Source: Pirellulales bacterium (GTDB lineage: Bacteria > Planctomycetota > Planctomycetia > Pirellulales > Thermoguttaceae). Taken from it: a DNA stretch of 58,269 bases. Every line of letters begins with the position of its first letter. Positions within the stretch are counted from its first letter, which is position 1. Both the position numbers and the translations under genes were made by a program. The notes beneath the pieces are model-generated. The model was not told the DNA's origin. It made no database searches and worked only from the letters and a program-made list of their open reading frames with translations. The stretch is taken from assembly GCA_016931995.1 (NCBI GenBank), contig JAFGDS010000136.1:1-58269 (forward strand), read 5' to 3'. Below, in pieces: positions 1 to 58,269 of the stretch.

Positions 1-7
1 AACACCT

Positions 8-1069
8 TCACGCGATCTGATACCGCTCGACCTTGGCGCGATCGACTTGGACGCCCAGGCCGGGGCCTTGGGGGACGGCGATCATGCCGTCGACGACCTC
101 GAGGGGCTCGGCGAGCACGTCCTCGCGAAGCTGCGGGTAGTCGCAGGGGTTGGCCGCCGCCAAGGCGGGCGTCGCGGCGGCCAGGTGGAGCAGAAGGGCC
201 ACGGCGGGGCCGGCCGAGGGGCCGCACGCCACCGCCATGCCCGTCTCCGACGCTTCGGCAATCGCGGCCGAGCGCCGCACGGCGCTGGGCCCGCCCAACC
301 GTTCGGGATCGAGCAGGGCGATCCGTCCCGCGCCGCAGCGAACCATTGCCAACACGTCGGCCGGCCCGCGCAGCATCCGCGCCACGCCCAAGGGCACGCT
401 CGTCTGACGTCCCAACGCGGCGACCTCGTGGAACGTCGAGGCGCCCACCGGATCGAGGAAGCATCGCAGCCGCGCGTACTCCAGTTCGGCGCAAAGGTCG
501 TGGGCCGTTGGAAGGTCGTACGCGGCACGGCCGTCCAGAGAGAGTTCCGCCCGATCGGAGGCCGCCTGCCGGATGGCCTGCACGTTGGCGAGGTCTTCCT
601 CCGGCTTGCCGCGCGAAACGAGAATCTGTTCGTGGAACCCGAATTCGGCCCATTGCCGCGCGACCTGGGCCACCTCGGGCGCCGGTCCGTTGGGCAGGTG
701 TACGGCCAAGGGGATCCGCCGCCGGTAGTGGCCGCCCCAGAGATGACAAAGCGGCTGGCCGGTCGTCCGACCGATCAGATCCCAGCACGCCGTTTCGACG
801 GCGGACCGCAGCGCCGGCTCGCGAATCGCGTCGAGCCGGAGAAGCTCCTCGACGTCAAAGACGCTCCTTGCGGCCAGCACCGGCGCCAGGCTATCGCGTC
901 GCGCGGCGAGTTCGGCGGGCCGCCAATCGAGTCTGGCCTCGCCCCAGCCCTCCAGTCCCGCGTCGCTGGCCAGCCGCACGAGCCAACACCTTGCCGCGCC
1001 CAGCCCGGCGTCGCACGGCAACTCGACCAGGAAGAATTCGACGTCGGTGATGCGCGCGGTTTCACCCAT
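8..1069 (-). CDS. Divergent enolase-superfamily protein (mandelate racemase/muconate lactonizing-like)
   Basis: A 353-residue protein with the two-domain layout of the mandelate racemase/muconate lactonizing branch of the enolase superfamily: an alpha+beta capping domain (about 8-115) and a TIM-barrel part (about 120-340). Fold-level matches are the AxWDLxG-type stretch near 94-100 and the barrel segments near 144-151, 176-184 and 203-208. The residues that normally bind metal and act as base are not kept: the expected KxK is I149-L-V151, the D-x-N is D179-G-R181, and the Glu of the ExP strand is replaced by Leu before D206-P. Members with these residues include o-succinylbenzoate synthase and dipeptide epimerases; this one may have a different chemistry or none. 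The ATG overlaps the 3' end of threonine synthase by 8 nt, so the two are probably co-translated. The fold is likely; substrate unknown. Confidence 0.7.
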
Positions 1070-2468
1070 AAAGCCGGATCGCTTTGATAATCTCGTTGCG
1101 GTCGTTGGGCACGGCCACGGCGCGGTTGGCGAAGGCGGCGCGGCGGACGCCGCGACTGCCGAGGACTTCGTTGAATTGATCCTGATCGGTGCTGTGGTAG
1201 GCCACCGTGGCCTTGGGGTCCTTGAGCTGATGGCCCGTCAAAATGCAGACAACCCGCTCGTCGGGCTGGATGACGCCCTCGGTGACCAGGGCCTTGACGC
1301 CGGCAACGCTGGCGGCGCTGGCCGGCTCGCAGCCCATCCCGCCCGCGCCCACCTGGGCCTTCGCGTCAAGAATATCCTGATCGCTGGCGTGGCGCACAAC
1401 ACCGTTGGTCCACTCCAGCGCCCGCAGGCACTTCAGCAGGTTGACTGGCCGGTTGATCTCGATCGCGCTGGCGATGGTCGACGCCCGACGGCCCGCCGCG
1501 TCCATCTGGGCGTGGTACTCGTCGATCGCCGGCAGATTGGGTTTGCCGTTGTTCCAACGGACGCCTTGTTCTTCGTGGAGATCGAAGAGCGTCCGGGCGC
1601 CCGTGGCGTTGATGACGGCCAGCCGCGGGATCCGAGAGATGAGCCCCAACTCGCGAAGCTCGAAAAATGCCTTGCCGAAGGCGCTAGAGTTGCCCAGGTT
1701 TCCGCCAGGCACGACGATCCAATCGGGCACTTCCCAACGCAGGGCCTCGAGCACGCGAAACATGATCGTCTTCTGGCCTTCCAGGCGGAAGGGATTGACG
1801 CTGTTGACCAGGTACAGGCCCAGATCGCGCGAGACCTCTTGCACGCGGGCCATCGCGTCGTCGAAATCGCCGGAGATCTGCACGGTCAGCGCGCCGTAGT
1901 CGAGCGCCTGCGAGAGCTTGCCGAAGGCGATCTTGCCCGAGCCAACGAAAATCACGGCCTTCAACAGCCGCGTCACCGAGCAATACAGCGCGAGCGAGGC
2001 GCTCGTGTTGCCGGTCGACGCGCACGCGGCCCGTTTGGCCCCGAGCACGCGGGCGTGGGTGAAGGCGGCCGCCATGCCGTTGTCCTTGAAGCTACCCGAG
2101 GGGTTCATGCCCTCGTATTGCAGGAACAGCCGTCCCGGCTTCATGCCGACGTACTGCCCCACGCCGTCCGAGGCGTGCAAGAGCGTCTGTCCTTCGCCGA
2201 CCGTGACGCATTGGTCTCGCGGGGCGAAGGGGAGCAGGGCGTGGAATCGCCACACGCCGCTGGCCGCGTGGGGATCGTCGCGGCGGGCCCACTGCGCCTC
2301 GAAGTCGGCCAGTTTCCCCGGCACGCTCAGCCGGTCCCACTGGTAGGCGACATCCAAGAGGTTGCCGCACCGCGGGCAGGCGACGAGGGCTTCGCCCAGC
2401 GAGAAGGTCGCCCCGCACGTCGGAACGATGCACTGTTGGAAGGACGGGTCGGTAATGCTGATGGCCAT
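1062..2468 (-). CDS. thrC: Threonine synthase
   Basis: PLP-dependent enzyme converting O-phospho-L-homoserine to L-threonine in the cytoplasm, the last step of threonine synthesis. The PLP-lysine motif GSFKDNG lies at 125-131 with K128 as the Schiff-base residue, followed by a STGNTSAS phosphate-cup segment near 151-158. The N-terminus carries four cysteines (C13, C18, C31, C34) in a small zinc-ribbon-like arrangement seen in many bacterial threonine synthases of this length (468 residues, normal). First gene of a two-gene operon with the enolase-superfamily protein; a good sigma70-type promoter lies about 160 nt upstream. Confidence 0.93.
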
Positions 2469-2631
2469 ATCCCTCCTTATCCGCCGAAGACGCGCACGCC
2501 CGGGTTTGTCCCTCGTCGTCCCAGGACGAGCGCCCGACCTCGCGGCAATCCATGGACTGGCCCCATCTCCCCGTCGACGATAAGGGGACGGTCCCGCTCC
2601 GACGCACGCCCGGGGCTCGCGAGGAACCCTC

Positions 2632-2660
2632 TATATAGGATAGGCCCCGAGACCGATCAA
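2632..2660 (-). promoter_or_regulatory. Putative promoter of the thrC operon
   Basis: On the minus strand TTGATC (2660-2655) and TATATA (2637-2632) are separated by 17 nt, a near-consensus housekeeping promoter. The predicted leader before thrC is about 155 nt. Inferred from pattern only. Confidence 0.5.
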
Positions 2661-2969
2661 GATATGCCCGAGGCGCGGGCTCTCGGCAAGAACCTTGCGG
2701 AACCCGCGATTGTCCTCGGGAAGGTGGCGGCCGATCCCGTCACGCCACGCCAAACGGGCAGACCCGCGGTCCCGGCAGGACGGACGACGGCCCCACGATT
2801 TCCCACGCGGAGAGCCCGTCATCCTGGTGGCGGCGAAGGATCTCCTTTCTGCTGAACGAGTTGAGGCGTCTGGCTCGCCTGGGCGCGTCGGGGGGCAAGC
2901 CCCCGCAAGATGAACCTTTGCGATCCGCTCGCCCGATCGCCGAACCGACGACCCGGCCGTTGCGTACGT

Positions 2970-2998
2970 TTGACAAGTGGCACGAGGGCGTTTACAAT
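2970..2998 (+). promoter_or_regulatory. Strong promoter of the dksA-lspA unit
   Basis: A perfect -35 TTGACA (2970-2975), 17-nt spacer and TACAAT -10 (2993-2998). This is one of the two best sigma70-type promoters in the window. Transcription would start near 3005, leaving a leader of about 70 nt. Confidence 0.7.
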
Positions 2999-3077
2999 GA
3001 GAAGTCTCTTAGCCCTCTAGTGGGGATTCGGCGGGCGGCCGCATGGCGCCTTTGTGGAGACCGTGGAGATCGATGCG

Positions 3078-3449
3078 ATGAATAAGGCGGACATGAAGGT
3101 GTATCGGGAGCGTCTGATCGCGCTTCGGGCACGCCTGCGGGGCGACGTGGACAACTTGGCCAACGCCACCCTGAAGAAGAGCCGTTCGGAGGCCAACGGC
3201 GATTTGTCCAGCATGCCAATCCACATGGCCGATATCGGCAGCGACAACTTCGAACAGGAGTTCTCGTTGAGCCTAATGGAAAGCGAAGAGGGTATCATCG
3301 GGCGGATCGAGCAGGCCATGGAGCGGATCGAAGAGGGCACTTACGGCCAATGCGAGGAGTGCGGCGTCCGCATCCCGAAAGCCCGACTCAACGCCATCCC
3401 CTACACGACGCTCTGCGTCAAGTGCGCCGCGGACTCGGAGCAAGGCTGA
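3078..3449 (+). CDS. TraR/DksA-type C4 zinc-finger regulator
   Basis: Small cytoplasmic protein of the TraR/DksA family, whose members enter the RNA polymerase secondary channel and tune transcription, often with ppGpp. The N-terminal half is a predicted coiled coil (the family's two-helix finger). The C-terminal part has a CX2C-X17-CX2C zinc finger (CEECG to CVKCA), complete. The start is uncertain: the frame is open from a GTG at 3054, but the ATG at 3078 has GGAG at 3065-3068 with good spacing and gives the usual DksA-like N-terminus, so it was preferred. Lies 61 nt upstream of lspA, probably in the same transcript. Confidence 0.88.
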   Translation: MNKADMKVYRERLIALRARLRGDVDNLANATLKKSRSEANGDLSSMPIHMADIGSDNFEQEFSLSLMESEEGIIGRIEQAMERIEEGTYGQCEECGVRIPKARLNAIPYTTLCVKCAADSEQG

Positions 3450-3510
3450 CCGCCGTACGGCAGGGAAGGCCCCCAATGCGCGTATCACGTGCCGCAGCGA
3501 GCCCGGCGCC

Positions 3511-4074
3511 ATGAAGGCGGTTCCCCGAAGTCGTTACGTTCTTTTCGGGCTGATAGCGGGCGGCGGGTGCCTGGTCGATCTCGTCACGAAGCACTGGGCT
3601 TTCGCGCGGCTCGGAATGCCCGGCGGCCCCACGCATTGGCTCGTCGCCGACGTTTTCGGCCTCCAAACGAGCTTGAATGAGGGGGCTCTTTTCGGCATGG
3701 GGCAGGGCCGGGTCCTCTGGTTCGCGGCATTGGCCGTGGTGGCTCTGCTGGGCGTGTTGGCGTGGCTCTTTCTCGCTGGCGCCGCCCGCGACCGCTTCTT
3801 GACCGTGACGTTGGCCTGCGTCAGCGCCGGCATCCTGGGAAACCTCTACGACCGCCTGGCGCTCCCAGGCTTGTACTGGAACTACGCCAGCCCGTGGCAC
3901 GAACTGGGCGAACCCGTCTTCGCGGTCCGGGACTGGATCCTCGTCATGATCGGCCCCTGGCACTGGCCCAATTTCAACGTGGCCGACAGTCTGTTGGTCT
4001 GTGGAGCAGTCCTGCTGGCGCTGCACGCCATCCGGGACGCTCGCGCCGAGCGCGTCTCCACGCCCGCGGCATAG
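3511..4074 (+). CDS. lspA: Lipoprotein signal peptidase (signal peptidase II)
   Basis: Inner-membrane aspartyl protease that cleaves the signal peptide of diacylglyceryl-modified prolipoproteins. Four hydrophobic segments and the conserved family blocks are visible: D23 with TK26-27, NEGALFG (56-62), NLYDR (111-115) with catalytic D114, and FNVADS (155-160) with catalytic D159. The distance between the two aspartates is about 45 residues, against roughly 20 in the E. coli enzyme; the extra aromatic-rich loop (about 120-152) would lie on the periplasmic side near the active site. Downstream of the DksA-like gene in the same direction. Confidence 0.92.
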   Translation: MKAVPRSRYVLFGLIAGGGCLVDLVTKHWAFARLGMPGGPTHWLVADVFGLQTSLNEGALFGMGQGRVLWFAALAVVALLGVLAWLFLAGAARDRFLTVTLACVSAGILGNLYDRLALPGLYWNYASPWHELGEPVFAVRDWILVMIGPWHWPNFNVADSLLVCGAVLLALHAIRDARAERVSTPAA

Positions 4075-4141
4075 CCGCAGGGCTCGTGCCCTTCTTTGTG
4101 GTGGAAATCCCGGAAAAGCCATGGAGTTGTTCTGGCGACGC

Positions 4142-4189
4142 TTGACTTTTCCATCCATCTGCCCCTATCATACCCCGTATTGGAGGGGT
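4142..4189 (+). promoter_or_regulatory. Putative promoter with small dyad before the Rrf2 gene
   Basis: TTGACT (4142-4147), 18-nt spacer and TATCAT (4166-4171). An ACCCC (4172-4176) / GGGGT (4185-4189) dyad follows directly, at the likely start of transcription. It could be an operator for the downstream Rrf2-type protein, as autoregulation is common in that family. Pattern-based inference. Confidence 0.4.
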
Positions 4190-4234
4190 TTTGGAAACGC
4201 CGAGCACGTCCGCGCGACGCTTGAGGGCAGTTCG

Positions 4235-4663
4235 ATGAAGTTATCCCGTACCGTGGCTTACGCCGTTCAGGCGAGTCTCCACTTGGCTCGCGCCGAAGCC
4301 CACGTGCCCATCCCCTGCAGCCAATTGGCGGCCGAGGGGAAGATGCCGGAGCGTTTTCTGCTCCAGATTCTCCGCAATCTGGTGGCGCGAGGCATTTTGT
4401 CGTCCACGCGCGGCGTGGATGGCGGCTACTGCTTGGACCGTCCGGCGGACGAGATCTCGCTCTTGGAGGTGATCGAGGCCATCGACGGCCCGATGATCCC
4501 GACCCTGCCCGCAAGCGAAGGTCTACCCAGCGACGCCCAGCAGCGGCTCAAGGACGCGGTGGTCGAGGTGACCGAGCATACGCGTCGGCAACTGGCCGCC
4601 GTCAAGCTGGCCCATCTGCTACCCCCGCCGCGCGAGGATGGCCGCCCGGTCACCCGGTCCTGA
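4235..4663 (+). CDS. Rrf2-family transcriptional regulator without cluster cysteines
   Basis: A 142-residue winged-helix protein starting MKLSRTVAYAVQASL, the typical Rrf2 N-terminus, followed by the DNA-recognition helix (about 35-50) and the RGVDGGYCLDRP wing (about 60-72). Known cluster-binding members (IscR, NsrR, RsrR) use three cysteines in the region after the wing; here the only cysteines are isolated ones before and within the wing, so an Fe-S cluster is unlikely. The ATG at 4235 was chosen because the preceding open frame has no family similarity. Followed after about 106 nt by the ClC channel gene, which it may control. Confidence 0.85.
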   Translation: MKLSRTVAYAVQASLHLARAEAHVPIPCSQLAAEGKMPERFLLQILRNLVARGILSSTRGVDGGYCLDRPADEISLLEVIEAIDGPMIPTLPASEGLPSDAQQRLKDAVVEVTEHTRRQLAAVKLAHLLPPPREDGRPVTRS

Positions 4664-4769
4664 TGGGGCCGCGCGCCCCGAGCGACCAGCCGCTCTGCGG
4701 CGAGCGGGTCTCCGCTTGTCCCGGCAAGGTGGGCGTGATAGACTGATCCACCTTTGCCCCGGTGGTTTC

Positions 4770-6623
4770 GTGGATAAGCTCGTCCAAAAGCTGCGCGTCG
4801 TTTTCGACCTCGAAGGATCGGGTCGGCTCCTCCTTTATAGCGCCTTGGTTGGAGTTGTCTCCGGCCTTGGGGCAGCCGCCTTCTACGTGGCGCTTAGCGC
4901 GTTTCAGGCGCTCGCCCTGGGCCGGGTGATGGGCTACTACCCGCCCGGCGCCGGCTCGGAGCCCGCCGCCCACGCCGTCCAAATGCCGGTCCATTGGTGG
5001 GCCGTGCTCCTGGTGCCCGCCTTGGGTGGCCTCGCGTGCGGGTGGCTCGTCTACACGTTCGCGCCCGAAGCGGAAGGACACGGCACGGACGCCATGGTGC
5101 GGGCGTTCCATCGGGCCAAGGGGCTCATCCGCGCCCGGGTACCCCTGATCAAGACGATCGCCAGCACGGTGACGATCGGCACGGGCGGGTCGGCCGGCCG
5201 CGAGGGCCCGATCGCGCAAATCGGCGCGGGCTTCGGCTCGTTTCTGGCCGGCCGGTTGCGCCTGAGCGACGCGGATCGCCGCATGCTCGTCCTGGCCGGC
5301 GCGGCCGGCGGCGTCGGCGCGATCTTCCACGCGCCCGTCGGCGGCGCGCTGTTCGCCGTCGAGGTGCTCTACGCGAGCACCGCGATCGAATTCTCCGCGT
5401 TCGTTCCCTGCGTGTGCTCGTCGGTGATCGCCTATTCCGTGTTCAACGCGTTCATCGGTCCCAGCGTGCCCTTCCGCGCGCCGGCGCCGCTGGTTTTCCG
5501 CGGGCTTGGCGATCTGCCGTTTTACCTGGTCTTCGCCGTGCTGTGCGCGCTGGTGGGCTTCGCCTACGTCTGGACGTTCTACAACATGCGCCAGCGGTTG
5601 TTTCGCCGACTGCCGCTGCCCAACGTGGTCAAGCCCGCGCTGGGCGGGCTCTTGTTGGGCGCGCTGGCGCTCGAGCTGCCCCAGGTCATGGCCGGCGGCT
5701 ACGGCTGGATCCAACAGGCCCTCGACGGTAAGTTGACGCTCCAGCTCATGGCCATGCTGGCCGGAGCGAAGATCGTGGCCACGAGCCTGACCATCTCCTC
5801 CGGCGGCAGCGGCGGCGTGTTTGCCCCCTCGCTGTTCATCGGCGCCATGCTCGGCGGCGCGTTTGGCATGTCGTGCCACGCGCTGTTCCCGGATTGGGCT
5901 CCGCAGCCGCAGGCGTTCGTGCTGGTGGGCATGGGCGGATTCTTCGCCGGCGTGGCCAAGGTGCCGTTGACCGCGCTGATCATGGTGTCGGAAATGACCG
6001 GTTCGTACAGCCTCCTCGTCCCGTTGATGGTGGTCAGCATGATCAACGTGGCGATCCTCTCGCGGCGATGGACTCTCTACGAGGAGCAGGTGTCGTCGCT
6101 CGTGGACAGCCCTGCCCATCTGGGCGATTTCGTGGTGGACGTGCTTGCCGGCATCCGCGTCCGCGAGATCTACAATCCGGCGCGCCCCGTCACGTTCGTC
6201 CGCGAGGAAACGCCGCTCCCCGAGGTGCTCAAGCTCGTCGCCCGGTCGAACGATTCGTACTTCCCCGTCGTCGACCGCGACGACGCGTTGGTGGGCATCT
6301 TCTCGTTGCACGACATCCGCACGGCGTTGGTGGGCAACGGGGCGGGCAACCTGATCGTGGCCGCCGATCTGGCCACCTGGCCCGTGGCCACGGTCACCCC
6401 GGACGACAACCTGCACACGGCGCTGCGTTTGTTCACGCGGAAACAGATCGCGGCGATTCCCGTCGTCGATCCGAACGCCCCGCGGCGCGTCGTGTGCATG
6501 TTGCACCGCGGCGAAGTCATCGACGCCTACGACCAGCGGATCCAAGCCCGTCGGCAAACGAACACCCCGGCCGATCCCGCCAACACGGGACGCCGCGCCT
6601 CCTCCATGAAATCCCCGAAATGA
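4770..6623 (+). CDS. ClC-type chloride channel/antiporter with C-terminal CBS pair
   Basis: About 617 residues: a ClC transport domain of 10 or more membrane helices (about 20-450) followed by two CBS domains (about 475-600) that usually sense adenine nucleotides. The selectivity-filter motif GREGP is at 143-147 with the gating glutamate E145, and the second anion motif GGVFAPSLF is clear further on. The GSGIP block of the family is replaced by EGHGTDAM (about 102-109). The GTG at 4770 was chosen; the frame is open from an ATG at 4638 that would overlap the Rrf2 gene, and that N-terminal extra part is not channel-like. The stop overlaps the next ATG (ATGA), so translation is probably coupled. 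Confidence 0.88.
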   Translation: MDKLVQKLRVVFDLEGSGRLLLYSALVGVVSGLGAAAFYVALSAFQALALGRVMGYYPPGAGSEPAAHAVQMPVHWWAVLLVPALGGLACGWLVYTFAPEAEGHGTDAMVRAFHRAKGLIRARVPLIKTIASTVTIGTGGSAGREGPIAQIGAGFGSFLAGRLRLSDADRRMLVLAGAAGGVGAIFHAPVGGALFAVEVLYASTAIEFSAFVPCVCSSVIAYSVFNAFIGPSVPFRAPAPLVFRGLGDLPFYLVFAVLCALVGFAYVWTFYNMRQRLFRRLPLPNVVKPALGGLLLGALALELPQVMAGGYGWIQQALDGKLTLQLMAMLAGAKIVATSLTISSGGSGGVFAPSLFIGAMLGGAFGMSCHALFPDWAPQPQAFVLVGMGGFFAGVAKVPLTALIMVSEMTGSYSLLVPLMVVSMINVAILSRRWTLYEEQVSSLVDSPAHLGDFVVDVLAGIRVREIYNPARPVTFVREETPLPEVLKLVARSNDSYFPVVDRDDALVGIFSLHDIRTALVGNGAGNLIVAADLATWPVATVTPDDNLHTALRLFTRKQIAAIPVVDPNAPRRVVCMLHRGEVIDAYDQRIQARRQTNTPADPANTGRRASSMKSPK

Positions 6624-7426
6624 ACCAGACACCCGTGGAATCCGAGATACTCCGCCCCCGCTGGGAACTGGCCGTCGAGATTGCCCGCGAGGCCGGCGCG
6701 CTGGCGATGGGGTATTTCAACCGGCCGGAGCTGGTCGTGCAGCGAAAAGGCGACGACTCGCCCGTGACTGTCGCCGACCGCGAGGCCGAGCAGCTTCTCC
6801 GCCGGCGGATCGCCGAGGCGTTTCCCGAGGACGCCATCCACGGCGAGGAATTCCCAGACAAAAAGGGTCAAAGCCCCTTCCGCTGGATCCTCGATCCCAT
6901 CGACGGCACCAAGTCCTTTATCCACGGGGTGCCGCTTTTCGCCACCCTCGTGGCGATCGAGCACGCCGGCACGAGCGTCGTGGGCGTCATCCAGCTTCCC
7001 GCGCTGGGCGAAACGCTCCACGCCGCCGCGGGCCAAGGGGCCTGGCACGTCGTCGGCGACGCGCCGCCGCGGCCGGCCCGGGTGTCCGAATGCCCAAGGT
7101 TGGCCGAGGGTCTCTTCGTCACCAGCGAAGTGGCCTCCTTCGACCGGCGCGGCCTTCGGCCCGTCTACGACCGTCTGCAAAATGCCGCCCGACTGAGCCG
7201 AACCTGGGGCGACGCCTTTGGCTATTTCCTGGTTGCCACCGGCCGGGCCGAACTCATGGTGGACCCCGTCATGGAACTCTGGGACGCCGCCCCCATGCTC
7301 CCGATCCTCGAGGAGGCGGGCGGCGCGTTCACGGACTGGCAGGGTACGCCAACCACATACTCCAGAAGGGGGATGGCCACTAACGGTCGCGTCCAACAAG
7401 AGGCTCTGGCCCTCATCCGGGGTTAA
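6620..7426 (+). CDS. Inositol monophosphatase-family phosphatase (possible histidinol-phosphatase)
   Basis: Mg-dependent sugar/inositol phosphatase of 268 residues, normal for the family. Metal-binding motifs are complete: GEE at 75-77, DPIDGTKSF at 92-100, and the C-terminal WDAAP block near 215. The spacing fits the HisN-type histidinol-phosphatase subgroup as well as inositol-1-phosphatases, so the substrate is not settled. ATG overlaps the TGA of the ClC gene by 4 nt. Confidence 0.88.
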   Translation: MNQTPVESEILRPRWELAVEIAREAGALAMGYFNRPELVVQRKGDDSPVTVADREAEQLLRRRIAEAFPEDAIHGEEFPDKKGQSPFRWILDPIDGTKSFIHGVPLFATLVAIEHAGTSVVGVIQLPALGETLHAAAGQGAWHVVGDAPPRPARVSECPRLAEGLFVTSEVASFDRRGLRPVYDRLQNAARLSRTWGDAFGYFLVATGRAELMVDPVMELWDAAPMLPILEEAGGAFTDWQGTPTTYSRRGMATNGRVQQEALALIRG

Positions 7427-7485
7427 CGCGTGTAGGCCCCCTCCGCGAGACGGGTGTCCTGACTCCTTCTCGCCGCAACGTGCCC

Positions 7486-7513
7486 TTGCGGCGACCGGCT
7501 CGGCGGGTATATT
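7486..7513 (+). promoter_or_regulatory. Putative rpmB promoter
   Basis: TTGCGG (7486-7491), 16-nt spacer, TATATT (7508-7513), about 45 nt upstream of the L28 start. Pattern only. Confidence 0.4.
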
Positions 7514-7556
7514 AAAGGTTTCCCTTCTTCAAAACGACGTTCACGTGGACCCAACC

Positions 7557-7838
7557 ATGTCTCAGATGTGCCAAGTTTGCGGAAAAGCCCCCACGATCGG
7601 CAATGCGGTGACGCATCGAGGCAAGGCCAAGTATCTCGGCGGCGTGGGAACCAAGGTCACCGGCATCACCCGCCGGCAATTCAAGCCCAATCTGCAAAAG
7701 GTCCGCGTCACCACGGCCAATGGCACGCACAAGACGATGCGGGTTTGTGCCCAGTGTCTGCGGAGCGGCGCCGTGACCAAGCGGGTGCGCCGCGCTCCGT
7801 TCCGCTTGCCGGCGGCGGAGCCCGCGGCCAAGTCGTAG
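7557..7838 (+). CDS. rpmB: 50S ribosomal protein L28
   Basis: A 93-residue basic protein matching bacterial L28: CQVCGKAPTIGNAVTH at the start, the RRQFKPNLQ core near 39-47 and the RVCAQCLRSG block near 62-71. The four cysteines (C5, C8, C64, C67) make this the zinc-binding form of L28. The longer upstream frame is not L28-like, so the ATG at 7557 is the start; a ribosome-binding site is weak. Between the IMPase gene and gatC. Confidence 0.93.
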   Translation: MSQMCQVCGKAPTIGNAVTHRGKAKYLGGVGTKVTGITRRQFKPNLQKVRVTTANGTHKTMRVCAQCLRSGAVTKRVRRAPFRLPAAEPAAKS

Positions 7839-7867
7839 GCCGGCGCCGTTGGAATGTCATTCGACGT

Positions 7868-7892
7868 GTGCCACTAGCTTTGCCAGTGGCAC
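7868..7892. repeat. Family A palindromic repeat (degenerate copy)
   Basis: GTGCCACT...AGTGGCAC around a TTT loop, an 11-bp stem with one mismatch. Lies 30 nt after the rpmB stop. Confidence 0.8.
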
Positions 7893-7927
7893 TCAAGCAA
7901 GTCGGCGGTCAATTCCTGGCGTCTGCC

Positions 7928-8224
7928 ATGAGCATTTCGCGCGACGAGGTCGAAAAGGTTGCCCTCCTGGCCCGGCTCGCGCTGGCGCCGGACGAACTGA
8001 CAACCATGACGGCCGAGATGGCCAAGATCCTGGGCTACATGGATCTCTTGCGCGAGGTGGACACCGAGCACGTCGAACCGATGGCCCACGCGTTGGACGT
8101 GGCCGACGTCTTCCGCGACGACGAGGTCCGGCCGAGCCTAACCCGCGATGACGCCCTGGCCAACGCCCCGGCCCGCGACGAAGAGTGCTACCGCGTCCCC
8201 GCCGTGCTGGGCGACGGATCCTAA
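7928..8224 (+). CDS. gatC: Asp-tRNA(Asn)/Glu-tRNA(Gln) amidotransferase subunit C
   Basis: A 98-residue protein with the GatC pattern: VEKVALLARLALAPDE near the start, LGYMDLLREVDTEHVEPM in the middle and the RDDEVRPSL block before the C-terminal YRVP(A)VL. GatC stabilises the GatA-GatB complex that amidates misacylated tRNA. gatA and gatB are not in the window. The stop lies 4 nt before the hypF ATG, which suggests co-transcription with hyp genes, an unusual partnership. Confidence 0.92.
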   Translation: MSISRDEVEKVALLARLALAPDELTTMTAEMAKILGYMDLLREVDTEHVEPMAHALDVADVFRDDEVRPSLTRDDALANAPARDEECYRVPAVLGDGS

Positions 8225-8228
8225 TGCC

Positions 8229-10526
8229 ATGGGCAAACGCGACGCCAGCCCGCCGCTCGGCCGATGGCGGATCGCCGTGCGGGGCATTGTCCAGGGCGTG
8301 GGCTTCCGACCGTTCGTCTACAACGCCGCCCGGGCGCGAGGACTCTCCGGCTGGGTCGCCAACGAGGCCGACACGGTCCAGATCGAGGTGCAGGGCGAGC
8401 CGGCCGCGCTGGACGACTTCCTCAAGACGCTCGAATCGACTCCGCCGCCCCGGGCCAGAATCGACGCGATCCACCGAGAAGCCGTCGCGGTCGTTGAGAA
8501 CGCCCGAGCTTCCTTTGAGATTTGCGCGAGCACCGCGCATTCGGCCCCGGGACCCGCCATTCCCGCCGATCTGGCGACGTGCGAGGCGTGCCTCGCCGAA
8601 ATCGAATCGGCCCGCGAGCGGCGCCATCGTTACCCCTTCACCAATTGCACGAACTGCGGTCCCCGCTGGTCGATCATCCAGGGCCTGCCCTACGATCGAC
8701 CGCGGACGTCGATGGCCCGATTCGAGATGTGCCCCGATTGCCGGGCGGAATACTCCGATCCGGCCGATCGGCGGTTTCACGCGCAGCCGATCGCCTGTCC
8801 TCGCTGCGGGCCGCGTCTGCGTTTGCTCGACGCGCTGGGCGCCGAGCTGGCCGATGGCGACGCCGCGCTTCGCCAATGCGCCGAGGCCATCCGCGCCGGC
8901 CGGATCGCCGCCCTGAAGGGCCTGGGCGGATTCCAGCTCGTCGTCGATGCCCTGGACGAATCCGCCGTCGCGCGGCTCCGCGATCGCAAGCGACGCCCCG
9001 ACCGGCCGTTCGCCCTGATGATGGCTTCGTTGGACGACGTGCGCCGGTGTTGCCACGTCTCGTCGGCCGAAGCCAACTTGCTTGCCGCGCCCGAGGCGCC
9101 GATCCTGCTGCTGCGCCGTCGCGACGACGGTCCTGGCGTCGCGCCGGCCGTCGCGCCGGGCAATCCCTACCTGGGTGTCATGCTCCCCTACACGCCGCTG
9201 CACCATCTATTGATGGCCGCCGTCGCCCGGCCGGTCGTCTGCACCAGCGGCAACCTGTCGGAAGAACCGATGGCCACCGCCACCCAGGACGCGCTGGCTC
9301 GGCTCGGCTCCATCGCCGACGTCTTTCTCACGCACAACCGCCCGATCGTTCGGCCCGTGGACGATTCTGTCGGCTGGGTCGATGACGACGGGCTGCGCCT
9401 GGTCCGACGCGCGCGGGGCTTCGCGCCGCTGCCGGTTGCCCTGGCCCGCCCGGGGCCAACCGTGCTCGCCGTCGGGGGGCATCTGAAAAACACGGTGGCT
9501 CTCGCCTTGGAACACCACGCCGTTTTGAGCGCCCACGTGGGCGACTTGGAGAGCCCCGCCAGCCGCGAGGTCCACCAACGCGCGGTCGAAGACCTCGTGG
9601 GCTTCTTTCAGGCAACGCCCGAGCGCGTGGCCTGCGATCTGCACCCCGACTACGCCTCGACGCGCCTGGCCGAGTCGCTGGCCGCCGCCTGGAATGTCCC
9701 GTTGATCCGCGTCCAACACCACCACGCTCACGTGGCCGCCTGCATGGCCGAGCATGGGCTCGACGGCGCCGTGCTCGGGCTGGCGTGGGACGGCACCGGC
9801 TACGGCGCCGACGGCACGGTCTGGGGCGGCGAGGCCCTGGTGTGCGAGGGCACGGGCTTCACGCGGCTTGCCCATCCGCGGACCTTCCGACTGCCCGGCG
9901 GCGACCGCGCCGTCCGCGAACCCCGCCGATCGGCCCTGGGCGTGCTGTTCGAGATTGACCCGGACACGGCGCGGCGGCACGCGGCCGCCTGGTTCACCCC
10001 GGCCGAGCTGGATACGCTCCTCTCCATGCTTCGCCAAGGTAGCAGTTCGCCGCTGACCAGCAGCCTGGGCCGGCTGTTCGACGCGGTGGCGGCCCTTTGT
10101 GGGCTGGCGCCGGTGATCAGCTTCGAGGGCCAGGCCGCCATGGCGCTGGAGTTCGCCGTGGATCCGCAACACCAAGAAGCCTACCCGTTGCCCCTCGATG
10201 AAAGCGGCTCGCCGGTGGGGCCCCGCGTGGCCGATTGGCGGCCGCTGGTCGAGGCGGTCCTGGCCGACCGCGCGGCGGGCGTGTCCGTCGGACGGATTGC
10301 CGCCCGCTTCCACAATGCCCTGGCCGAGTTGGCCTTGGCCATTGCCCGCGGAGCCGGGATTAGCCGCGTCGTGCTCGGCGGGGGTTGTTTCCAGAATCGG
10401 CTTTTGGCCGCGCGGGCGCGAACTCGGCTGTCGGAGGCCGGCTTCAACGTATACAATCCCCGTGGCGTGCCCCCCGGCGACGGCGGCATCGCCCTGGGAC
10501 AGGTTTGGCTTGCCCGACAGAACTAG
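8229..10526 (+). CDS. hypF: Carbamoyltransferase HypF ([NiFe] hydrogenase maturation)
   Basis: Makes the thiocarboxamide on HypE from carbamoyl phosphate, the precursor of the CN ligands of [NiFe] hydrogenases. All domains are present in 765 residues: acylphosphatase (about 13-100, motif GIVQGVGFRPFVY), two double-CxxC zinc fingers (about 108-200, CEAC/CTNC and CPDC/CPRC), a YrdC-like domain (about 205-390) and the Kae1-like carbamoyltransferase domain with its HHHAH metal motif and an ExQAAMALE block. The ATG at 8229 gives the expected N-terminus. First of hypF-hypC-hypD; hypE, hypA and hypB are not in this window. Confidence 0.96.
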   Translation: MGKRDASPPLGRWRIAVRGIVQGVGFRPFVYNAARARGLSGWVANEADTVQIEVQGEPAALDDFLKTLESTPPPRARIDAIHREAVAVVENARASFEICASTAHSAPGPAIPADLATCEACLAEIESARERRHRYPFTNCTNCGPRWSIIQGLPYDRPRTSMARFEMCPDCRAEYSDPADRRFHAQPIACPRCGPRLRLLDALGAELADGDAALRQCAEAIRAGRIAALKGLGGFQLVVDALDESAVARLRDRKRRPDRPFALMMASLDDVRRCCHVSSAEANLLAAPEAPILLLRRRDDGPGVAPAVAPGNPYLGVMLPYTPLHHLLMAAVARPVVCTSGNLSEEPMATATQDALARLGSIADVFLTHNRPIVRPVDDSVGWVDDDGLRLVRRARGFAPLPVALARPGPTVLAVGGHLKNTVALALEHHAVLSAHVGDLESPASREVHQRAVEDLVGFFQATPERVACDLHPDYASTRLAESLAAAWNVPLIRVQHHHAHVAACMAEHGLDGAVLGLAWDGTGYGADGTVWGGEALVCEGTGFTRLAHPRTFRLPGGDRAVREPRRSALGVLFEIDPDTARRHAAAWFTPAELDTLLSMLRQGSSSPLTSSLGRLFDAVAALCGLAPVISFEGQAAMALEFAVDPQHQEAYPLPLDESGSPVGPRVADWRPLVEAVLADRAAGVSVGRIAARFHNALAELALAIARGAGISRVVLGGGCFQNRLLAARARTRLSEAGFNVYNPRGVPPGDGGIALGQVWLARQN

Positions 10527-10537
10527 GAACCATACCG

Positions 10538-10792
10538 ATGTGTCTTGGCGTGCCCGGCAAGGTGGTGGATCTCTTCGAGCGCGATGGGCTGCCGATGGCC
10601 CACGCGGACTTCGGCGGCATCGCGAAGGAGGTTTGCCTGGCCTACACGCCGGAGGTCGAGCCAGGCCAGTACGTGCTGGTCCACGTCGGTTTTTCGATCA
10701 GTGTCATCGACGAAGCGGAAGCCCAGGAAACGTTCAAATACCTCAACGAGCTGGCCCAAGCGGCCGAGGCGGAGGCGCGGGGCGAGACGTGA
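10538..10792 (+). CDS. hypC: Hydrogenase maturation chaperone HypC
   Basis: An 84-residue protein starting MCLGVPGKVV, the diagnostic HypC/HybG N-terminus; C2 carries the Fe(CN)2CO group transferred from HypD to the hydrogenase large subunit. A ribosome-binding site AGGAA (10525-10529) sits 8 nt before the ATG, confirming the start within a longer open frame. Lies 11 nt after hypF. Confidence 0.96.
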   Translation: MCLGVPGKVVDLFERDGLPMAHADFGGIAKEVCLAYTPEVEPGQYVLVHVGFSISVIDEAEAQETFKYLNELAQAAEAEARGET

Positions 10793-10816
10793 TGCGGCTC
10801 GGCGAGATCGCCTTTG

Positions 10817-10894
10817 GTCATGTTGAGCGGAGCGAAGGATCTGGATTCCTTCGCGGAAGCCCGCCACGAGATCCTTCGCTTCGCTCGGGATGAC
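10817..10894. repeat. Family B 78-bp imperfect hairpin element
   Basis: Begins GTCATGTTGAGCGGAGCG and ends with the inverted counterpart CGCTTCGCTCGGGATGAC. It separates hypC from hypD, and its right end contains an ATG in frame with hypD (10890). Confidence 0.8.
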
Positions 10895-10910
10895 GTTCGG
10901 AAAGACACAA

Positions 10911-12017
10911 ATGAAATACGTCACCGAATACCGCGGGGCCGCCGAGGCCGGGCAGTGGGCCGAGCTGATCCGCCGGAAGACCACCCGGCCGTGGAACATC
11001 ATGGAGGTCTGCGGCGGCCAGACCAACGCCATCTTGCGGTTCTCGCTCGACGCGCTTCTGCCGGAGTCGATCCGCCTGATCCACGGGCCGGGCTGCCCCG
11101 TGTGCGTCACGCCCATCGAGATGATCGATCGCGCGATCGCGCTGGCCGGCCGGCCCGAGGTGATCTTCTGCTCGTTTGGCGACATGCTCCGCGTGCCCGG
11201 CTCTTTGAAGGACCTGCTGGCCGTCAAGTCGGAGGGCGGCGACGTGCGGATCGTCTACTCGCCAATGGACGCGGTCGCGTTGGCCCGGCAGCATCCCGAC
11301 CGGCAAGTGGTGTTCTTCGCGATCGGTTTCGAAACCACCGCGCCGGCCAACGCGATGGCCGTGGTGCAGGCCGCGAGGCTCGGTTTGACGAACTTCTCCG
11401 CGCTCGTCTCGCACGTGCTCGTGCCGCCGGCCCTGCGGGCGGTGCTCGACTCGCCCGACTGCGTCGTCCACGGATTCCTCGCCGCCGGCCACGTCTGCGC
11501 GATCATGGGCATTGAGGAGTACCGACCCATCGCCCGCGAGTACGGCGTGCCCATCGTCGTGACGGGCTTCGAGCCGCTGGACATCCTGCAGGGCGTGGCC
11601 ATGTGCGTCGCGCAGTTGGAGGAAGGTCGGGCGGAGGTCGAGATCCAATACGCCCGGTGCGTTCGGCCCGAGGGCAATCCGGCCGCCCTGGCGCGGCTTC
11701 GCGAGGTGTTCGAGCCGGTCGAGCGGAAGTGGCGGGGCATCGGGCCGATTCCCGAAAGCGGCTGGAACCTCCGCGAGCCGTACCGGGCGTTCGACGCGGT
11801 GCGGCGTTTCGGCCTGGAAGGCATGACCGCCGAGGAGCCCGCCGAGTGCATCGCCGGCGCGGTCCTGCAAGGCCACAAGCGTCCGCATGAGTGCCCCATG
11901 TTCGGCGTCCGCTGCACGCCGGAAAGCCCCCTGGGCGCCCCCATGGTCTCCGCCGAAGGCGCCTGCGCGGCGTATTATCGGTATCGTCGCCGAGCAGGCG
12001 ACGCCCCGGGCACATGA
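10911..12017 (+). CDS. hypD: Hydrogenase maturation Fe-S protein HypD
   Basis: Scaffold where the Fe(CN)2CO unit is assembled with HypC. Conserved family blocks are all present: [45 protein letters not shown], and the C-terminal cysteine region [11 protein letters not shown] with EGACAAYY that binds a [4Fe-4S] cluster. The frame opens earlier at an ATG (10890) inside a family B repeat; the ATG at 10911, with GGAAAG six nt upstream, gives the standard N-terminus MKYVTEYR and was preferred. 368 residues, normal. Confidence 0.95.
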
Positions 12018-12289
12018 CACGCGATGCGTGCGTCGCGCGGTGTTTTGCGCAGACGCACTCCGGCTGGCCATGGACGTCCGGCATGTCGCGAGAAGCGTTC
12101 TTCGATGCCTTCTCCTGTTGTCGCACCGCCCGCGAACAGGCCCAGCGCCTCGCGCCCGAGAACCGCGGCACGATCTGCGGCATCTGCTTCGCCGCGTGTC
12201 CCTTCACGAAGGCGTCGCTGGTGGCTCGGTTCGAAGAATCCAAAGAGCGTCGTACACCGCATCCGTCTCGACGCGGCGCAGGTGGGTGA
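12014..12289 (+). pseudogene. Small Fe-S ORF, probable gene remnant downstream of hypD
   Basis: A 91-residue open frame whose ATG overlaps the hypD stop (ATGA). It is cysteine-rich and ends in a ferredoxin-like half motif, CGICFAACPFTK (about 58-69), preceded by an isolated CC pair and CVARC. Such a C-terminal CxxCxxxCP block is seen in proteins with two [4Fe-4S] clusters, e.g. QueG-like reductases and reductive-dehalogenase relatives, but no N-terminal catalytic domain remains. The last 28 residues run antisense through the 3' end of the membrane-protein gene and look like random read-through, so the original gene seems cut near 12230. It could still be expressed as a short protein. Confidence 0.45.
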
Positions 12290-13604
12290 ATCCAGCAACC
12301 ACCAGATGTGCCAGGAATCCGTTCACCGCGAAGAGAGCAACAAACACGAAAAAGACAACGGCGGCCCGACTCGACGCGCTTGCGACCGCACCGTCCTGAG
12401 ATACGGAAGAGAATCCACCGGTGAAGAGGGCGGCCAAAAAAAAGACAACGGCCCCCCAAAATGAGAGCTTCGCTGTCCATGCGAGTGGCTGATAGAAGCC
12501 GTTGACCATACGAACCATTGCCTCCAAGTCGCACACGGGGGCCGCCAGCTCCGGAGATTTTGCAAGTACCCACAACTTGCCGCGGTTGTACGCGGCATGG
12601 CCTGACTTCGTGGAGACCTCGCCGTGCATGGTCTCCAGCAGGTCGGGCCCCAGCCGGCATCGGAAGGTCGCAACGTCGCTGCCTGGCATGCGATAGTACG
12701 CTTGGTAGATTCTCCATAAGGGGTAAGGAAACCGGTCGACGTTCCATATCCATGCGTTGAGCCAACGCCAATCCGCCTTCCACTTCTTGCGGTTCTCTTT
12801 CTGATCGTCCGTTTCGAGAGCCCTATTGTCAAAGTCCCGAATTGCGGCAACTGCCTGGTTTCGCAACCATTCTCGGAGACTAATCTCTCCGACGATGTTG
12901 CCTCGACAACCGGTGTGGTGGGATCCCTTCGATGATTCAGGCTCGTTGCCCTCACTGTCCGGTGTCTTCTCCAGTTTATCGACAAGCTGTGCTATTGGGT
13001 CATCCCTTATTGACATAAGGTGTTGACCAATCGTCGTTGGAGCCATTGCCGACTCAGGTGCCACACATGAGGATTCCCTGCCCGGAAGCCCGCGTTGCTC
13101 CTCCAAAAGTCTGACGGCTTCCGAACAACTCAACGGTCGACATGCAGCATGCGCGAACCGTCGCAACCGCGGCCAACGATCGAGGTGTCTAATCCACGAG
13201 TCGATACACTTCCAAGGCAATGCCCACCGAATGACGCCGTACGCGGCCGAGCGCAATCTCGCACCAATGGGGAGCCCCGCTGCGATGGCCCGGCGTAAGC
13301 CGTAGTCAACTGACACGCCATCAAGGTGTTCAACCGGCGTCAGGCGGATCACGACGCCAACGAAGTAACACATGACGATGGCAAGGAATCCAAGAAACAC
13401 ACCTGCCACCTGTCCGGGTTCACAAAGCAGAACTATCCAACCCGGCAAGAGGTACCAGGCAAGAGCGATTGTGATGATCGACACCTGAAAAGCGCACCAA
13501 GCACCCGGCGCTAAATGAGCCATGAAATGGCGAAGACCAAACGTCGGGACCTTGGTCATCATCTCAACGTCTCTCGTCTGCGCTGCCACAGGTTTGTCGG
13601 ACAT
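12204..13604 (-). CDS. Four-TM membrane protein of unknown function, lower GC
   Basis: A 466-residue protein that I do not recognise. Two hydrophobic helices near the N-terminus (about 33-58 and 64-90), a long hydrophilic middle part (about 100-370, with an Asp/Glu/Lys-rich stretch around 200-290), and two more helices near the C-terminus (about 378-402 and 410-440). No catalytic motif was found. Start chosen at ATG 13604; the frame upstream is the antisense shadow of the thymidylate-synthase-like gene. Base composition and codon use are visibly less GC-rich than both neighbours, which with the truncated ORF at its 3' side suggests acquisition by transfer. Confidence 0.7.
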   Translation of the reverse strand: MSDKPVAAQTRDVEMMTKVPTFGLRHFMAHLAPGAWCAFQVSIITIALAWYLLPGWIVLLCEPGQVAGVFLGFLAIVMCYFVGVVIRLTPVEHLDGVSVDYGLRRAIAAGLPIGARLRSAAYGVIRWALPWKCIDSWIRHLDRWPRLRRFAHAACRPLSCSEAVRLLEEQRGLPGRESSCVAPESAMAPTTIGQHLMSIRDDPIAQLVDKLEKTPDSEGNEPESSKGSHHTGCRGNIVGEISLREWLRNQAVAAIRDFDNRALETDDQKENRKKWKADWRWLNAWIWNVDRFPYPLWRIYQAYYRMPGSDVATFRCRLGPDLLETMHGEVSTKSGHAAYNRGKLWVLAKSPELAAPVCDLEAMVRMVNGFYQPLAWTAKLSFWGAVVFFLAALFTGGFSSVSQDGAVASASSRAAVVFFVFVALFAVNGFLAHLVVAGFTHLRRVETDAVYDALWILRTEPPATPS

Positions 13605-13771
13605 GGCTGCCTCCACACGGAAGTAGTCTCGCTTGGTGACGCCCGACGAGCTACCCCCTGGTAGGTGGGTATTCCTGCGAATCGTACCAGCCCTCCGCTC
13701 ACACCTGCGGGGGTTGTGCGGGCACAAGAGCGCACTGCCCCTCTTGTTCTCCTTTCGCTTCTTTTGGCCTC

Positions 13772-14611
13772 TTATCGCCCCATCCGGCTGGCCTTCTCGA
13801 GAATCGCCGGCCGGGCGGCTTCCATCAGGTCGCGGACGTCTTCGTAGCGGATCGTCCGTTCCTCGAACGACCGGCGCTCGATCGCGCCGAGGAATCGGCC
13901 CTCGAACTCCGCGAGGTTCGACCCGTAGATGTGGTAACTGTCGGCCATGTGGCAATAGCGGCCCAGGCGCACGGGCTGGCCCGATAGCTCCTCGACCCGC
14001 CGGGCGATCCGCTGCTGAAGCTGGACCAGGGCGAAGACGTTCATGAACGCGGCCTTGTAGGCGTCGTTGCTGCGGAAGCGGACGTTCATGCTCAGCGCCC
14101 GGCCGTCCGGCGCGTCGGTGATCCGGCACCAGACGCTCTGCAAGCACGCCGGGTCGTAGCACCGCTGATCTTCCCACACCTTCCAAGTGACGGCCTGCGC
14201 CCGCCGGGTGTGCGGGGCCTCGGCCAGTTGGCGGCAGAGCTGCTCGATCTGGTCGATCGGCGCGAGCGAGGGCGCCTCGTAGCAAAAGAGCCGCTGGTGG
14301 TACGTGTATTCCCAGCGCGTGTCCGTCGCGTCGGCCGGGTCGCGGACGCAATGGTCCTTGATCCCGTCGCACACCTCCATGACGTACTCCTGAAGCTCCT
14401 CGAACCCGCCGGGCAGGTCGCGGTGGATCATCGGCTCGGCCAGCGGCGTCTCGACGACGAACGTCATCGTGGCGTCCTTGCTGGGCGGATCGCCCGGCTT
14501 GTCGTATTGCGTCGAAACGTCCGCCCCGTGGCGATAAAGCTCGACGAGCGAATTCTCCCACGCCTGGGCGATACCCTGCCCCCGGGCGAACAAGACGGGG
14601 ATTCCGTCCAT
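13772..14611 (-). CDS. Thymidylate-synthase-like protein
   Basis: A 279-residue protein with the thymidylate synthase pattern in a divergent form. The catalytic-cysteine segment is RCYDPACLQSVWCRI (C156 in the position of PxC), followed by LSMNVRFRSNDA (R180-S-N-D183, the dUMP-phosphate and base contacts) and ADSYHIYG (223-230, the D-x-H-x-Y strand). The N-terminal 100 residues do not match classical ThyA. Archaeal ThyA and pyrimidine-nucleotide hydroxymethylases share this level of similarity, so the product may be dTMP or a modified pyrimidine nucleotide. ATG 14611 chosen because the frame upstream runs into repeats. Confidence 0.75.
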   Translation of the reverse strand: MDGIPVLFARGQGIAQAWENSLVELYRHGADVSTQYDKPGDPPSKDATMTFVVETPLAEPMIHRDLPGGFEELQEYVMEVCDGIKDHCVRDPADATDTRWEYTYHQRLFCYEAPSLAPIDQIEQLCRQLAEAPHTRRAQAVTWKVWEDQRCYDPACLQSVWCRITDAPDGRALSMNVRFRSNDAYKAAFMNVFALVQLQQRIARRVEELSGQPVRLGRYCHMADSYHIYGSNLAEFEGRFLGAIERRSFEERTIRYEDVRDLMEAARPAILEKASRMGR

Positions 14612-14683
14612 GGTGAGTCCTATGATGTGTTGCCGGGATGGTCCAGGAGAATGGCCGTCCGTGGATTGTATCCAGTCGTCGTT

Positions 14684-14715
<32 letters not shown>

Positions 14716-14782
14716 CGCCGCGCAAACCCTGGTTTATACCGGTCCACCGACGAATCGTCCACGCGGTGCCTTACACGGCATC

Positions 14783-14815
14783 CCCTCTCCCTCTAGGAGA
14801 GGGTTAGGGTGAGGG
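14783..14815. repeat. Family F repeat (CCCTCTCCC type)
   Basis: CCCTCTCCCT...AGGAGAGGG hairpin followed by TTAGGGTGAGGG. Same element as at 24045. Lies between the thymidylate-synthase-like gene and larB. Confidence 0.75.
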
Positions 14816-14873
14816 TCGCCGCACTCCAAAGAAACGCTCCCCGGCGCGGCGGCGGTCGGCTACGATAGGGGGC

Positions 14874-15665
14874 ATGGACCAATCGCACATCGAAAATCTC
14901 GCCCGCGAGCTTCTGGCCGGAGCGCTGCCGGCCGAGGAGTTCGTCCGCCGGCTGGCTTGCCTGGGCGTGGCCGACGTGGGCGAGGCGCAGGTCGATCTGG
15001 CTCGGCCGGGGCGGTGCGGGTTTCCCGAGGTGGTTTACGCCGAAGGCAAGTCGGCCGCGGCCATGGAGAAGATCTTCCGGGCCCTTTTGGAACACGGCGG
15101 CGACGTGCTGGCCACGCGGATGACGCCCGAGCGGGCCGCCGAGCTTCTCGCGCGATTCCCCGAGGGTCGGTACAACGCCGTGGGCCGGACGTTCCGGATC
15201 GACTGCCCGCGCGCCGAAAGCCCGCCACCGGGACCGGCCGGCCGGGTGGTGATCGTCACGGCGGGCACGAGCGACCTGCCCGTGGCCGAGGAAGCCCGCG
15301 AGACGGCCCTGTGGACCGGGGCCCAGGTCGAGATGCTCCAGGACGTCGGCGTGGCCGGCCCCCACCGGCTCTCGGCCAAGGTGCCGCTCTTGCGCCAGGC
15401 GGACGCGATCGTCGTGGTGGCGGGCATGGAGGGGGCGCTTCCCAGCGTGGTGGGCGGGCACGTGGCGTGCCCCGTGATCGGCGTGCCCACCAGCGTCGGC
15501 TACGGCGCCAGCTTCGGCGGCGTCGCGGCCCTGTTGGGCATGCTCAACAGTTGCGCCGCCAATGTGACCGTCGTCAACATCGACGCCGGATTCAAGGCGG
15601 GCTATCTGGCCGGCCTCATCGCGAAGAACGTGGCAGCGGGGAGAAGAGCGGCGACAGAGACGTAA
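14874..15665 (+). CDS. larB: LarB, nickel-pincer cofactor synthesis carboxylase/hydrolase
   Basis: A 263-residue member of the PurE-like LarB family. LarB carboxylates nicotinic acid adenine dinucleotide and hydrolyses it to pyridinium-3,5-biscarboxylic acid mononucleotide, the first step to the nickel-pincer nucleotide of lactate racemase-type enzymes. Visible blocks: [13 protein letters not shown] (about 45-57), [17 protein letters not shown] (about 123-139), [16 protein letters not shown] (about 182-197) and the [17 protein letters not shown]-carboxylase-like loop (about 205-218). larA, larC and larE are not in the window. Confidence 0.92.
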
Positions 15666-15673
15666 GGCTTCGT

Positions 15674-15693
15674 GTGCCACTGGCTTTGCCAGT
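15674..15693. repeat. Family A repeat after larB
   Basis: Core CACTGGCTTTGCCAGT, 8 nt after the larB stop. Right end truncated relative to the consensus. Confidence 0.8.
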
Positions 15694-15743
15694 ATGTGTT
15701 GGGCATCATTTGGGCAATTCAGCACCATGAAAGGCTGGCAATC

Positions 15744-16832
15744 ATGAAGCGGGCAATACTGGTTGTGATAGGCGCATTACTTCTCGTCGAACAAGGTCGG
15801 GCTGCCGTCTTCATCGGCCTGGGCGACCTCGTCGGGGGAACGGTGTCGAGCGACGCCAGGGCCGTATCCGCCGACGGATCCGTGGTCGTTGGGCACCGTT
15901 CATCCGAATCCGGAGGCGAGGCGTTCCGTTGGACCAGCGCGGGCGGCGCAATCGCCTTGGACATCCCCGGCGAGGTATGGGGCATTTCCGCCGACGCGTC
16001 GGTGATCGTTGGTCGGCGTACAACGACGTTAGGGATCGAGGCATTCCGTTGGACCAGCGAGGGTGGCATGGTCGGTCTCGGCGATCTGGCCGGAGGAGAA
16101 TTCGAGAGCTATGCATTGAGCGTTTCCGCCGATGGTTCGGCTGTGGTCGGGTATGGTACGTCGGTATCAGGACGTCAGCCCTTCCGTTGGACCAGCGAGG
16201 AGGGGATGGTCAGCCTGCGCGGACCGGGTGGAACGACCTTCCGCGGCTTCGCTGAAAGTGTTTCCGCCGACGGGTCGATCGTCATCGGGTGGGGCGGATA
16301 CATTGATGCCTTCCGCTGGACCCAGGAAGACGGCATGGTCTTCCTGGGTGACTTGGCAGGCGGCGCCCAATCCAGTGCCGCCTCCGGCGTGTCTGCCGAC
16401 GGGTCGGTCGTCGTCGGGTTTGGCGTCTCGGCGCTAGGTGCGGAAGCGTTCCGCTGGACCAGCGAGGGCGGTATGGTTGGCCTGGGCGATCTTGCTGGAG
16501 GAGAGTTCCACAGCTACGCCACGGACGTTTCCGCCGACGGGTTGGTGGTCATCGGCGAATCCACTTCGGCGTCTGGAACAGAGCTGTTCATCTGGGACGC
16601 CGCCAATGGAATGCGCAGCCTAGCCTCGGTGCTCGGCGACGACCTGCCGGCAGGTTGGGTGTTGGGCGAGGCAACGAGCATCTCAGCCGATGGGCTGGTG
16701 ATCGTGGGCACGGGCGTGAACCCCGCCGGCAAGACCGAGGCGTGGATGGTGAACCTGGTGCCCGAGCCCGCGATGCCGCTGCTTCTGTCGGTGCTCGTCG
16801 CGATGGCCTTCGTGTGGCGCCGTCGCCGCTAA
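15744..16832 (+). CDS. Secreted HAF-repeat protein with PEP-CTERM sorting signal
   Basis: A 362-residue exported protein: signal peptide (about 1-22, cleavage after GRA), then about seven tandem repeats of roughly 40-45 residues (each with SADGSVVVG ... EAFRWTSEGGMVGLGDLAGG), the HAF pattern of predicted beta-propellers, and a C-terminal VPEP + hydrophobic helix + RRRR sorting signal for exosortase. The start at ATG 15744 fits the signal peptide; the frame upstream crosses a family A repeat. Function beyond surface location unknown. Confidence 0.87.
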   Translation: MKRAILVVIGALLLVEQGRAAVFIGLGDLVGGTVSSDARAVSADGSVVVGHRSSESGGEAFRWTSAGGAIALDIPGEVWGISADASVIVGRRTTTLGIEAFRWTSEGGMVGLGDLAGGEFESYALSVSADGSAVVGYGTSVSGRQPFRWTSEEGMVSLRGPGGTTFRGFAESVSADGSIVIGWGGYIDAFRWTQEDGMVFLGDLAGGAQSSAASGVSADGSVVVGFGVSALGAEAFRWTSEGGMVGLGDLAGGEFHSYATDVSADGLVVIGESTSASGTELFIWDAANGMRSLASVLGDDLPAGWVLGEATSISADGLVIVGTGVNPAGKTEAWMVNLVPEPAMPLLLSVLVAMAFVWRRRR

Positions 16833-16855
16833 TGGGATCGAAGGGAGACGCCGAG

Positions 16856-17161
16856 ATGACGCAGGAGCGACAATCGCGGCTTTGGCCCAATCTTCTTCTC
16901 GGGCTGGGTGTTCTCCTTTGCACCATCCCGCTTTGGGGAATGGCCATGACCGCTCTTGGCATGATGCGCACGTTCAATGAGATCGCACGGTCGGAAACAC
17001 CGCCTCAACCCGTATCCTCGGCCGAGGGCATTGCCCTGGCAATACAGGTGACAGCTCTCGGCTTCTTGGCCGTGCCCGTGGGCGTGGTGCTCCTGGTGGC
17101 TGCGGTGTATTGGCGACGACGGATGAGCGCGGCGGAGAAAAACATGGAGGACGAAACGTAG
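16856..17161 (+). CDS. Small two-TM protein resembling the TolQ/ExbB/MotA core
   Basis: A 101-residue protein with two membrane helices (about 11-35 and 62-88) and a charged C-terminus. ALGMMRTFNEIARSE after the first helix and EGIALAIQVTALGFLAVPVGV in the second recall the conserved core of ExbB/TolQ proton channels (GxxRxF, and the small-residue-rich TALG helix), but the first helix and cytoplasmic domain of those proteins are missing. The ATG at 16856 is supported by AGGGAGA at 16842-16848; an ATG at 16832 overlaps the previous stop. May be a stand-alone mini-channel or a remnant. Confidence 0.6.
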   Translation: MTQERQSRLWPNLLLGLGVLLCTIPLWGMAMTALGMMRTFNEIARSETPPQPVSSAEGIALAIQVTALGFLAVPVGVVLLVAAVYWRRRMSAAEKNMEDET

Positions 17162-17234
17162 AGTGCCACTGGCTTTGCCAGTGCTCGTTGTTGAAAACCG
17201 CGATGGGTAGATACTGGCAGAACCAGTGGCACTC
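17161..17234. repeat. Facing pair of family A repeats
   Basis: A forward copy (17161-17186) and a reverse copy (17213-17234) enclose 26 nt. The outer ends GAGTGCCACTGG / CCAGTGGCACTC form a perfect 12-bp inverted repeat. The left end shares its first G with the TAG stop of the small membrane protein. Confidence 0.85.
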
Positions 17235-17303
17235 GAACTAGGTCGTGTGGGGCGGGGGGCCCTGGCCGCGCTCGTGCGGCCACGCGGCGCATCTTCCTGC
17301 CTA

Positions 17304-17341
17304 CCATGGCATGTCCACGACAAGCGTGGGCATGGCGCCCG
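17304..17341. repeat. Family D repeat (CATGCCCACG type)
   Basis: A hairpin of CATGTCCACG / CGTGGGCATG with a short loop, followed by GCGCCCG. It ends 3 nt from the stop of the M56-secretin gene. Other copies at about 26995 and 52701. Confidence 0.7.
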
Positions 17342-17344
17342 AGT

Positions 17345-19777
17345 TCATCTTTGAATGGACGAGGGAAGAGCCTCCACTGCATCTTCCGCGTGGCCGCCGG
17401 CGCGGGCTTGAACGCTTCGGAGACGCACGAGCAGGTCGACAATCTGTTCGTGAACCGCCTGCGTGTGCATGACGAGGATACTTCGTTTGTCCACCATGGG
17501 ACGGATAATGCCGCCCTGCGGCGCGCCGCCCCAACTGTCCGGGGCGATCGTGGAGGTGATCAGGCCGATGAGCGGCTCGAAGTCCGCCTCCGTCACGTCG
17601 CCCTCGGCCACCAGGTTGCCGACGCGGTAGAGCACAGTCAGCCGTAGGTCGTTCTCGACGGGCGGCGCCGCGGGGGCGGGCGGCGCCGGCCTTGCCGTCT
17701 TTGGCATGACGCGGAACAAGACGAGCATGGATTGGTCCTTGCCGTCGCGGTCGGTGGTGTTCAGCCCGCCGAGCAGAAGCGATTTGTCCTCGGCCACCTC
17801 GGCCGAGGTGGCCATTTCGGTGGTCTCCACCTCGGGGATCTGGAGTGTGGTGGGCGTCCCGTTGGCCCGGTCGGGCGCGGTGACCTTCTTCACATTGCGG
17901 AGGCGAGACAACGTGATGGCAATGTCCAAGCGGATCGCGTCCTTTTTCTGGAAGGACGGCCGCACCTGGATCACCAGGCCCTCGCGGACCGTGCGAACCC
18001 GCGGCTTGCCGTCGCTCACGGCAACGACGAACGGGCTGGCCGAGCAGTCCGAGACGAAGGCCGACTGGCCGTCCAACACGGTGATCGTCGGCGCGGACAG
18101 CACGTTGGCGCGTTTGTCGGCCTGGCAGCGCGCCAGGATTTCGTCCGTCCGGTGGGCGTCCAGGATGGCGGCCACCACGGGCACGTCCCTTTCGATAACG
18201 GTTCGCGCCCGGCCCCCTTGAATGGCCGATGCGTCGGGCCAAGGGCAGCTTTCGACGATCTTCTCCGGCTGCAAGGTCTCGCCCGGCGAATCGGCGTCTG
18301 GCGGCGCAACGGCCATCATTACCCGATCGAGGCTCAACTTGCCGAGCAACTCCGATGGGCACGAGATGATCCGCGCCTCGATCAGGGCCACCGGCTTGCC
18401 TGGGTCGGCGGTGGCCGCGGCCGCTTTCTCGCCTCGATCTGCAGGGACGGGCGCCACCGTCGGGCCAGCAGGGGGCGTCACCGGGATGGCCGTCTTATTC
18501 TGGCCGAGAAGCCAAGTGAGACCTGCGTCGCGAGCGCGACGCGCGGCATCGTCTTGCGACGTCGGGCCGTCGTCGGGCGTCGTCGGGCGGACCGTTTCGG
18601 TCCGGGGGAGTGATCGGGTGTCGTCGTCGGGGTGGGATGCGCCGGGGGTGGGCCGCGCGTCGCTTGGCAGGTCCTTCTCCTGGGCAACCATCGCCGCGCC
18701 GGGCAATACCACGGCGGCCGCCAACACCGTCACGACCCAACACCACCAGGGACTCCTCCGGCGACTTCCTTGTCCGAGTCTCATGATTCGCTCCAATCGT
18801 TTCGAGGTGACCTCCACCGGGCGAACGCCGGGGACGGCCGGAACGGGGAAAAGGGTGCGCTTGCGCTGGAGCACGTCCAGCAGCAGCCGGGCGTATCGGG
18901 CCGGCGGACCGCCCAGCTCGGCCACGACCGCCTCGTCGCAGCAACGCTCCGCCTCCAGCGAGACTGCGCGGCACGCGGCATGCACCATCGGGTGAAACCA
19001 CCACAGGGCCTTCACGATCATCTGCAGCACGCCGACCCAAAGGTCGCCCCGGCGGAAATGGATCAGCTCGTGGGCGAGAATCGGCGCGAGTTCTTCGGCC
19101 GACTTGCCCGCGAGCACCGCTTCCGGCAACACGACCGTCGGACGCACGAGCCCCAGCACGGCCGGACCGACGCGGCATCGCGTTGCGACCAGCCGCGGCG
19201 CCCGGCGAATGCCGAACCGCCGGGAAAGCGAAACGAGCAACTGCCCGTACGATTCGTCGACGTTCGCGCGGGCTTGCACGATGCGGCGAACGGCGACGAT
19301 CCACAGCGCGCTGGGCACGAGGAGCATTCCCGCTGCCCCCAGAGCCCAGACGCCAAGCAGGACGTCGGCCACACTGGCGCTACAAACCGCGTCCAACATC
19401 GAGCCGCCGGACGGGCTGGCAGAGACGGTTGTGCCAGATTCTCCGTCGAGGGGAGGCAGGCCCACCTCGATCTCGACGACCGCCTTGCCTGGGACGGCAC
19501 GTGGCTCGACGGTTCCGTCCTGCTCGGACGACAATCCCACGCCAGTCGGCGTGGAGATCTCGCCCGATCGCGGCGAAAGCCAGCAGAACACGCCGCTGGG
19601 GCTCGACCACACCGGTGGCGTGACGCACTTCACCAGGACGACCAGCCACAGGGCGTGGGCCAGGTGCGGCCGATTGCGGGCGGCCAGCCGCACGAGAATC
19701 GCCACGGCCGCCACAAGGATGGTCACCTGCGCCACCTGCGCGCAGGCCATGCGGATCAGTTCGTCATGGCTGGGCAT
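17345..19777 (-). CDS. BlaR1/MecR1-type M56 metallopeptidase fused to a secretin-like domain
   Basis: An 810-residue membrane protein. N-terminal half: membrane helices (about 14-32, 40-60, 138-165), a cytosolic M56 zinc-protease domain with HELIH at 236-240 and the downstream AERCCDEAV metal-ligand segment (about 276-284), and a further helix (about 343-362). In BlaR1 a penicillin-binding sensor would follow. Here instead come a Pro/Thr/Asp-rich linker (about 365-440) and a domain (about 445-700) with secretin features: RANVLSAPTITVLDGQSA and LLLGGLNTTDRDGKDQSMLVLFRVMP, as in GspD/PilQ. A last segment (about 705-790) resembles the planctomycete IIRPMVDKRSILVMHTQ ... repeat module. Overlaps the blaI-like stop by 14 nt. 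The signal sensed is unknown. Confidence 0.82.
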   Translation of the reverse strand: MPSHDELIRMACAQVAQVTILVAAVAILVRLAARNRPHLAHALWLVVLVKCVTPPVWSSPSGVFCWLSPRSGEISTPTGVGLSSEQDGTVEPRAVPGKAVVEIEVGLPPLDGESGTTVSASPSGGSMLDAVCSASVADVLLGVWALGAAGMLLVPSALWIVAVRRIVQARANVDESYGQLLVSLSRRFGIRRAPRLVATRCRVGPAVLGLVRPTVVLPEAVLAGKSAEELAPILAHELIHFRRGDLWVGVLQMIVKALWWFHPMVHAACRAVSLEAERCCDEAVVAELGGPPARYARLLLDVLQRKRTLFPVPAVPGVRPVEVTSKRLERIMRLGQGSRRRSPWWCWVVTVLAAAVVLPGAAMVAQEKDLPSDARPTPGASHPDDDTRSLPRTETVRPTTPDDGPTSQDDAARRARDAGLTWLLGQNKTAIPVTPPAGPTVAPVPADRGEKAAAATADPGKPVALIEARIISCPSELLGKLSLDRVMMAVAPPDADSPGETLQPEKIVESCPWPDASAIQGGRARTVIERDVPVVAAILDAHRTDEILARCQADKRANVLSAPTITVLDGQSAFVSDCSASPFVVAVSDGKPRVRTVREGLVIQVRPSFQKKDAIRLDIAITLSRLRNVKKVTAPDRANGTPTTLQIPEVETTEMATSAEVAEDKSLLLGGLNTTDRDGKDQSMLVLFRVMPKTARPAPPAPAAPPVENDLRLTVLYRVGNLVAEGDVTEADFEPLIGLITSTIAPDSWGGAPQGGIIRPMVDKRSILVMHTQAVHEQIVDLLVRLRSVQARAGGHAEDAVEALPSSIQR

Positions 19778-20159
19778 TGTCGCTCTCCCGTTCGAGACGA
19801 TCGAGCACCGCGCGCAGCTCGGCGATATCTTGCTCGCCGATACCCCGCTCCTCGATCAGATACCGCACCAGGGGCAGCGTCTGGCCGCCGAAGAGCCGTT
19901 CGACGAGATCGCCGACCGTCTCGCCGATCACGGTGGTCGGCTTCACCTTGGGGGCGTACATCCGGGTGCGGCCGACCAACCACGAGCGGATGTAGCCCTT
20001 GGCGGCCAGCCGCCGCAGATACGTCTGCACGGTGGTGAAGTCCATCTCCCGCCCGGGGGGCAGGGCCTCGTGGACCTGCCTGACGGTCGCCTGGCCCAAC
20101 TCCCAGAGCAGCCGGGCCGCCTCCAACTCGCCCCGCGACATCGCCGGCCGCTTGGCCAT
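19764..20159 (-). CDS. BlaI/MecI/CopY-family transcriptional repressor
   Basis: A 131-residue winged-helix repressor with the family start SRGELEAARLLWELGQATVRQVHEAL and the recognition region FTTVQTYLRRLAAKGYI (about 41-57), then a C-terminal dimerisation helix region (about 80-128). In the bla/mec systems the partner M56 protease cleaves the repressor to release DNA; the 14-nt overlap with the M56-secretin gene implies the same pairing. A two-site operator lies directly upstream (20182-20228). Confidence 0.92.
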   Translation of the reverse strand: MAKRPAMSRGELEAARLLWELGQATVRQVHEALPPGREMDFTTVQTYLRRLAAKGYIRSWLVGRTRMYAPKVKPTTVIGETVGDLVERLFGGQTLPLVRYLIEERGIGEQDIAELRAVLDRLERESDNAQP

Positions 20160-20466
20160 GACTCCCCCTCCCGCCTGTTTTCAAGGACAAATGTACGCTT
20201 GCGGCATTGTGGCGTACATTTGTCCTTGAGTCAAGGGGAGATGGCGGGCATTTTTCTTCGGCGCTATATTCTGGTGGTCGTTGCCTCCGAAGGAGAACCC
20301 CGGCGAACACCAGCGGAGAGCCCAGGGCAGGTGACAGTCTGAACTAATTCCCCACATTATCCACATTACCCAACCGGCAAATCGGGAATATCACGGAGAA
20401 TTCCTACAATCCGTGCCGATTCCAGGGTGTGGGAGCAGTGAAGCGACTCCGTAGGGAGGGGACGTC
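20160..20466. other. Divergent intergenic region between blaI-like gene and secreted protein
   Basis: Holds the paired operator (20182-20228) and further right an AT-richer stretch with two tandem CCACATTA units (20352-20369), which includes one exact DnaA-box 9-mer TTATCCACA (20357-20365). No gene seen. Confidence 0.6.
20182..20228. promoter_or_regulatory. Paired BlaI-type operator
   Basis: CAAGGACAAATGTACGC (20182-20198) and its exact reverse complement (20212-20228) form a perfect 17-bp inverted repeat with a 13-nt spacer. Each arm contains an ACA-NN-TGT dyad, matching the TACANNTGTA core of BlaI/MecI operators, so two dimers could bind side by side. Located 22 nt upstream of the repressor start, in the divergent gap shared with the secreted protein at 20467. 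Confidence 0.8.
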
Positions 20467-21003
20467 ATGCGAAGTTCGGCATTCGCGGCAAAAGGTGTTG
20501 CGATCTTGGCCTGTCTTGGGCTGCTGTCGCCCGAGGGAGCTTGGGCGGCGCCCGCCGCAGCGGTATCGCCTCCGGCGGTCGAGACGGCGGACGCCGAGTT
20601 GGGGCCACGGGGGACGTTTGGCGGGGCGGTGGTCGATCCGCAGGGTCTCGCCGTGCCCGGCGCTCGGGTGATGCTCGTCGTCGGTCCGGGGCGGGTGGTC
20701 AACGCGAAGACCAATCGCGACGGCCAGTTCGCCTTCATTGGAGTCCAGCCGGGGACGCACGTGGTCGCGGCGGCCGGCACGGTGAAGACGTGTCGGCTTT
20801 GGGCTCCCGGCACGGCCCCGCCGGCGGCCCGCACGGGTGGCGTCCTTATCGTCGCCAACGGCGCGGCGGTCCGCGGTCAGCGCGAGTGGTACACGTGGAT
20901 TGCCGACCATTACATTCTTTTTGGCTGCGGCGTTGCCGCGGCGATCGCCGTGCCCTGCGCGGTGGTCGACTCGAACCGCCACAGCGCGCCCGCGTCGCCG
21001 TAG
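20467..21003 (+). CDS. Exported protein with carboxypeptidase-regulatory-like (CnaB-type) domain
   Basis: A 178-residue protein with a signal peptide (about 1-27, ending AWA), a beta-sandwich carboxypeptidase-regulatory-like segment (about 49-105; GTFGGAVVDPQGLAVPGARVMLV ... NRDGQFAFIGVQPGTHVV) and a C-terminal hydrophobic helix (about 146-165). A strong GGAGGGG site precedes the ATG. Divergent from the BlaI-like operon across the paired operator, so it may be in the same regulon. Function unknown. Confidence 0.75.
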   Translation: MRSSAFAAKGVAILACLGLLSPEGAWAAPAAAVSPPAVETADAELGPRGTFGGAVVDPQGLAVPGARVMLVVGPGRVVNAKTNRDGQFAFIGVQPGTHVVAAAGTVKTCRLWAPGTAPPAARTGGVLIVANGAAVRGQREWYTWIADHYILFGCGVAAAIAVPCAVVDSNRHSAPASP

Positions 21004-21013
21004 CGGCCCGACC

Positions 21014-21060
21014 GTCCCCTCACCCCCGCCCCCTCTCCCGCGAGCGGGCGAGGGGAGCCC
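21014..21060. repeat. Family F repeat, reverse orientation
   Basis: CCCCTCACCCCCGCC followed by a CTCTCCCGC / GCGGGCGAG hairpin between the converging secreted-protein and UbiA-type genes; it ends 6 nt from the latter's stop. Confidence 0.65.
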
Positions 21061-21066
21061 TTGGGC

Positions 21067-21981
21067 TCACACGAAAAGATCCACCACGCCCACGGCCAAG
21101 AGGCCCAGGCTCACCACGGCGTTGACGTGGAAGAAGGCCCGGTTGACGCGCGAGAGGTCGTCGGGCCGCACGAGCCAGTGCTCGTAGACCAGCAGCAGCG
21201 CGATGGCGCCGACGCCGGTTAAGTAGACGGCGCCGAAGGCCGGGTACACCAGCGGCAGCACAAGCAATACGCCGACCATGGCCGCGTGGCAGAGCATCGC
21301 CACGCGCAGCGCCCGGACCACGCCGAGCTTCGCGGGAATGCTTCGCAGACGGGCGCGGCTGTCATACTCGACGTCCTGGCAGGCGTAGAGCACGTCGAAC
21401 CCGGCCACCCAGAGCATGACGGCCGCGCCGAGCACGACGGGCGGCCAGGCCAGCTCCGCCCGAATGGCCACCCAGGCCGCCACGGGCGCGAGCATGAGCG
21501 CCGCCCCAAGCCAAAAGTGCGACAGGACGGTAAACCGCTTCGTGAAGCTGTAGGCGAACAGAAATGCCAGCACCGGCGCGGAGGCTGCCAGCGGCCAGGG
21601 ATTGCGGGGCAGAAACAACAGCGTTCCGGCCACGAAGCCGAGCGAATTGATCGCGGTGAAGGCGACCACCGCGGGCACGCCGAGCGCGCCGGTCGGCAGA
21701 TGCCGCTGCCTCGTGCGGGGGTTGGCCGCGTCCAGCTTGCGGTCGGCCAGCCGGTTGAAGGCCATCGCCGCGCTGCGGGCGGTGACCATGCAGACGAGAA
21801 TGCCCACCAGTTCGCGCCAGCGAAACGGCCACGGCTCGCCCGCTTGAGCCTCCGCCGCCCAGGCCATTGCCGCCGCCAGCAGGGCAAACGGCAGCGCGAA
21901 GAGCGTGTGGCTGAAGCGGATCATCTCCAGCAGGAGCCGGGCGCGCGTGAAGAGAGATTGAAAGGGATGCCGGTTGAGCAT
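21067..21981 (-). CDS. UbiA-family prenyltransferase (MqnP/UbiA-like)
   Basis: A 304-residue integral membrane protein with eight or so helices. The first Asp-rich motif is N76-x3-D80-x3-D84 (NRLADRKLD, as NDxxDxxxD) and the second is in CQDVEYDSRARLRSIP, with the YD and following RSIPAKLG typical of 4-hydroxybenzoate polyprenyltransferase and of MqnP of the futalosine menaquinone route. These subgroups cannot be separated by eye; a menaquinone role is plausible for a planctomycete. The gene stands alone, flanked by repeats. Confidence 0.88.
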   Translation of the reverse strand: MLNRHPFQSLFTRARLLLEMIRFSHTLFALPFALLAAAMAWAAEAQAGEPWPFRWRELVGILVCMVTARSAAMAFNRLADRKLDAANPRTRQRHLPTGALGVPAVVAFTAINSLGFVAGTLLFLPRNPWPLAASAPVLAFLFAYSFTKRFTVLSHFWLGAALMLAPVAAWVAIRAELAWPPVVLGAAVMLWVAGFDVLYACQDVEYDSRARLRSIPAKLGVVRALRVAMLCHAAMVGVLLVLPLVYPAFGAVYLTGVGAIALLLVYEHWLVRPDDLSRVNRAFFHVNAVVSLGLLAVGVVDLFV

Positions 21982-22035
21982 TGAGCAAGATCAGCCAGAG
22001 TGGTCAGGCTGTGAATCTACCAGGGAACGAGACAA

Positions 22036-22065
22036 TTCACCACGGAGACACGGAGGACACGGAGG
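22036..22065. repeat. Family H repeat (ACGGAGACACGGAGG type)
   Basis: TTCACCACGGAGACACGG followed by a second AGGACACGGAGG unit; shares 16 or more bases with 44275-44292. Confidence 0.65.
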
Positions 22066-22082
22066 TGATGGGAAGATGACGT

Positions 22083-22294
22083 GTGCCACTGGCTTTGCCA
22101 GTGCGTAAGGCTCCCTCCCGAAACGAGGCCACGTTTGTCATGCGAAGCGCAGCAGTGTTCGCAACGTCAACGAGATCCTTCGCTGCGCTCGGGATGACAC
22201 GAATGTGTGAGATGGATTCATGACACAACGTCACGTACTTCATGGGCCAAAGCCATGTCCCGGCATGCCAGAGCACTGGCAGAGCCAGTGGCAC
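22083..22294. repeat. Family A facing pair enclosing a family B element
   Basis: Forward copy 22083-22104 and reverse copy 22273-22294 flank a family B hairpin element (22137-22198). The right copy begins 5 nt past the miaB stop. Confidence 0.8.
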
Positions 22295-22298
22295 TCTA

Positions 22299-23699
22299 CT
22301 ACGTATCGGTTTCCCGTCCAAACAACGTCAGCGCGCTGGCGTTTTCAATCTTCACGTGGGCCAATTGTCCTATTCGCTCGGGCGGGCCGTCGAAGACGAC
22401 AATGCGGTCGCAGGTCGTGCGGCCGACCAGTTGGATGGGTTCGCCCGGCGAGGCCGGCGTCCGCGCCATCTTGCTGGGGCCTTCGACCAGGATCTCGACC
22501 GTCTGGCCAACGCATCGCCGGTTGTCCTCCTCGCCGATCGCGTTTTGCAGGGCCAGAAGGTCGTTGTTGCGACGGCGTTTGACCGGCTCGGGCACGTCGT
22601 CGTCCCACTGCGCGGCGGGCGTGCCGGGCCGGGGGCTGTACTTGAAAATAAAGCTGTTCTTGAATCGCGCGTCGCGCGCCAGGTCCATCGTCCGCTCGAA
22701 ATCATTCTCCGTTTCGCCGCAAAAGCCGACGATGAAATCGCTCGTGACGGCCGCCCCGGGCACGGTGGCGCGGATGCGATCGAGCATCTCGCGATATTGG
22801 CCCGACGTGTAGCCCCGCTTCATCCGCGCAAGCACGGCGTCCGCGCCGCTTTGGGCGGGAACGTGCAAGTAGGGCGACACCTTGGGCAGGTCGCGCACCG
22901 CGGCCAGCAGGTCGTCGGTCACGTGGTGGGGATGGTTCGTGACGAACTTCAACCGGGTGAGCCCTTCAATGGGGTGCAATCGCGCCAACAGGTCGGCCAG
23001 CCGCCACGTCCGCCCGGGCTCGCGATGGCGGTAGCTGTTGACCGTCTGGCCCAGGAGCGTCACCTCAAGACAAACGCCGCACTGTAGAGCCTGTTGGGCC
23101 AGATGGCGGACCTCGGCTTCGATTTCCGCCGGCGGGCGGCTCTGCTCCGGCCCGCGCACGCTGGGAACGATGCAGTACGTGCAAAACTTGTCGCAGCCCA
23201 ACAGGATGCGGACCATGGCCTGATGGGCGGCGGGTCGGGCGGCCGTGGCACGGGGTGGGTCGAACGACGCGAAGGCCGCCTTGGCTTCCGCGCGGGTGCT
23301 GTTCGCCCGGGGAGGGCTGATCTCGATCCGCGGCCCGGCGCCCGCCGCGACGGCGTCGAGCAGTTCGGCCAACCGCCCGAGCTGGCCCGGGCCGACGACC
23401 AGATCGACGTGCGGCGCCCGCTTGAGGATGCTCTGCCCGTCCTTCTGGGCCATGCAGCCCAGGACGCCGACGATCTTCCGTGGGCTGCGCTCCTTGACGT
23501 GCTTCAGGCGGCCCAGGGCGCTGTAGACCTTGTCTTCGGCGTGCTGGCGAACGCTGCACGTGTTGAAGAGGATGACGTCGGCCGCGCGGGGCGAGTGAAC
23601 CAGCGTGTAACCGCGCTCGAGAAGTTCGGATGTGACGAGCTCGCTGTCGAGCGCGTTCATCTGGCAGCCGAGCGTTTCGATGTACAGGCGTCGGGTCAT
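22299..23699 (-). CDS. miaB: tRNA-2-methylthio-N6-dimethylallyladenosine synthase
   Basis: Radical-SAM methylthiotransferase acting on i6A37 of tRNAs. Three domains are visible: UPF0004 with C12, C48 and C82 (GCQMN, FNTCSVR, GVLGCMAQ) for the auxiliary [4Fe-4S] cluster; the radical-SAM core with C169-x3-C173-x2-C176 (GCDKFCTYC); and a C-terminal TRAM domain (about 390-460). 466 residues, normal. Downstream of a 60-residue membrane protein, 6 nt apart. The TAG stop is followed at once by a family A repeat. Confidence 0.94.
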   Translation of the reverse strand: MTRRLYIETLGCQMNALDSELVTSELLERGYTLVHSPRAADVILFNTCSVRQHAEDKVYSALGRLKHVKERSPRKIVGVLGCMAQKDGQSILKRAPHVDLVVGPGQLGRLAELLDAVAAGAGPRIEISPPRANSTRAEAKAAFASFDPPRATAARPAAHQAMVRILLGCDKFCTYCIVPSVRGPEQSRPPAEIEAEVRHLAQQALQCGVCLEVTLLGQTVNSYRHREPGRTWRLADLLARLHPIEGLTRLKFVTNHPHHVTDDLLAAVRDLPKVSPYLHVPAQSGADAVLARMKRGYTSGQYREMLDRIRATVPGAAVTSDFIVGFCGETENDFERTMDLARDARFKNSFIFKYSPRPGTPAAQWDDDVPEPVKRRRNNDLLALQNAIGEEDNRRCVGQTVEILVEGPSKMARTPASPGEPIQLVGRTTCDRIVVFDGPPERIGQLAHVKIENASALTLFGRETDT

Positions 23700-23705
23700 G
23701 GCGCG

Positions 23706-23888
23706 CTACGCGGCTTTCGATCGCCGGGCGGCGCGTTTCGCCTCGTCCCGCTTGCGTTGCCGCTCGCGGTGCAATTCCTCGCGGAACTCCCCCAACATGG
23801 CGTCGCGCCGGCGGAGCATGAGCCTTGTCAGGGCCATTAGCGCCAGGTAACCGGCCACGGCCAACAGGGCCACGTCCCATCCGGTCAT
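23706..23888 (-). CDS. Small single-TM protein upstream of miaB
   Basis: A 60-residue protein: one membrane helix (about 5-23) followed by a highly basic/charged helix (RRRDAM...KRAARRSKAA). No family recognised. Its stop is 6 nt before the miaB start, so it is probably co-transcribed. Short, but the TM-plus-charged-tail pattern and tight spacing favour a real gene. Confidence 0.55.
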   Translation of the reverse strand: MTGWDVALLAVAGYLALMALTRLMLRRRDAMLGEFREELHRERQRKRDEAKRAARRSKAA

Positions 23889-24044
23889 GTTTGGGGGTCC
23901 TATTATGTGTCCGAAAGAAGCCAGAAAATTCCACGAGGCTGCTCAACCGCCCCATTCTAACGCGCTATCCCGCTAGCCCGCGAGGGCAGTTCGGGACGTT
24001 GGGCATACGCGCGACGTTGAAGCGGCAAGAAGCACTACAGCGGT

Positions 24045-24078
24045 CCCCTCTCCCTCCGGGAGAGGGTTGGGGTGAGGG
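24045..24078. repeat. Family F repeat
   Basis: CCCCTCTCCCTCCGGGAGAG hairpin followed by GGTTGGGGTGAGGG. Same family as 14783-14815. Confidence 0.75.
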
Positions 24079-24125
24079 CCAGGGCTATCGCATGTTTCAA
24101 TCGGTCAGCTCGCCGTTTGCCTTGT

Positions 24126-24180
24126 GGCACAGCCACCCTCGGCTGTGGTGGGCAATTTGCACAGCCGAGGGCGGCTGTGC
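24126..24180. repeat. Family E inverted pair (CACAGCC..GGCTGTG)
   Basis: CACAGCCACCCTCGGCTGTG (24128-24147) and a nearly exact inverted copy CACAGCCGAGGGCGGCTGTG (24160-24179), 12 nt apart. Each unit is itself a small hairpin. Confidence 0.75.
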
Positions 24181-24362
24181 TACATGTGCGACCCCTCTCC
24201 TGCCATGCGGGAGAGGGGAAGCCCTTGTGCCGCCGAACCTTCGCCGGCGGGAAGCACTCCTCTTGTCGTCGGGCGTCGATTGCGTCAAAATGCGGAATTC
24301 CGGCAGAGTGGGACGCCTTGCCCTGAGCCGTCCCCCCGGTGCGTTTTCTTCGGGAGACTTCC

Positions 24363-25574
24363 ATGCCCAGTTGTGTGCTCGCCTATTCCGGCGGATTGGA
24401 CACGTCGGTGCTCTTGTCGTGGCTTCAAGACGAGGGCTACGCGGTCCACGCGGTGTACGTCGATTTGGGTCAGCCGTGCGAGGATCGGCAGGCGATTCTG
24501 GACAAGGCGAAGAATCTCGGCGCGGCGTCGGCCAGGCTGGTGGACGTGCGGGAGGATCTGTGCCGCGATTTCGCGTTTCCCGTCATGCAGTTCCAGGCGA
24601 AGTACGAGGGCGTCTACCTGCTGGGCACCTCGATCGCCCGGCCGCTGATCGCGAAGGTCTGTCTGGACGTGGCGCATGAGACGGGGGCGGACGCGTTCGT
24701 CCACGGCGCCACGGGCAAGGGCAACGATCAGTGCCGTTTTCAGTTGGCCGCCGAGGCGCTCGATCCGTCGATCCGCGTCGTGGCCCCGTGGCGGATCGAG
24801 CGGTTCCGGCAGCGTTTCCCCGGGCGGACCGAGATGATCGCGTTTTGCCGCGCGAAGAACATCCCGGTGAAAGCGTCCACCGCCAAGCCGTACAGCTCGG
24901 ACGAGAACTGCCTGCACATCAGCTACGAGGCCGGCCGGCTGGAGGATCTCGGCGTCAACGGGACCGAGTTGGTCGAATTCGGCATGGTCGTGCGGCCGCG
25001 GGACGCGCCCGATCAGCCCGAACGGGTCGAGATCGCCTTCGAGTCGGGCGTGCCCAAAGCGGTCAACGGCAAGTCGCTGTCGCCGTTTGGCGTGGTCGGA
25101 GCGCTCAATGAGATTGGCGGGCGCAACGCGGTGGGCATCATCGACATGGTCGAAAACCGGTTCGTCGGCATGAAAAGCCGCGGCGTGTACGAAGCGCCGG
25201 GCATGACGATCCTTTACGAAGCCCACCGCCTGGTCGAGCAGTTGACGCTCGATCGCGATCTGGCGCATCTGCGCGACCGGCTCGCGCCGGAGGTGGCCGA
25301 GATGGTCTACTATGGGTTCTGGTACCACGCGAAAATGGATGCCCTGTTGGCGTTTGTCCGCGAGGCCCAGAAGCCGGTCACCGGCCAGGTAAGTCTGGAG
25401 CTCTACAAGGGCAACGTGATCGTGGCCGGACGGTCCAGCCCGGGCAGCCTCTACGACGAAGGCATCGCCACGATGGAAGGCGGCGGCTCGTACAACCAAA
25501 CCGACGCCGAGGGCTTCCTTCGAATCCAGGGTCTGCCGTCGCGGGTGCAAGGCCGCGTCCGCCCTCGGCGGTGA
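24363..25574 (+). CDS. argG: Argininosuccinate synthase
   Basis: ATP-dependent ligation of citrulline and aspartate to argininosuccinate in arginine synthesis. N-type ATP-pyrophosphatase motif AYSGGLDTS at 7-15, the HGATGKGNDQ block near 117-126 and YSSDENCLHISYE near 179-191 are complete. 403 residues, normal. GGGAG (24352-24356) precedes the ATG at 24363. No other arginine genes nearby. Confidence 0.96.
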   Translation: MPSCVLAYSGGLDTSVLLSWLQDEGYAVHAVYVDLGQPCEDRQAILDKAKNLGAASARLVDVREDLCRDFAFPVMQFQAKYEGVYLLGTSIARPLIAKVCLDVAHETGADAFVHGATGKGNDQCRFQLAAEALDPSIRVVAPWRIERFRQRFPGRTEMIAFCRAKNIPVKASTAKPYSSDENCLHISYEAGRLEDLGVNGTELVEFGMVVRPRDAPDQPERVEIAFESGVPKAVNGKSLSPFGVVGALNEIGGRNAVGIIDMVENRFVGMKSRGVYEAPGMTILYEAHRLVEQLTLDRDLAHLRDRLAPEVAEMVYYGFWYHAKMDALLAFVREAQKPVTGQVSLELYKGNVIVAGRSSPGSLYDEGIATMEGGGSYNQTDAEGFLRIQGLPSRVQGRVRPRR

Positions 25575-25583
25575 GCGGCGCGT

Positions 25584-25753
25584 GTGCCACTGGCTTTGCC
25601 AGTACCATGCGTGCGCCACGGATCCGGTGGCACACCCTGAGGAACGAAGGGCGTGGTGGTGCGCTGATTTGCTGCTAGGCTTCGTGCGTGCTTCGCTGAC
25701 CTTGTACGTACCGAGGTCTTGGCGTGTCAGAGCACTGGCAAAGCCAGTGGCAC
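25584..25753. repeat. Facing pair of family A repeats after argG
   Basis: Forward copy at 25584-25603 (9 nt after the argG stop) and reverse copy at 25732-25753, enclosing about 128 nt of unrelated sequence. Confidence 0.8.
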
Positions 25754-25761
25754 TCGGCGGT

Positions 25762-25793
25762 GCCACTTCCGCCTGGGGCCACTTCCGCCTGGT
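25762..25793. repeat. Tandem duplication, 2 x 16 bp
   Basis: Two copies of GCCACTTCCGCCTGGG, differing only at the last base, directly right of a family A copy. Confidence 0.8.
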
Positions 25794-26197
25794 GAACCGC
25801 CAAAGGTCGGCGAGCGTAAGACGGAATACTCCAACTCATCAGGTTCCCGCTGGCCAAGCCGCGGCATCCGGTTGGGCCGTGGTTTGTAGCGGCGGCGCGG
25901 GGTGGTTCTTTCGAGGCGAACCTTGCCGTCTCGGCATGTGGCGAAGCCTTGGGGGGATGGTCAGGCCAGTCCAGCCGTCAAGGGGGCCAGGCAACGTAAT
26001 CTCTTTGTAAAACAGGGCGGTTCGGGCTCCGAACGGGCGTTGGATCGCTTTACCCGGCAGGCCGTTTTTGGTACGGTAGCCAGTGAGGAATTGGTAGGTC
26101 GAGGGGGTCGTTGGCCGGAATCGGCGAACCTCCGGCGTCGAGTTCCGGCGAGCACGGCGGCCCCAGGCACGGATTCCAGAAACGGAGGCCAGAGGGA

Positions 26198-26962
26198 ATG
26201 GCTGTGTTAATCCAAAGCGAGAAGACGGTCGTCGAGCCGAAGGTCGTCCTTCAATCGTTTTCGCTGAAGCGGCATACGCTCGACTTGTACGTGTCGCCCG
26301 AAGCGCTCTTCGTTCCCAACGCCGTTTCGCGGCTTTTTGCCAAGATCGTGCGGATCGAGCCGGACGACGTGGTGTTTGACATTGGCACGGGCACGGGCGT
26401 GCTGGCCGTTTGGGCGGCGCACGAACCGTCCTCCGTCGTCTACGCGGTCGATCCCGTCCGCGAGCACGCCCTCTTGGCCCGGCGCAACGCCCGGCTCAAC
26501 GGCGTGGGCGACAAGCTGCGGTCGTTCCAGGGCAGCCTCTACGAGCCTTTGTCGGCGGATCTGAGGGCCGACGTGATCATCGGCGACGTGTCGGGCATCG
26601 CCGACGGACCCGGCCGCGCGCTGGGGTGGTACGCCTCGGACGTGCCCACCGGTGGCGGCGACGGCACGGAAGTAATCACCGACCTTCTGCGGCAAACGCA
26701 CGCGCGGCTTCGACCGGGCGGGCGGCTTTACTTCCCGGTGGCCGTGGGCTTGTCGGACGACGAGAAGATCATGTCGGTCGCCCGCGAGCGCTTTGGCCGT
26801 CTCGAACAGAAGGTCGACGTCTGGTTCCCGTTTACCGACGAGGAATATGACCTCGTGGCGTGCTGCCTTCCTTCGGCGTTCTTGTCGAAGCTGTGCAAGC
26901 GCGGTTCCCGCATGGCGTGGAACGGCCACATCTACGAGGCGACCAACCCCCGCGCGGCGTGA
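26198..26962 (+). CDS. Class I SAM-dependent methyltransferase, substrate unknown
   Basis: A 254-residue Rossmann-type methyltransferase with motif I DIGTGTGVLA at 61-70, an acidic residue at the end of the second strand (AVDP, about 82-85) and a post-motif IV VIIGDVSGIADG segment (about 126-137). Motif I resembles HemK/PrmC and L11 methyltransferases, but the catalytic NPPY of N-methylating members is absent. GGGA just before the ATG at 26198 supports this start over the longer frame. No operon partner. Confidence 0.8.
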   Translation: MAVLIQSEKTVVEPKVVLQSFSLKRHTLDLYVSPEALFVPNAVSRLFAKIVRIEPDDVVFDIGTGTGVLAVWAAHEPSSVVYAVDPVREHALLARRNARLNGVGDKLRSFQGSLYEPLSADLRADVIIGDVSGIADGPGRALGWYASDVPTGGGDGTEVITDLLRQTHARLRPGGRLYFPVAVGLSDDEKIMSVARERFGRLEQKVDVWFPFTDEEYDLVACCLPSAFLSKLCKRGSRMAWNGHIYEATNPRAA

Positions 26963-26994
26963 TTCGCGCCACGGCGCGAGAAGTGCATCAGGCC

Positions 26995-27066
26995 CCATGC
27001 CCACGCTCGCGTGGACGTGCGATTTGCCGCCTTGGTTCGCGCGCGAGCGCGGACGTGGCGCCCATT
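26995..27066. repeat. Family D repeat next to the BON-domain gene
   Basis: CCATGCCCACGCTCGCGTGG hairpin, then a CGCGCGCGAGCGCGGACGTG segment and GGCGCCC. It reaches the TAA stop of the BON-domain gene. Confidence 0.6.
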
Positions 27067-27340
27067 AAGAAACCTCGATCCGGTTTTCGAGCCGCTCACC
27101 GGAGAGGTCCATGGCGGCCTGTTGCGCCAGTTGCTTGCAATAATAGGTGGCGCAGCGTCCCTCCAGATGAACGCCTCGGCGGTTGACGCGAACCCGAAGG
27201 TCCTGTACGCCGCCGCCGGTATGCTGCTGCACGGCCTGCTCGATGGACGCCGCCAACCGTTGGGCCTCCGCCAGCGTCTCGGGCAGCGGGTAGTCGAGCG
27301 GGTCGCGCCGCGGGTTGCATCCGTCCGGCAGTCTGGTCAT
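27065..27340 (-). CDS. Small BON-domain-like protein
   Basis: A 91-residue protein. The C-terminal half (about 45-90) has the BON pattern: a hydrophobic strand (LRVRVNRRGVHLEGR), a helix with KQLAQQAAMDL, and a final strand LENRIEVS. BON domains bind lipids or other envelope components. The N-terminal 40 residues are Pro/Asp-rich with no signal peptide seen. AAGGAGG directly upstream of the ATG at 27340 is the best ribosome-binding site in the region and fixes the start. The stop abuts a family D repeat. Confidence 0.7.
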   Translation of the reverse strand: MTRLPDGCNPRRDPLDYPLPETLAEAQRLAASIEQAVQQHTGGGVQDLRVRVNRRGVHLEGRCATYYCKQLAQQAAMDLSGERLENRIEVS

Positions 27341-27606
27341 ACGGTCCTCCTTGCCCGGCGCGGGGGCGCAATCCCCGGGACTGTACTCGGCTACCCTTCC
27401 GCCATGCGGAATCGGAGGTTCGCTTGACAGCTCCGACCACCCGGCGATGGAGAGACCCGGATGCGCGTCCTTGTGGAGAACCCCATGTCGGCCAAGCCAG
27501 AGCAGGACAGGGCTTCGCGCCCTCCCAAGGCCATTTGCCCCCGTTAGTGTAGAGGTCAACGCGGGGCATCGTCAACCCCTATTCGGCAAATTCGGCTCGC
27601 GATGCG

Positions 27607-28269
27607 CTACAACGCGATCTTGCCGGCGGCGCGGAGAAAGGCCACGACCTCATTGGCCAAGGCGTTGGCCGGCTTCTCGGCCGCGTCGAGAATCATCTCG
27701 GGATCCTCGGGCGGCTCGTAGGGGTCGTCGATCCCGGTGAAGCCTTTGAGTTCCCCCGCCCGGGCTTTCTTGTATAGCCCCTTGGGGTCTCGCCGTTCGC
27801 ACACCTCCAACGGGGCATCGACGAAGATTTCGATGAAGTCGCCGTCGTCGACGGCCGCCCGCGCACGGTCGCGATCGGCCCGATAGGGGCTGATGAATGC
27901 GGTGATAGCAACGATGCCCGCGTTGCAAAATAGCGCCGCCACGGCCCCGATCCGGCGGATATTTTCCTCGCGGTCCTCGGCGGAGAAACCCAGTCCGAAC
28001 CGCTTGGCGAACGCCTCGCCGTGCCGCGCGGCGAGCATGCCCGGCCCGGCGTTGAGCCCGTGCCGGATATTGTCGCCGTCGAGGACGAAGCTGCGCACCC
28101 CGGCCGCGTGCAGCTTGTGATCGATCAGGTTGGCCACCGTGCTCTTGCCGCAGGCGCTCAAGCCAGTCAACCACACCACGCAGCTCTTGTGGCCGTTGAG
28201 CGTCTCGCGCTGGCTGCGGGCAACCGCATGTTCGTGCCAATGGACCTGGACCTGGGCGTCGTCGGACAT
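27607..28269 (-). CDS. cysC: Adenylylsulfate kinase
   Basis: Phosphorylates APS to PAPS. P-loop GLSACGKST at 36-44 (the usual form is GLSGSGKST, so A-C replaces G-S), the DGDN(I)RHGLN segment near 63-71 and FISPYRADRD with its conserved Ser-Pro (about 124-133). A 220-residue stand-alone enzyme with a slightly long insert near 165-195. ATG 28269 with GGAGG 10 nt upstream. No cysD/cysN in the window, so its role may be sulfonation rather than assimilation. Confidence 0.93.
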   Translation of the reverse strand: MSDDAQVQVHWHEHAVARSQRETLNGHKSCVVWLTGLSACGKSTVANLIDHKLHAAGVRSFVLDGDNIRHGLNAGPGMLAARHGEAFAKRFGLGFSAEDREENIRRIGAVAALFCNAGIVAITAFISPYRADRDRARAAVDDGDFIEIFVDAPLEVCERRDPKGLYKKARAGELKGFTGIDDPYEPPEDPEMILDAAEKPANALANEVVAFLRAAGKIAL

Positions 28270-28367
28270 CGCTGCGGGTTCCTCCCCAAACGGGCGTCGA
28301 GGCGGGAAAACCACCATTATAGGCGGGCGACAGACGTGACGCAACGAGCGCCGCGGAGCCAGGAATT

Positions 28368-28395
28368 CGATTATGGGAGTCGCCTCCCACAGAGC
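28368..28395. repeat. Family C partial copy
   Basis: GATTATGGGAGTCGCCTCCC, a degenerate half of the element seen three times at 55956-56056, lying 6 nt from the MoxR stop. Confidence 0.55.
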
Positions 28396-28400
28396 TACGT

Positions 28401-29429
<1,029 letters not shown>

Positions 29430-29475
29430 GGAAAGTCCCTTGAAGGCTTGTTTTTTCACTCGCCACCACACCGGT

Positions 29476-29650
29476 GTGCCACTGGCTTTGCCAGTGCATG
29501 TTGCAGCGGACGTCTATTTGATTTGGCGGGAATCACACGTGGCTTCTTTCCACCCAGTTCCGGCGGGAGCACTGGCGAAGCCAGTGGCACTCAGCGAGCA
29601 CGTCCTTTCCCGTCCATTCCTCTTTAGGGCACTGGCGAAGCCAGTGGCAC
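29476..29650. repeat. Cluster of three family A repeats
   Basis: One forward copy (29476-29497) and two reverse copies (29569-29590 and 29629-29650). The third lies inside the 3' end of the PQQ-type gene and encodes its last residues. Confidence 0.85.
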
Positions 29651-31798
29651 TCCGGCGTTGGACGTATCACCTATCGTGTTTTCTTCCTTCATCCGGCCCA
29701 GCGCGATCAATTCCCGCTGGCCGGCAATCAGGAGGTAGCCGTTGGCGGCCAAGAGGTTGCCTTCGTCGGCGCCTTTGGCGGCCAGGTCGATGACGTGCTC
29801 CAGCTCGGCCGAATGTTGATCGAAGACGTACACCTTGCCCTCGGCGGGCCAGTAGACGCGATCGCCGGCCAGAAGGCCCCGGCCGGACGGGCGCAGCGGC
29901 TCGCCCAGCGGCCAGACGTGGGCCAGCTTGCCCTGATTGTCGCGGTCCAGGGCGATCCAGTAAAGCCGTCGTCCCGAAGCGATCAGATGGTCGCCCGAGG
30001 CGCCCAGCAGGTAGAGAACGTCCTCCACGCGGTCGGGCGTTTGCCACAGGAATTGCCCGGTCGCCGCATCCAGCCCAAAAATCCGCCGACTGTCGGCCGG
30101 GGCCACCAGCAACGTGCCTTGGTGGTAGATGCAGGGATTCGGACAGCGTCGCCGAAACGGCTCTGGCTTGGCAAGGTCACCGGTCCGGGCGCGGGGATAC
30201 AGGCTGACCCAACGGATCCGCCCATCCTCGGCATCGAGGGCCGCGACGGCGCCGAGATTCGTATTGTAATAGAGCGACTCGTGATCGAGCGTGAGCAAGT
30301 TGTGGGTTGTTTCGGACAGAAGACCCCGCGAGGGCGTCTCGGCCGCGCAGACGAACCGCCGCCAGAGAAGCCGGCCCGTCTGGGCGTCCAACGCCGCCAC
30401 GTGCGCCTGCGGTCGGATGTCGCCGCGGCGCATGGCGACGTACACGGTCGGCCCGTCGCAAAGCGGCGAGCCCTCGAACGACCAGTCGGCATCGTCGGCC
30501 GACGCCTTCCACGCGAGCCGGCCCTGGGCATCCAGGTCGAGGCAGACCAGATAGCTGCCGGGCTCGGTCGGGCGGTCGTCGGGGGGGTGGCTCGTTACCG
30601 CGTCGCCCATCCGAGCGAAGAGCCGGCGGCCGTGGAGGGTCAGCGTGTGTTGCGCCACGCTGATCGTGGGCCGCACGTGCCCCGGCAGAAGATCCTCCCA
30701 CGGATCGCGATACACCGCCGGCGCGCCGCCCCAGGCCGGCCGGCCCGTGGCCAGATCGAGCGCCAGGATCCGCCGACCGTCGCCGACCAGCACGAGGTCT
30801 CCTTGCCGAATCGGATGAAACGGCCACCAGCGGCCCGAGACGGCAGGTTCGGCGGGCGACGGGTCGGGCTCGGAGGGCTGGCCGCCGTCCACCAGTGGCT
30901 CGCGCCACGCCACGCCGGCGACGTCGATCGCCGCAGGCGCGGTCTTGTCGCGCCGGGGCGAACCGGCAAACGTGAGCCAATCGCCGGAGCGAGCCGCCGC
31001 CGGCCACGCGGCGCTCTCGCGCAAAAGCTCGCTCAACGCCTCGATGAAGATCACCTCTCGACCGCCGAACCGGCCGCGCGCGTCGGGGTGCAGCCGGGCC
31101 ATTTCGGCCAGCTCTTGCCGGGCGCGGTCCGCCGAGCCTTCGAGGATCGACGCCAGAACGAGCCTGGCACGGACTGCCGCGGGATCGAGCTGGGTGTCGG
31201 GCGCGGCGAGCCATCCGCGGGGCGCTTCGGCCGGCGGCGCCACCGGTAGCACCCTCTCCCAGTAGAATCGAGCCGCCGCGGCGTCGCCCGACTCCAGGGC
31301 CATCTCGCCCAGGGCCATCAGAGCGTCGTCGCCCCACTGGCTGGCCAGCGCTTCGCGTTCGACGCGGACCAGCAGCCGGCGGTCGTGGGTTTTCACTCCC
31401 TGGCGATACCATCGCTCCGCCAGCGGGTCGACCCGCGCGCGATACAGCGCGAGGGCCTCCGGCGGCATCTCCAAGAGGAGCTGCTGGGCGTGGTTGGCCA
31501 CGGGCACGAACCGCCGCGGGCCCGCGGGCCAGAGCTTTTCGCCGGACTCCTCCATCACCTGGCGAAGCGTCCCGATGGCCTCGTCCCACTGCCGGTCGGC
31601 CAGCAGGGCCTTGGCCCGCTCGATCCGCGCGGCGACCTGGCTATCCGCCCGATCCAGCGCGACCGTCTCGTCCAGCTCGAACCGGCTCTCCGGTCCCAAC
31701 CCCATCACCTGCGCCGGGGCGGGAACGGCCGCCGCGGTCAGCAGGCGCAACGCAGCCGCGGCAAGGAGGATGCAACGACAAGAGTAAAGGGCATCCAA
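29624..31798 (-). CDS. Exported TPR / PQQ-type beta-propeller protein
   Basis: A 724-residue protein: signal peptide (about 1-30, ending APAQ), a helical TPR-like half (about 45-270) and a PQQ-like beta-propeller (about 310-700) with repeated blade motifs such as ILALDLATGRPAWG, VAALDAQTGRLLWR and IFGLDAATGQFLWQ. Such proteins act in outer-membrane assembly or dehydrogenases; no PQQ-binding catalytic residues were recognised. The first codon appears to be TTG (31798) with GGAGAG upstream. The final nine residues GVPLASPVP and the stop come from a family A repeat, so the native C-terminus was probably shorter. Confidence 0.8.
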   Translation of the reverse strand: MDALYSCRCILLAAAALRLLTAAAVPAPAQVMGLGPESRFELDETVALDRADSQVAARIERAKALLADRQWDEAIGTLRQVMEESGEKLWPAGPRRFVPVANHAQQLLLEMPPEALALYRARVDPLAERWYRQGVKTHDRRLLVRVEREALASQWGDDALMALGEMALESGDAAAARFYWERVLPVAPPAEAPRGWLAAPDTQLDPAAVRARLVLASILEGSADRARQELAEMARLHPDARGRFGGREVIFIEALSELLRESAAWPAAARSGDWLTFAGSPRRDKTAPAAIDVAGVAWREPLVDGGQPSEPDPSPAEPAVSGRWWPFHPIRQGDLVLVGDGRRILALDLATGRPAWGGAPAVYRDPWEDLLPGHVRPTISVAQHTLTLHGRRLFARMGDAVTSHPPDDRPTEPGSYLVCLDLDAQGRLAWKASADDADWSFEGSPLCDGPTVYVAMRRGDIRPQAHVAALDAQTGRLLWRRFVCAAETPSRGLLSETTHNLLTLDHESLYYNTNLGAVAALDAEDGRIRWVSLYPRARTGDLAKPEPFRRRCPNPCIYHQGTLLVAPADSRRIFGLDAATGQFLWQTPDRVEDVLYLLGASGDHLIASGRRLYWIALDRDNQGKLAHVWPLGEPLRPSGRGLLAGDRVYWPAEGKVYVFDQHSAELEHVIDLAAKGADEGNLLAANGYLLIAGQRELIALGRMKEENTIGDTSNAGVPLASPVP

Positions 31799-31865
31799 AT
31801 TCCGCTCTCCGTGCCCACGTTGCGTTCAAGGGCGCTGCGGCTCGGGGGGAGCCTCACCGCCACAC

Positions 31866-31934
31866 GTCATCCTGAGCGAAGCGAAGGATCTCATCGGCGT
31901 TGCAGAGGAGATGCTTCGCTTCGCTCAGCATGAC
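31866..31934. repeat. Family B hairpin element (69 bp)
   Basis: GTCATCCTGAGCGAAGCGAA at the left end and the inverted TTCGCTTCGCTCAGCATGAC at the right. Lies 8 nt after the URO-D gene's stop and upstream of the PQQ-type gene. Confidence 0.85.
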
Positions 31935-31942
31935 GGCCATCG

Positions 31943-32968
31943 CTACCCCACGGCTTGGCAGAAGGCTTCGAGGTTGGTGGTGGAGACGTCCGGCGGGGTG
32001 CCGCCTCCGCAGGAAAAGATGATCCGGCGGCGGTCGTCGATCGAGGCCATCTGCGTGGCCACGCTGCGGCGGACGTCGTCCGAGGTGCCCTGGGCCAGGA
32101 CGTCCCGCGGCGGGATGTTGCCCAGAAGCGTGACCGAGTCGCCCACCAGTCCGCGCATCACGCTCAAACTGTGCTTGAACGAGAAATTGAACAGATTGAT
32201 TCCCGCCTCGGCCAGGTAGGGCGCGGAAATCAGCCCCGGGGCGTCGTTGTGGAACGCCTTGACCGGCACGTCCATCGACGCGTACACCTGTTTCAGGTAC
32301 GGCAGGGCGAACTCCTTGAAGTCGTTCTCGCCGAGGAAACCGACCAGATCGTCCAGTGTCAAAATGCCCTCGATCGTGGGAAACATCGTGCGCTGGTGGG
32401 CGAGCCACTCGATCACGAAATCGGTCACGAGTTGGAGCAGCTTATGGATGGCCTCCGGCTCGGTCTTCACGCCCACGAAGAACTCGGTGTGGCCGACCAG
32501 GTACGACGCGATATTGAGCGGCCCCCGCGAGCAGGCGAAGCGGATCCGGTGGCCCGCGTCCTCAATCGCTTTGCGGCAATGGACCAGCCGTTTGACCATG
32601 AACGGCAACAACCCGTCGGTCCGGCAGTCCGGCTTGGCGAGCCGGTCCACTTCGCTGCAGTCGGCCAGCACCTTCTCGGGGAATGGAAACTCGTTCTCTG
32701 GCCAGACGCATTTGGCGCCGAAGGCGGAAGGCTCGGTGCACATGCCGAATTCCGACCAGAAGCCGGGCAGAAAAAGAACGTTGGGAAAACGCTGGACGAC
32801 CTTCAGATTGGCGTCGAGCCACATCGACTCGTTGGTGAAGTAGTCGAGGATGGACACGCCGGCCCACCGGGGTAGCCAGGGACTGTCGATGATGAAGCCC
32901 ACCGGCAAGGGGTTGAGCAATTCCCCGTCGAGGATCCGGAGTAGGTCCCGCCACTGCTTCTCTGTCAT
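31943..32968 (-). CDS. Uroporphyrinogen decarboxylase-family protein (methyltransferase-like)
   Basis: A 341-residue TIM-barrel protein of the URO-D family. The end of the barrel, PVKAFHNDAPG ... INLFNFSFKHS ... VTLLGNIPPRDVLAQGTSDDV, matches the corrinoid/thiol methyltransferase branch, where a histidine in HxDG/HNDA-type strands binds zinc; true HemE active-site arginines at the N-terminus are absent. Physiological substrate unknown. ATG 32968 chosen (MTEKQW). Minus strand, upstream of the PQQ-type gene with a family B element between them. Confidence 0.82.
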   Translation of the reverse strand: MTEKQWRDLLRILDGELLNPLPVGFIIDSPWLPRWAGVSILDYFTNESMWLDANLKVVQRFPNVLFLPGFWSEFGMCTEPSAFGAKCVWPENEFPFPEKVLADCSEVDRLAKPDCRTDGLLPFMVKRLVHCRKAIEDAGHRIRFACSRGPLNIASYLVGHTEFFVGVKTEPEAIHKLLQLVTDFVIEWLAHQRTMFPTIEGILTLDDLVGFLGENDFKEFALPYLKQVYASMDVPVKAFHNDAPGLISAPYLAEAGINLFNFSFKHSLSVMRGLVGDSVTLLGNIPPRDVLAQGTSDDVRRSVATQMASIDDRRRIIFSCGGGTPPDVSTTNLEAFCQAVG

Positions 32969-33364
32969 CGCGCCGGTTGACCTCAAGCGTTCTCGCGAGT
33001 TCGTGTTGTGCCGTCTGCCCGTCCGAACAGGGTGGACGGCGGGGCAGGCGTACTAACGCGCCGGCGGGGCTTGGCCGCGGCACGTTGGCGTGTTGGGCCG
33101 GACGGCACTCCCCGCGACCCGACTGGTCCGTGCCGGCCCGCCCTTTGGCCCGGGCGACCTCGACCCACCTTGCGGTTGCCGAGCGTTGCGTCTGTCTCGC
33201 GTCCTTGTCGATTCAGCCTACACATTCGGGGTAAGGCCGACAAGGCGGTGGTCCGCCGGGTTTGGGGCGGCTTCCCGAGGGCGGCACCTACCACAGGGGG
33301 GTGTTGTTGCGCCTAGGCGTGACAGGCCACCCGAGAAACCGGCGGATTCTTTAGGTTTGGGTGA

Positions 33365-33394
33365 TTGACAACCTCGGCGTCGCGTCGTGATAAT
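33365..33394 (+). promoter_or_regulatory. Promoter of the LamG PEP-CTERM array
   Basis: TTGACA (33365-33370), 18-nt spacer, GATAAT (33389-33394). A palindrome overlaps the expected start of transcription. Confidence 0.65.
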
Positions 33395-33420
33395 ACGTAT
33401 AACTTTTCTAGTTATGCGTA
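33394..33420. promoter_or_regulatory. Palindrome at the array promoter
   Basis: TACGTATAAC (33394-33403), 7-nt centre, GTTATGCGTA (33411-33420): 9 of 10 positions pair. Its position just after the -10 box suggests an operator or a 5' hairpin. Confidence 0.55.
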
Positions 33421-33426
33421 TGATGC

Positions 33427-35712
33427 ATGTGGCTGGGCGACCTGGAATACTCCTCGATGAACCACGATCCGCACCGCCAAAACGACGAGACGCAAATGCC
33501 CGGTGGCCCGGCCGCGGCTCGAGGCTCCGTCCGACGACGTCCAACTCGGTCGAGCCGCCGCTTTGACGGCCGGCCGGTGGCCGTCGCATTGATCTGCGCC
33601 GCGCTCGGGCTACTTACTCCCGGGGCACAAGCCGGTTACGTCCACACGTTGACCGCCACGCCGGGGCTGGTGTCGTACTGGAATCTTGACGAGACCGCCG
33701 GCGCCGTCATGGCGGCCGACGCCGTGACCGGCGACGCGATCGACGGGAACAACCCGGGCGCGTTCGTCGGCGTCGGCGTCACCCTGGGCGATGCCGGACC
33801 GCGCCCCGACGAAGGCTGGGTTGGCTTCGCGGCCGACAACCGGGCGCCCACGTTCTCGAAGCTACCCGGCGACCGGCTCGAAATGGCGCACGCAACCGGG
33901 TATGCGGGGATCGAGGACCTGACGCTTCTCGGTTGGATTCGCGTCACCGATCCGGACGTTGCCGCACTCCATAATCTCTTCGGCGGTCTGCAAACCGTCG
34001 AGCCGTCGCGGTACGTCTTCGCCGTGGACCTGGCGCCCACGGGCGTCCGCGGAATCGCCCGGGGCGCGGACGCCAGCCAGCTCGTCCTGGGACCGGCCGC
34101 GGTGACCGGCGCGTCCGCGTGGCACTTCGTGGCCATGACGTACCAGGCCGGCACGACGGGTAGTCTCTATTGGGACGGGGTCCCCGTGGCGACGGCCGAG
34201 CGGCCGGCGCCCGCGGGACTCGACGCGGCCGCGGCGCTCGTGTTCGGCCAGGACATTCAGGATCCCACGCGGGCTCTGCACGGCCAGCTCGACGAGTTGG
34301 CCGTGTTCAATCGGGCTCTCACTGGCGCCGAAGTGGAACGGCTATTCCTGGCGGCCAAGGGGCAGTTGCCCTACGAGCCGGGCACGGTGGCCACGGCGCC
34401 CTATTATCAGACGGCCGTGGCGCTGGGGGGGCTGCGCAATCACTGGCGGTTCAGCGAGACGAGCGGCTCGACGGCCGTCGATTCGATTGCCGGCAACAAC
34501 GGCACGTTCGTCAACGTCGTCGGCGCCCCGGTCGCGCTGGACCACGCCGGGCCCACGCCCGCCGAGGGACACGACGGCCACCCCTTCCACGGCTTCGAGT
34601 CCGACAACACGTCCGTCCGGTTTGTCTGGAACGCGGGCGCGAACTACATGCATATTCAGGACGGCGACGTGCTGGGCGAACCTGGCACGGGCACGTCCTT
34701 CGCCAGCGGCGTCGGCGCGCTGACCATGGCGTTATGGTTCAAAAACGGCTTCGACGGCGAAGGCTACATCGCCGGCTTCGCGAAGGCCGGCAGCACGAAT
34801 CGGTACGTCTTCTCCACCATCAGCCTCGATTCGAGCACTGTGCGGTTTTACGCCACGTCGACGAACAACCAGCAGATCGTCAGCTCCGACATCCCGATCG
34901 ACGACGCCGGCGGGGACCTTTGGCATCATCTCGCCCAAGTCTGGGATGGGACGGAGAAGCGGCTTCGGGTGTACGTCGACGGGAAGGAGCGTTTCAACGA
35001 CGTGAACGCCGCCATGACGGCGAATCTCTACACGCCGGGCGGGTTCTATCTCGGGCGCGACGTGTACGGGTCGACCCGCAATCTCGGCGGATTCGTCGAT
35101 GAAGTGAGCCTGTTCGACCGGGCGCTTTCGGCCGCGGAGATCCTCGAACTGTACGACGCGGCGTTCTACCAGGCCCCGGTCCTCGTGCCGGGCGACGCCA
35201 CGGGCAACGGCGTCGTGGACGCCGCCGACGCCGCGCTTCTGGCGGCCAACTGGCTTTGCTCGTCGGGCGTGGGCTGGGGACAAGGGGATTTCAACGAGGA
35301 TGGATCGGTGGACGACCTGGATCTGGCGATCCTCGCGGCCAACTGGTCCGCCGGCGCCGGCGCGGCCGTGCCCGAACCGGCCGCATGGCTTCTGGCCGCG
35401 GCCGCGGGGTTGGTTCTGCTGGCGCGGAGTCGTGTGTGCCGGTGGCTTTGCCAGTGCGTCCGTTGGGGCGACGTGTGCCACTGGCTTTGCCAGTGCGTCC
35501 GTTGGGGCGACGGCCCACAATGCGTCCGGTCGACGCGCCGATCCGCCCGACTACACACGCCATCACTGGCGGAGCCAGTGGCACACGGCGGCAAAGCCAG
35601 TGGCACACGGATGCGCCGGCAACGGTGGCCCACGGAGCACGCGATGTTTTCACAATTCACAAGACGGCGTTGGGCAAGCGTCTTCCGATTCGATAAGGAG
35701 AATGGTCAATGA
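33427..35712 (+). CDS. Two-LamG, dockerin-like PEP-CTERM protein with repeat-derived tail
   Basis: A 761-residue exported protein. After a long N-region and hydrophobic signal segment (about 50-74, ending AQA) come two LamG/concanavalin-like domains (about 75-315 and 325-580), two dockerin-type calcium motifs (GDATGNGVVDAADAALLAANW and GDFNEDGSVDDLDLAILAANW, about 588-640) and a VPEP + hydrophobic + RSR exosortase signal (about 646-670). Normally the protein would stop there. Instead the frame runs about 90 more residues through family A repeats (VCRWLCQCVRWGD / [13 protein letters not shown]) to a TGA that overlaps the next ATG. Start uncertain: 33427 or 33457; neither has a clear ribosome-binding site. 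Confidence 0.8.
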   Translation: MWLGDLEYSSMNHDPHRQNDETQMPGGPAAARGSVRRRPTRSSRRFDGRPVAVALICAALGLLTPGAQAGYVHTLTATPGLVSYWNLDETAGAVMAADAVTGDAIDGNNPGAFVGVGVTLGDAGPRPDEGWVGFAADNRAPTFSKLPGDRLEMAHATGYAGIEDLTLLGWIRVTDPDVAALHNLFGGLQTVEPSRYVFAVDLAPTGVRGIARGADASQLVLGPAAVTGASAWHFVAMTYQAGTTGSLYWDGVPVATAERPAPAGLDAAAALVFGQDIQDPTRALHGQLDELAVFNRALTGAEVERLFLAAKGQLPYEPGTVATAPYYQTAVALGGLRNHWRFSETSGSTAVDSIAGNNGTFVNVVGAPVALDHAGPTPAEGHDGHPFHGFESDNTSVRFVWNAGANYMHIQDGDVLGEPGTGTSFASGVGALTMALWFKNGFDGEGYIAGFAKAGSTNRYVFSTISLDSSTVRFYATSTNNQQIVSSDIPIDDAGGDLWHHLAQVWDGTEKRLRVYVDGKERFNDVNAAMTANLYTPGGFYLGRDVYGSTRNLGGFVDEVSLFDRALSAAEILELYDAAFYQAPVLVPGDATGNGVVDAADAALLAANWLCSSGVGWGQGDFNEDGSVDDLDLAILAANWSAGAGAAVPEPAAWLLAAAAGLVLLARSRVCRWLCQCVRWGDVCHWLCQCVRWGDGPQCVRSTRRSARLHTPSLAEPVAHGGKASGTRMRRQRWPTEHAMFSQFTRRRWASVFRFDKENGQ
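35436..35606. repeat. Four family A units inside the gene's 3' end
   Basis: Two forward copies (35436-35457 and 35475-35496) in a 39-bp in-frame tandem duplication, then a reverse copy (35565-35584) and a partial one (35590-35606). All lie in the open frame of the upstream LamG gene. Confidence 0.85.
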
Positions 35713-37670
35713 GAAACACGATGTGGCTGCAATTCGCCGTGGCGGCGGCGATCGTCGGGGTGACGGCGCCAATGGCGCGAGCGGCGGGATACGTCGACAC
35801 GCTCACCGGCATGAGCGGTTTGATCTCGTATTGGAATCTCAACGAATCGTCGGGCCTGTTGGCCGCCGATCTGGTGACCAACGATACTGTTGACGGGAAC
35901 AACGCCGGCGCGTACTCGGGCAACGGGCTCACGGTGGGCGGGCCCGGCATGCGCCCGGCGGATGGGTTTTACGGCTTCGCCGACGACAACCGCGCGCCCA
36001 TCTTCTCCGACAAGTCCAGCGACGTCCTTCAAATGCCCAACTATACCGGTTACGGCAATCGGACCGACCTGACGATGATGGGCTGGATTAAGTTCAACGA
36101 GCCCAACGCCGGCGTCGAGGCCCATTTCGGAGGTCTGGAGCGGGTCGGCAGCGACCGCTACCTCTTCGCCGCGCATTACGACGCCCGCTTCTCCGACCTC
36201 CGGGCCCGCATCAGGCAATACGACGACATCTCGTGGCAAGAATACGCGATTATGTCCCGCGCGTTCATCCCGGACGATCAGCGGTGGCACTTTTTCGTGA
36301 TGACCTACGAATCGGCCACCACGATGCGGCTCTATCTGGATGGCTGGCAGCAAGACGCGGATTCCTTCAGCACGGATCTCGGAATGGTCATCCCGTCGGC
36401 GCTCGTCTTCGGACACGACGCCGATTTCGCGAACGCTCCGCTCCGCGGGCTCAACGGGCAACTGGACGAACTGGCCTTCGTCGACCGAGCGATCACGCCC
36501 CAGGAGGTGCGACAGCTTTGGGACGCCGCCACGCTGCCCGAACTCGGCAAAACCGCCACGGCCCCATATCGGCAAACCGTGCAGAAGCTCGGCGGGCTGC
36601 GCAACTACTGGCGGTTTGACGAAACGACCGGGACGACGTTCGTCGATGCGGTGGCCGGCAATAACGGCGCGCTTTCGACCGTGAGCGGTTTCCCCGCCAA
36701 CGTGGGCCGGCCCGGGCCCGCGCCCGCCGACGGCTTCGCCGGAATGCCCACGGACAACGCGTCGATCCAGTTCGTCGCGCCGGACGGCGCCGGCTACGTC
36801 TCGACGCAGGACGGCCAGGTGCTCGGCGCGCCGACGACGGGCCTGCCTTTTGGCGACGGCGGCGTCAGCGAAATGACCATGTCGCTCTGGTTCAAGAACA
36901 CGTACGACGCGGCGGGCTACGTCGCCGGATTCGAGCGGAGCGGCGATTCCCGGTACGTCTTCGCCGCGCACCACCCCACCGGAACGACCATGCGGTTCTA
37001 CGTCCGCTCGCTCAACGAGGAGGCGCTCGTCACCGGCGATCTCCCGATCGACGTCGCCGGCGACTTCCTTTGGCATCACCTCGTGCAGGTCTGGGACGGA
37101 ACGGAGAAGCGGCTGACCGTTTACATCGACGGGCGCGAGCGGTATAGCGACACCAACGATCTGATGAGCGAGTACTTGGCCGTCCCGGAGGGGTTCTTCA
37201 TCGGACGGGATCAGCTCGGCGACACCCGGGAGCTGGGCGGATTCGTCGACGAGATTAGCCTGTTTGATCGGGCGTTCTCGGCGGCGGAGGCGTTTGAGTT
37301 GTACGACGCCGCATTCTTCGAAGGACCGGCGCCGCGCGTGCCGGGCGACGCCAGCGGCGACGGCAAGGTCAACGCCGCCGACGCCGCGCTATTGGCGGCC
37401 CACTGGCTCAAGGCGACCGGGGCCGTCTGGGGAGAGGGCGATTTCAACGAGGACGGCGCCGTGGACGACCTGGACCTGGCGATCCTCGCGGCCAACTGGT
37501 CCACCGCCGCCGGCGCGGCCGTGCCCGAGCCGGCAAGCCTCGCCTTGATCGGCGCGGGGCTGCTCGCGGCGCTGGGCCTCGTCCGACGGACGCACTGGCA
37601 AAGCCAGTGGCACACGACGCACTGGCAAAGCCAGTGGCACACGACGTGTGCGAGGGAGGAGGCGATTTGA
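35709..37670 (+). CDS. Two-LamG, dockerin-like PEP-CTERM protein (paralogue 2)
   Basis: A 653-residue paralogue of the preceding gene: signal peptide (about 1-25, ending ARA), the shared YVDTLTGMSGLISYWNLNE start of the first LamG domain, a second LamG domain (about 300-535) with WHHLVQVWDGTEKRL, two dockerin-like motifs (about 543-598) and VPEP-type sorting signal (about 604-627). After the basic LVRR the frame continues 25 residues through two family A repeats, giving a 9-residue unit THWQSQWHT twice, before a stop. AAGGAG 8 nt upstream fixes the ATG. Confidence 0.88.
   Translation: MRNTMWLQFAVAAAIVGVTAPMARAAGYVDTLTGMSGLISYWNLNESSGLLAADLVTNDTVDGNNAGAYSGNGLTVGGPGMRPADGFYGFADDNRAPIFSDKSSDVLQMPNYTGYGNRTDLTMMGWIKFNEPNAGVEAHFGGLERVGSDRYLFAAHYDARFSDLRARIRQYDDISWQEYAIMSRAFIPDDQRWHFFVMTYESATTMRLYLDGWQQDADSFSTDLGMVIPSALVFGHDADFANAPLRGLNGQLDELAFVDRAITPQEVRQLWDAATLPELGKTATAPYRQTVQKLGGLRNYWRFDETTGTTFVDAVAGNNGALSTVSGFPANVGRPGPAPADGFAGMPTDNASIQFVAPDGAGYVSTQDGQVLGAPTTGLPFGDGGVSEMTMSLWFKNTYDAAGYVAGFERSGDSRYVFAAHHPTGTTMRFYVRSLNEEALVTGDLPIDVAGDFLWHHLVQVWDGTEKRLTVYIDGRERYSDTNDLMSEYLAVPEGFFIGRDQLGDTRELGGFVDEISLFDRAFSAAEAFELYDAAFFEGPAPRVPGDASGDGKVNAADAALLAAHWLKATGAVWGEGDFNEDGAVDDLDLAILAANWSTAAGAAVPEPASLALIGAGLLAALGLVRRTHWQSQWHTTHWQSQWHTTCAREEAI
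37592..37640. repeat. Tandem family A repeats inside paralogue 2
   Basis: Two reverse copies (37592-37613 and 37619-37640) with a 27-bp period, i.e. 9 codons in frame. Confidence 0.85.
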
Positions 37671-37721
37671 CGTTGCAAAGGTACGTTTTCTTGTCTTTTC
37701 AACCCTGAGGAGTGCAGAACC

Positions 37722-38615
37722 ATGAGAGCAAACGCGCTAATGGGGCTGACCGCGGCCGTGCTGGTGATTGTCGCATGCGGCGGCACGGCCCAGGCCGAGT
37801 ACGTCAGCACCTTGACCGGCATGTCCGGCCTGGTGTCCTACTGGAATCTGAACGAGACCTCCGGCGCCACCGCCGCCGATTCGATCGCCGGCGACGCGCT
37901 GGACGGCGACAATCCCGGAACGTACTCGGGCACGGGCGTGACGCTCGGCGCGGCCGGCCCTCGGCCCAGCGACGGGTTCCTCGGCTTTTCGCCGACGAAC
38001 AACTCGGCCAGCTTCGCCGACGATCAGAACACGAAGCTCCAGATGGCCGAGCACCTGGCGTACGCCGGCGCGAAGGATCTATCGCTCGTGACGTGGGTGC
38101 GGTTCCCTAGCGTTCCCACCAGCAGCAGCGACCGACGCACCGTGGGCGGTCTGCAGCGGGACACCGACAGCAGCCGGTACATCTTCGCCACGGCCCTGTA
38201 CAATCCCACGCCCGCCGGCTTGCAGGGCTTCATGCGTCGCGGCGACGGATCGGGAGCGGACTTCACGCGGTATCTGGGCGACGTCGACGCGTGGCACATG
38301 TGGGTCCTGACCCTGGAAGACGGCCAAACGGCGAAGTGCTATCTCGATGGAGACCTCAAGGAGACGTACACGTTCGCCGACAACACCTACGGATTGGACA
38401 CGGCAACCGGGCTCGTGTTCGGCGCCGACATCCGGGTTTCGGCCAACCGCCCGTGGAAGGGCGAGCTGGACGAGATCGCCATGTTCAGCCGGGCCATCTC
38501 CGACACGGAAGTCGCCGCGCTCTACAGGGCGGCGGTCGTCCCGGAGCCGGGCACGCTGGCGCTGGTTGTATTGGGTACGCTTTGCCTGGCGGCGCTCGGC
38601 CGTCGGCGGGCGTGA
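37722..38615 (+). CDS. Single-LamG PEP-CTERM protein (paralogue 3)
   Basis: A 297-residue shortened paralogue: signal peptide (about 1-26), YVSTLTGMSGLVSYWNLNETSG as in its neighbours, one LamG domain (about 27-270) and VPEP + hydrophobic helix + RRR (about 272-297). The second LamG and dockerin parts of its neighbours are missing, and no repeat has invaded its 3' end. GAGGAG (37707-37712) supports the ATG. Probably product of tandem duplication and internal loss. Confidence 0.88.
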   Translation: MRANALMGLTAAVLVIVACGGTAQAEYVSTLTGMSGLVSYWNLNETSGATAADSIAGDALDGDNPGTYSGTGVTLGAAGPRPSDGFLGFSPTNNSASFADDQNTKLQMAEHLAYAGAKDLSLVTWVRFPSVPTSSSDRRTVGGLQRDTDSSRYIFATALYNPTPAGLQGFMRRGDGSGADFTRYLGDVDAWHMWVLTLEDGQTAKCYLDGDLKETYTFADNTYGLDTATGLVFGADIRVSANRPWKGELDEIAMFSRAISDTEVAALYRAAVVPEPGTLALVVLGTLCLAALGRRRA

Positions 38616-38920
38616 AAGCCACCTCCCATCCCGAGTCCGTTCCCGCGCTCCCGACGGCGGCGCGGGGACGGCCCGGGACATTTTGGCCGGCCCGGCTGTC
38701 ATGTTGAGCGAAGCGAAGTATCTGGGATTGCCCAACGCCGACGAGATCCTTCGCTGCGCTCGGGATGACGCGGCATTCCGACAAACGATTTAAGGTAGAC
38801 TCTAGTACGTCCTTCACGGAGTTGTCGCCGGATGGCTGATGAGCCGCTTGCGGCTTCGCAAGGAAGAACGCCGGCAAAGACTTCCCGGAAGAGGTGCAAG
38901 GGGGAAACAGGGTAGACATA
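38616..38920. other. Gap before the GDPD gene
   Basis: 305 nt without a gene. Holds a family B element (38698-38769) and, further right, a small GCCGCTTGCGGC palindrome near 38842. No clear promoter was found. Confidence 0.55.
38698..38769. repeat. Family B hairpin element (72 bp)
   Basis: GTCATGTTGAGCGAAGCGAA to CGCTGCGCTCGGGATGAC, with AACGCCGACGAGATCC in the right half as in other copies. Confidence 0.85.
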
Positions 38921-40483
38921 ATGAAGTCTCTTGTTGCGATCATGCTCGTCTTGACGACCTCGGCGGCCGGCGCGGTGGAGCTGCCCACCGGAGGCGTGGT
39001 GGCCCATCGGGGCGCCAGCGCCACGCATCCGGAAAACACGCTGGCCGCCTTCCGCGAGGCCATCTGGCTCGGCGCGCAGCAGATCGAATTCGACGTCGCC
39101 AGGACCTCCGACGGCGTGCTCGTGCTCATGCACGACGACACGGTTGATCGCACGACCACCGGCGCCGGCTCGGTCGGCTCGCTTACGCTTGCCGAGATCA
39201 AGCAGCTCGACGCGGGAAGCTGGAAGGGCTTGCGATTCACCGGCGAGCGCGTGCCCACCCTGGCCGAGGCGCTGGACATCATGCCGGAGAACGTCTGGCT
39301 GAACGTCCACATGAAGGGCGGCTACGCCGAGTCGTATAGCGCCACCATGATGATCTTCCAGAAAAACCGCGAGCATCAGGCGTTCATGGCCGTCACGGCC
39401 GCGCAGGCCGCCGGCGCCCGCCAGGCCGCCATCGACGCCGGCAAAACCATCATGCTGTGCAACATGGAAGGCCAGCGGATCGGCTCCCAGTACGTCACGG
39501 AGACGATCGAGGGCGGGTTCCAGTTCCTTCAGTTTTCCGACTCGTCCGGCGGGTTGCCCCTGGCGGCCGACGTCCAGCGGCTGCACGACGCCGGCGTGAA
39601 GGCCAACTACTACGGGTCAAGCTACCTCTCCGGGACGCTCTCGGCGACGAAACAGACGTTTGCGCGAACGCTGCTGACCGCGGGTATCGACTTCCCGCTG
39701 GTGGACGACTCGGTGCTGGGCACGTGCGTGGCGGAGGACTTCGGCCACATGCCCGTCCGCCCGGCTTTCCGCGGCAACGTGCATCCGGCGTCGCTGGGCA
39801 CGAACGTCATCGTCAACCCGGGCGCCGAAATCTGGATGAACGATTACCACAACCAGACCACGGCCGCGCTGCCCGCCGCGGATCCGCTCTTGACGCGGGA
39901 TCGCGAGCTTTTCGGCTGGAACGACGTGGTCGAGGCGACCAACGAACCGTACGGCGCTGCGAACGTGCCGTCGGCCGCGGCGTTTCCGGTCGGAACGTTC
40001 GGCAAGAACGCCTTCGTGGGCGGGCGGATCACCGGCACGCGGTGGATCGAACAGACGATCGACCTGGAAGCCATCGCGACGGTGATCGACCAGGGCTCCG
40101 TGGCGTACACGCTTTCGGCCTGGCTCGGCGGGCTGGCCGGCCAGCGCGATTTCACGGCCCTGAGCGCGTCGTTCAAAAACGCCGACGGCGACGAGCTGGC
40201 CACGGCGCGCGTCCATACGCTTAACCCGAGCGACTGGGGTGAAACCACCGGCATGGTGTTCAAGTCCGACTCGGGACTTGTGCCCGTCGGAAGCCGGTCG
40301 ATTGAAGTGCGGCTCTCGTTCAACGGCCAGGGAGGCGCGATGTGCAACGGTCTGGCCGACAATCTCTCGCTCGTGCTCGCCACCGGCGGCGCCGCCGCCG
40401 TGCCCGAGCCGGGGACCTGCGCGATGATTGCCGGCGCAGTGGGGCTCTTGATCTTGCGATACGCGCGCCGGCGAAAGACATGA
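38921..40483 (+). CDS. Exported glycerophosphodiester phosphodiesterase-domain protein with PEP-CTERM
   Basis: A 520-residue protein: signal peptide (about 1-18), GDPD TIM-barrel domain (about 20-290) with the catalytic set H29-R30, E56/D58 and H71 (VAHRGA, IEFDVA, MHDDTVDRT) all present, a beta-rich C-terminal part (about 300-490) like carbohydrate-binding domains, and a VPEP + helix + RRRK sorting signal at the end. It would hydrolyse glycerophosphodiesters or related diesters at the cell surface. The TGA overlaps the ATG of the nitrilase-family gene. Confidence 0.9.
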   Translation: MKSLVAIMLVLTTSAAGAVELPTGGVVAHRGASATHPENTLAAFREAIWLGAQQIEFDVARTSDGVLVLMHDDTVDRTTTGAGSVGSLTLAEIKQLDAGSWKGLRFTGERVPTLAEALDIMPENVWLNVHMKGGYAESYSATMMIFQKNREHQAFMAVTAAQAAGARQAAIDAGKTIMLCNMEGQRIGSQYVTETIEGGFQFLQFSDSSGGLPLAADVQRLHDAGVKANYYGSSYLSGTLSATKQTFARTLLTAGIDFPLVDDSVLGTCVAEDFGHMPVRPAFRGNVHPASLGTNVIVNPGAEIWMNDYHNQTTAALPAADPLLTRDRELFGWNDVVEATNEPYGAANVPSAAAFPVGTFGKNAFVGGRITGTRWIEQTIDLEAIATVIDQGSVAYTLSAWLGGLAGQRDFTALSASFKNADGDELATARVHTLNPSDWGETTGMVFKSDSGLVPVGSRSIEVRLSFNGQGGAMCNGLADNLSLVLATGGAAAVPEPGTCAMIAGAVGLLILRYARRRKT

Positions 40484-41430
40484 AGCGTCCCGTCACGATT
40501 GTCACGATTCAACCTCCGGCCCCAACCGGGGCGCTCGACGCCGATGGGATCGTCGAGGCCGGGCTAGCCCTGTTCGACGCCGCGGCCGCGATCCGGCCCG
40601 ACGTCGTGTGCCTGCCCGAGTACTTCAACTGCATGGCGGCGATCCCCGCCGCCGATCCGGAGCGGTTTGGCGCTCCGGCGCGGCGGCTGATTGACTCGGT
40701 CGCGCGGCGAGCCCGGGCGGCGCGGTGCTGCGCGGTTTTGCCGGTGGTCATCGACGAAGGCGGCAAGCGTTTCAACCGGGTGTACGTCTTCAACCGACAG
40801 GGCGAAACAGTTGGACATTTCGACAAGGTCCACCTGACCGAGGTCGAGCGCGATCGGATCGGCGTTACGCCCGGCCGGAGCTGGCCGGTGTTCGATCTCG
40901 ACTTCGGCCGCGTCGGAATCATGATCTGTTACGACGGCTGTTTTTTCGAGTCTTCGCGGATCCTCGCGCTGGATGGCGCCGAGGTCGTCTTCTGGCCCTC
41001 CCTGCAGCGTCGATACACCGACGATCAGCTCGAGTTGCAGACCCGCGCGCACGCCTACTTCAACTACATTGTCGTTGTGCGCAGCAGCTACGGCGGGCTC
41101 ACGTCGATGGACGATTCCGGCGCGCCGATGGGCGGGTTGAGCTGCGTCTGCGACGCCGAGGGAACGATCCTCGCCCGCGTCCAGAATCGCGCCGATTGGA
41201 CCAGCGCCGTCGTGGACCTCGCTCGCGGCCCGCGGGGGGAGCGGAGCTTTGGCGGGCAGTTGGGGTCGCTGCGAACGATGCGGATCGAGGATCGGCGACC
41301 GGAGACGTACGGCGCGTTGGCCCGGGGCCGCGACGGGGCGCGGCCTTCCCCCATCCCTCCGCCGCATGGGCCGCGCGTGCCCCTGGCGCGCCCCGCCGCC
41401 AGCCCCCACCTCGACAGCCGCGCGCCGTGA
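40480..41430 (+). CDS. Carbon-nitrogen hydrolase (nitrilase superfamily)
   Basis: A 316-residue cytoplasmic amidase with the Glu-Lys-Cys triad of the superfamily: E47 (LPEYFN), K116 (HFDKVHL) and C150 (MICYDGCFF). The last 40 residues are Pro/Arg-rich and probably disordered. Substrate unknown; subfamily with omega-amidases and N-carbamoyl hydrolases is possible. Translationally coupled (ATGA) to the GDPD PEP-CTERM gene, an unexpected combination of a surface diesterase and a cytosolic amidohydrolase. Confidence 0.88.
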   Translation: MKRPVTIVTIQPPAPTGALDADGIVEAGLALFDAAAAIRPDVVCLPEYFNCMAAIPAADPERFGAPARRLIDSVARRARAARCCAVLPVVIDEGGKRFNRVYVFNRQGETVGHFDKVHLTEVERDRIGVTPGRSWPVFDLDFGRVGIMICYDGCFFESSRILALDGAEVVFWPSLQRRYTDDQLELQTRAHAYFNYIVVVRSSYGGLTSMDDSGAPMGGLSCVCDAEGTILARVQNRADWTSAVVDLARGPRGERSFGGQLGSLRTMRIEDRRPETYGALARGRDGARPSPIPPPHGPRVPLARPAASPHLDSRAP

Positions 41431-41789
41431 GCCCAACCGCGGGCGCGGCGCCTCCGTGCGACGCGGCGCCATGGCTCGCCGCCCGTGTCCGTCGGACTGT
41501 AGCCGGAAAAAAGGTGTGGTACGTTCACGCCAACGCTTCTTCCGACAGCTCTATCAAGGGGCATGGATCCCCACTCCTGATATCCCGACGCACAAAGGCA
41601 TATAATTGTAGCGGGCGTGTTTCGCCCGATTTGGACGTCGTCCACCCGGACGGGTGGAAGCCCGCGCGGATCCCGCCGTCGCCTTTGGGCTCCGGTTATC
41701 CTCGGCCTGGGCAGCGCTGCGGTCGCGAACCTATCGGCATTCGTCCGCGTCCGTCTTCGGTTCCTCGTTCGCTTCCGCGATTCATCGCC
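41431..41789. other. Leader region upstream of hydE
   Basis: No gene in these 359 nt. Contains the putative promoter (41577-41606), then two hairpins, CGGGCG/CGCCCG (about 41612-41628) and CCACCCG-GA-CGGGTGG (about 41641-41656), which could act in the hyd leader. Confidence 0.55.
41577..41606 (+). promoter_or_regulatory. Putative hydE operon promoter
   Basis: CTGATA (41577-41582), 18-nt spacer and a perfect TATAAT (41601-41606). Leader to hydE about 180 nt. Confidence 0.45.
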
Positions 41790-42845
41790 ATGACCCACGA
41801 CGAAATCCTCTCCTGGCTCCGCCAGACCGATCCGGCGCGGCTCGCGCGGCTGTGGCGCGAGGCGGACGCGGTGCGCCAGGAGCACGTCGGCGGCGACGTT
41901 CATCTGCGCGGGCTGATCGAGTTCTCCAACCGCTGCGTGCGGCTGTGCGGCTACTGCGGTCTTCGCGCGGCCAACACGAAGGTCGAGCGCTACCGGATGT
42001 CGGCCGACGAAATCATGCAATGTGCTCGGCTGGCTGTGCGGCTGGGCTACGGCACGGTGGTGCTCCAGTCGGGCGAAGACCCCGGCGTGACGCGGGACTG
42101 GATGGCCGAGCTGGTGCGGCGGATCAAGGGCGAGACCCCGTTGGCTGTCACGCTGAGCCTGGGCGAGCGCGACGAGGCCGATCTGGCCGCGTGGCGCGCC
42201 GCCGGCGCGGACCGGTATCTTTTACGGTTCGAGACGTCCAACCGGGCACTTTATGACCGCATCCACCCGCCGCGCGACGGCCAGACCAGCGATCGGCTGA
42301 CCCTGCTGGGCGTGCTCCGCCGGCTGGGTTACGAGGTGGGCAGCGGCGTGATGATCGGCATTCCCGGCCAAAGCTACGACGATCTTGCCCGCGATATCGA
42401 GCTTTTCGCCGCGCTCGACCTGGACATGATCGGCGTGGGGCCGTACCTCGCCCATCCCGACACGCCGCTGGCCGATCCGCGGGATATGCCCTTGCTCTTG
42501 CCCGACGACGAGCAAGTGCCCGCCAGCGAAGAGATGACCTATAAGGTGATCGCGCTGGCCCGGCTGGCATGCCCCAGGGCGAACATTCCGGCCACCACGG
42601 CCCTGGCGACGCTCAACGGGACGGACGGGCGCGAATTGGGCTTGGAGCGGGGCGCCAACGTGATTATGCCCAACGTGACGCCCCCGCAATACCGGGTTCA
42701 TTACGAGATCTACCCGAACAAGGCTTGTCTGGCCGAGACCGCCGAGACGTGCGGCCGGTGCGTCGCCGCGCGGATCGAGGCGATCGGCCGCGCCGTGGGC
42801 GTCGGCCCCGGCCCGTCGCCCAATTACTTGAAGGACTCACGATGA
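41790..42845 (+). CDS. hydE: [FeFe] hydrogenase H-cluster maturase HydE
   Basis: Radical-SAM enzyme that processes the Fe(CO)2CN-cysteine synthon during H-cluster assembly. The radical-SAM motif is C49-x3-C53-x2-C56 (NRCVRLCGYCGLR), followed by the VLQSGED glycine-rich block and a C-terminal PNVTPPQYRVHYEIYPNKAC segment typical of HydE rather than BioB or PylB. 351 residues, normal. ATG 41790 chosen by homology; the open frame extends far upstream without similarity. Stop overlaps hydG start (ATGA). Confidence 0.93.
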   Translation: MTHDEILSWLRQTDPARLARLWREADAVRQEHVGGDVHLRGLIEFSNRCVRLCGYCGLRAANTKVERYRMSADEIMQCARLAVRLGYGTVVLQSGEDPGVTRDWMAELVRRIKGETPLAVTLSLGERDEADLAAWRAAGADRYLLRFETSNRALYDRIHPPRDGQTSDRLTLLGVLRRLGYEVGSGVMIGIPGQSYDDLARDIELFAALDLDMIGVGPYLAHPDTPLADPRDMPLLLPDDEQVPASEEMTYKVIALARLACPRANIPATTALATLNGTDGRELGLERGANVIMPNVTPPQYRVHYEIYPNKACLAETAETCGRCVAARIEAIGRAVGVGPGPSPNYLKDSR

Positions 42846-44266
42846 CTTCCCTATCGGATACGACGAAATTGAGCGCAAGCGCCCGCGACTTCATTGACGA
42901 GGGTTTTTTCCACGGGCTGATCGCCCAGCCGTTCGATCGCGGCGCGTTCCGCGAGGCGCTGGCCAAGAGCATGGCCAAGGAGGCCTTGTCGGTCGAGGAG
43001 ACGGCCGCGCTTCTGGCCGCCGAGGGCGCCGACGAAGTCGAGACCCTGTTTGACTCCGCGCGGCGGCTCAAGCGCGACGTCTACGGCAATCGGATCGTCC
43101 TGTTCGCGCCGCTGTACCTTGGCAACGAATGCGTCAACGACTGCGCGTACTGCGCGTTCCGCCGCTCCAATCGCGAGGTGGTCCGCCGCACGCTCGCGCC
43201 GGAAGACATCCGCGCGCAGGTCGAAGTGCTGGTCGATAAGGGCCACAAGCGGCTCATCCTGGTTTTTGGCGAGCATCCCCGCTACGACGCCGAATTCATC
43301 GGCCGGTGCGTTCGGCAGGTATACGCGATTCGCTCCGGCCACGGCGAGATCCGCCGCGTCAACATCAACGCCGCGCCGTTGGACCACGAGGGCTTCGCCA
43401 CGGTCAAGGAGGCGGGAATTGGCACCTACCAGGTCTTCCAGGAGACGTACCACCACGGCACGTATCGCGCCGTGCACGGGCAAAACACCCGCAAGGGCGA
43501 TTATTCGTGGCGGCTGGACGCTTTGGCCCGGGCCATGGAGGCCGGCTGCGACGACGTGGGCATCGGGGCCCTGTTCGGCCTGTACGATTGGCGATTTGAA
43601 ACGCTTGGGCTGGTGGCCCACGCCCTGCACTTGCAGAAGCATTACGGCGTTGGACCGCATACGATCAGCTTCCCGCGGCTGCGACCCGCGCAAGGCGTCT
43701 CGCTCGACGACACGTACAAGGTGGGCGATCCGGAGTTCAAGCGGCTGGTGGCCATCCTGCGTCTGGCCGTGCCCTACACCGGCATGATTCTCACCGCCCG
43801 CGAGCCGCCCGCGCTGCGGCGCGAGGTGATGGCTTTTGGCGTGTCGCAGATCGACGCGGGCACGCGGATCGAGTTGGGCGGCTATACCGAGGGTGGCCCC
43901 GAGCAGGCCGTCGATCGCGAGCAATTCCACATCGGCGATGTCCGGCCGCTGGACGACGTGATGCGCGACCTCTTGACCGACGGATACATCCCCAGCTTTT
44001 GCACCGCGTGTTACCGATTGGGTCGCACGGGCGAACACTTCATGGAATTCGCCATACCGGGCTTCATCCAGAATCTCTGCACGCCGAACGCCTTGACCAC
44101 GCTCCACGAATATCTCGTCGATTATGCCTCGCCCGAAACCCGCGAAGCCGGCCGCCGCCTGATCCGCGACGAACTGGCCAAGTTGCCCGAGGGACCCCGA
44201 AAGACCGAATTGATCGACCGGCTGCGGCGGATTGAGGAGACGGAGGAGAGGGATCTGTACCTCTAA
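42842..44266 (+). CDS. hydG: [FeFe] hydrogenase H-cluster maturase HydG
   Basis: Radical-SAM tyrosine lyase that makes the CO and CN ligands as an Fe(CO)2CN-cysteine complex. Radical-SAM cysteines C97-x3-C101-x2-C104 (ECVNDCAYCAF) and the second-cluster motif CX2CX22C (C387, C390, C413), which distinguishes HydG from ThiH, are both intact. 474 residues, normal. Coupled to hydE; HydF and the hydrogenase itself are not in the window. Confidence 0.96.
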   Translation: MTSLSDTTKLSASARDFIDEGFFHGLIAQPFDRGAFREALAKSMAKEALSVEETAALLAAEGADEVETLFDSARRLKRDVYGNRIVLFAPLYLGNECVNDCAYCAFRRSNREVVRRTLAPEDIRAQVEVLVDKGHKRLILVFGEHPRYDAEFIGRCVRQVYAIRSGHGEIRRVNINAAPLDHEGFATVKEAGIGTYQVFQETYHHGTYRAVHGQNTRKGDYSWRLDALARAMEAGCDDVGIGALFGLYDWRFETLGLVAHALHLQKHYGVGPHTISFPRLRPAQGVSLDDTYKVGDPEFKRLVAILRLAVPYTGMILTAREPPALRREVMAFGVSQIDAGTRIELGGYTEGGPEQAVDREQFHIGDVRPLDDVMRDLLTDGYIPSFCTACYRLGRTGEHFMEFAIPGFIQNLCTPNALTTLHEYLVDYASPETREAGRRLIRDELAKLPEGPRKTELIDRLRRIEETEERDLYL

Positions 44267-44273
44267 AAGGGAG

Positions 44274-44343
44274 TCCACCACGGAGACACGGAGGAGGGTG
44301 ATAAACGGAACCACGGATGAACGCGGATGAACACAGATGGCGG
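44274..44343. repeat. Family H repeat (ACGGAGACACGG and ACGGATGAACGCGGATGAAC)
   Basis: CCACGGAGACACGGAGG (44276-44292) followed by ACCACGGATGAACGCGGATG and AACACAGATGG. Same type of sequence as 22036-22065. Confidence 0.6.
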
Positions 44344-44410
44344 GGGAGTCTCCCGCATTCGCGTTTCCACGACACACGGTCACGTCCATCCCCAATCACC
44401 GGGACTCTGC

Positions 44411-45847
44411 ATGCCAGACTACCGCCGAGAAACCGATCTGTTGGGCCCGCGGGACGTACCGGCCGAGGCGCTGTATGGGATCCATACGGTCAGGGCGATC
44501 GAGAACTTCCCGCTCGCCGGACGGCCGGTGCATCGGGAGCTGGTCCGCGCCTTTGGGTGCGTGAAGCTGGCCGCGGCGCGGACGAATCACGAGTTGGGCC
44601 AGTGGGACGAACCCACGTATGACGCGATCCGCGCGGCCTGCGAGGAAATGGCCCAAGGCCAACTTGACGAGCACGTCGTCGTCGACGCCCTGCAGGGCGG
44701 CGCGGGAACCTCGACCAACATGAACGTCAACGAGGTGCTGGCCAACCGCGCGCTCGTGCTGCTGGGCCACACCCCGGGCAGCTACGACAAGATCGATCCG
44801 GTGGACGACCTCAACCTGCGCCAATCCACCAACGACGCATATCCCACGGCCTTGCGCGTGGCGGCCATCCGCGGACTGCGCCGGCTGGAGAAATCGGTGA
44901 TTGCCCTGGTCGACGCCTTTCAAACGAAGGAGCAGCAGTTCGCCGACGTCGTGAAGGTCGCCCGCACGCAGTTGCAGGACGCCGTGCTCACCACGCTGGG
45001 CCGCGCGATGGCCGCGTATGCCGAGCCGCTCTCGCGCGACCGGTGGCGCATCTTCAAATGCGAGGAGCGGCTCCGCGTGGTGAATCTGGGCGGCACGGCC
45101 ATTGGCACGGGCCTCGGCGCGCCGCGACGGTACATCTTCCGCGCGATCGAACACCTGCGCGACGCGACCGGCCTGGGGCTCGCCCGGGCCGAGAACCTCG
45201 TGGACGCCACGCAGAACGCCGACGCCCTGGTCGAGGTGAGCGGCATCCTCCGCGCGCTGGCGGCCAATCTCCTGAAGATCGCCAACGACCTGCGGCTGCT
45301 CTCGTCCGGTCCCGAGGCGGGCATCGGCGAGATTCGCCTCCCGCCGCGCCAGGCCGGCTCGTCCATCATGCCCGGCAAGGTCAATCCCGTCATTCCCGAG
45401 GCCATCGCCCAGGCCGCCATCGCCGCGATGGGCCACGATCTCGTGATTACGCAGGCCGTGAGCCAGGGCAATCTCGAGCTGAGCCAGTTCCTTCCGCTGG
45501 CCGCGGACAGTCTCCTGACAATGCTCGACCTGCTCGCCAACGCCTGCGAGCTGTTCGCGCGGCATTGCGTGACGGGCATCGAGGTCGATCGCGCGCGTTG
45601 CCAACGCCACGTGGCCGCGAGCACCGCCACGGCCACCGCGCTGGTCGACGCGCTGGGCTATCACGAGGTCGAACGACTGACCGAGCTGGCCCGGCGCGAG
45701 GGCAAGAGCCTCCGCGACGCGGCCGTCGAGCGGGGTCTGCTCTCGGCCGAGCAGTTCGACGAGTTGGTCTCGCCCGAACGCGTCAACCGGCTCGGCTCGG
45801 CCGACGCGCCTCGCGGCGCAAACCGGCCGGACGACGAATCCACCTAA
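44411..45847 (+). CDS. aspA: Aspartate ammonia-lyase, hyd-cluster associated
   Basis: Fumarase/aspartase superfamily protein of 478 residues: N-terminal ETDLLGPRDVPAEALYGIHTVRA, as in aspartases, NMNVNEVLANRA near 99-110 and the signature GSSIMPGKVNP near 316-326. The reaction is L-aspartate to fumarate plus ammonia. Fumarase C is the alternative, but the opening segment and the position directly behind hydE-hydG favour aspartase; from memory, aspA is a recurrent neighbour of hydEFG genes in anaerobes. ATG 44411 chosen. Confidence 0.85.
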   Translation: MPDYRRETDLLGPRDVPAEALYGIHTVRAIENFPLAGRPVHRELVRAFGCVKLAAARTNHELGQWDEPTYDAIRAACEEMAQGQLDEHVVVDALQGGAGTSTNMNVNEVLANRALVLLGHTPGSYDKIDPVDDLNLRQSTNDAYPTALRVAAIRGLRRLEKSVIALVDAFQTKEQQFADVVKVARTQLQDAVLTTLGRAMAAYAEPLSRDRWRIFKCEERLRVVNLGGTAIGTGLGAPRRYIFRAIEHLRDATGLGLARAENLVDATQNADALVEVSGILRALAANLLKIANDLRLLSSGPEAGIGEIRLPPRQAGSSIMPGKVNPVIPEAIAQAAIAAMGHDLVITQAVSQGNLELSQFLPLAADSLLTMLDLLANACELFARHCVTGIEVDRARCQRHVAASTATATALVDALGYHEVERLTELARREGKSLRDAAVERGLLSAEQFDELVSPERVNRLGSADAPRGANRPDDEST

Positions 45848-45873
45848 AACGATTGCAAAACCTGGAAGACGCT

Positions 45874-45932
45874 GCCATGCCGAGCCAGGCAAAGCATCTG
45901 CCAACGAGATCCTTCGCTTCGCTCAGGATGAC
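45874..45932. repeat. Family B element, degenerate left arm
   Basis: GCCATGCCGAGCCAGGCAAA at the left, and the intact right arm AACGAGATCCTTCGCTTCGC to CAGGATGAC. Confidence 0.75.
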
Positions 45933-45980
45933 GCGCAGTTGCGTTGAGGGTTCTGGGATCGGCGAGAGGCCCGATCCGCC

Positions 45981-47297
45981 ATGAGAGTCGTCCACCTTGT
46001 CGCCGGCGCCGGAGGGATGTATTGCGGCAGTTGTCTGCACGCCAACGCGCTGGTCGCGTCCTTGCGCGCGGCCGGGCTGGATGCTCTCCTGGTGCCCGTC
46101 TACACGCCGCTGCGAACCGACGATAGGAACGAGAGCGTCGATCGCGTCGCCTTTGGCGGGCTGAACGTCTATCTACAAGAGCGGTTCGCGCTGTTCCGCC
46201 GCACGCCGTGGTTTTTCGACCGGCTGTTGGACCACCCGCGCCTGCTGGCCTGGCTGGGCCGCTGGGCCGGCCGCACGCAGCCCGGCGCGCTGGGCGCCCT
46301 CACGGTTTCCATGCTCCGCGGCGAAGAGGGCCGGCAACGCAAGGAACTGGACAAGCTGGTCGCCTGGCTCTCGGCCGACCTCCGACCGGACCTGGTGCAT
46401 CTTTCCAACGTGCTCCTGGTCGGCATGGCCCGACAATTGCGGCGTCGGCTGGGCGTGCCGATCGTTTGCACGCTCTCGGGCGAGGAGGCCTTTCTCGAAC
46501 GGTTGCCCGAGCCGCATTACTCGGCCGCCCGGGCGGAACTCCGCGCGCGGTGCGCCGATCTGGACGCGCTGGTCGCGATGAACGACTACCAGGCCGGCTT
46601 CATGGCCGACTACCTCGGCGCGCCCCGCTCGCGCATCCACGTGATCCCGCCGGGCTTGAATCTCGCCGGATTCGAGACGCGATCCGACGCGCCGCGGCCG
46701 GACGACCCGCGCGGCCGTTCCGCCCGGATCGGCTATCTCTCGCGGATTTGTCCCGAGAAGGGCCTGCACCTGTTGGCCGAGGCCGTGACGGTTCTCGCCG
46801 GCCGGAAGGATCTTCCGCCGGTCGAGCTTCACGTGGCGGGCTACCTGGATGCAAGTCACGCGGCATATCTCGACGACGTCCGCTCCCAGATGGCCGCAGC
46901 GGGCCTGGCCGATCGTTTCCACTACGTCGGCGAGCCCGATCGGCCGGGCAAGATCGCCTTCCTGCAATCGCTCGACGCGATGAGCCTGCCGACGATCCAT
47001 CCCGAGAGCAAGGCCATGGCGGTGCTCGAAGCCTGGGCGGCGGGCGTGCCGGTCGTGCTGCCGGACCACGGCGTTTATCCCGAGTGGGTCCGCCACACGG
47101 GCGGAGGGCTGGTCTTCGAGCCAAAAAACGCCGCCGCCCTGGCCGAGTCGCTAGCCAAGCTCATGGCCGATCCCGCCTTCGCCCGACAATGCGGCCGCGA
47201 CGCCCAAGCCGCCGTCCGCGCCCGCCACGACGCCCGCCGCACGGCCGAAGCCACGATCGCGCTGTATCGCGGTCTGCGAAAAGACTTTTCGCCGTAG
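45981..47297 (+). CDS. GT4-type glycosyltransferase
   Basis: A 438-residue GT-B glycosyltransferase. N-terminal Rossmann domain starts HLVAGAGGMYCGSCLHANAL (about 5-24) with the family's glycine-rich loop; the C-terminal domain has RIGYLSRICPEKGLHLLAEA (about 246-265) and the nucleotide-sugar E-x7-E type PESKAMAVLEAWAAGVPVV (about 335-353). Acceptor and sugar are unknown. Last gene of the plus-strand run that begins with hydE, about 133 nt after aspA with a family B element between. Confidence 0.88.
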   Translation: MRVVHLVAGAGGMYCGSCLHANALVASLRAAGLDALLVPVYTPLRTDDRNESVDRVAFGGLNVYLQERFALFRRTPWFFDRLLDHPRLLAWLGRWAGRTQPGALGALTVSMLRGEEGRQRKELDKLVAWLSADLRPDLVHLSNVLLVGMARQLRRRLGVPIVCTLSGEEAFLERLPEPHYSAARAELRARCADLDALVAMNDYQAGFMADYLGAPRSRIHVIPPGLNLAGFETRSDAPRPDDPRGRSARIGYLSRICPEKGLHLLAEAVTVLAGRKDLPPVELHVAGYLDASHAAYLDDVRSQMAAAGLADRFHYVGEPDRPGKIAFLQSLDAMSLPTIHPESKAMAVLEAWAAGVPVVLPDHGVYPEWVRHTGGGLVFEPKNAAALAESLAKLMADPAFARQCGRDAQAAVRARHDARRTAEATIALYRGLRKDFSP

Positions 47298-47318
47298 GGG
47301 GGCGCCCCAAAACGCCGA

Positions 47319-47421
47319 GTGCCACTGGCTTTGCCAGTGCCGTGAATGACCGAGGAGTCAGCACCGGCAGAGCCAGTGCCGGGCGCGTCTCTGGAGTCCG
47401 CACTGGCAAAGCCAGTGGCAC
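47319..47421. repeat. Three family A repeats between convergent genes
   Basis: Forward copy 47319-47340, diverged reverse copy 47361-47380 and reverse copy 47400-47421, between the 3' ends of the glycosyltransferase and the PPC-domain gene. Confidence 0.85.
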
Positions 47422-47447
47422 ACGAAACAATGGCCGCGTCTTTCGTT

Positions 47448-49724
47448 TTACTTCCGTGACACTTCAAACGCGATGGCGGGCAACACGCCCAAGGGCGTGC
47501 GCTGGGCGCGAGGCTTGCCCGACGGGGCCGGCGCGGCGCGTTCGAGAACGGCCTCGATAATGAGGTTGCCCGCCAGACCCGGCGAAACCTTCTTCGCGTC
47601 CGCGGCCAAAAGCACGGAAAGGCCATCCTTGACGGGCGACACGCTCTTGATCGCGATTCCCTCCGGCGGCTCGACCAGCGTCAGATGCACCTTGCCCTGC
47701 TTGAGCAGCCACGGCAGAACGGCCACGCGCACCTGGGCCGCGCCGCCCGGCGCGAGCCGCACGGGCTTGTCCCGCGCGATCTGAAACGCCGCGCGGCCCG
47801 CCCGGCCCCCGCCCGTCGCAACCAGAAAATCCTCGGCCGGCACGAGATGGTGGTAGATGAACGCCTGCATCAGGTCGTCGGCGGGCACGGCCTCGCGGAC
47901 GATCTCCTTTCCCTTGACAACAGCCCGGCCTTCCCACACCAATTGCACGGGCTCGGCCGTCGGTTCGGCTGGTAAAGCCAGCGTTAGCCGCACCGACTCT
48001 TGGCCGGCCGGCACCCGCGCGCCGGCCAGCGCGAACCCCGGCGGCGCGTCGCGAAGCGCCAAGGCAATCTCGCCGGCGAATCCGTCGCGCCGCAGCGCGT
48101 ACATCGTGATCGGCACGTTCGTCCCGGCGCGGGCGCTCACTGTCGAAGGCACAACCCGCAACGCGAAATCCGGCCGGCCCTCGCTCACGCGCAACCGGTA
48201 GCCGCAATCCGCGCCGCCTTGGCGCTGGGCATCGCCGAGATGGAGGAAGTACTCGCCGTCGGCGGGCAGCGTGAACGCGAGCGACGAGTCCGCGTGATGG
48301 GTGCTCAACCCGCAGGCTTTGTCCTCGCAATCGTCGTTGGCGGCAAGCTGCCGGCCCTGGGCGTCGGTCAACGCAAGCGTGGAATCGACCGGCGAGCCGA
48401 GCCGTCGGGCAAGAACCTCGGCGAACACCCGGCCGCCGGCCCGACCCTGAATTCGGAACACGTCCCCGTCGCCGGGTCGATCGATCCTGCCGTTGACGAT
48501 CATCGGAATCACGATCGCCTGGGCACGGTCGGGATGGTCGTTCGGCTCCTTCTCCGCGCCTTGCGGGAGCGCGTCGAACGCAAACGGCGCGCGCTGCGCG
48601 ATCCCTTCCGCCTGGCCGAGGACGATCTGGTGGATGCCGGGCGCGTGGCGGCGGCCGTCCACGGTGACTCGATCCACCGGCAGATTCCAGCCCTCTAGTC
48701 GCACGGGCGTTTTCTCCCCGTCGCGTCCGCCCAGGGGAAACGCGCTCGTCACGAACGGGATTTCGCCCAGCGCGATCCGGTAGACGAAATCGTCGCGTCC
48801 GCGATAGATGGCGTCCTTGATTTCCAGCGTGTACCGGCCGTTCTTGGGAATTACGCAATGGAGCACGGGATCGGGATCGAATCGGTAGTCGTCCGCATAG
48901 GCCACTTCATTGCCATCTTCGTCGCGGAGGGCCAAGGTGGCCTGGAACCAGCCGGGCACGGCGTCGGCCAGATAGGGCACGAGTCCCCGGGCGGTCGTCC
49001 GGGCGACCAGGTACTGGCCCTTGGCGGCCTGAAATGAGAACCGGTCCACGTCGCCCGGCTCGATCCGGCCGTTGAGCACAAGCGGCAGCGCGTCGTCGGG
49101 CAGGGCGTCCGGCGCCGCGTCGTTCGGCTCTTGTTCGCAACGTTCCGGCAACGATCCGACGTCGAAACGAATCGGCCGCGACAGCCCCAACGTCGCCAGG
49201 ACTCTCAGTTCCCGCGGCCCCGGCTCGGCATCGGCGGCGATCGTCACCCGAAGCAGAAGCGTCTCGCTGATTTGCGGGTTGAGCTGTTGCTTTGGATCCG
49301 TACGGCGGCGATGGTATTCGAGGAACGCCGCGATCTGGTCGGCCGGCACGCCCATCTCCCGCACGGCCTGGAGCACGGCGGGGGCGTCCTCGCGCCCGGC
49401 CGGCCGGCCCGGGCCGCCTTGTGCGGCTTGAATCCTCTTTTGTGCTTCCTGGAACTTCTCCCGCAGCAGGTTGAAGTCCTTGGCCGACATCGGCTTGGTG
49501 TGTTTCTCGACGGTCGCCGTGACGCCCTGTGCGGAAAAGAAGACGCGACTTGCTCCGTCGAAAAATTGTCCGCCGAGCGTGACCTCGAACTCCGTGCCCT
49601 GTTGCCCGCCGGCGGGATACGCGTAGCCGACGTTCACGCGTCGCTGCGGGGCCTGCTGGGCGTGTGCGGTGACGGCGACCAGCAGCGCTGCCAGGAGGCC
49701 GAGGAGGGGTTTGATGGGATTCAT
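47448..49724 (-). CDS. Exported PPC-domain protein of the DUF1501/DUF1549 operon
   Basis: A 758-residue secreted protein: signal peptide (about 1-24, ending AHAQ), an IPT/TIG-like beta domain (about 30-75), and two or more bacterial pre-peptidase C-terminal-like (PPC) domains marked by CEQEPNDAAPDALPDD (about 198-213) and EKEPNDHPDRAQAI (about 385-398), each followed by GRIEPGDVDRFSFQA- or GRIDRPGDGDVFRIQG-type strands. The rest is beta-rich. ATG 49724 (MNPIKPLLG) chosen; the frame upstream crosses a family A repeat. Third gene of the minus-strand operon. Confidence 0.85.
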   Translation of the reverse strand: MNPIKPLLGLLAALLVAVTAHAQQAPQRRVNVGYAYPAGGQQGTEFEVTLGGQFFDGASRVFFSAQGVTATVEKHTKPMSAKDFNLLREKFQEAQKRIQAAQGGPGRPAGREDAPAVLQAVREMGVPADQIAAFLEYHRRRTDPKQQLNPQISETLLLRVTIAADAEPGPRELRVLATLGLSRPIRFDVGSLPERCEQEPNDAAPDALPDDALPLVLNGRIEPGDVDRFSFQAAKGQYLVARTTARGLVPYLADAVPGWFQATLALRDEDGNEVAYADDYRFDPDPVLHCVIPKNGRYTLEIKDAIYRGRDDFVYRIALGEIPFVTSAFPLGGRDGEKTPVRLEGWNLPVDRVTVDGRRHAPGIHQIVLGQAEGIAQRAPFAFDALPQGAEKEPNDHPDRAQAIVIPMIVNGRIDRPGDGDVFRIQGRAGGRVFAEVLARRLGSPVDSTLALTDAQGRQLAANDDCEDKACGLSTHHADSSLAFTLPADGEYFLHLGDAQRQGGADCGYRLRVSEGRPDFALRVVPSTVSARAGTNVPITMYALRRDGFAGEIALALRDAPPGFALAGARVPAGQESVRLTLALPAEPTAEPVQLVWEGRAVVKGKEIVREAVPADDLMQAFIYHHLVPAEDFLVATGGGRAGRAAFQIARDKPVRLAPGGAAQVRVAVLPWLLKQGKVHLTLVEPPEGIAIKSVSPVKDGLSVLLAADAKKVSPGLAGNLIIEAVLERAAPAPSGKPRAQRTPLGVLPAIAFEVSRK

Positions 49725-49744
49725 TGACAACTCGCCGTCACTGA

Positions 49745-49766
49745 GTGCCACTGGTTTTGCCAGTGC
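49745..49766. repeat. Family A repeat abutting the DUF1501 stop
   Basis: Copy with a TTTT loop that starts at the base following the DUF1501 TAG stop and fills the 42-nt gap to the PPC-domain gene. Confidence 0.85.
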
Positions 49767-51101
49767 CTACATGATCTCCACCAATCGTCCGCCCGATTCG
49801 TAGCCTTCGTCGGCCGAGGGCGTCGCGCGGACGGCGAGGCCCTGCGGGTGCGGCAGGGTCGCGTTCGGGTCGATGCCCAAAAGCGCGTACATGCTGCCGA
49901 TCAGATCCCAGGGATAGACCGGCCGGTCCTTGACCTCCTCGCCCCGCTCGTCGGACGCCCCCACGACGCGCCCGCCCACGAACCCGCCGCCGGCCACCAC
50001 CGCCGAGAACACGTTGCCGTAGTGTCCCCGCCCGCCGTTCCAGGGCGCTTCCCACTGCACGCGGGGCGTGCGGCCGAACTCGCCGCTCCACCAGACGATC
50101 GTGCTGTCCAACAATCCTCGGCCGGCGAGGTCCTCCAGCAACGTGGCCATGCCCTTGTCCATTTCGGGCAGCTTCTGCCGCATCGCCTGAAAATGTTGTT
50201 TGTGCGTGTCCCAACCCTTGTAGTTGATCGTGACGAACCGCACGCCCCGCTCGACAAGCCGGCGCGCGACCAGGCACGACTGGCCGAACGTGCCGCGGCC
50301 GTACCGGTCGCGCAGTTCGTCCTTCTCCTCGTCCAGGTCGAACACTTTCCGGGCGTCGCCGAGGATCAGATCGTACGCCTGCGATTCGGCCCGCGCGAGC
50401 GGCGCAAGGCGCGGATCGCCGGTCAGGGCGTTTTGAAGCGTATTCAGTCTGCCCAACAGTTCGCGCCGGCTCTTCTGCCTTTCGTCGGAAATGCCCTCGG
50501 CCACGATGCCCTCGACGGCGAACCGTTTCTGCTTCGGGTCGCCGCCGGTGGCGAAGGGTTTGTAGCGCGACCCGAGAAACCCGGCCTCGGAGAACCGCCC
50601 CTGCGACTCGGTTAGCACGATGTACGGCGGGATGAGATCGTCCTTCCCCTGGCCGCCTTTGAAGAAGGAGACGACCGCGCCGACCGAAGGGTAGACGATG
50701 CCCCCGCCGGGTTTGCGGCCCGTCTGAACCATGTACGCCGCCGTTTCGTGCGCGTTCACGCGGTGCGTCATGCCGCGGATGATCGAGTATTTGTCCGCCT
50801 GCTTGGCCAATAGCGGCAGCAGCTCGCCGATCACGATCCCGTCCACATTGGTCGGGATGGGGTTCTTCAGGGGTCCGCAGTAGTCGTCGCCGGCGGCGGG
50901 CTTGGGGTCGAACGTGTCCAGGTGCGACGGTCCGCCCCACATCCAGATCTGGATGACGGCCTTGGCCCGAGCGGGGCTTGCGCCGGTCTCGGCCGCCCGA
51001 GCCCACGGACTTCCCCATACCAGCCCCGCCGCGCCGGCCAGCCCGGTCTTAAGCACCGTCCGCCGCGACAGTTCACCGGTGAACTTGCTTCTTGGTTTCA
51101 T
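49767..51101 (-). CDS. DUF1501 protein, Tat-exported
   Basis: A 444-residue sulfatase/alkaline phosphatase-like DUF1501 protein, abundant in planctomycetes and normally paired with DUF1549/DUF1553 proteins. Twin-arginine signal SRRTVLKTG at 12-20, then IQIWMWGGPSHLDTFDPKP (about 51-69), DKYSIIRGMTHRVNAHE (about 104-120), INYKGWDTH (about 295-303) and WWSGEFGRTPR (about 337-347), the family's metal-site-like blocks. ATG 51101 was chosen; the frame also opens at a TTG (51116) that overlaps the upstream stop (TTGA). Role in polymer breakdown is assumed for the family, not shown. Confidence 0.92.
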   Translation of the reverse strand: MKPRSKFTGELSRRTVLKTGLAGAAGLVWGSPWARAAETGASPARAKAVIQIWMWGGPSHLDTFDPKPAAGDDYCGPLKNPIPTNVDGIVIGELLPLLAKQADKYSIIRGMTHRVNAHETAAYMVQTGRKPGGGIVYPSVGAVVSFFKGGQGKDDLIPPYIVLTESQGRFSEAGFLGSRYKPFATGGDPKQKRFAVEGIVAEGISDERQKSRRELLGRLNTLQNALTGDPRLAPLARAESQAYDLILGDARKVFDLDEEKDELRDRYGRGTFGQSCLVARRLVERGVRFVTINYKGWDTHKQHFQAMRQKLPEMDKGMATLLEDLAGRGLLDSTIVWWSGEFGRTPRVQWEAPWNGGRGHYGNVFSAVVAGGGFVGGRVVGASDERGEEVKDRPVYPWDLIGSMYALLGIDPNATLPHPQGLAVRATPSADEGYESGGRLVEIM

Positions 51102-51112
51102 GCCGTCACCAT

Positions 51113-52708
51113 TCAATGCCGATACAAGAACTCCGCGCTATTGATCAATGCCCAGGCCAGATCGACCGCCGCCTCGCGCCGCGGGAGGCCGCTCGTCTGG
51201 GCGTATTCCGCGACGATCCGCCTCTCCTCGGGCGTGGGATAACGCGACAGGATCGCCAGATACAAGCCGTCGATCACTTCGCGCGGGTTGCGTCCCGGGC
51301 CGACCGCGCGGCGGATCAGATCGCCCTGCGCGATCTTGCGGCGTACGTGCGTCGAATTCAACAGATGCAGCCGCTGCGCCGCCGTGGGCCGGCTGTTGCG
51401 CTCCGAGACCATGCCGGTGTCGCGCGCGGGCCGGCCGAACATCTCCAGGAACGAACTCGTGATGCTCCCGTCGGCCAGGGCGACCGCCCGCTGGTCGGCC
51501 GGCATGAACGTGAACGGCTCCGGAACGGCGCTCCAATACGTCTCGGTCGTTCCGGTGAGTTGACACAGCGCGTCGATCAACACCTCGGCGTCGAGCTGCC
51601 GGATTGCGGCGTGCGCGAAGTTCGCCTCGGCCTCGGCGCGGTCGCTTCGCGGAATTGGCGAGAGCTGATACGTCCGCGAGTTCAGGATGAGCCGGTAGAC
51701 GTGCTTCAGGTCGTGGCCCGAGGCGACCAGCTCGCGTTCGAGCCAGGCGAGAAGTTCCGGGTTGCTGGCCGGGTTGTCCGGCCGGACGTCATCCGGCTCG
51801 TGAATGATCCCCCGTCCCACGAGCCAGCACCACGCGCGATTGACCGCGCAGCGCGCGAACCAGGGATTATCTGGGGAAATGAGCCAGTCGGCGAAGACCT
51901 CGCGGGGATCCTGATTCTCGGAGAGCTTCGCGACGGTTCCGTCGGGAAACACGGCCTTGTTCGAGCCCGCGGCGCCCGGCGCGATCTTCTTGCCGGCGTC
52001 GAAGAAGACAATTTCCTCTTTCCACTCGCCGGTGGATTTGTACCCAACCCGGGCGAAGAACGGCTCCATGCCCGACCAACGGTCGTCATCCCATGACTCG
52101 GCCCGCACGCCCATGAAGGCCATGGCCGCGCCCTGAGCCAGGGCCCTCGGCTCGCGGCCTTGCATCGCGCGGTGGAAATTCACCTGCGGCACGCGGAGAT
52201 TGCTGCCGCTGGCGGTGAGCAGCTCGCGGACGAACCGATCGTAGGGGACGTTCTCCTGGACGCACGCGCGGATCCAGCGGTGATACGCCTGGACGGCGTT
52301 GGGCCACAGGTTGATCGGAAACTCCGACTTCACCCGCAGCGCGTCGCACCACCGCATGGCCCCGTAGTCGGCAAACTCCTCCCGCCCGAGCAACCGGTCC
52401 ACCAATGCCCGGCGTTTGTCGGGATTTCGATCCAGGATGAACTGCCGCGCTTCTTCGGCGGTGGGCAGCGTGCCCAGCACGTCCAGGTAGACGCGGCGGA
52501 CGAACACGGCGTCGGAGCAGACGCGGGCCGGTTGAATCCCCAGCTTCGCCAGCCGGGCGAAGACCAGCTCGTCGATCTTGCCCGCCGGAGTCGGCTCGCC
52601 GCCGTTCTCGAAGACCCCGGCGGGCGGGCGCGCTTCCTGGGCCGTGGCCCGCGATGCCACCGCGAGCGTCAAGGCCGCAATGAAGAGGAACACGGCGCGG
52701 GGCGCCAT
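51113..52708 (-). CDS. DUF1549/DUF1553 protein
   Basis: A 531-residue exported protein: signal peptide (about 1-24, ending ATAQ), DUF1549 (about 40-215; DELVFARLAKLGIQPARVCSD ... RRVYLDVLGTLPT) and DUF1553 (about 255-510; NPWFARCAVNRAWCWLVGRGI ... LNSTHVRRKIAQGD). The cytochrome c-like or LamG domains often fused to such proteins are absent. The best start, ATG 52708, lies inside a family D repeat; other in-frame ATGs upstream are also within repeat DNA. First gene of a three-gene operon with DUF1501 and the PPC-domain protein. Confidence 0.9.
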   Translation of the reverse strand: MAPRAVFLFIAALTLAVASRATAQEARPPAGVFENGGEPTPAGKIDELVFARLAKLGIQPARVCSDAVFVRRVYLDVLGTLPTAEEARQFILDRNPDKRRALVDRLLGREEFADYGAMRWCDALRVKSEFPINLWPNAVQAYHRWIRACVQENVPYDRFVRELLTASGSNLRVPQVNFHRAMQGREPRALAQGAAMAFMGVRAESWDDDRWSGMEPFFARVGYKSTGEWKEEIVFFDAGKKIAPGAAGSNKAVFPDGTVAKLSENQDPREVFADWLISPDNPWFARCAVNRAWCWLVGRGIIHEPDDVRPDNPASNPELLAWLERELVASGHDLKHVYRLILNSRTYQLSPIPRSDRAEAEANFAHAAIRQLDAEVLIDALCQLTGTTETYWSAVPEPFTFMPADQRAVALADGSITSSFLEMFGRPARDTGMVSERNSRPTAAQRLHLLNSTHVRRKIAQGDLIRRAVGPGRNPREVIDGLYLAILSRYPTPEERRIVAEYAQTSGLPRREAAVDLAWALINSAEFLYRH

Positions 52709-52788
52709 GCCCACGCTTGTCGTGGGCATGGTGTGTCGTGGAGAAACACGGCGCATGGCCGCGCACGCGCGGCCACGGCGCCCGATAA
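52701..52788. repeat. Family D repeat over the DUF1549/DUF1553 start
   Basis: CATGCCCACG / CGTGGGCATG hairpin (52706-52730), then GCATGGCCGCGCACGCGCGG and CCACGGCGCCC. The hairpin's left CAT is the ATG of the DUF1549/DUF1553 gene on the minus strand. Confidence 0.7.
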
Positions 52789-53133
52789 GGAGACCGTCAT
52801 GCCGAGCGCGGCGAAGCATCTCGATCCCTTCTCCACCGACGAGATCCCTCGCTGCGCTCGGGATGACGTGGTGAGGCAAAATGGGTCTTAAAATACGTTT
52901 GCCCGACAATTCAACCCTTATGGTAGCCCAGAGTTCCGCCCAAGACCATCCGAACATGCCTGCCACCAAACGGGTAGCGCGCATCCTATCATTTTATTAT
53001 ATAAGGATTTACGCAATTCGCGTTCACGCGGCGGTTTGGCTTTGGACCTGCCAACGTGGCTTGTCAGGGGCATCGAGCCGCGCAACAATTGACCGGATTT
53101 GTGCGACATCCACTTTTGGGGAGTCGAGGTCAC
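52709..53133. other. Divergent region DUF1549 operon / DUF4185 gene
   Basis: 425 nt. Left half filled by family D and B repeats; right half holds an AT-rich block, TATCATTTTATTATATAAGG (52987-53006), unusual in this GC-rich DNA and likely to contain promoters for one or both directions. Confidence 0.55.
52796..52867. repeat. Family B hairpin element (72 bp)
   Basis: GTCATGCCGAGCGCGGCGAA to CGCTGCGCTCGGGATGAC, directly next to the family D element upstream of the DUF1549/DUF1553 gene. Confidence 0.85.
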
Positions 53134-54420
53134 ATGCCCAACGCCAGCGGGTTTCGTCCACGGCTGCGTTTCGTCCACCCAGGCCGGGCGGCGTATGTTC
53201 TGGCCCTTGTGGCCGTCGCGCCGCCGGCGTCGCGGGCGGTCGAGCCGGCCGCGCGTCTTGCCCTCGTGCCCGGCTCGACCGTCAAGGTGTGTCAACTGAC
53301 CGGCGACGTCGATCGCCAAACGGGCAAGCCGACCTTGAGCCAGACGAACGCCCGGGCCGGCGTCGCCGCCACCGATCTGGGCAGCTCGTTCGAGCACAAG
53401 GGTAAGCTGTACTTCCTGTTCGGCGACACCTGGCGCCACGCCGACGGCCGCGACGCCCACGTCGCCCGCGACGCCCTGGCCTGGACCGACAGCCGCGACC
53501 CCGCCCAGATTCGGCTCGATTTTCTTTGCGATTCGAAAGGCCAGTGGCTTCCGCTGCACGTGCCGGGCATCACGCTCGGGCCGTTCGAGGTGCCCACCTA
53601 CGGCGTATCGATCGGCGACCGGATGTTCGCCGCCTTTGCCACGCGGCGCGGCGCGGAAACGATCTTCGGCCGGTCCGTGCTGGCCGTCTCCGACGACGAC
53701 GGCAAGACCTTCCAGCAGGCTTACGAACTCTCGGCCGACAAATTCCGCGTTGTCTCGTTTTGGAAGTCCGACCCGTGGCTCTATATCACCGGCGCCGGCC
53801 GCTACCGGCAAAGCAGCGTGGCCTTGGCCCGGGCGAAGCTCGATGAAGTGCTCGACCGCGGCGCGATCCGCTACTTCCGCGGGCTGGACGCGGCCGGCCA
53901 GCCGCAATGGTCGGAGAATGAAAACGACGCCGTCATGCTCTTCCATCACGACGTCGTGGGCGAGCACTCCCTGGCGTACTGCCCTTCGGTGAAGCGATAC
54001 GTCATGCTCTACAACTCGATCCGTCCCCGCGGCATCGCCATGCGCTGGGCGGTCGAACCCTGGGGGCCGTGGTCGGATTTGGAGATCGTGTTCGATCCCT
54101 ACGGCGACCGGGGCTACGGGCGGTTCATGCACGTGGCCGGCTGGTTCGGCTCGACGGCCGACGGCCTACAGGATCCCGGCCGGGCGGGCACGTGGGGCGG
54201 CGAATACGGCCCCTACATCATGGCCCGCTACACCACCGGCGATGCGGCCGGATGCCGCCTTTATTACACCATGTCCACCTGGAACCCCTACCAGGTGGTC
54301 GTCATGCGGACCGATCTCAAACTGGTTCCCGACTCACCTGGGAACGAGGAAGACAACAGCCGGGAGGGCGAGGCGCCCGCCGAGCCGAAAGACAAGACCG
54401 AACCTGTATCTCCAAACTGA
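53134..54420 (+). CDS. Exported DUF4185-type beta-propeller protein
   Basis: A 428-residue protein with a signal-like hydrophobic segment (about 16-34) and the DUF4185 pattern: ARAGVAATDLGSSFEHKGKLYFLFGDTWR (about 72-100), DRMFAAFATRRG, SVLAVSDDDGKTF and GEYGPYIMARYTTGDAAG (about 352-369), typical of five-bladed glycosidase-like propellers. The end carries REGEAPAEP (about 411-419), which looks like another repeat-derived peptide near a stop codon. ATG 53134 with GAGG upstream. Followed 53 nt later by rtcB. Confidence 0.82.
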   Translation: MPNASGFRPRLRFVHPGRAAYVLALVAVAPPASRAVEPAARLALVPGSTVKVCQLTGDVDRQTGKPTLSQTNARAGVAATDLGSSFEHKGKLYFLFGDTWRHADGRDAHVARDALAWTDSRDPAQIRLDFLCDSKGQWLPLHVPGITLGPFEVPTYGVSIGDRMFAAFATRRGAETIFGRSVLAVSDDDGKTFQQAYELSADKFRVVSFWKSDPWLYITGAGRYRQSSVALARAKLDEVLDRGAIRYFRGLDAAGQPQWSENENDAVMLFHHDVVGEHSLAYCPSVKRYVMLYNSIRPRGIAMRWAVEPWGPWSDLEIVFDPYGDRGYGRFMHVAGWFGSTADGLQDPGRAGTWGGEYGPYIMARYTTGDAAGCRLYYTMSTWNPYQVVVMRTDLKLVPDSPGNEEDNSREGEAPAEPKDKTEPVSPN

Positions 54421-54429
54421 CCTCTTCCT

Positions 54430-54456
54430 GTCATCCTTCGCCGCGCTCAGGATGAC
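54430..54456. repeat. Short family B-like hairpin
   Basis: GTCATCCTTCGCCGC followed by GCTCAGGATGAC, a compact form of family B in the gap between the DUF4185 gene and rtcB. Confidence 0.65.
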
Positions 54457-54473
54457 AATCGAAGGGACCTATC

Positions 54474-55937
54474 ATGGTCAAATCCGGATACCACGGGCCG
54501 CTGGAGCCGATCGACGATTGGTGCTGGCGGATTCCCACGACATATAAGGCCGGCATGAGGGTGGAAGGGCGGATCTTCGCCGACCGCCGGCTCATCGAAC
54601 AGGTTCGCGCCGACCAAGCGGCCGAGCAAGTGGCCAACGTGGCCATGCTGCCCGGCATCCAGATGGCCAGCCTCGCCATGCCCGACATCCACTGGGGCTA
54701 CGGCTTCCCAATCGGCGGCGTCGCCGCCACCGATCCGGCCGAGGGCGGCGTGATCTCGCCAGGCGGCGTGGGCTACGACATCAACTGCGGCGTCCGGCTG
54801 GTCCGCTCGAAGCTCACGGCCGACGACGTCCAACCGCGGATCGAAGCCCTGACCAACGCCCTGTTCAAACGCGTGCCCGCCGGCGTCGGCCGGGGCGGAC
54901 CCTACCTGTTCGACAAGAAGGAACTCCGCCGCCTGCTGGGCGAGGGCGTGGGCTACCTCAAAACCAAGGGCCTGGCCACCCAGGGCGACCTGGATCACAC
55001 GGAGGCCGGCGGCTGCCTGGACGGCGCCGATCCCGACGCCGTGAGCGACCGCGCGGTGGCCCGCGGCGGCGACCAGTGCGGCACCCTCGGCTCCGGCAAC
55101 CACTTCCTCGAAATTCAGGTGGTTGACGAGATCTTCGACGAAGCGGCGGCCGAGACGCTGGGCGTCGCGGAGGGCATGGTGTGCCTGATGATCCATTCCG
55201 GCTCGCGAGGGCTGGGCTACCAGGTGTGCGACGACGCCCTGCGCGATCTCCGCGGGGCCCCCGCCCGATACGGCATCTCCCTGCCCGACCGGCAATTGGC
55301 CTGTGCCCCGGTCGAAAGCCCCGAGGGCCGGGCGTATCTCGGCGCGATGCGGGCGGCGGCCAACTACGCCTGGGCGAACCGGCAATTGCTCATGGGGCAA
55401 GTCCGCGAGGTCCTCGCCGAGTTCTTCGGCCAAAGCTGGGAATCGCTTGGCCTGGGGCTCGTCTACGACGTCGCCCACAACATCGCCAAGATGGAAGAGC
55501 ACACCGTCGACGGCCGCGTAAAAACCGTTTGCGTCCACCGCAAAGGCGCCACCCGCGCGTTCCCGGCCGGACACGCCGACGTGCCCGACCAGTACCGCGC
55601 GATCGGCCAGCCGGTCATCATCCCCGGCGACATGGGCCGAGCCAGTTGGCTTCTGGTGGGGCAGCCGGGCAGCATGGAGCGGACGTTTGGGAGCTGCTGC
55701 CACGGGGCCGGCCGCGTGATGAGCCGCACGGCCGCCATCCAACACGCCCAGGGCCGCCGCATCGACCGCGAACTGGCCGACCAGGGTGTCGTCGCCCGCT
55801 GCCGCAACTGGAAGGGCCTCGCCGAGGAGCAACCCGACGCGTACAAGGACGTCAGCCAGGTCGTCCACGTCGTCCACCGCGCCGGCTTGGCCAAAAAGGT
55901 CGCCCGGTTGCGACCGATTGGCGTGGTCAAGGGATGA
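54474..55937 (+). CDS. rtcB: RNA-splicing ligase RtcB
   Basis: GTP- and Mn-dependent ligase that joins 2',3'-cyclic phosphate or 3'-phosphate ends to 5'-OH ends of RNA. Full family pattern in 487 residues: DINCGVRL with metal ligand C105, GSGNHFLEI (about 203-211), HSGSRGLGYQV (about 238-248) and the GMP-accepting histidine in SCCHGAGR (about 405-412). Archease and RtcA are not adjacent. The ATG has GAAGGGA 9-15 nt upstream. Confidence 0.95.
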   Translation: MVKSGYHGPLEPIDDWCWRIPTTYKAGMRVEGRIFADRRLIEQVRADQAAEQVANVAMLPGIQMASLAMPDIHWGYGFPIGGVAATDPAEGGVISPGGVGYDINCGVRLVRSKLTADDVQPRIEALTNALFKRVPAGVGRGGPYLFDKKELRRLLGEGVGYLKTKGLATQGDLDHTEAGGCLDGADPDAVSDRAVARGGDQCGTLGSGNHFLEIQVVDEIFDEAAAETLGVAEGMVCLMIHSGSRGLGYQVCDDALRDLRGAPARYGISLPDRQLACAPVESPEGRAYLGAMRAAANYAWANRQLLMGQVREVLAEFFGQSWESLGLGLVYDVAHNIAKMEEHTVDGRVKTVCVHRKGATRAFPAGHADVPDQYRAIGQPVIIPGDMGRASWLLVGQPGSMERTFGSCCHGAGRVMSRTAAIQHAQGRRIDRELADQGVVARCRNWKGLAEEQPDAYKDVSQVVHVVHRAGLAKKVARLRPIGVVKG

Positions 55938-55955
55938 GTAGGCGGTAGGCGGATC

Positions 55956-56056
55956 TGTAGGAGGCGACTCCCGTCGCCGATTGTCCGGCAGAATCGGCGA
56001 CGGGAGTCGCCTCCTACAAATTGGGGCGGGAACGGCGACGGGGGTCGCCTCCTACA
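55956..56056. repeat. Family C triple repeat between rtcB and the DUF4139 gene
   Basis: A forward unit (55956-55982, TGTAGGAGGCGACTCCCGTC...) and its exact 27-bp inverted copy (55992-56018) with a 9-nt loop, then a third inverted copy with one change (56034-56056) that includes the TAG stop of the DUF4139 gene. Confidence 0.9.
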
Positions 56057-58169
56057 GGTCCAGCCCCGCCATGTACTCGTCCAACGCCCGGCGGGCGGCG
56101 GTCTCTTTCTCGACGAGGGTCTCGATCTTGCCGCGGAGCTGCTCGATCGTGTCCTCTTGCTCGGTGAATTTCTTAACGTACCGCTTGTAGAGATCGCCAG
56201 CGCGGTCCAGTCGCGCCATGTTCGCGCGGATCCGCTCTTGCTCGCGGCCAATGACCTCGATCTGGGCCTCGTATTGTTTGCGTTCGGCGATCAACTTCTC
56301 CAGGGCAAGTTTCTGCTCGACGATCTTCGTCAGGGCGTCCTTCACCTTCTGATCCACCGCCTTCGCGCTGACGAAGACCCGGACCGTGTCGTCGTTCACA
56401 TTCGACAGGGCCACGTGCTCGCTGGCCGTCCGCTCCTCGTCCACGCGGAGCGCGGCCGGCTTGCCCGGCGCGGCTTTGACGGCAAAACGGTAGCGATCCC
56501 GCGTCTTCTCGGCGGGCTCCTTCGGGGCGACCAGTTTCCAGTCACCCTCGATCGGCTGCTCGACCAGCACCGTTTTCTCCTTGCCGCCGGAGTTTTTGAT
56601 CGTGTACTCGACCGTCTTGGCAAATTTCCGGGTGACGATCATCGTCCCCTTCACCAGACGTACGCTTACCAGCTCTCCGGGCCGGCCAACGGGCTTGGCA
56701 ACCACCTCCGTGTCGAGATCGAGCGCATAGCTGATCAGCCGCGTCTGGCCCGGCGGAAGGTCGGCGATCTGGGCGTCGCCGGCGTACACCCCGCCGTCGA
56801 AAACCGTGATCGGCCCCTGCATCAGGTGCAGCTCGGTCGCGTTGGTGAGCTTCAGCCCGGCCAGCGGGTGCTTGGCATGGACCTGCGGATTGTAGATCGA
56901 AACCTTCTCGCCCTTCACGTCCGCGTTGACGATCGGCAACATGGCCGACTGCTGCCGGGCGAGTGAAACGGGCGTGTCCACGACGTATTGGAACAACTCG
57001 CCCACCTCGCCCGCCTCGGCCACCGATTGGATGGTCTGGCGAAGCTGTTCGCCCATTGCCCCAGCAGCCCAATAGTGCAGCGCGGCGCCGTCTTGGTCCC
57101 GAAGCTCTCGCTCGGATTTGCCGGCCGCGCGAGCCAGGCTCTGGCCCGGCCGCGCCGGCGCCTTGGCCGCGTCCTCCGCCGGCGCCGTCTCGGCCAACGC
57201 CAGACGCCGGAAAGCCACTTCCTTATCCGCCATGTCCTGCCCGTAGGTCTGCGGCCGTAGCGAGGCGTACAAGGGCAGGCGTTCCTCGGGCCGGGGGACA
57301 TAGAGCGGCTGGTACAGATTCATCACAAACGAGATGGGCCGGCCGCTGACCAGCGTGAGCCGGACGTCGGACCAGTCCTCCTCGGTCGTGTTTTCGACAA
57401 TCGCCCAGCCTTGCAAAAGCGGCGCCTTCTCATCGGCCAGCACCAGCCGGTAGGTCGTCTTCCAGATGGGCGTCTCCTGGATGTAGCCCACCTCGACGCG
57501 GCGCTCGCCCTCGCCCAACAGGTTCAAGGTCACCGTCTTCTTGTCCGTGGCGTGCCCGCTGGCCAGGAGGGCCAGGGCCTGGCGCAGCTCGGCGTCGAGC
57601 TTCTCGTTCACGAGACGGATCCGCCCGACCGTCTCCAGCGACACGGAGCGAAGCCCTTCATCGGTGAGCAGGTTGAGCACGTCCACCTCGATGACTTCGT
57701 CGTCGCCGACCTTGCGTTTTTGTCGCTCGACGCCCAGGATCACGCCGGTGATCTTGTCGGCCGCCTCGAGTTCGACCCGCTCGCCGCGGATTTGACCCAG
57801 AAGCTGCGCCACCGTCGGGCTTGTTGTCAAATCCACGGCGAACGTCTTGAGCGTCTTGGTGATCGGGTCCTTCGAGCCATAGCTCACCGCGGAGATCCGC
57901 CCCCCGTCGAGGTCCAGCACGACCATGCTCTTCAAAAGGTCGTTGACGTCGTCCACGTTGAATTTCATCTCGACCTGGGCGTTTCCGCCCACCTTGCCCG
58001 CGTGCTCGAAGAATCCGACGCCCGAGGTGAACAGGACGACTTCCTTCAGCGGCAGACTGGCCGCGCTGGTCCCCTCGGCCGCCCGAACCGCTCTCGCGGT
58101 TGCCAGCCAGGCCACGGCCATTGTGGCCAATACGAAATAGCCCGATCGGGTGGTGCAAAAGGCGCTCAT
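56052..58169 (-). CDS. Exported DUF4139 protein
   Basis: A 705-residue protein: signal peptide (about 1-31), an N-terminal beta-rich domain (about 38-200) starting PLKEVVLFTSGVGFFEH, the DUF4139 domain (about 215-580; KTTYRLVLADEKAPLLQGWAIVENTTEEDWSDVRLTLVSGRPISF) and a C-terminal coiled coil (about 595-690). DUF4139 proteins are linked to envelope or mucoid phenotypes in a few bacteria; function here unknown. Two ATGs compete: 58175 and 58169. AGGAG lies 8 nt before 58169 but only 2 nt before 58175, so 58169 was chosen. Stop lies within a family C repeat. Confidence 0.88.
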   Translation of the reverse strand: MSAFCTTRSGYFVLATMAVAWLATARAVRAAEGTSAASLPLKEVVLFTSGVGFFEHAGKVGGNAQVEMKFNVDDVNDLLKSMVVLDLDGGRISAVSYGSKDPITKTLKTFAVDLTTSPTVAQLLGQIRGERVELEAADKITGVILGVERQKRKVGDDEVIEVDVLNLLTDEGLRSVSLETVGRIRLVNEKLDAELRQALALLASGHATDKKTVTLNLLGEGERRVEVGYIQETPIWKTTYRLVLADEKAPLLQGWAIVENTTEEDWSDVRLTLVSGRPISFVMNLYQPLYVPRPEERLPLYASLRPQTYGQDMADKEVAFRRLALAETAPAEDAAKAPARPGQSLARAAGKSERELRDQDGAALHYWAAGAMGEQLRQTIQSVAEAGEVGELFQYVVDTPVSLARQQSAMLPIVNADVKGEKVSIYNPQVHAKHPLAGLKLTNATELHLMQGPITVFDGGVYAGDAQIADLPPGQTRLISYALDLDTEVVAKPVGRPGELVSVRLVKGTMIVTRKFAKTVEYTIKNSGGKEKTVLVEQPIEGDWKLVAPKEPAEKTRDRYRFAVKAAPGKPAALRVDEERTASEHVALSNVNDDTVRVFVSAKAVDQKVKDALTKIVEQKLALEKLIAERKQYEAQIEVIGREQERIRANMARLDRAGDLYKRYVKKFTEQEDTIEQLRGKIETLVEKETAARRALDEYMAGLDL

Positions 58170-58185
58170 GGTCATAGCTCCTGGA

Positions 58186-58261
58186 CTGAACCACCACCGC
58201 CTGCAAGGCGGTGGGTTCGTTGAGAATCGTGGCTTCGGACTGAAGTCCTTCGCTCACGATT
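58186..58261. repeat. Family G hairpins at the right end
   Basis: CCACCGCC (58194-58201), TGCAA loop, GGCGGTGG (58207-58214), then AATCGTG (58225-58231) pairing with CACGATT (58255-58261) around a GGACTGAAGTCC palindrome. Upstream of the DUF4139 gene. Confidence 0.65.
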
Positions 58262-58269
58262 TTGTGATT

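Follow-up and report, generated by a model that had tools for sequence, protein, structure and literature searches.

An M56 protease with a secretin-derived ectodomain beside a BlaI-type repressor in Planctomycetota

The gene pair and its protease half

The window, i.e., the whole analysed stretch of 58,269 nucleotides from a Pirellulales bacterium, contains a gene for a BlaI/MecI-type repressor and, overlapping its end, a gene for an M56 metalloprotease joined to a secretin-like part (Table 1). This pair was described in an earlier note made from the sequence and was confirmed by ORF and Pfam analysis, and the elements of BlaI-BlaR1 logic listed there, the M56 protease, HELIH motif, 14-nt overlap and operator, are all present. 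The overlap likely couples the translation of the two genes. The repressor matched solved BlaI/MecI chains (phmmer, e.g., 1sd4, 3.5e-6). In the alignment, the position of the scissile bond of BlaI, which we take to be Asn-Phe, is occupied by Tyr-Leu, and this was counted against a reading of the pair as a BlaR1/BlaI-type switch. PADLOC returned nothing for the M56 protein and one weak row for BlaI (0.0052), while a BFVD search gave no match with E < 0.001.

Table 1. Features of the locus, with positions in the window and residues of the fused protein
Feature	Position	Strand	Description
M56 metalloprotease-secretin fusion gene	17345-19777	-	810 aa; ORF and Pfam
N1-type domain of planctomycetal secretins	17408-17659	-	residues 707-790, behind the core
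Secretin-like core	17693-18412	-	residues 456-695; Pfam, fold search, phmmer
Short turn replacing the VPxLxxxPxxxxLF stretch of ordinary secretins	17735-17761	-	residues 673-681
Low-confidence linker	18413-18673	-	residues 369-455; pLDDT mostly <50
Final long helix predicted in the M56 part	18674-18748	-	residues 344-368
M56 domain	18854-19726	-	residues 18-308; Peptidase_M56 1.1e-39 (Pfam); 8exs match
ExxxD gluzincin motif	18935-18949	-	residues 277-281; aligned to BlaR1 ExxxD
HELIH zinc motif	19058-19072	-	residues 236-240, then Asp245; invariant in alignment A4; aligned to BlaR1 HExxH
Overlap of BlaI stop and M56 start	19764-19777	-	14 nt
BlaI/MecI-type repressor gene	19764-20159	-	131 aa; Penicillinase_R 5.9e-23 (Pfam)
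Operator, two ACAAATGT/ACATTTGT boxes	20181-20229		18-bp perfect inverted repeat, shortly before the start of the BlaI gene

The M56 half carries both zinc motifs, HExxH and ExxxD, and the Asp and Tyr that flank them, as do proteases of the BlaR1/MecR1 type; H236, E237, H240, D245, E277, D281 and Y295 are invariant in an eight-row alignment and are aligned to BlaR1. In a fold search with the predicted model of this half, BlaR1 entries took the first five ranks (Z 14.9-17.6, the next structure having Z 11.3), and the comparison with Staphylococcus aureus BlaR1 (8exs) gave Z 17.6 and rmsd 4.8 over 248 residues; the modelled half thus has the BlaR1 transmembrane-protease fold. The fused protein scored 73.3 bits with the blaR1_generic profile, whose cut-off is 400. 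By analogy with the N-out/C-out topology of BlaR1, as given in the accessible part of PMC9834060, the part after residue 368 would be periplasmic.

The secretin-derived half

The C-terminal half is a genuine secretin homologue and not a class D-like penicillin sensor. Residues 552-681 matched the Pfam family Secretin (PF00263, 1.1e-14; score 54.9 bits, cut-off 27.5), the core matched MxiD (phmmer, 1.4e-4), and no penicillin-binding or beta-lactamase family was found by Pfam in the fused protein at E ≤ 1. The AlphaFold2 model of the core reached a pLDDT of about 90, and its 28 best VIA matches were secretins (Z 7.9-10.1, the first non-secretin having Z 5.3); ordinary secretins were present in the alignment used for modelling, which biases the model towards such a fold. 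The idea put forward in the earlier note, that a secretin-type ectodomain has replaced the penicillin-binding domain, is thus borne out by Pfam and the fold search, and structure prediction, proposed there as a check, found a secretin core together with a BlaR1-like M56 part. A chance likeness to secretins was ruled out by Pfam, phmmer and the fold search. The non-secretins in the similarity lists were three matches to the M56 part and one cytochrome c (E 0.17).

The secretin part spans residues from about 456 to 790, with the N1-type domain behind the core, whereas in ordinary secretins it lies in front of it. This domain matched 83 of 84 ordinary planctomycetal secretins with a median identity of 44.6% over 65 aa, compared with 25.5% for the core, as if a contact surface of N1 had been retained. 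Only eight of the 48 fused ORFs collected (see below) were found to carry an N1-type domain in this place, an observation counted against the best explanation given below. Alignments of 17 and of 8 other fusions revealed a degenerate N-like stretch before the core (hhalign probability 93 and 88, respectively, the 40 N1 sequences used in the comparison including one from a fusion, L106).

The fusions differ from ordinary secretins in one further motif. The canonical VPxLxxxPxxxxLF was found in none of the 48 collected fusions, the window included, and in all 80 ordinary planctomycetal secretins sampled, with a pattern drawn up after sequences from both groups had been inspected; of its earlier versions, the first missed three ordinary secretins and the next was absent from all of 34 fusions and present in all of 74 ordinary proteins. 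From its place between the last two strands and its pairing with PilQ, the motif is taken as the membrane-inserting amphipathic helical loop, the element held responsible for the association of secretins with the membrane in the accessible parts of PMC6155069 and PMC6532946. A comparison of loop lengths by hmmalign was abandoned, as it put the ends of ordinary secretins in the wrong place and gave medians (11 for the fusions, 7 for ordinary secretins) opposite to expectation. Because the motif is absent, the secretin half should build no outer-membrane pore. This bears on an alternative in which the secretin half would still form a ring in the outer membrane, as a pore or as a bridge from the inner membrane, with the protease regulating it or being secondary. 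The retained beta core and N-type domains would suit such a structure, as would the assembly of a secretin in liposomes in vitro, described in the part of PMC8134430 available to us; nevertheless, with the presumed helical loop motif missing from 48 of 48 collected fusions and the chain anchored by the M56 helices, a bridge or pore is highly improbable.

Distribution, lineages and operators of the fusions

A survey of Planctomycetota, also suggested in the earlier note, showed that M56-secretin fusions with an adjacent BlaI recur. At least 48 distinct ORFs, including three that are incomplete or have a broken frame, were collected from the order of the window and from a single further family in the same class, this being a minimum drawn from the best matches of two surveys, one of 396 genomes of the order and the other of 392 genomes of the phylum. 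A BlaI gene adjoins 44 of the 48 ORFs (43 loci). None was found beside L112, with 2.3 kb of room, nor beside L131 and L154, which start at contig ends, nor beside L047, which is truncated in its M56 part (32 bits). In L106, the same gene as L144, the M56 and secretin parts lie in different frames, and a frame break interrupts L127; L135, with an M56 score of 19 bits, was left out of the count. An assembly artefact or chimera was ruled out by the occurrence of the fusion on single-contig genomes (G041, G691, G631, G575, G774, G770 and G501).

The fusions fall into two distant M56 clades, the secretin label changing 5 times compared with a mean of 23 and a minimum of 16 after shuffling, and this number is raised by two proteins labelled as having no secretin, L127 and L020, whose ORF stops near a contig end. 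Two or more independent origins of the fusion are thus probable. The M56 proteins of this genome and its relatives otherwise carry very varied C-termini: Poly_export with PDZ, LTXXQ, HlyD and LRR according to Pfam, in a scan that leaves out the seventh M56 protein of the own genome, L007, and, named by eye, squalene-cyclase-like, TIGR03067-like and WD40-like domains, with a Sel1-like one in L035. The cores are also widely divergent, six others being 21-38% identical to that of the window. Both observations agree with a scaffold role, in which planctomycetal M56 proteins recruit whichever periplasmic domain is available and the secretin part serves only to bring the protease into dimers or to bind some other ligand, e.g., a glycan, its ancestry being uninformative on the signal. 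Random recruitment, however, would be expected to scatter the core more than is found, two distant M56 clades having each taken up a like core and mostly retained it, and such a scaffold is possible but rather doubtful.

The arms of the operator (20181-20198 and 20212-20229) are separated by 13 nt, and a repeat search gave a longer version of 33 nt and 79%. Each arm contains GACAAATGTAC, an 11-mer that has no other exact copy in the genome (5.43 Mb). An ACAnnTGT (ACANNTGT) box was present at 41 of the 43 BlaI promoters of the fusions versus 1.79 expected from first-order Markov shuffles, the loci having been chosen as matches and several being closely related, and neither these counts nor those of the motif being independent. 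The box is not special to the fusions; it occurs at 5 of 14 other BlaI promoters (0.45 expected) and, where the own genome is concerned, at only one of its six further BlaI promoters, that of L009. Of eight genomes searched for the paired site, six, all of one other genus, have it once per genome at the same promoter, and it is absent from the remaining two. With at most one mismatch to GACAAATGTAC, nine further sites appear in the own genome (a total of 11 strand hits, versus 3 in the control), several within ORFs and one, L064, upstream of an apparent lexA; they were inspected for a wider regulon and none was a convincing second target. No neighbour common to the fusion loci was found. Sulfatase-like ORFs, recognised by eye, lie near eight loci, four of them in one genus, and are a weak lead because sulfatases are very common in this phylum.

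The fused operon is the only clear target, and no response gene explains the purpose of the signal, which was counted against the best explanation. The operon may be its own main output, the signal derepressing the receptor and the newly made secretin-like domain acting as the effector, e.g., by capping or clearing stray secretin protomers. The operator copies found only at the own promoter, the single paired site in six of the eight genomes, all six of one genus, and the two tandem M56-secretin genes behind one BlaI in one genome (L277) speak for such a circuit. However, degenerate operators may exist elsewhere (KACANNTGTA gave 39 strand hits in the own genome, control 22), and canonical BlaI represses neighbouring genes as well; this arrangement seems unlikely.

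A putative receptor and its relation to known systems

The best explanation, with a probability of roughly 0.65, is an autoregulated proteolytic switch of the BlaR1 type with a domesticated, non-pore secretin ectodomain. It is preferred because of the secretin core, the loss of the motif, the conservation of N1, the two stable M56 clades and the restriction of exact operator copies to the own promoter. In its general form, a single-step, transmembrane BlaR1/BlaI-type switch, the reading is quite probable because of the conserved zinc site, the five BlaR1 structures that head the matches of the M56 model, and the BlaI genes and boxes that accompany the fusions. By the logic of the family and from the conserved operator, BlaI would bind the double operator and repress its own operon. 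The M56 protein, by homology with BlaR1, would be an inner-membrane protein whose zinc protease faces the cytoplasm, and its periplasmic half may be regarded as a domesticated secretin protomer that has kept the beta fold and an N1-type domain and lost VPxLxxxPxxxxLF. If BlaR1 is a guide, an altered contact of this half would activate the protease, BlaI would be cut and the promoter freed. The preferred, though tentative, proposal is that the receptor responds to the state of the outer-membrane secretins of its own cell, e.g., to unassembled protomers or to free N-domains that pair with its secretin part. The cue named in the earlier note, an envelope or secretion cue sensed by a repressor-cleaving receptor, is likewise hypothetical. 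Slightly more speculative still is the full proposal of a secretin converted into a receptor, in which a protomer without the insertion motif, mounted on M56, would pair with the cell's own secretins or N-domains and read their assembly, with cleavage of BlaI as the result; if true, Planctomycetota would have evolved, on at least two occasions, a sensor devoted to the quality control of outer-membrane secretins.

No paper on an M56-secretin fusion was found in the open-access literature searched. The data suggest that a pore protein was turned into a signal receptor in some Planctomycetota. The fusions show that a BlaR1/BlaI-type switch, familiar chiefly from beta-lactam resistance, can bear a putative sensor of quite another kind, a piece of a secretion pore, and they are a natural experiment on secretins, with the beta core kept and a motif thought necessary for membrane insertion lost. 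If the secretin part does read the state of genuine secretins, their assembly would be sensed directly. The pair is experimentally testable, as it is present on single-contig genomes, one of which is Planctomycetales bacterium 10988 (CP043547.1).

In S. aureus the BlaI/MecI operator consists of ACAnnTGT dyads. The window shares with the BlaR1/MecR1 and BlaI/MecI systems of that species such dyads, the M56 HExxH...ExxxD motifs, the BlaR1 fold, the adjoining repressor and a C-terminal ectodomain; it differs in the ectodomain itself, a secretin-derived core with an N1-type domain in place of a class D beta-lactamase-like one, and in having no Pfam-recognised beta-lactamase in the nine neighbouring ORFs scanned. 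The BlaR1 homologue of Mycobacterium tuberculosis, described in the accessible part of PMC9834060 as being without a sensor domain, is likewise an M56 protease lacking the standard penicillin sensor; on that description it has no equivalent ectodomain, whereas the fusion has a different one. With secretins such as GspD, PilQ, InvG, pIV and the ordinary planctomycetal proteins, mostly of about 1100-1500 aa, the window shares the beta core and the N1-type domain, and unlike them it is fused to M56, misses VPxLxxxPxxxxLF and has N1 behind the core. The Psp response, built from PspF, PspA, PspB and PspC, is triggered by mislocalised secretins. It resembles the proposed cue in linking the state of secretins to an envelope response, and it shares no parts with the window, where a repressor-cleaving protease would take the place of the Psp proteins.

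The BlaI gene and its M56 partner

The BlaI gene and the gene of an 810-aa M56 protein, in which a secretin-derived part occupies the place of a penicillin-binding domain, share 14 nt. In the Pfam scan of the 810-aa protein, residues 18-308 match Peptidase_M56 (1.1e-39) and residues 552-681 match Secretin (1.1e-14), with no penicillin-binding family listed. A gene for a small CarboxypepD_reg protein (6.7e-10), divergent from the pair, faces the operator; it may be a second target within the window.

Features of the BlaI-M56 locus
Feature	Position	Strand	Pfam match
BlaI gene	19764-20159	-	Penicillinase_R
M56-secretin fusion gene, 810 aa	17345-19777	-	Peptidase_M56 + Secretin
Gene for small protein	20467-21003	+	CarboxypepD_reg

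The HELIH motif (236-240), Asp245, ExxxD (277-281) and Tyr295 are invariant across eight aligned fusion M56 domains, one row being partial and one coming from a frame-broken gene. In the window protein these residues align with BlaR1, whose counterparts are H201ExxH, Asp210, E242xxxD and Tyr261 (PMC9834060). Five BlaR1 entries are the top structural matches of the model of residues 1-375 (mean pLDDT 70.8), with Z of 14.9-17.6. Based on the conserved zinc-site residues and these matches, the M56 half is therefore very probably an active protease facing the cytoplasm.

A secretin-derived ectodomain lacking the conserved motif

The ectodomain is a secretin derivative devoid of the conserved secretin motif. 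Its model (residues 366-810, mean pLDDT 67.2), based on a 46-row alignment that included ordinary secretins, is confident across the core, at about residues 535-690. All 28 top VIA rows are secretins (Z 7.9-10.1), including GspD, PilQ, InvG, pIV, MxiD, BfpB and RcpA, while the best non-secretin fold reaches Z 5.3; the 13 top Foldseek matches are likewise secretins. Independent of that alignment are the Pfam Secretin match, the single-sequence phmmer match of the window protein to MxiD (1.4e-4), and the matches to PDB secretins of a profile built from fused cores only (lowest E 4.1e-8); secretins constitute 20 of the 21 PDB matches of this profile at E<=1. The window core matches all 84 ordinary planctomycetal secretins with a median identity of 25.5%. 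Residues 707-790 represent the N1-type domain of planctomycetal secretins, positioned C-terminal to the core, with a median identity of 44.6% over 65 aa and 83 of the 84 ordinary secretins matched.

In ordinary planctomycetal secretins a stretch such as VPILNKVPYVQRLF, aligned by phmmer with VPLLGDIPVIGNLF of PilQ, separates the last two core strands. An amphipathic helical loop has been described as the part of the secretin sequence with the highest conservation and as a key element in associating with the membrane (PMC6155069, PMC6532946), and it is placed between the two transmembrane strands (PMC8134430); judged by its position, the VPILNKVPYVQRLF-type stretch is taken to be this loop. The motif is present in 80/80 ordinary secretins, in three of ten other core proteins, and in none of the 48 fusions, whole-ORF search included. 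In the window protein a 9-residue turn (673-681) replaces it.

Two proteins of about 400 aa, L050 (G027:C304) and L134 (G389:C394), carry a secretin core without the motif or M56, start with a sequence that by eye is lipobox-like, and may be related to the receptor module as soluble forms. Yet another ORF, L047 (G023:C65:1256-2518), retains only the last part of M56, followed by a secretin core, and terminates in a PRIIIQEEEE tail resembling ordinary planctomycetal secretins.

Recurrence and descent of the fusion

Among 54 loci, a non-random sample chosen as matches, M56 (>60 bits) and the secretin core occur together in 31 ORFs. With the related-locus search and the phylum survey added, the number of distinct fused ORFs rises to at least 48, counting the window's; three of these, L047, L106 and L127, are incomplete or frame-broken. 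The fusions with a family label span eight families, seven in the window's order and one elsewhere in its class; one fusion is that of Planctomycetales bacterium 10988 (CP043547.1). Among matches of 70 bits or more, the best ones in Blastopirellula marina DSM 3645, Lacipirellula limnantheis and Bythopirellula polymerisocia are ORFs of ordinary-secretin size (1264-1364 aa, 102-108 bits). At one locus, L277, a single BlaI gene is followed by two tandem M56-secretin genes. No paper on the fusion was found in the open-access library searched, which leaves out bioRxiv and the majority of subscription journals; the combination may already be recorded in domain-architecture databases.

In the core tree (FastTree, 117 rows) all 74 ordinary secretins form one exclusive clade, with the fusions and stand-alone cores outside it. 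In the M56 tree (67 sequences, 34 labelled secretin-bearing) the fusions are split between two clades that lie far apart, and five label changes are required versus a mean of 23 and a minimum of 16 in 200 shuffles; thus, M56 proteins probably acquired the secretin module on two or more occasions and for the most part retained it afterwards.

Operator, regulon and related pairs

Two ACAnnTGT boxes lie in a perfect inverted repeat of 18 bp at the promoter of the window pair, and exact copies of GACAAATGTAC occur in the 5.43 Mb genome only at this promoter. A BlaI gene adjoins the fused ORF in 44 of 48 cases, which correspond to 43 loci. Within 150 bp upstream of BlaI the ACANNTGT box is present at 41 of the 43 fusion promoters (1.79 expected from Markov shuffles), L122 and L127 lacking it, and TACANNTGTA at 32 of the 43 (0.12 expected); BlaI genes adjoining other M56 proteins have the ACANNTGT box in 5 of 14 cases (0.45 expected). 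The paired site TTACANNTGTA-N3-8-TTACANNTGTA occurs once per genome, at the fusion-pair promoter, in six of eight genomes searched, these six representing one genus, and was not found in the other two. No neighbour gene common to the fusion loci was found. Taken together, the evidence places just the operon itself in the regulon. Sulfatase-like ORFs, recognized by eye, lie divergent from BlaI in L116, L117 and L283 and behind the fusion in L275 and L278, a weak signal of a link to the pair because sulfatases are common in Planctomycetota.

That repressor, protease and operator form a switch is strongly supported by homology. A sensing role for the secretin-derived ectodomain, the nature of its signal and the cleavage of BlaI are inferred.

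In the window's genome seven M56 genes exceed the family cut-off and all have a BlaI gene close by; of the six besides the window's, the Pfam scan covered five, all but L007. One of them, L006 (G000:C44), has an ectodomain with Poly_export (3.4e-25) and PDZ; it is also worth mentioning that Poly_export is a second export-machine part on an M56 chassis in this genome. Another, L005 (G000:C83), carries an LTXXQ ectodomain (1.5e-6), a Spy/CpxP-type domain; L001, L003 and L004 gave no Pfam family above cut-off besides M56, plus M48 in L001. In relatives, Pfam detects C-terminal HlyD (L060) and LRR (L058) in M56 proteins; by eye, L059 has LRR as well, and L054 and L055 have stretches resembling squalene cyclase. 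Given these varied C-termini, the window's pair is thus one of a set of M56-BlaI pairs with exchanged ectodomains.
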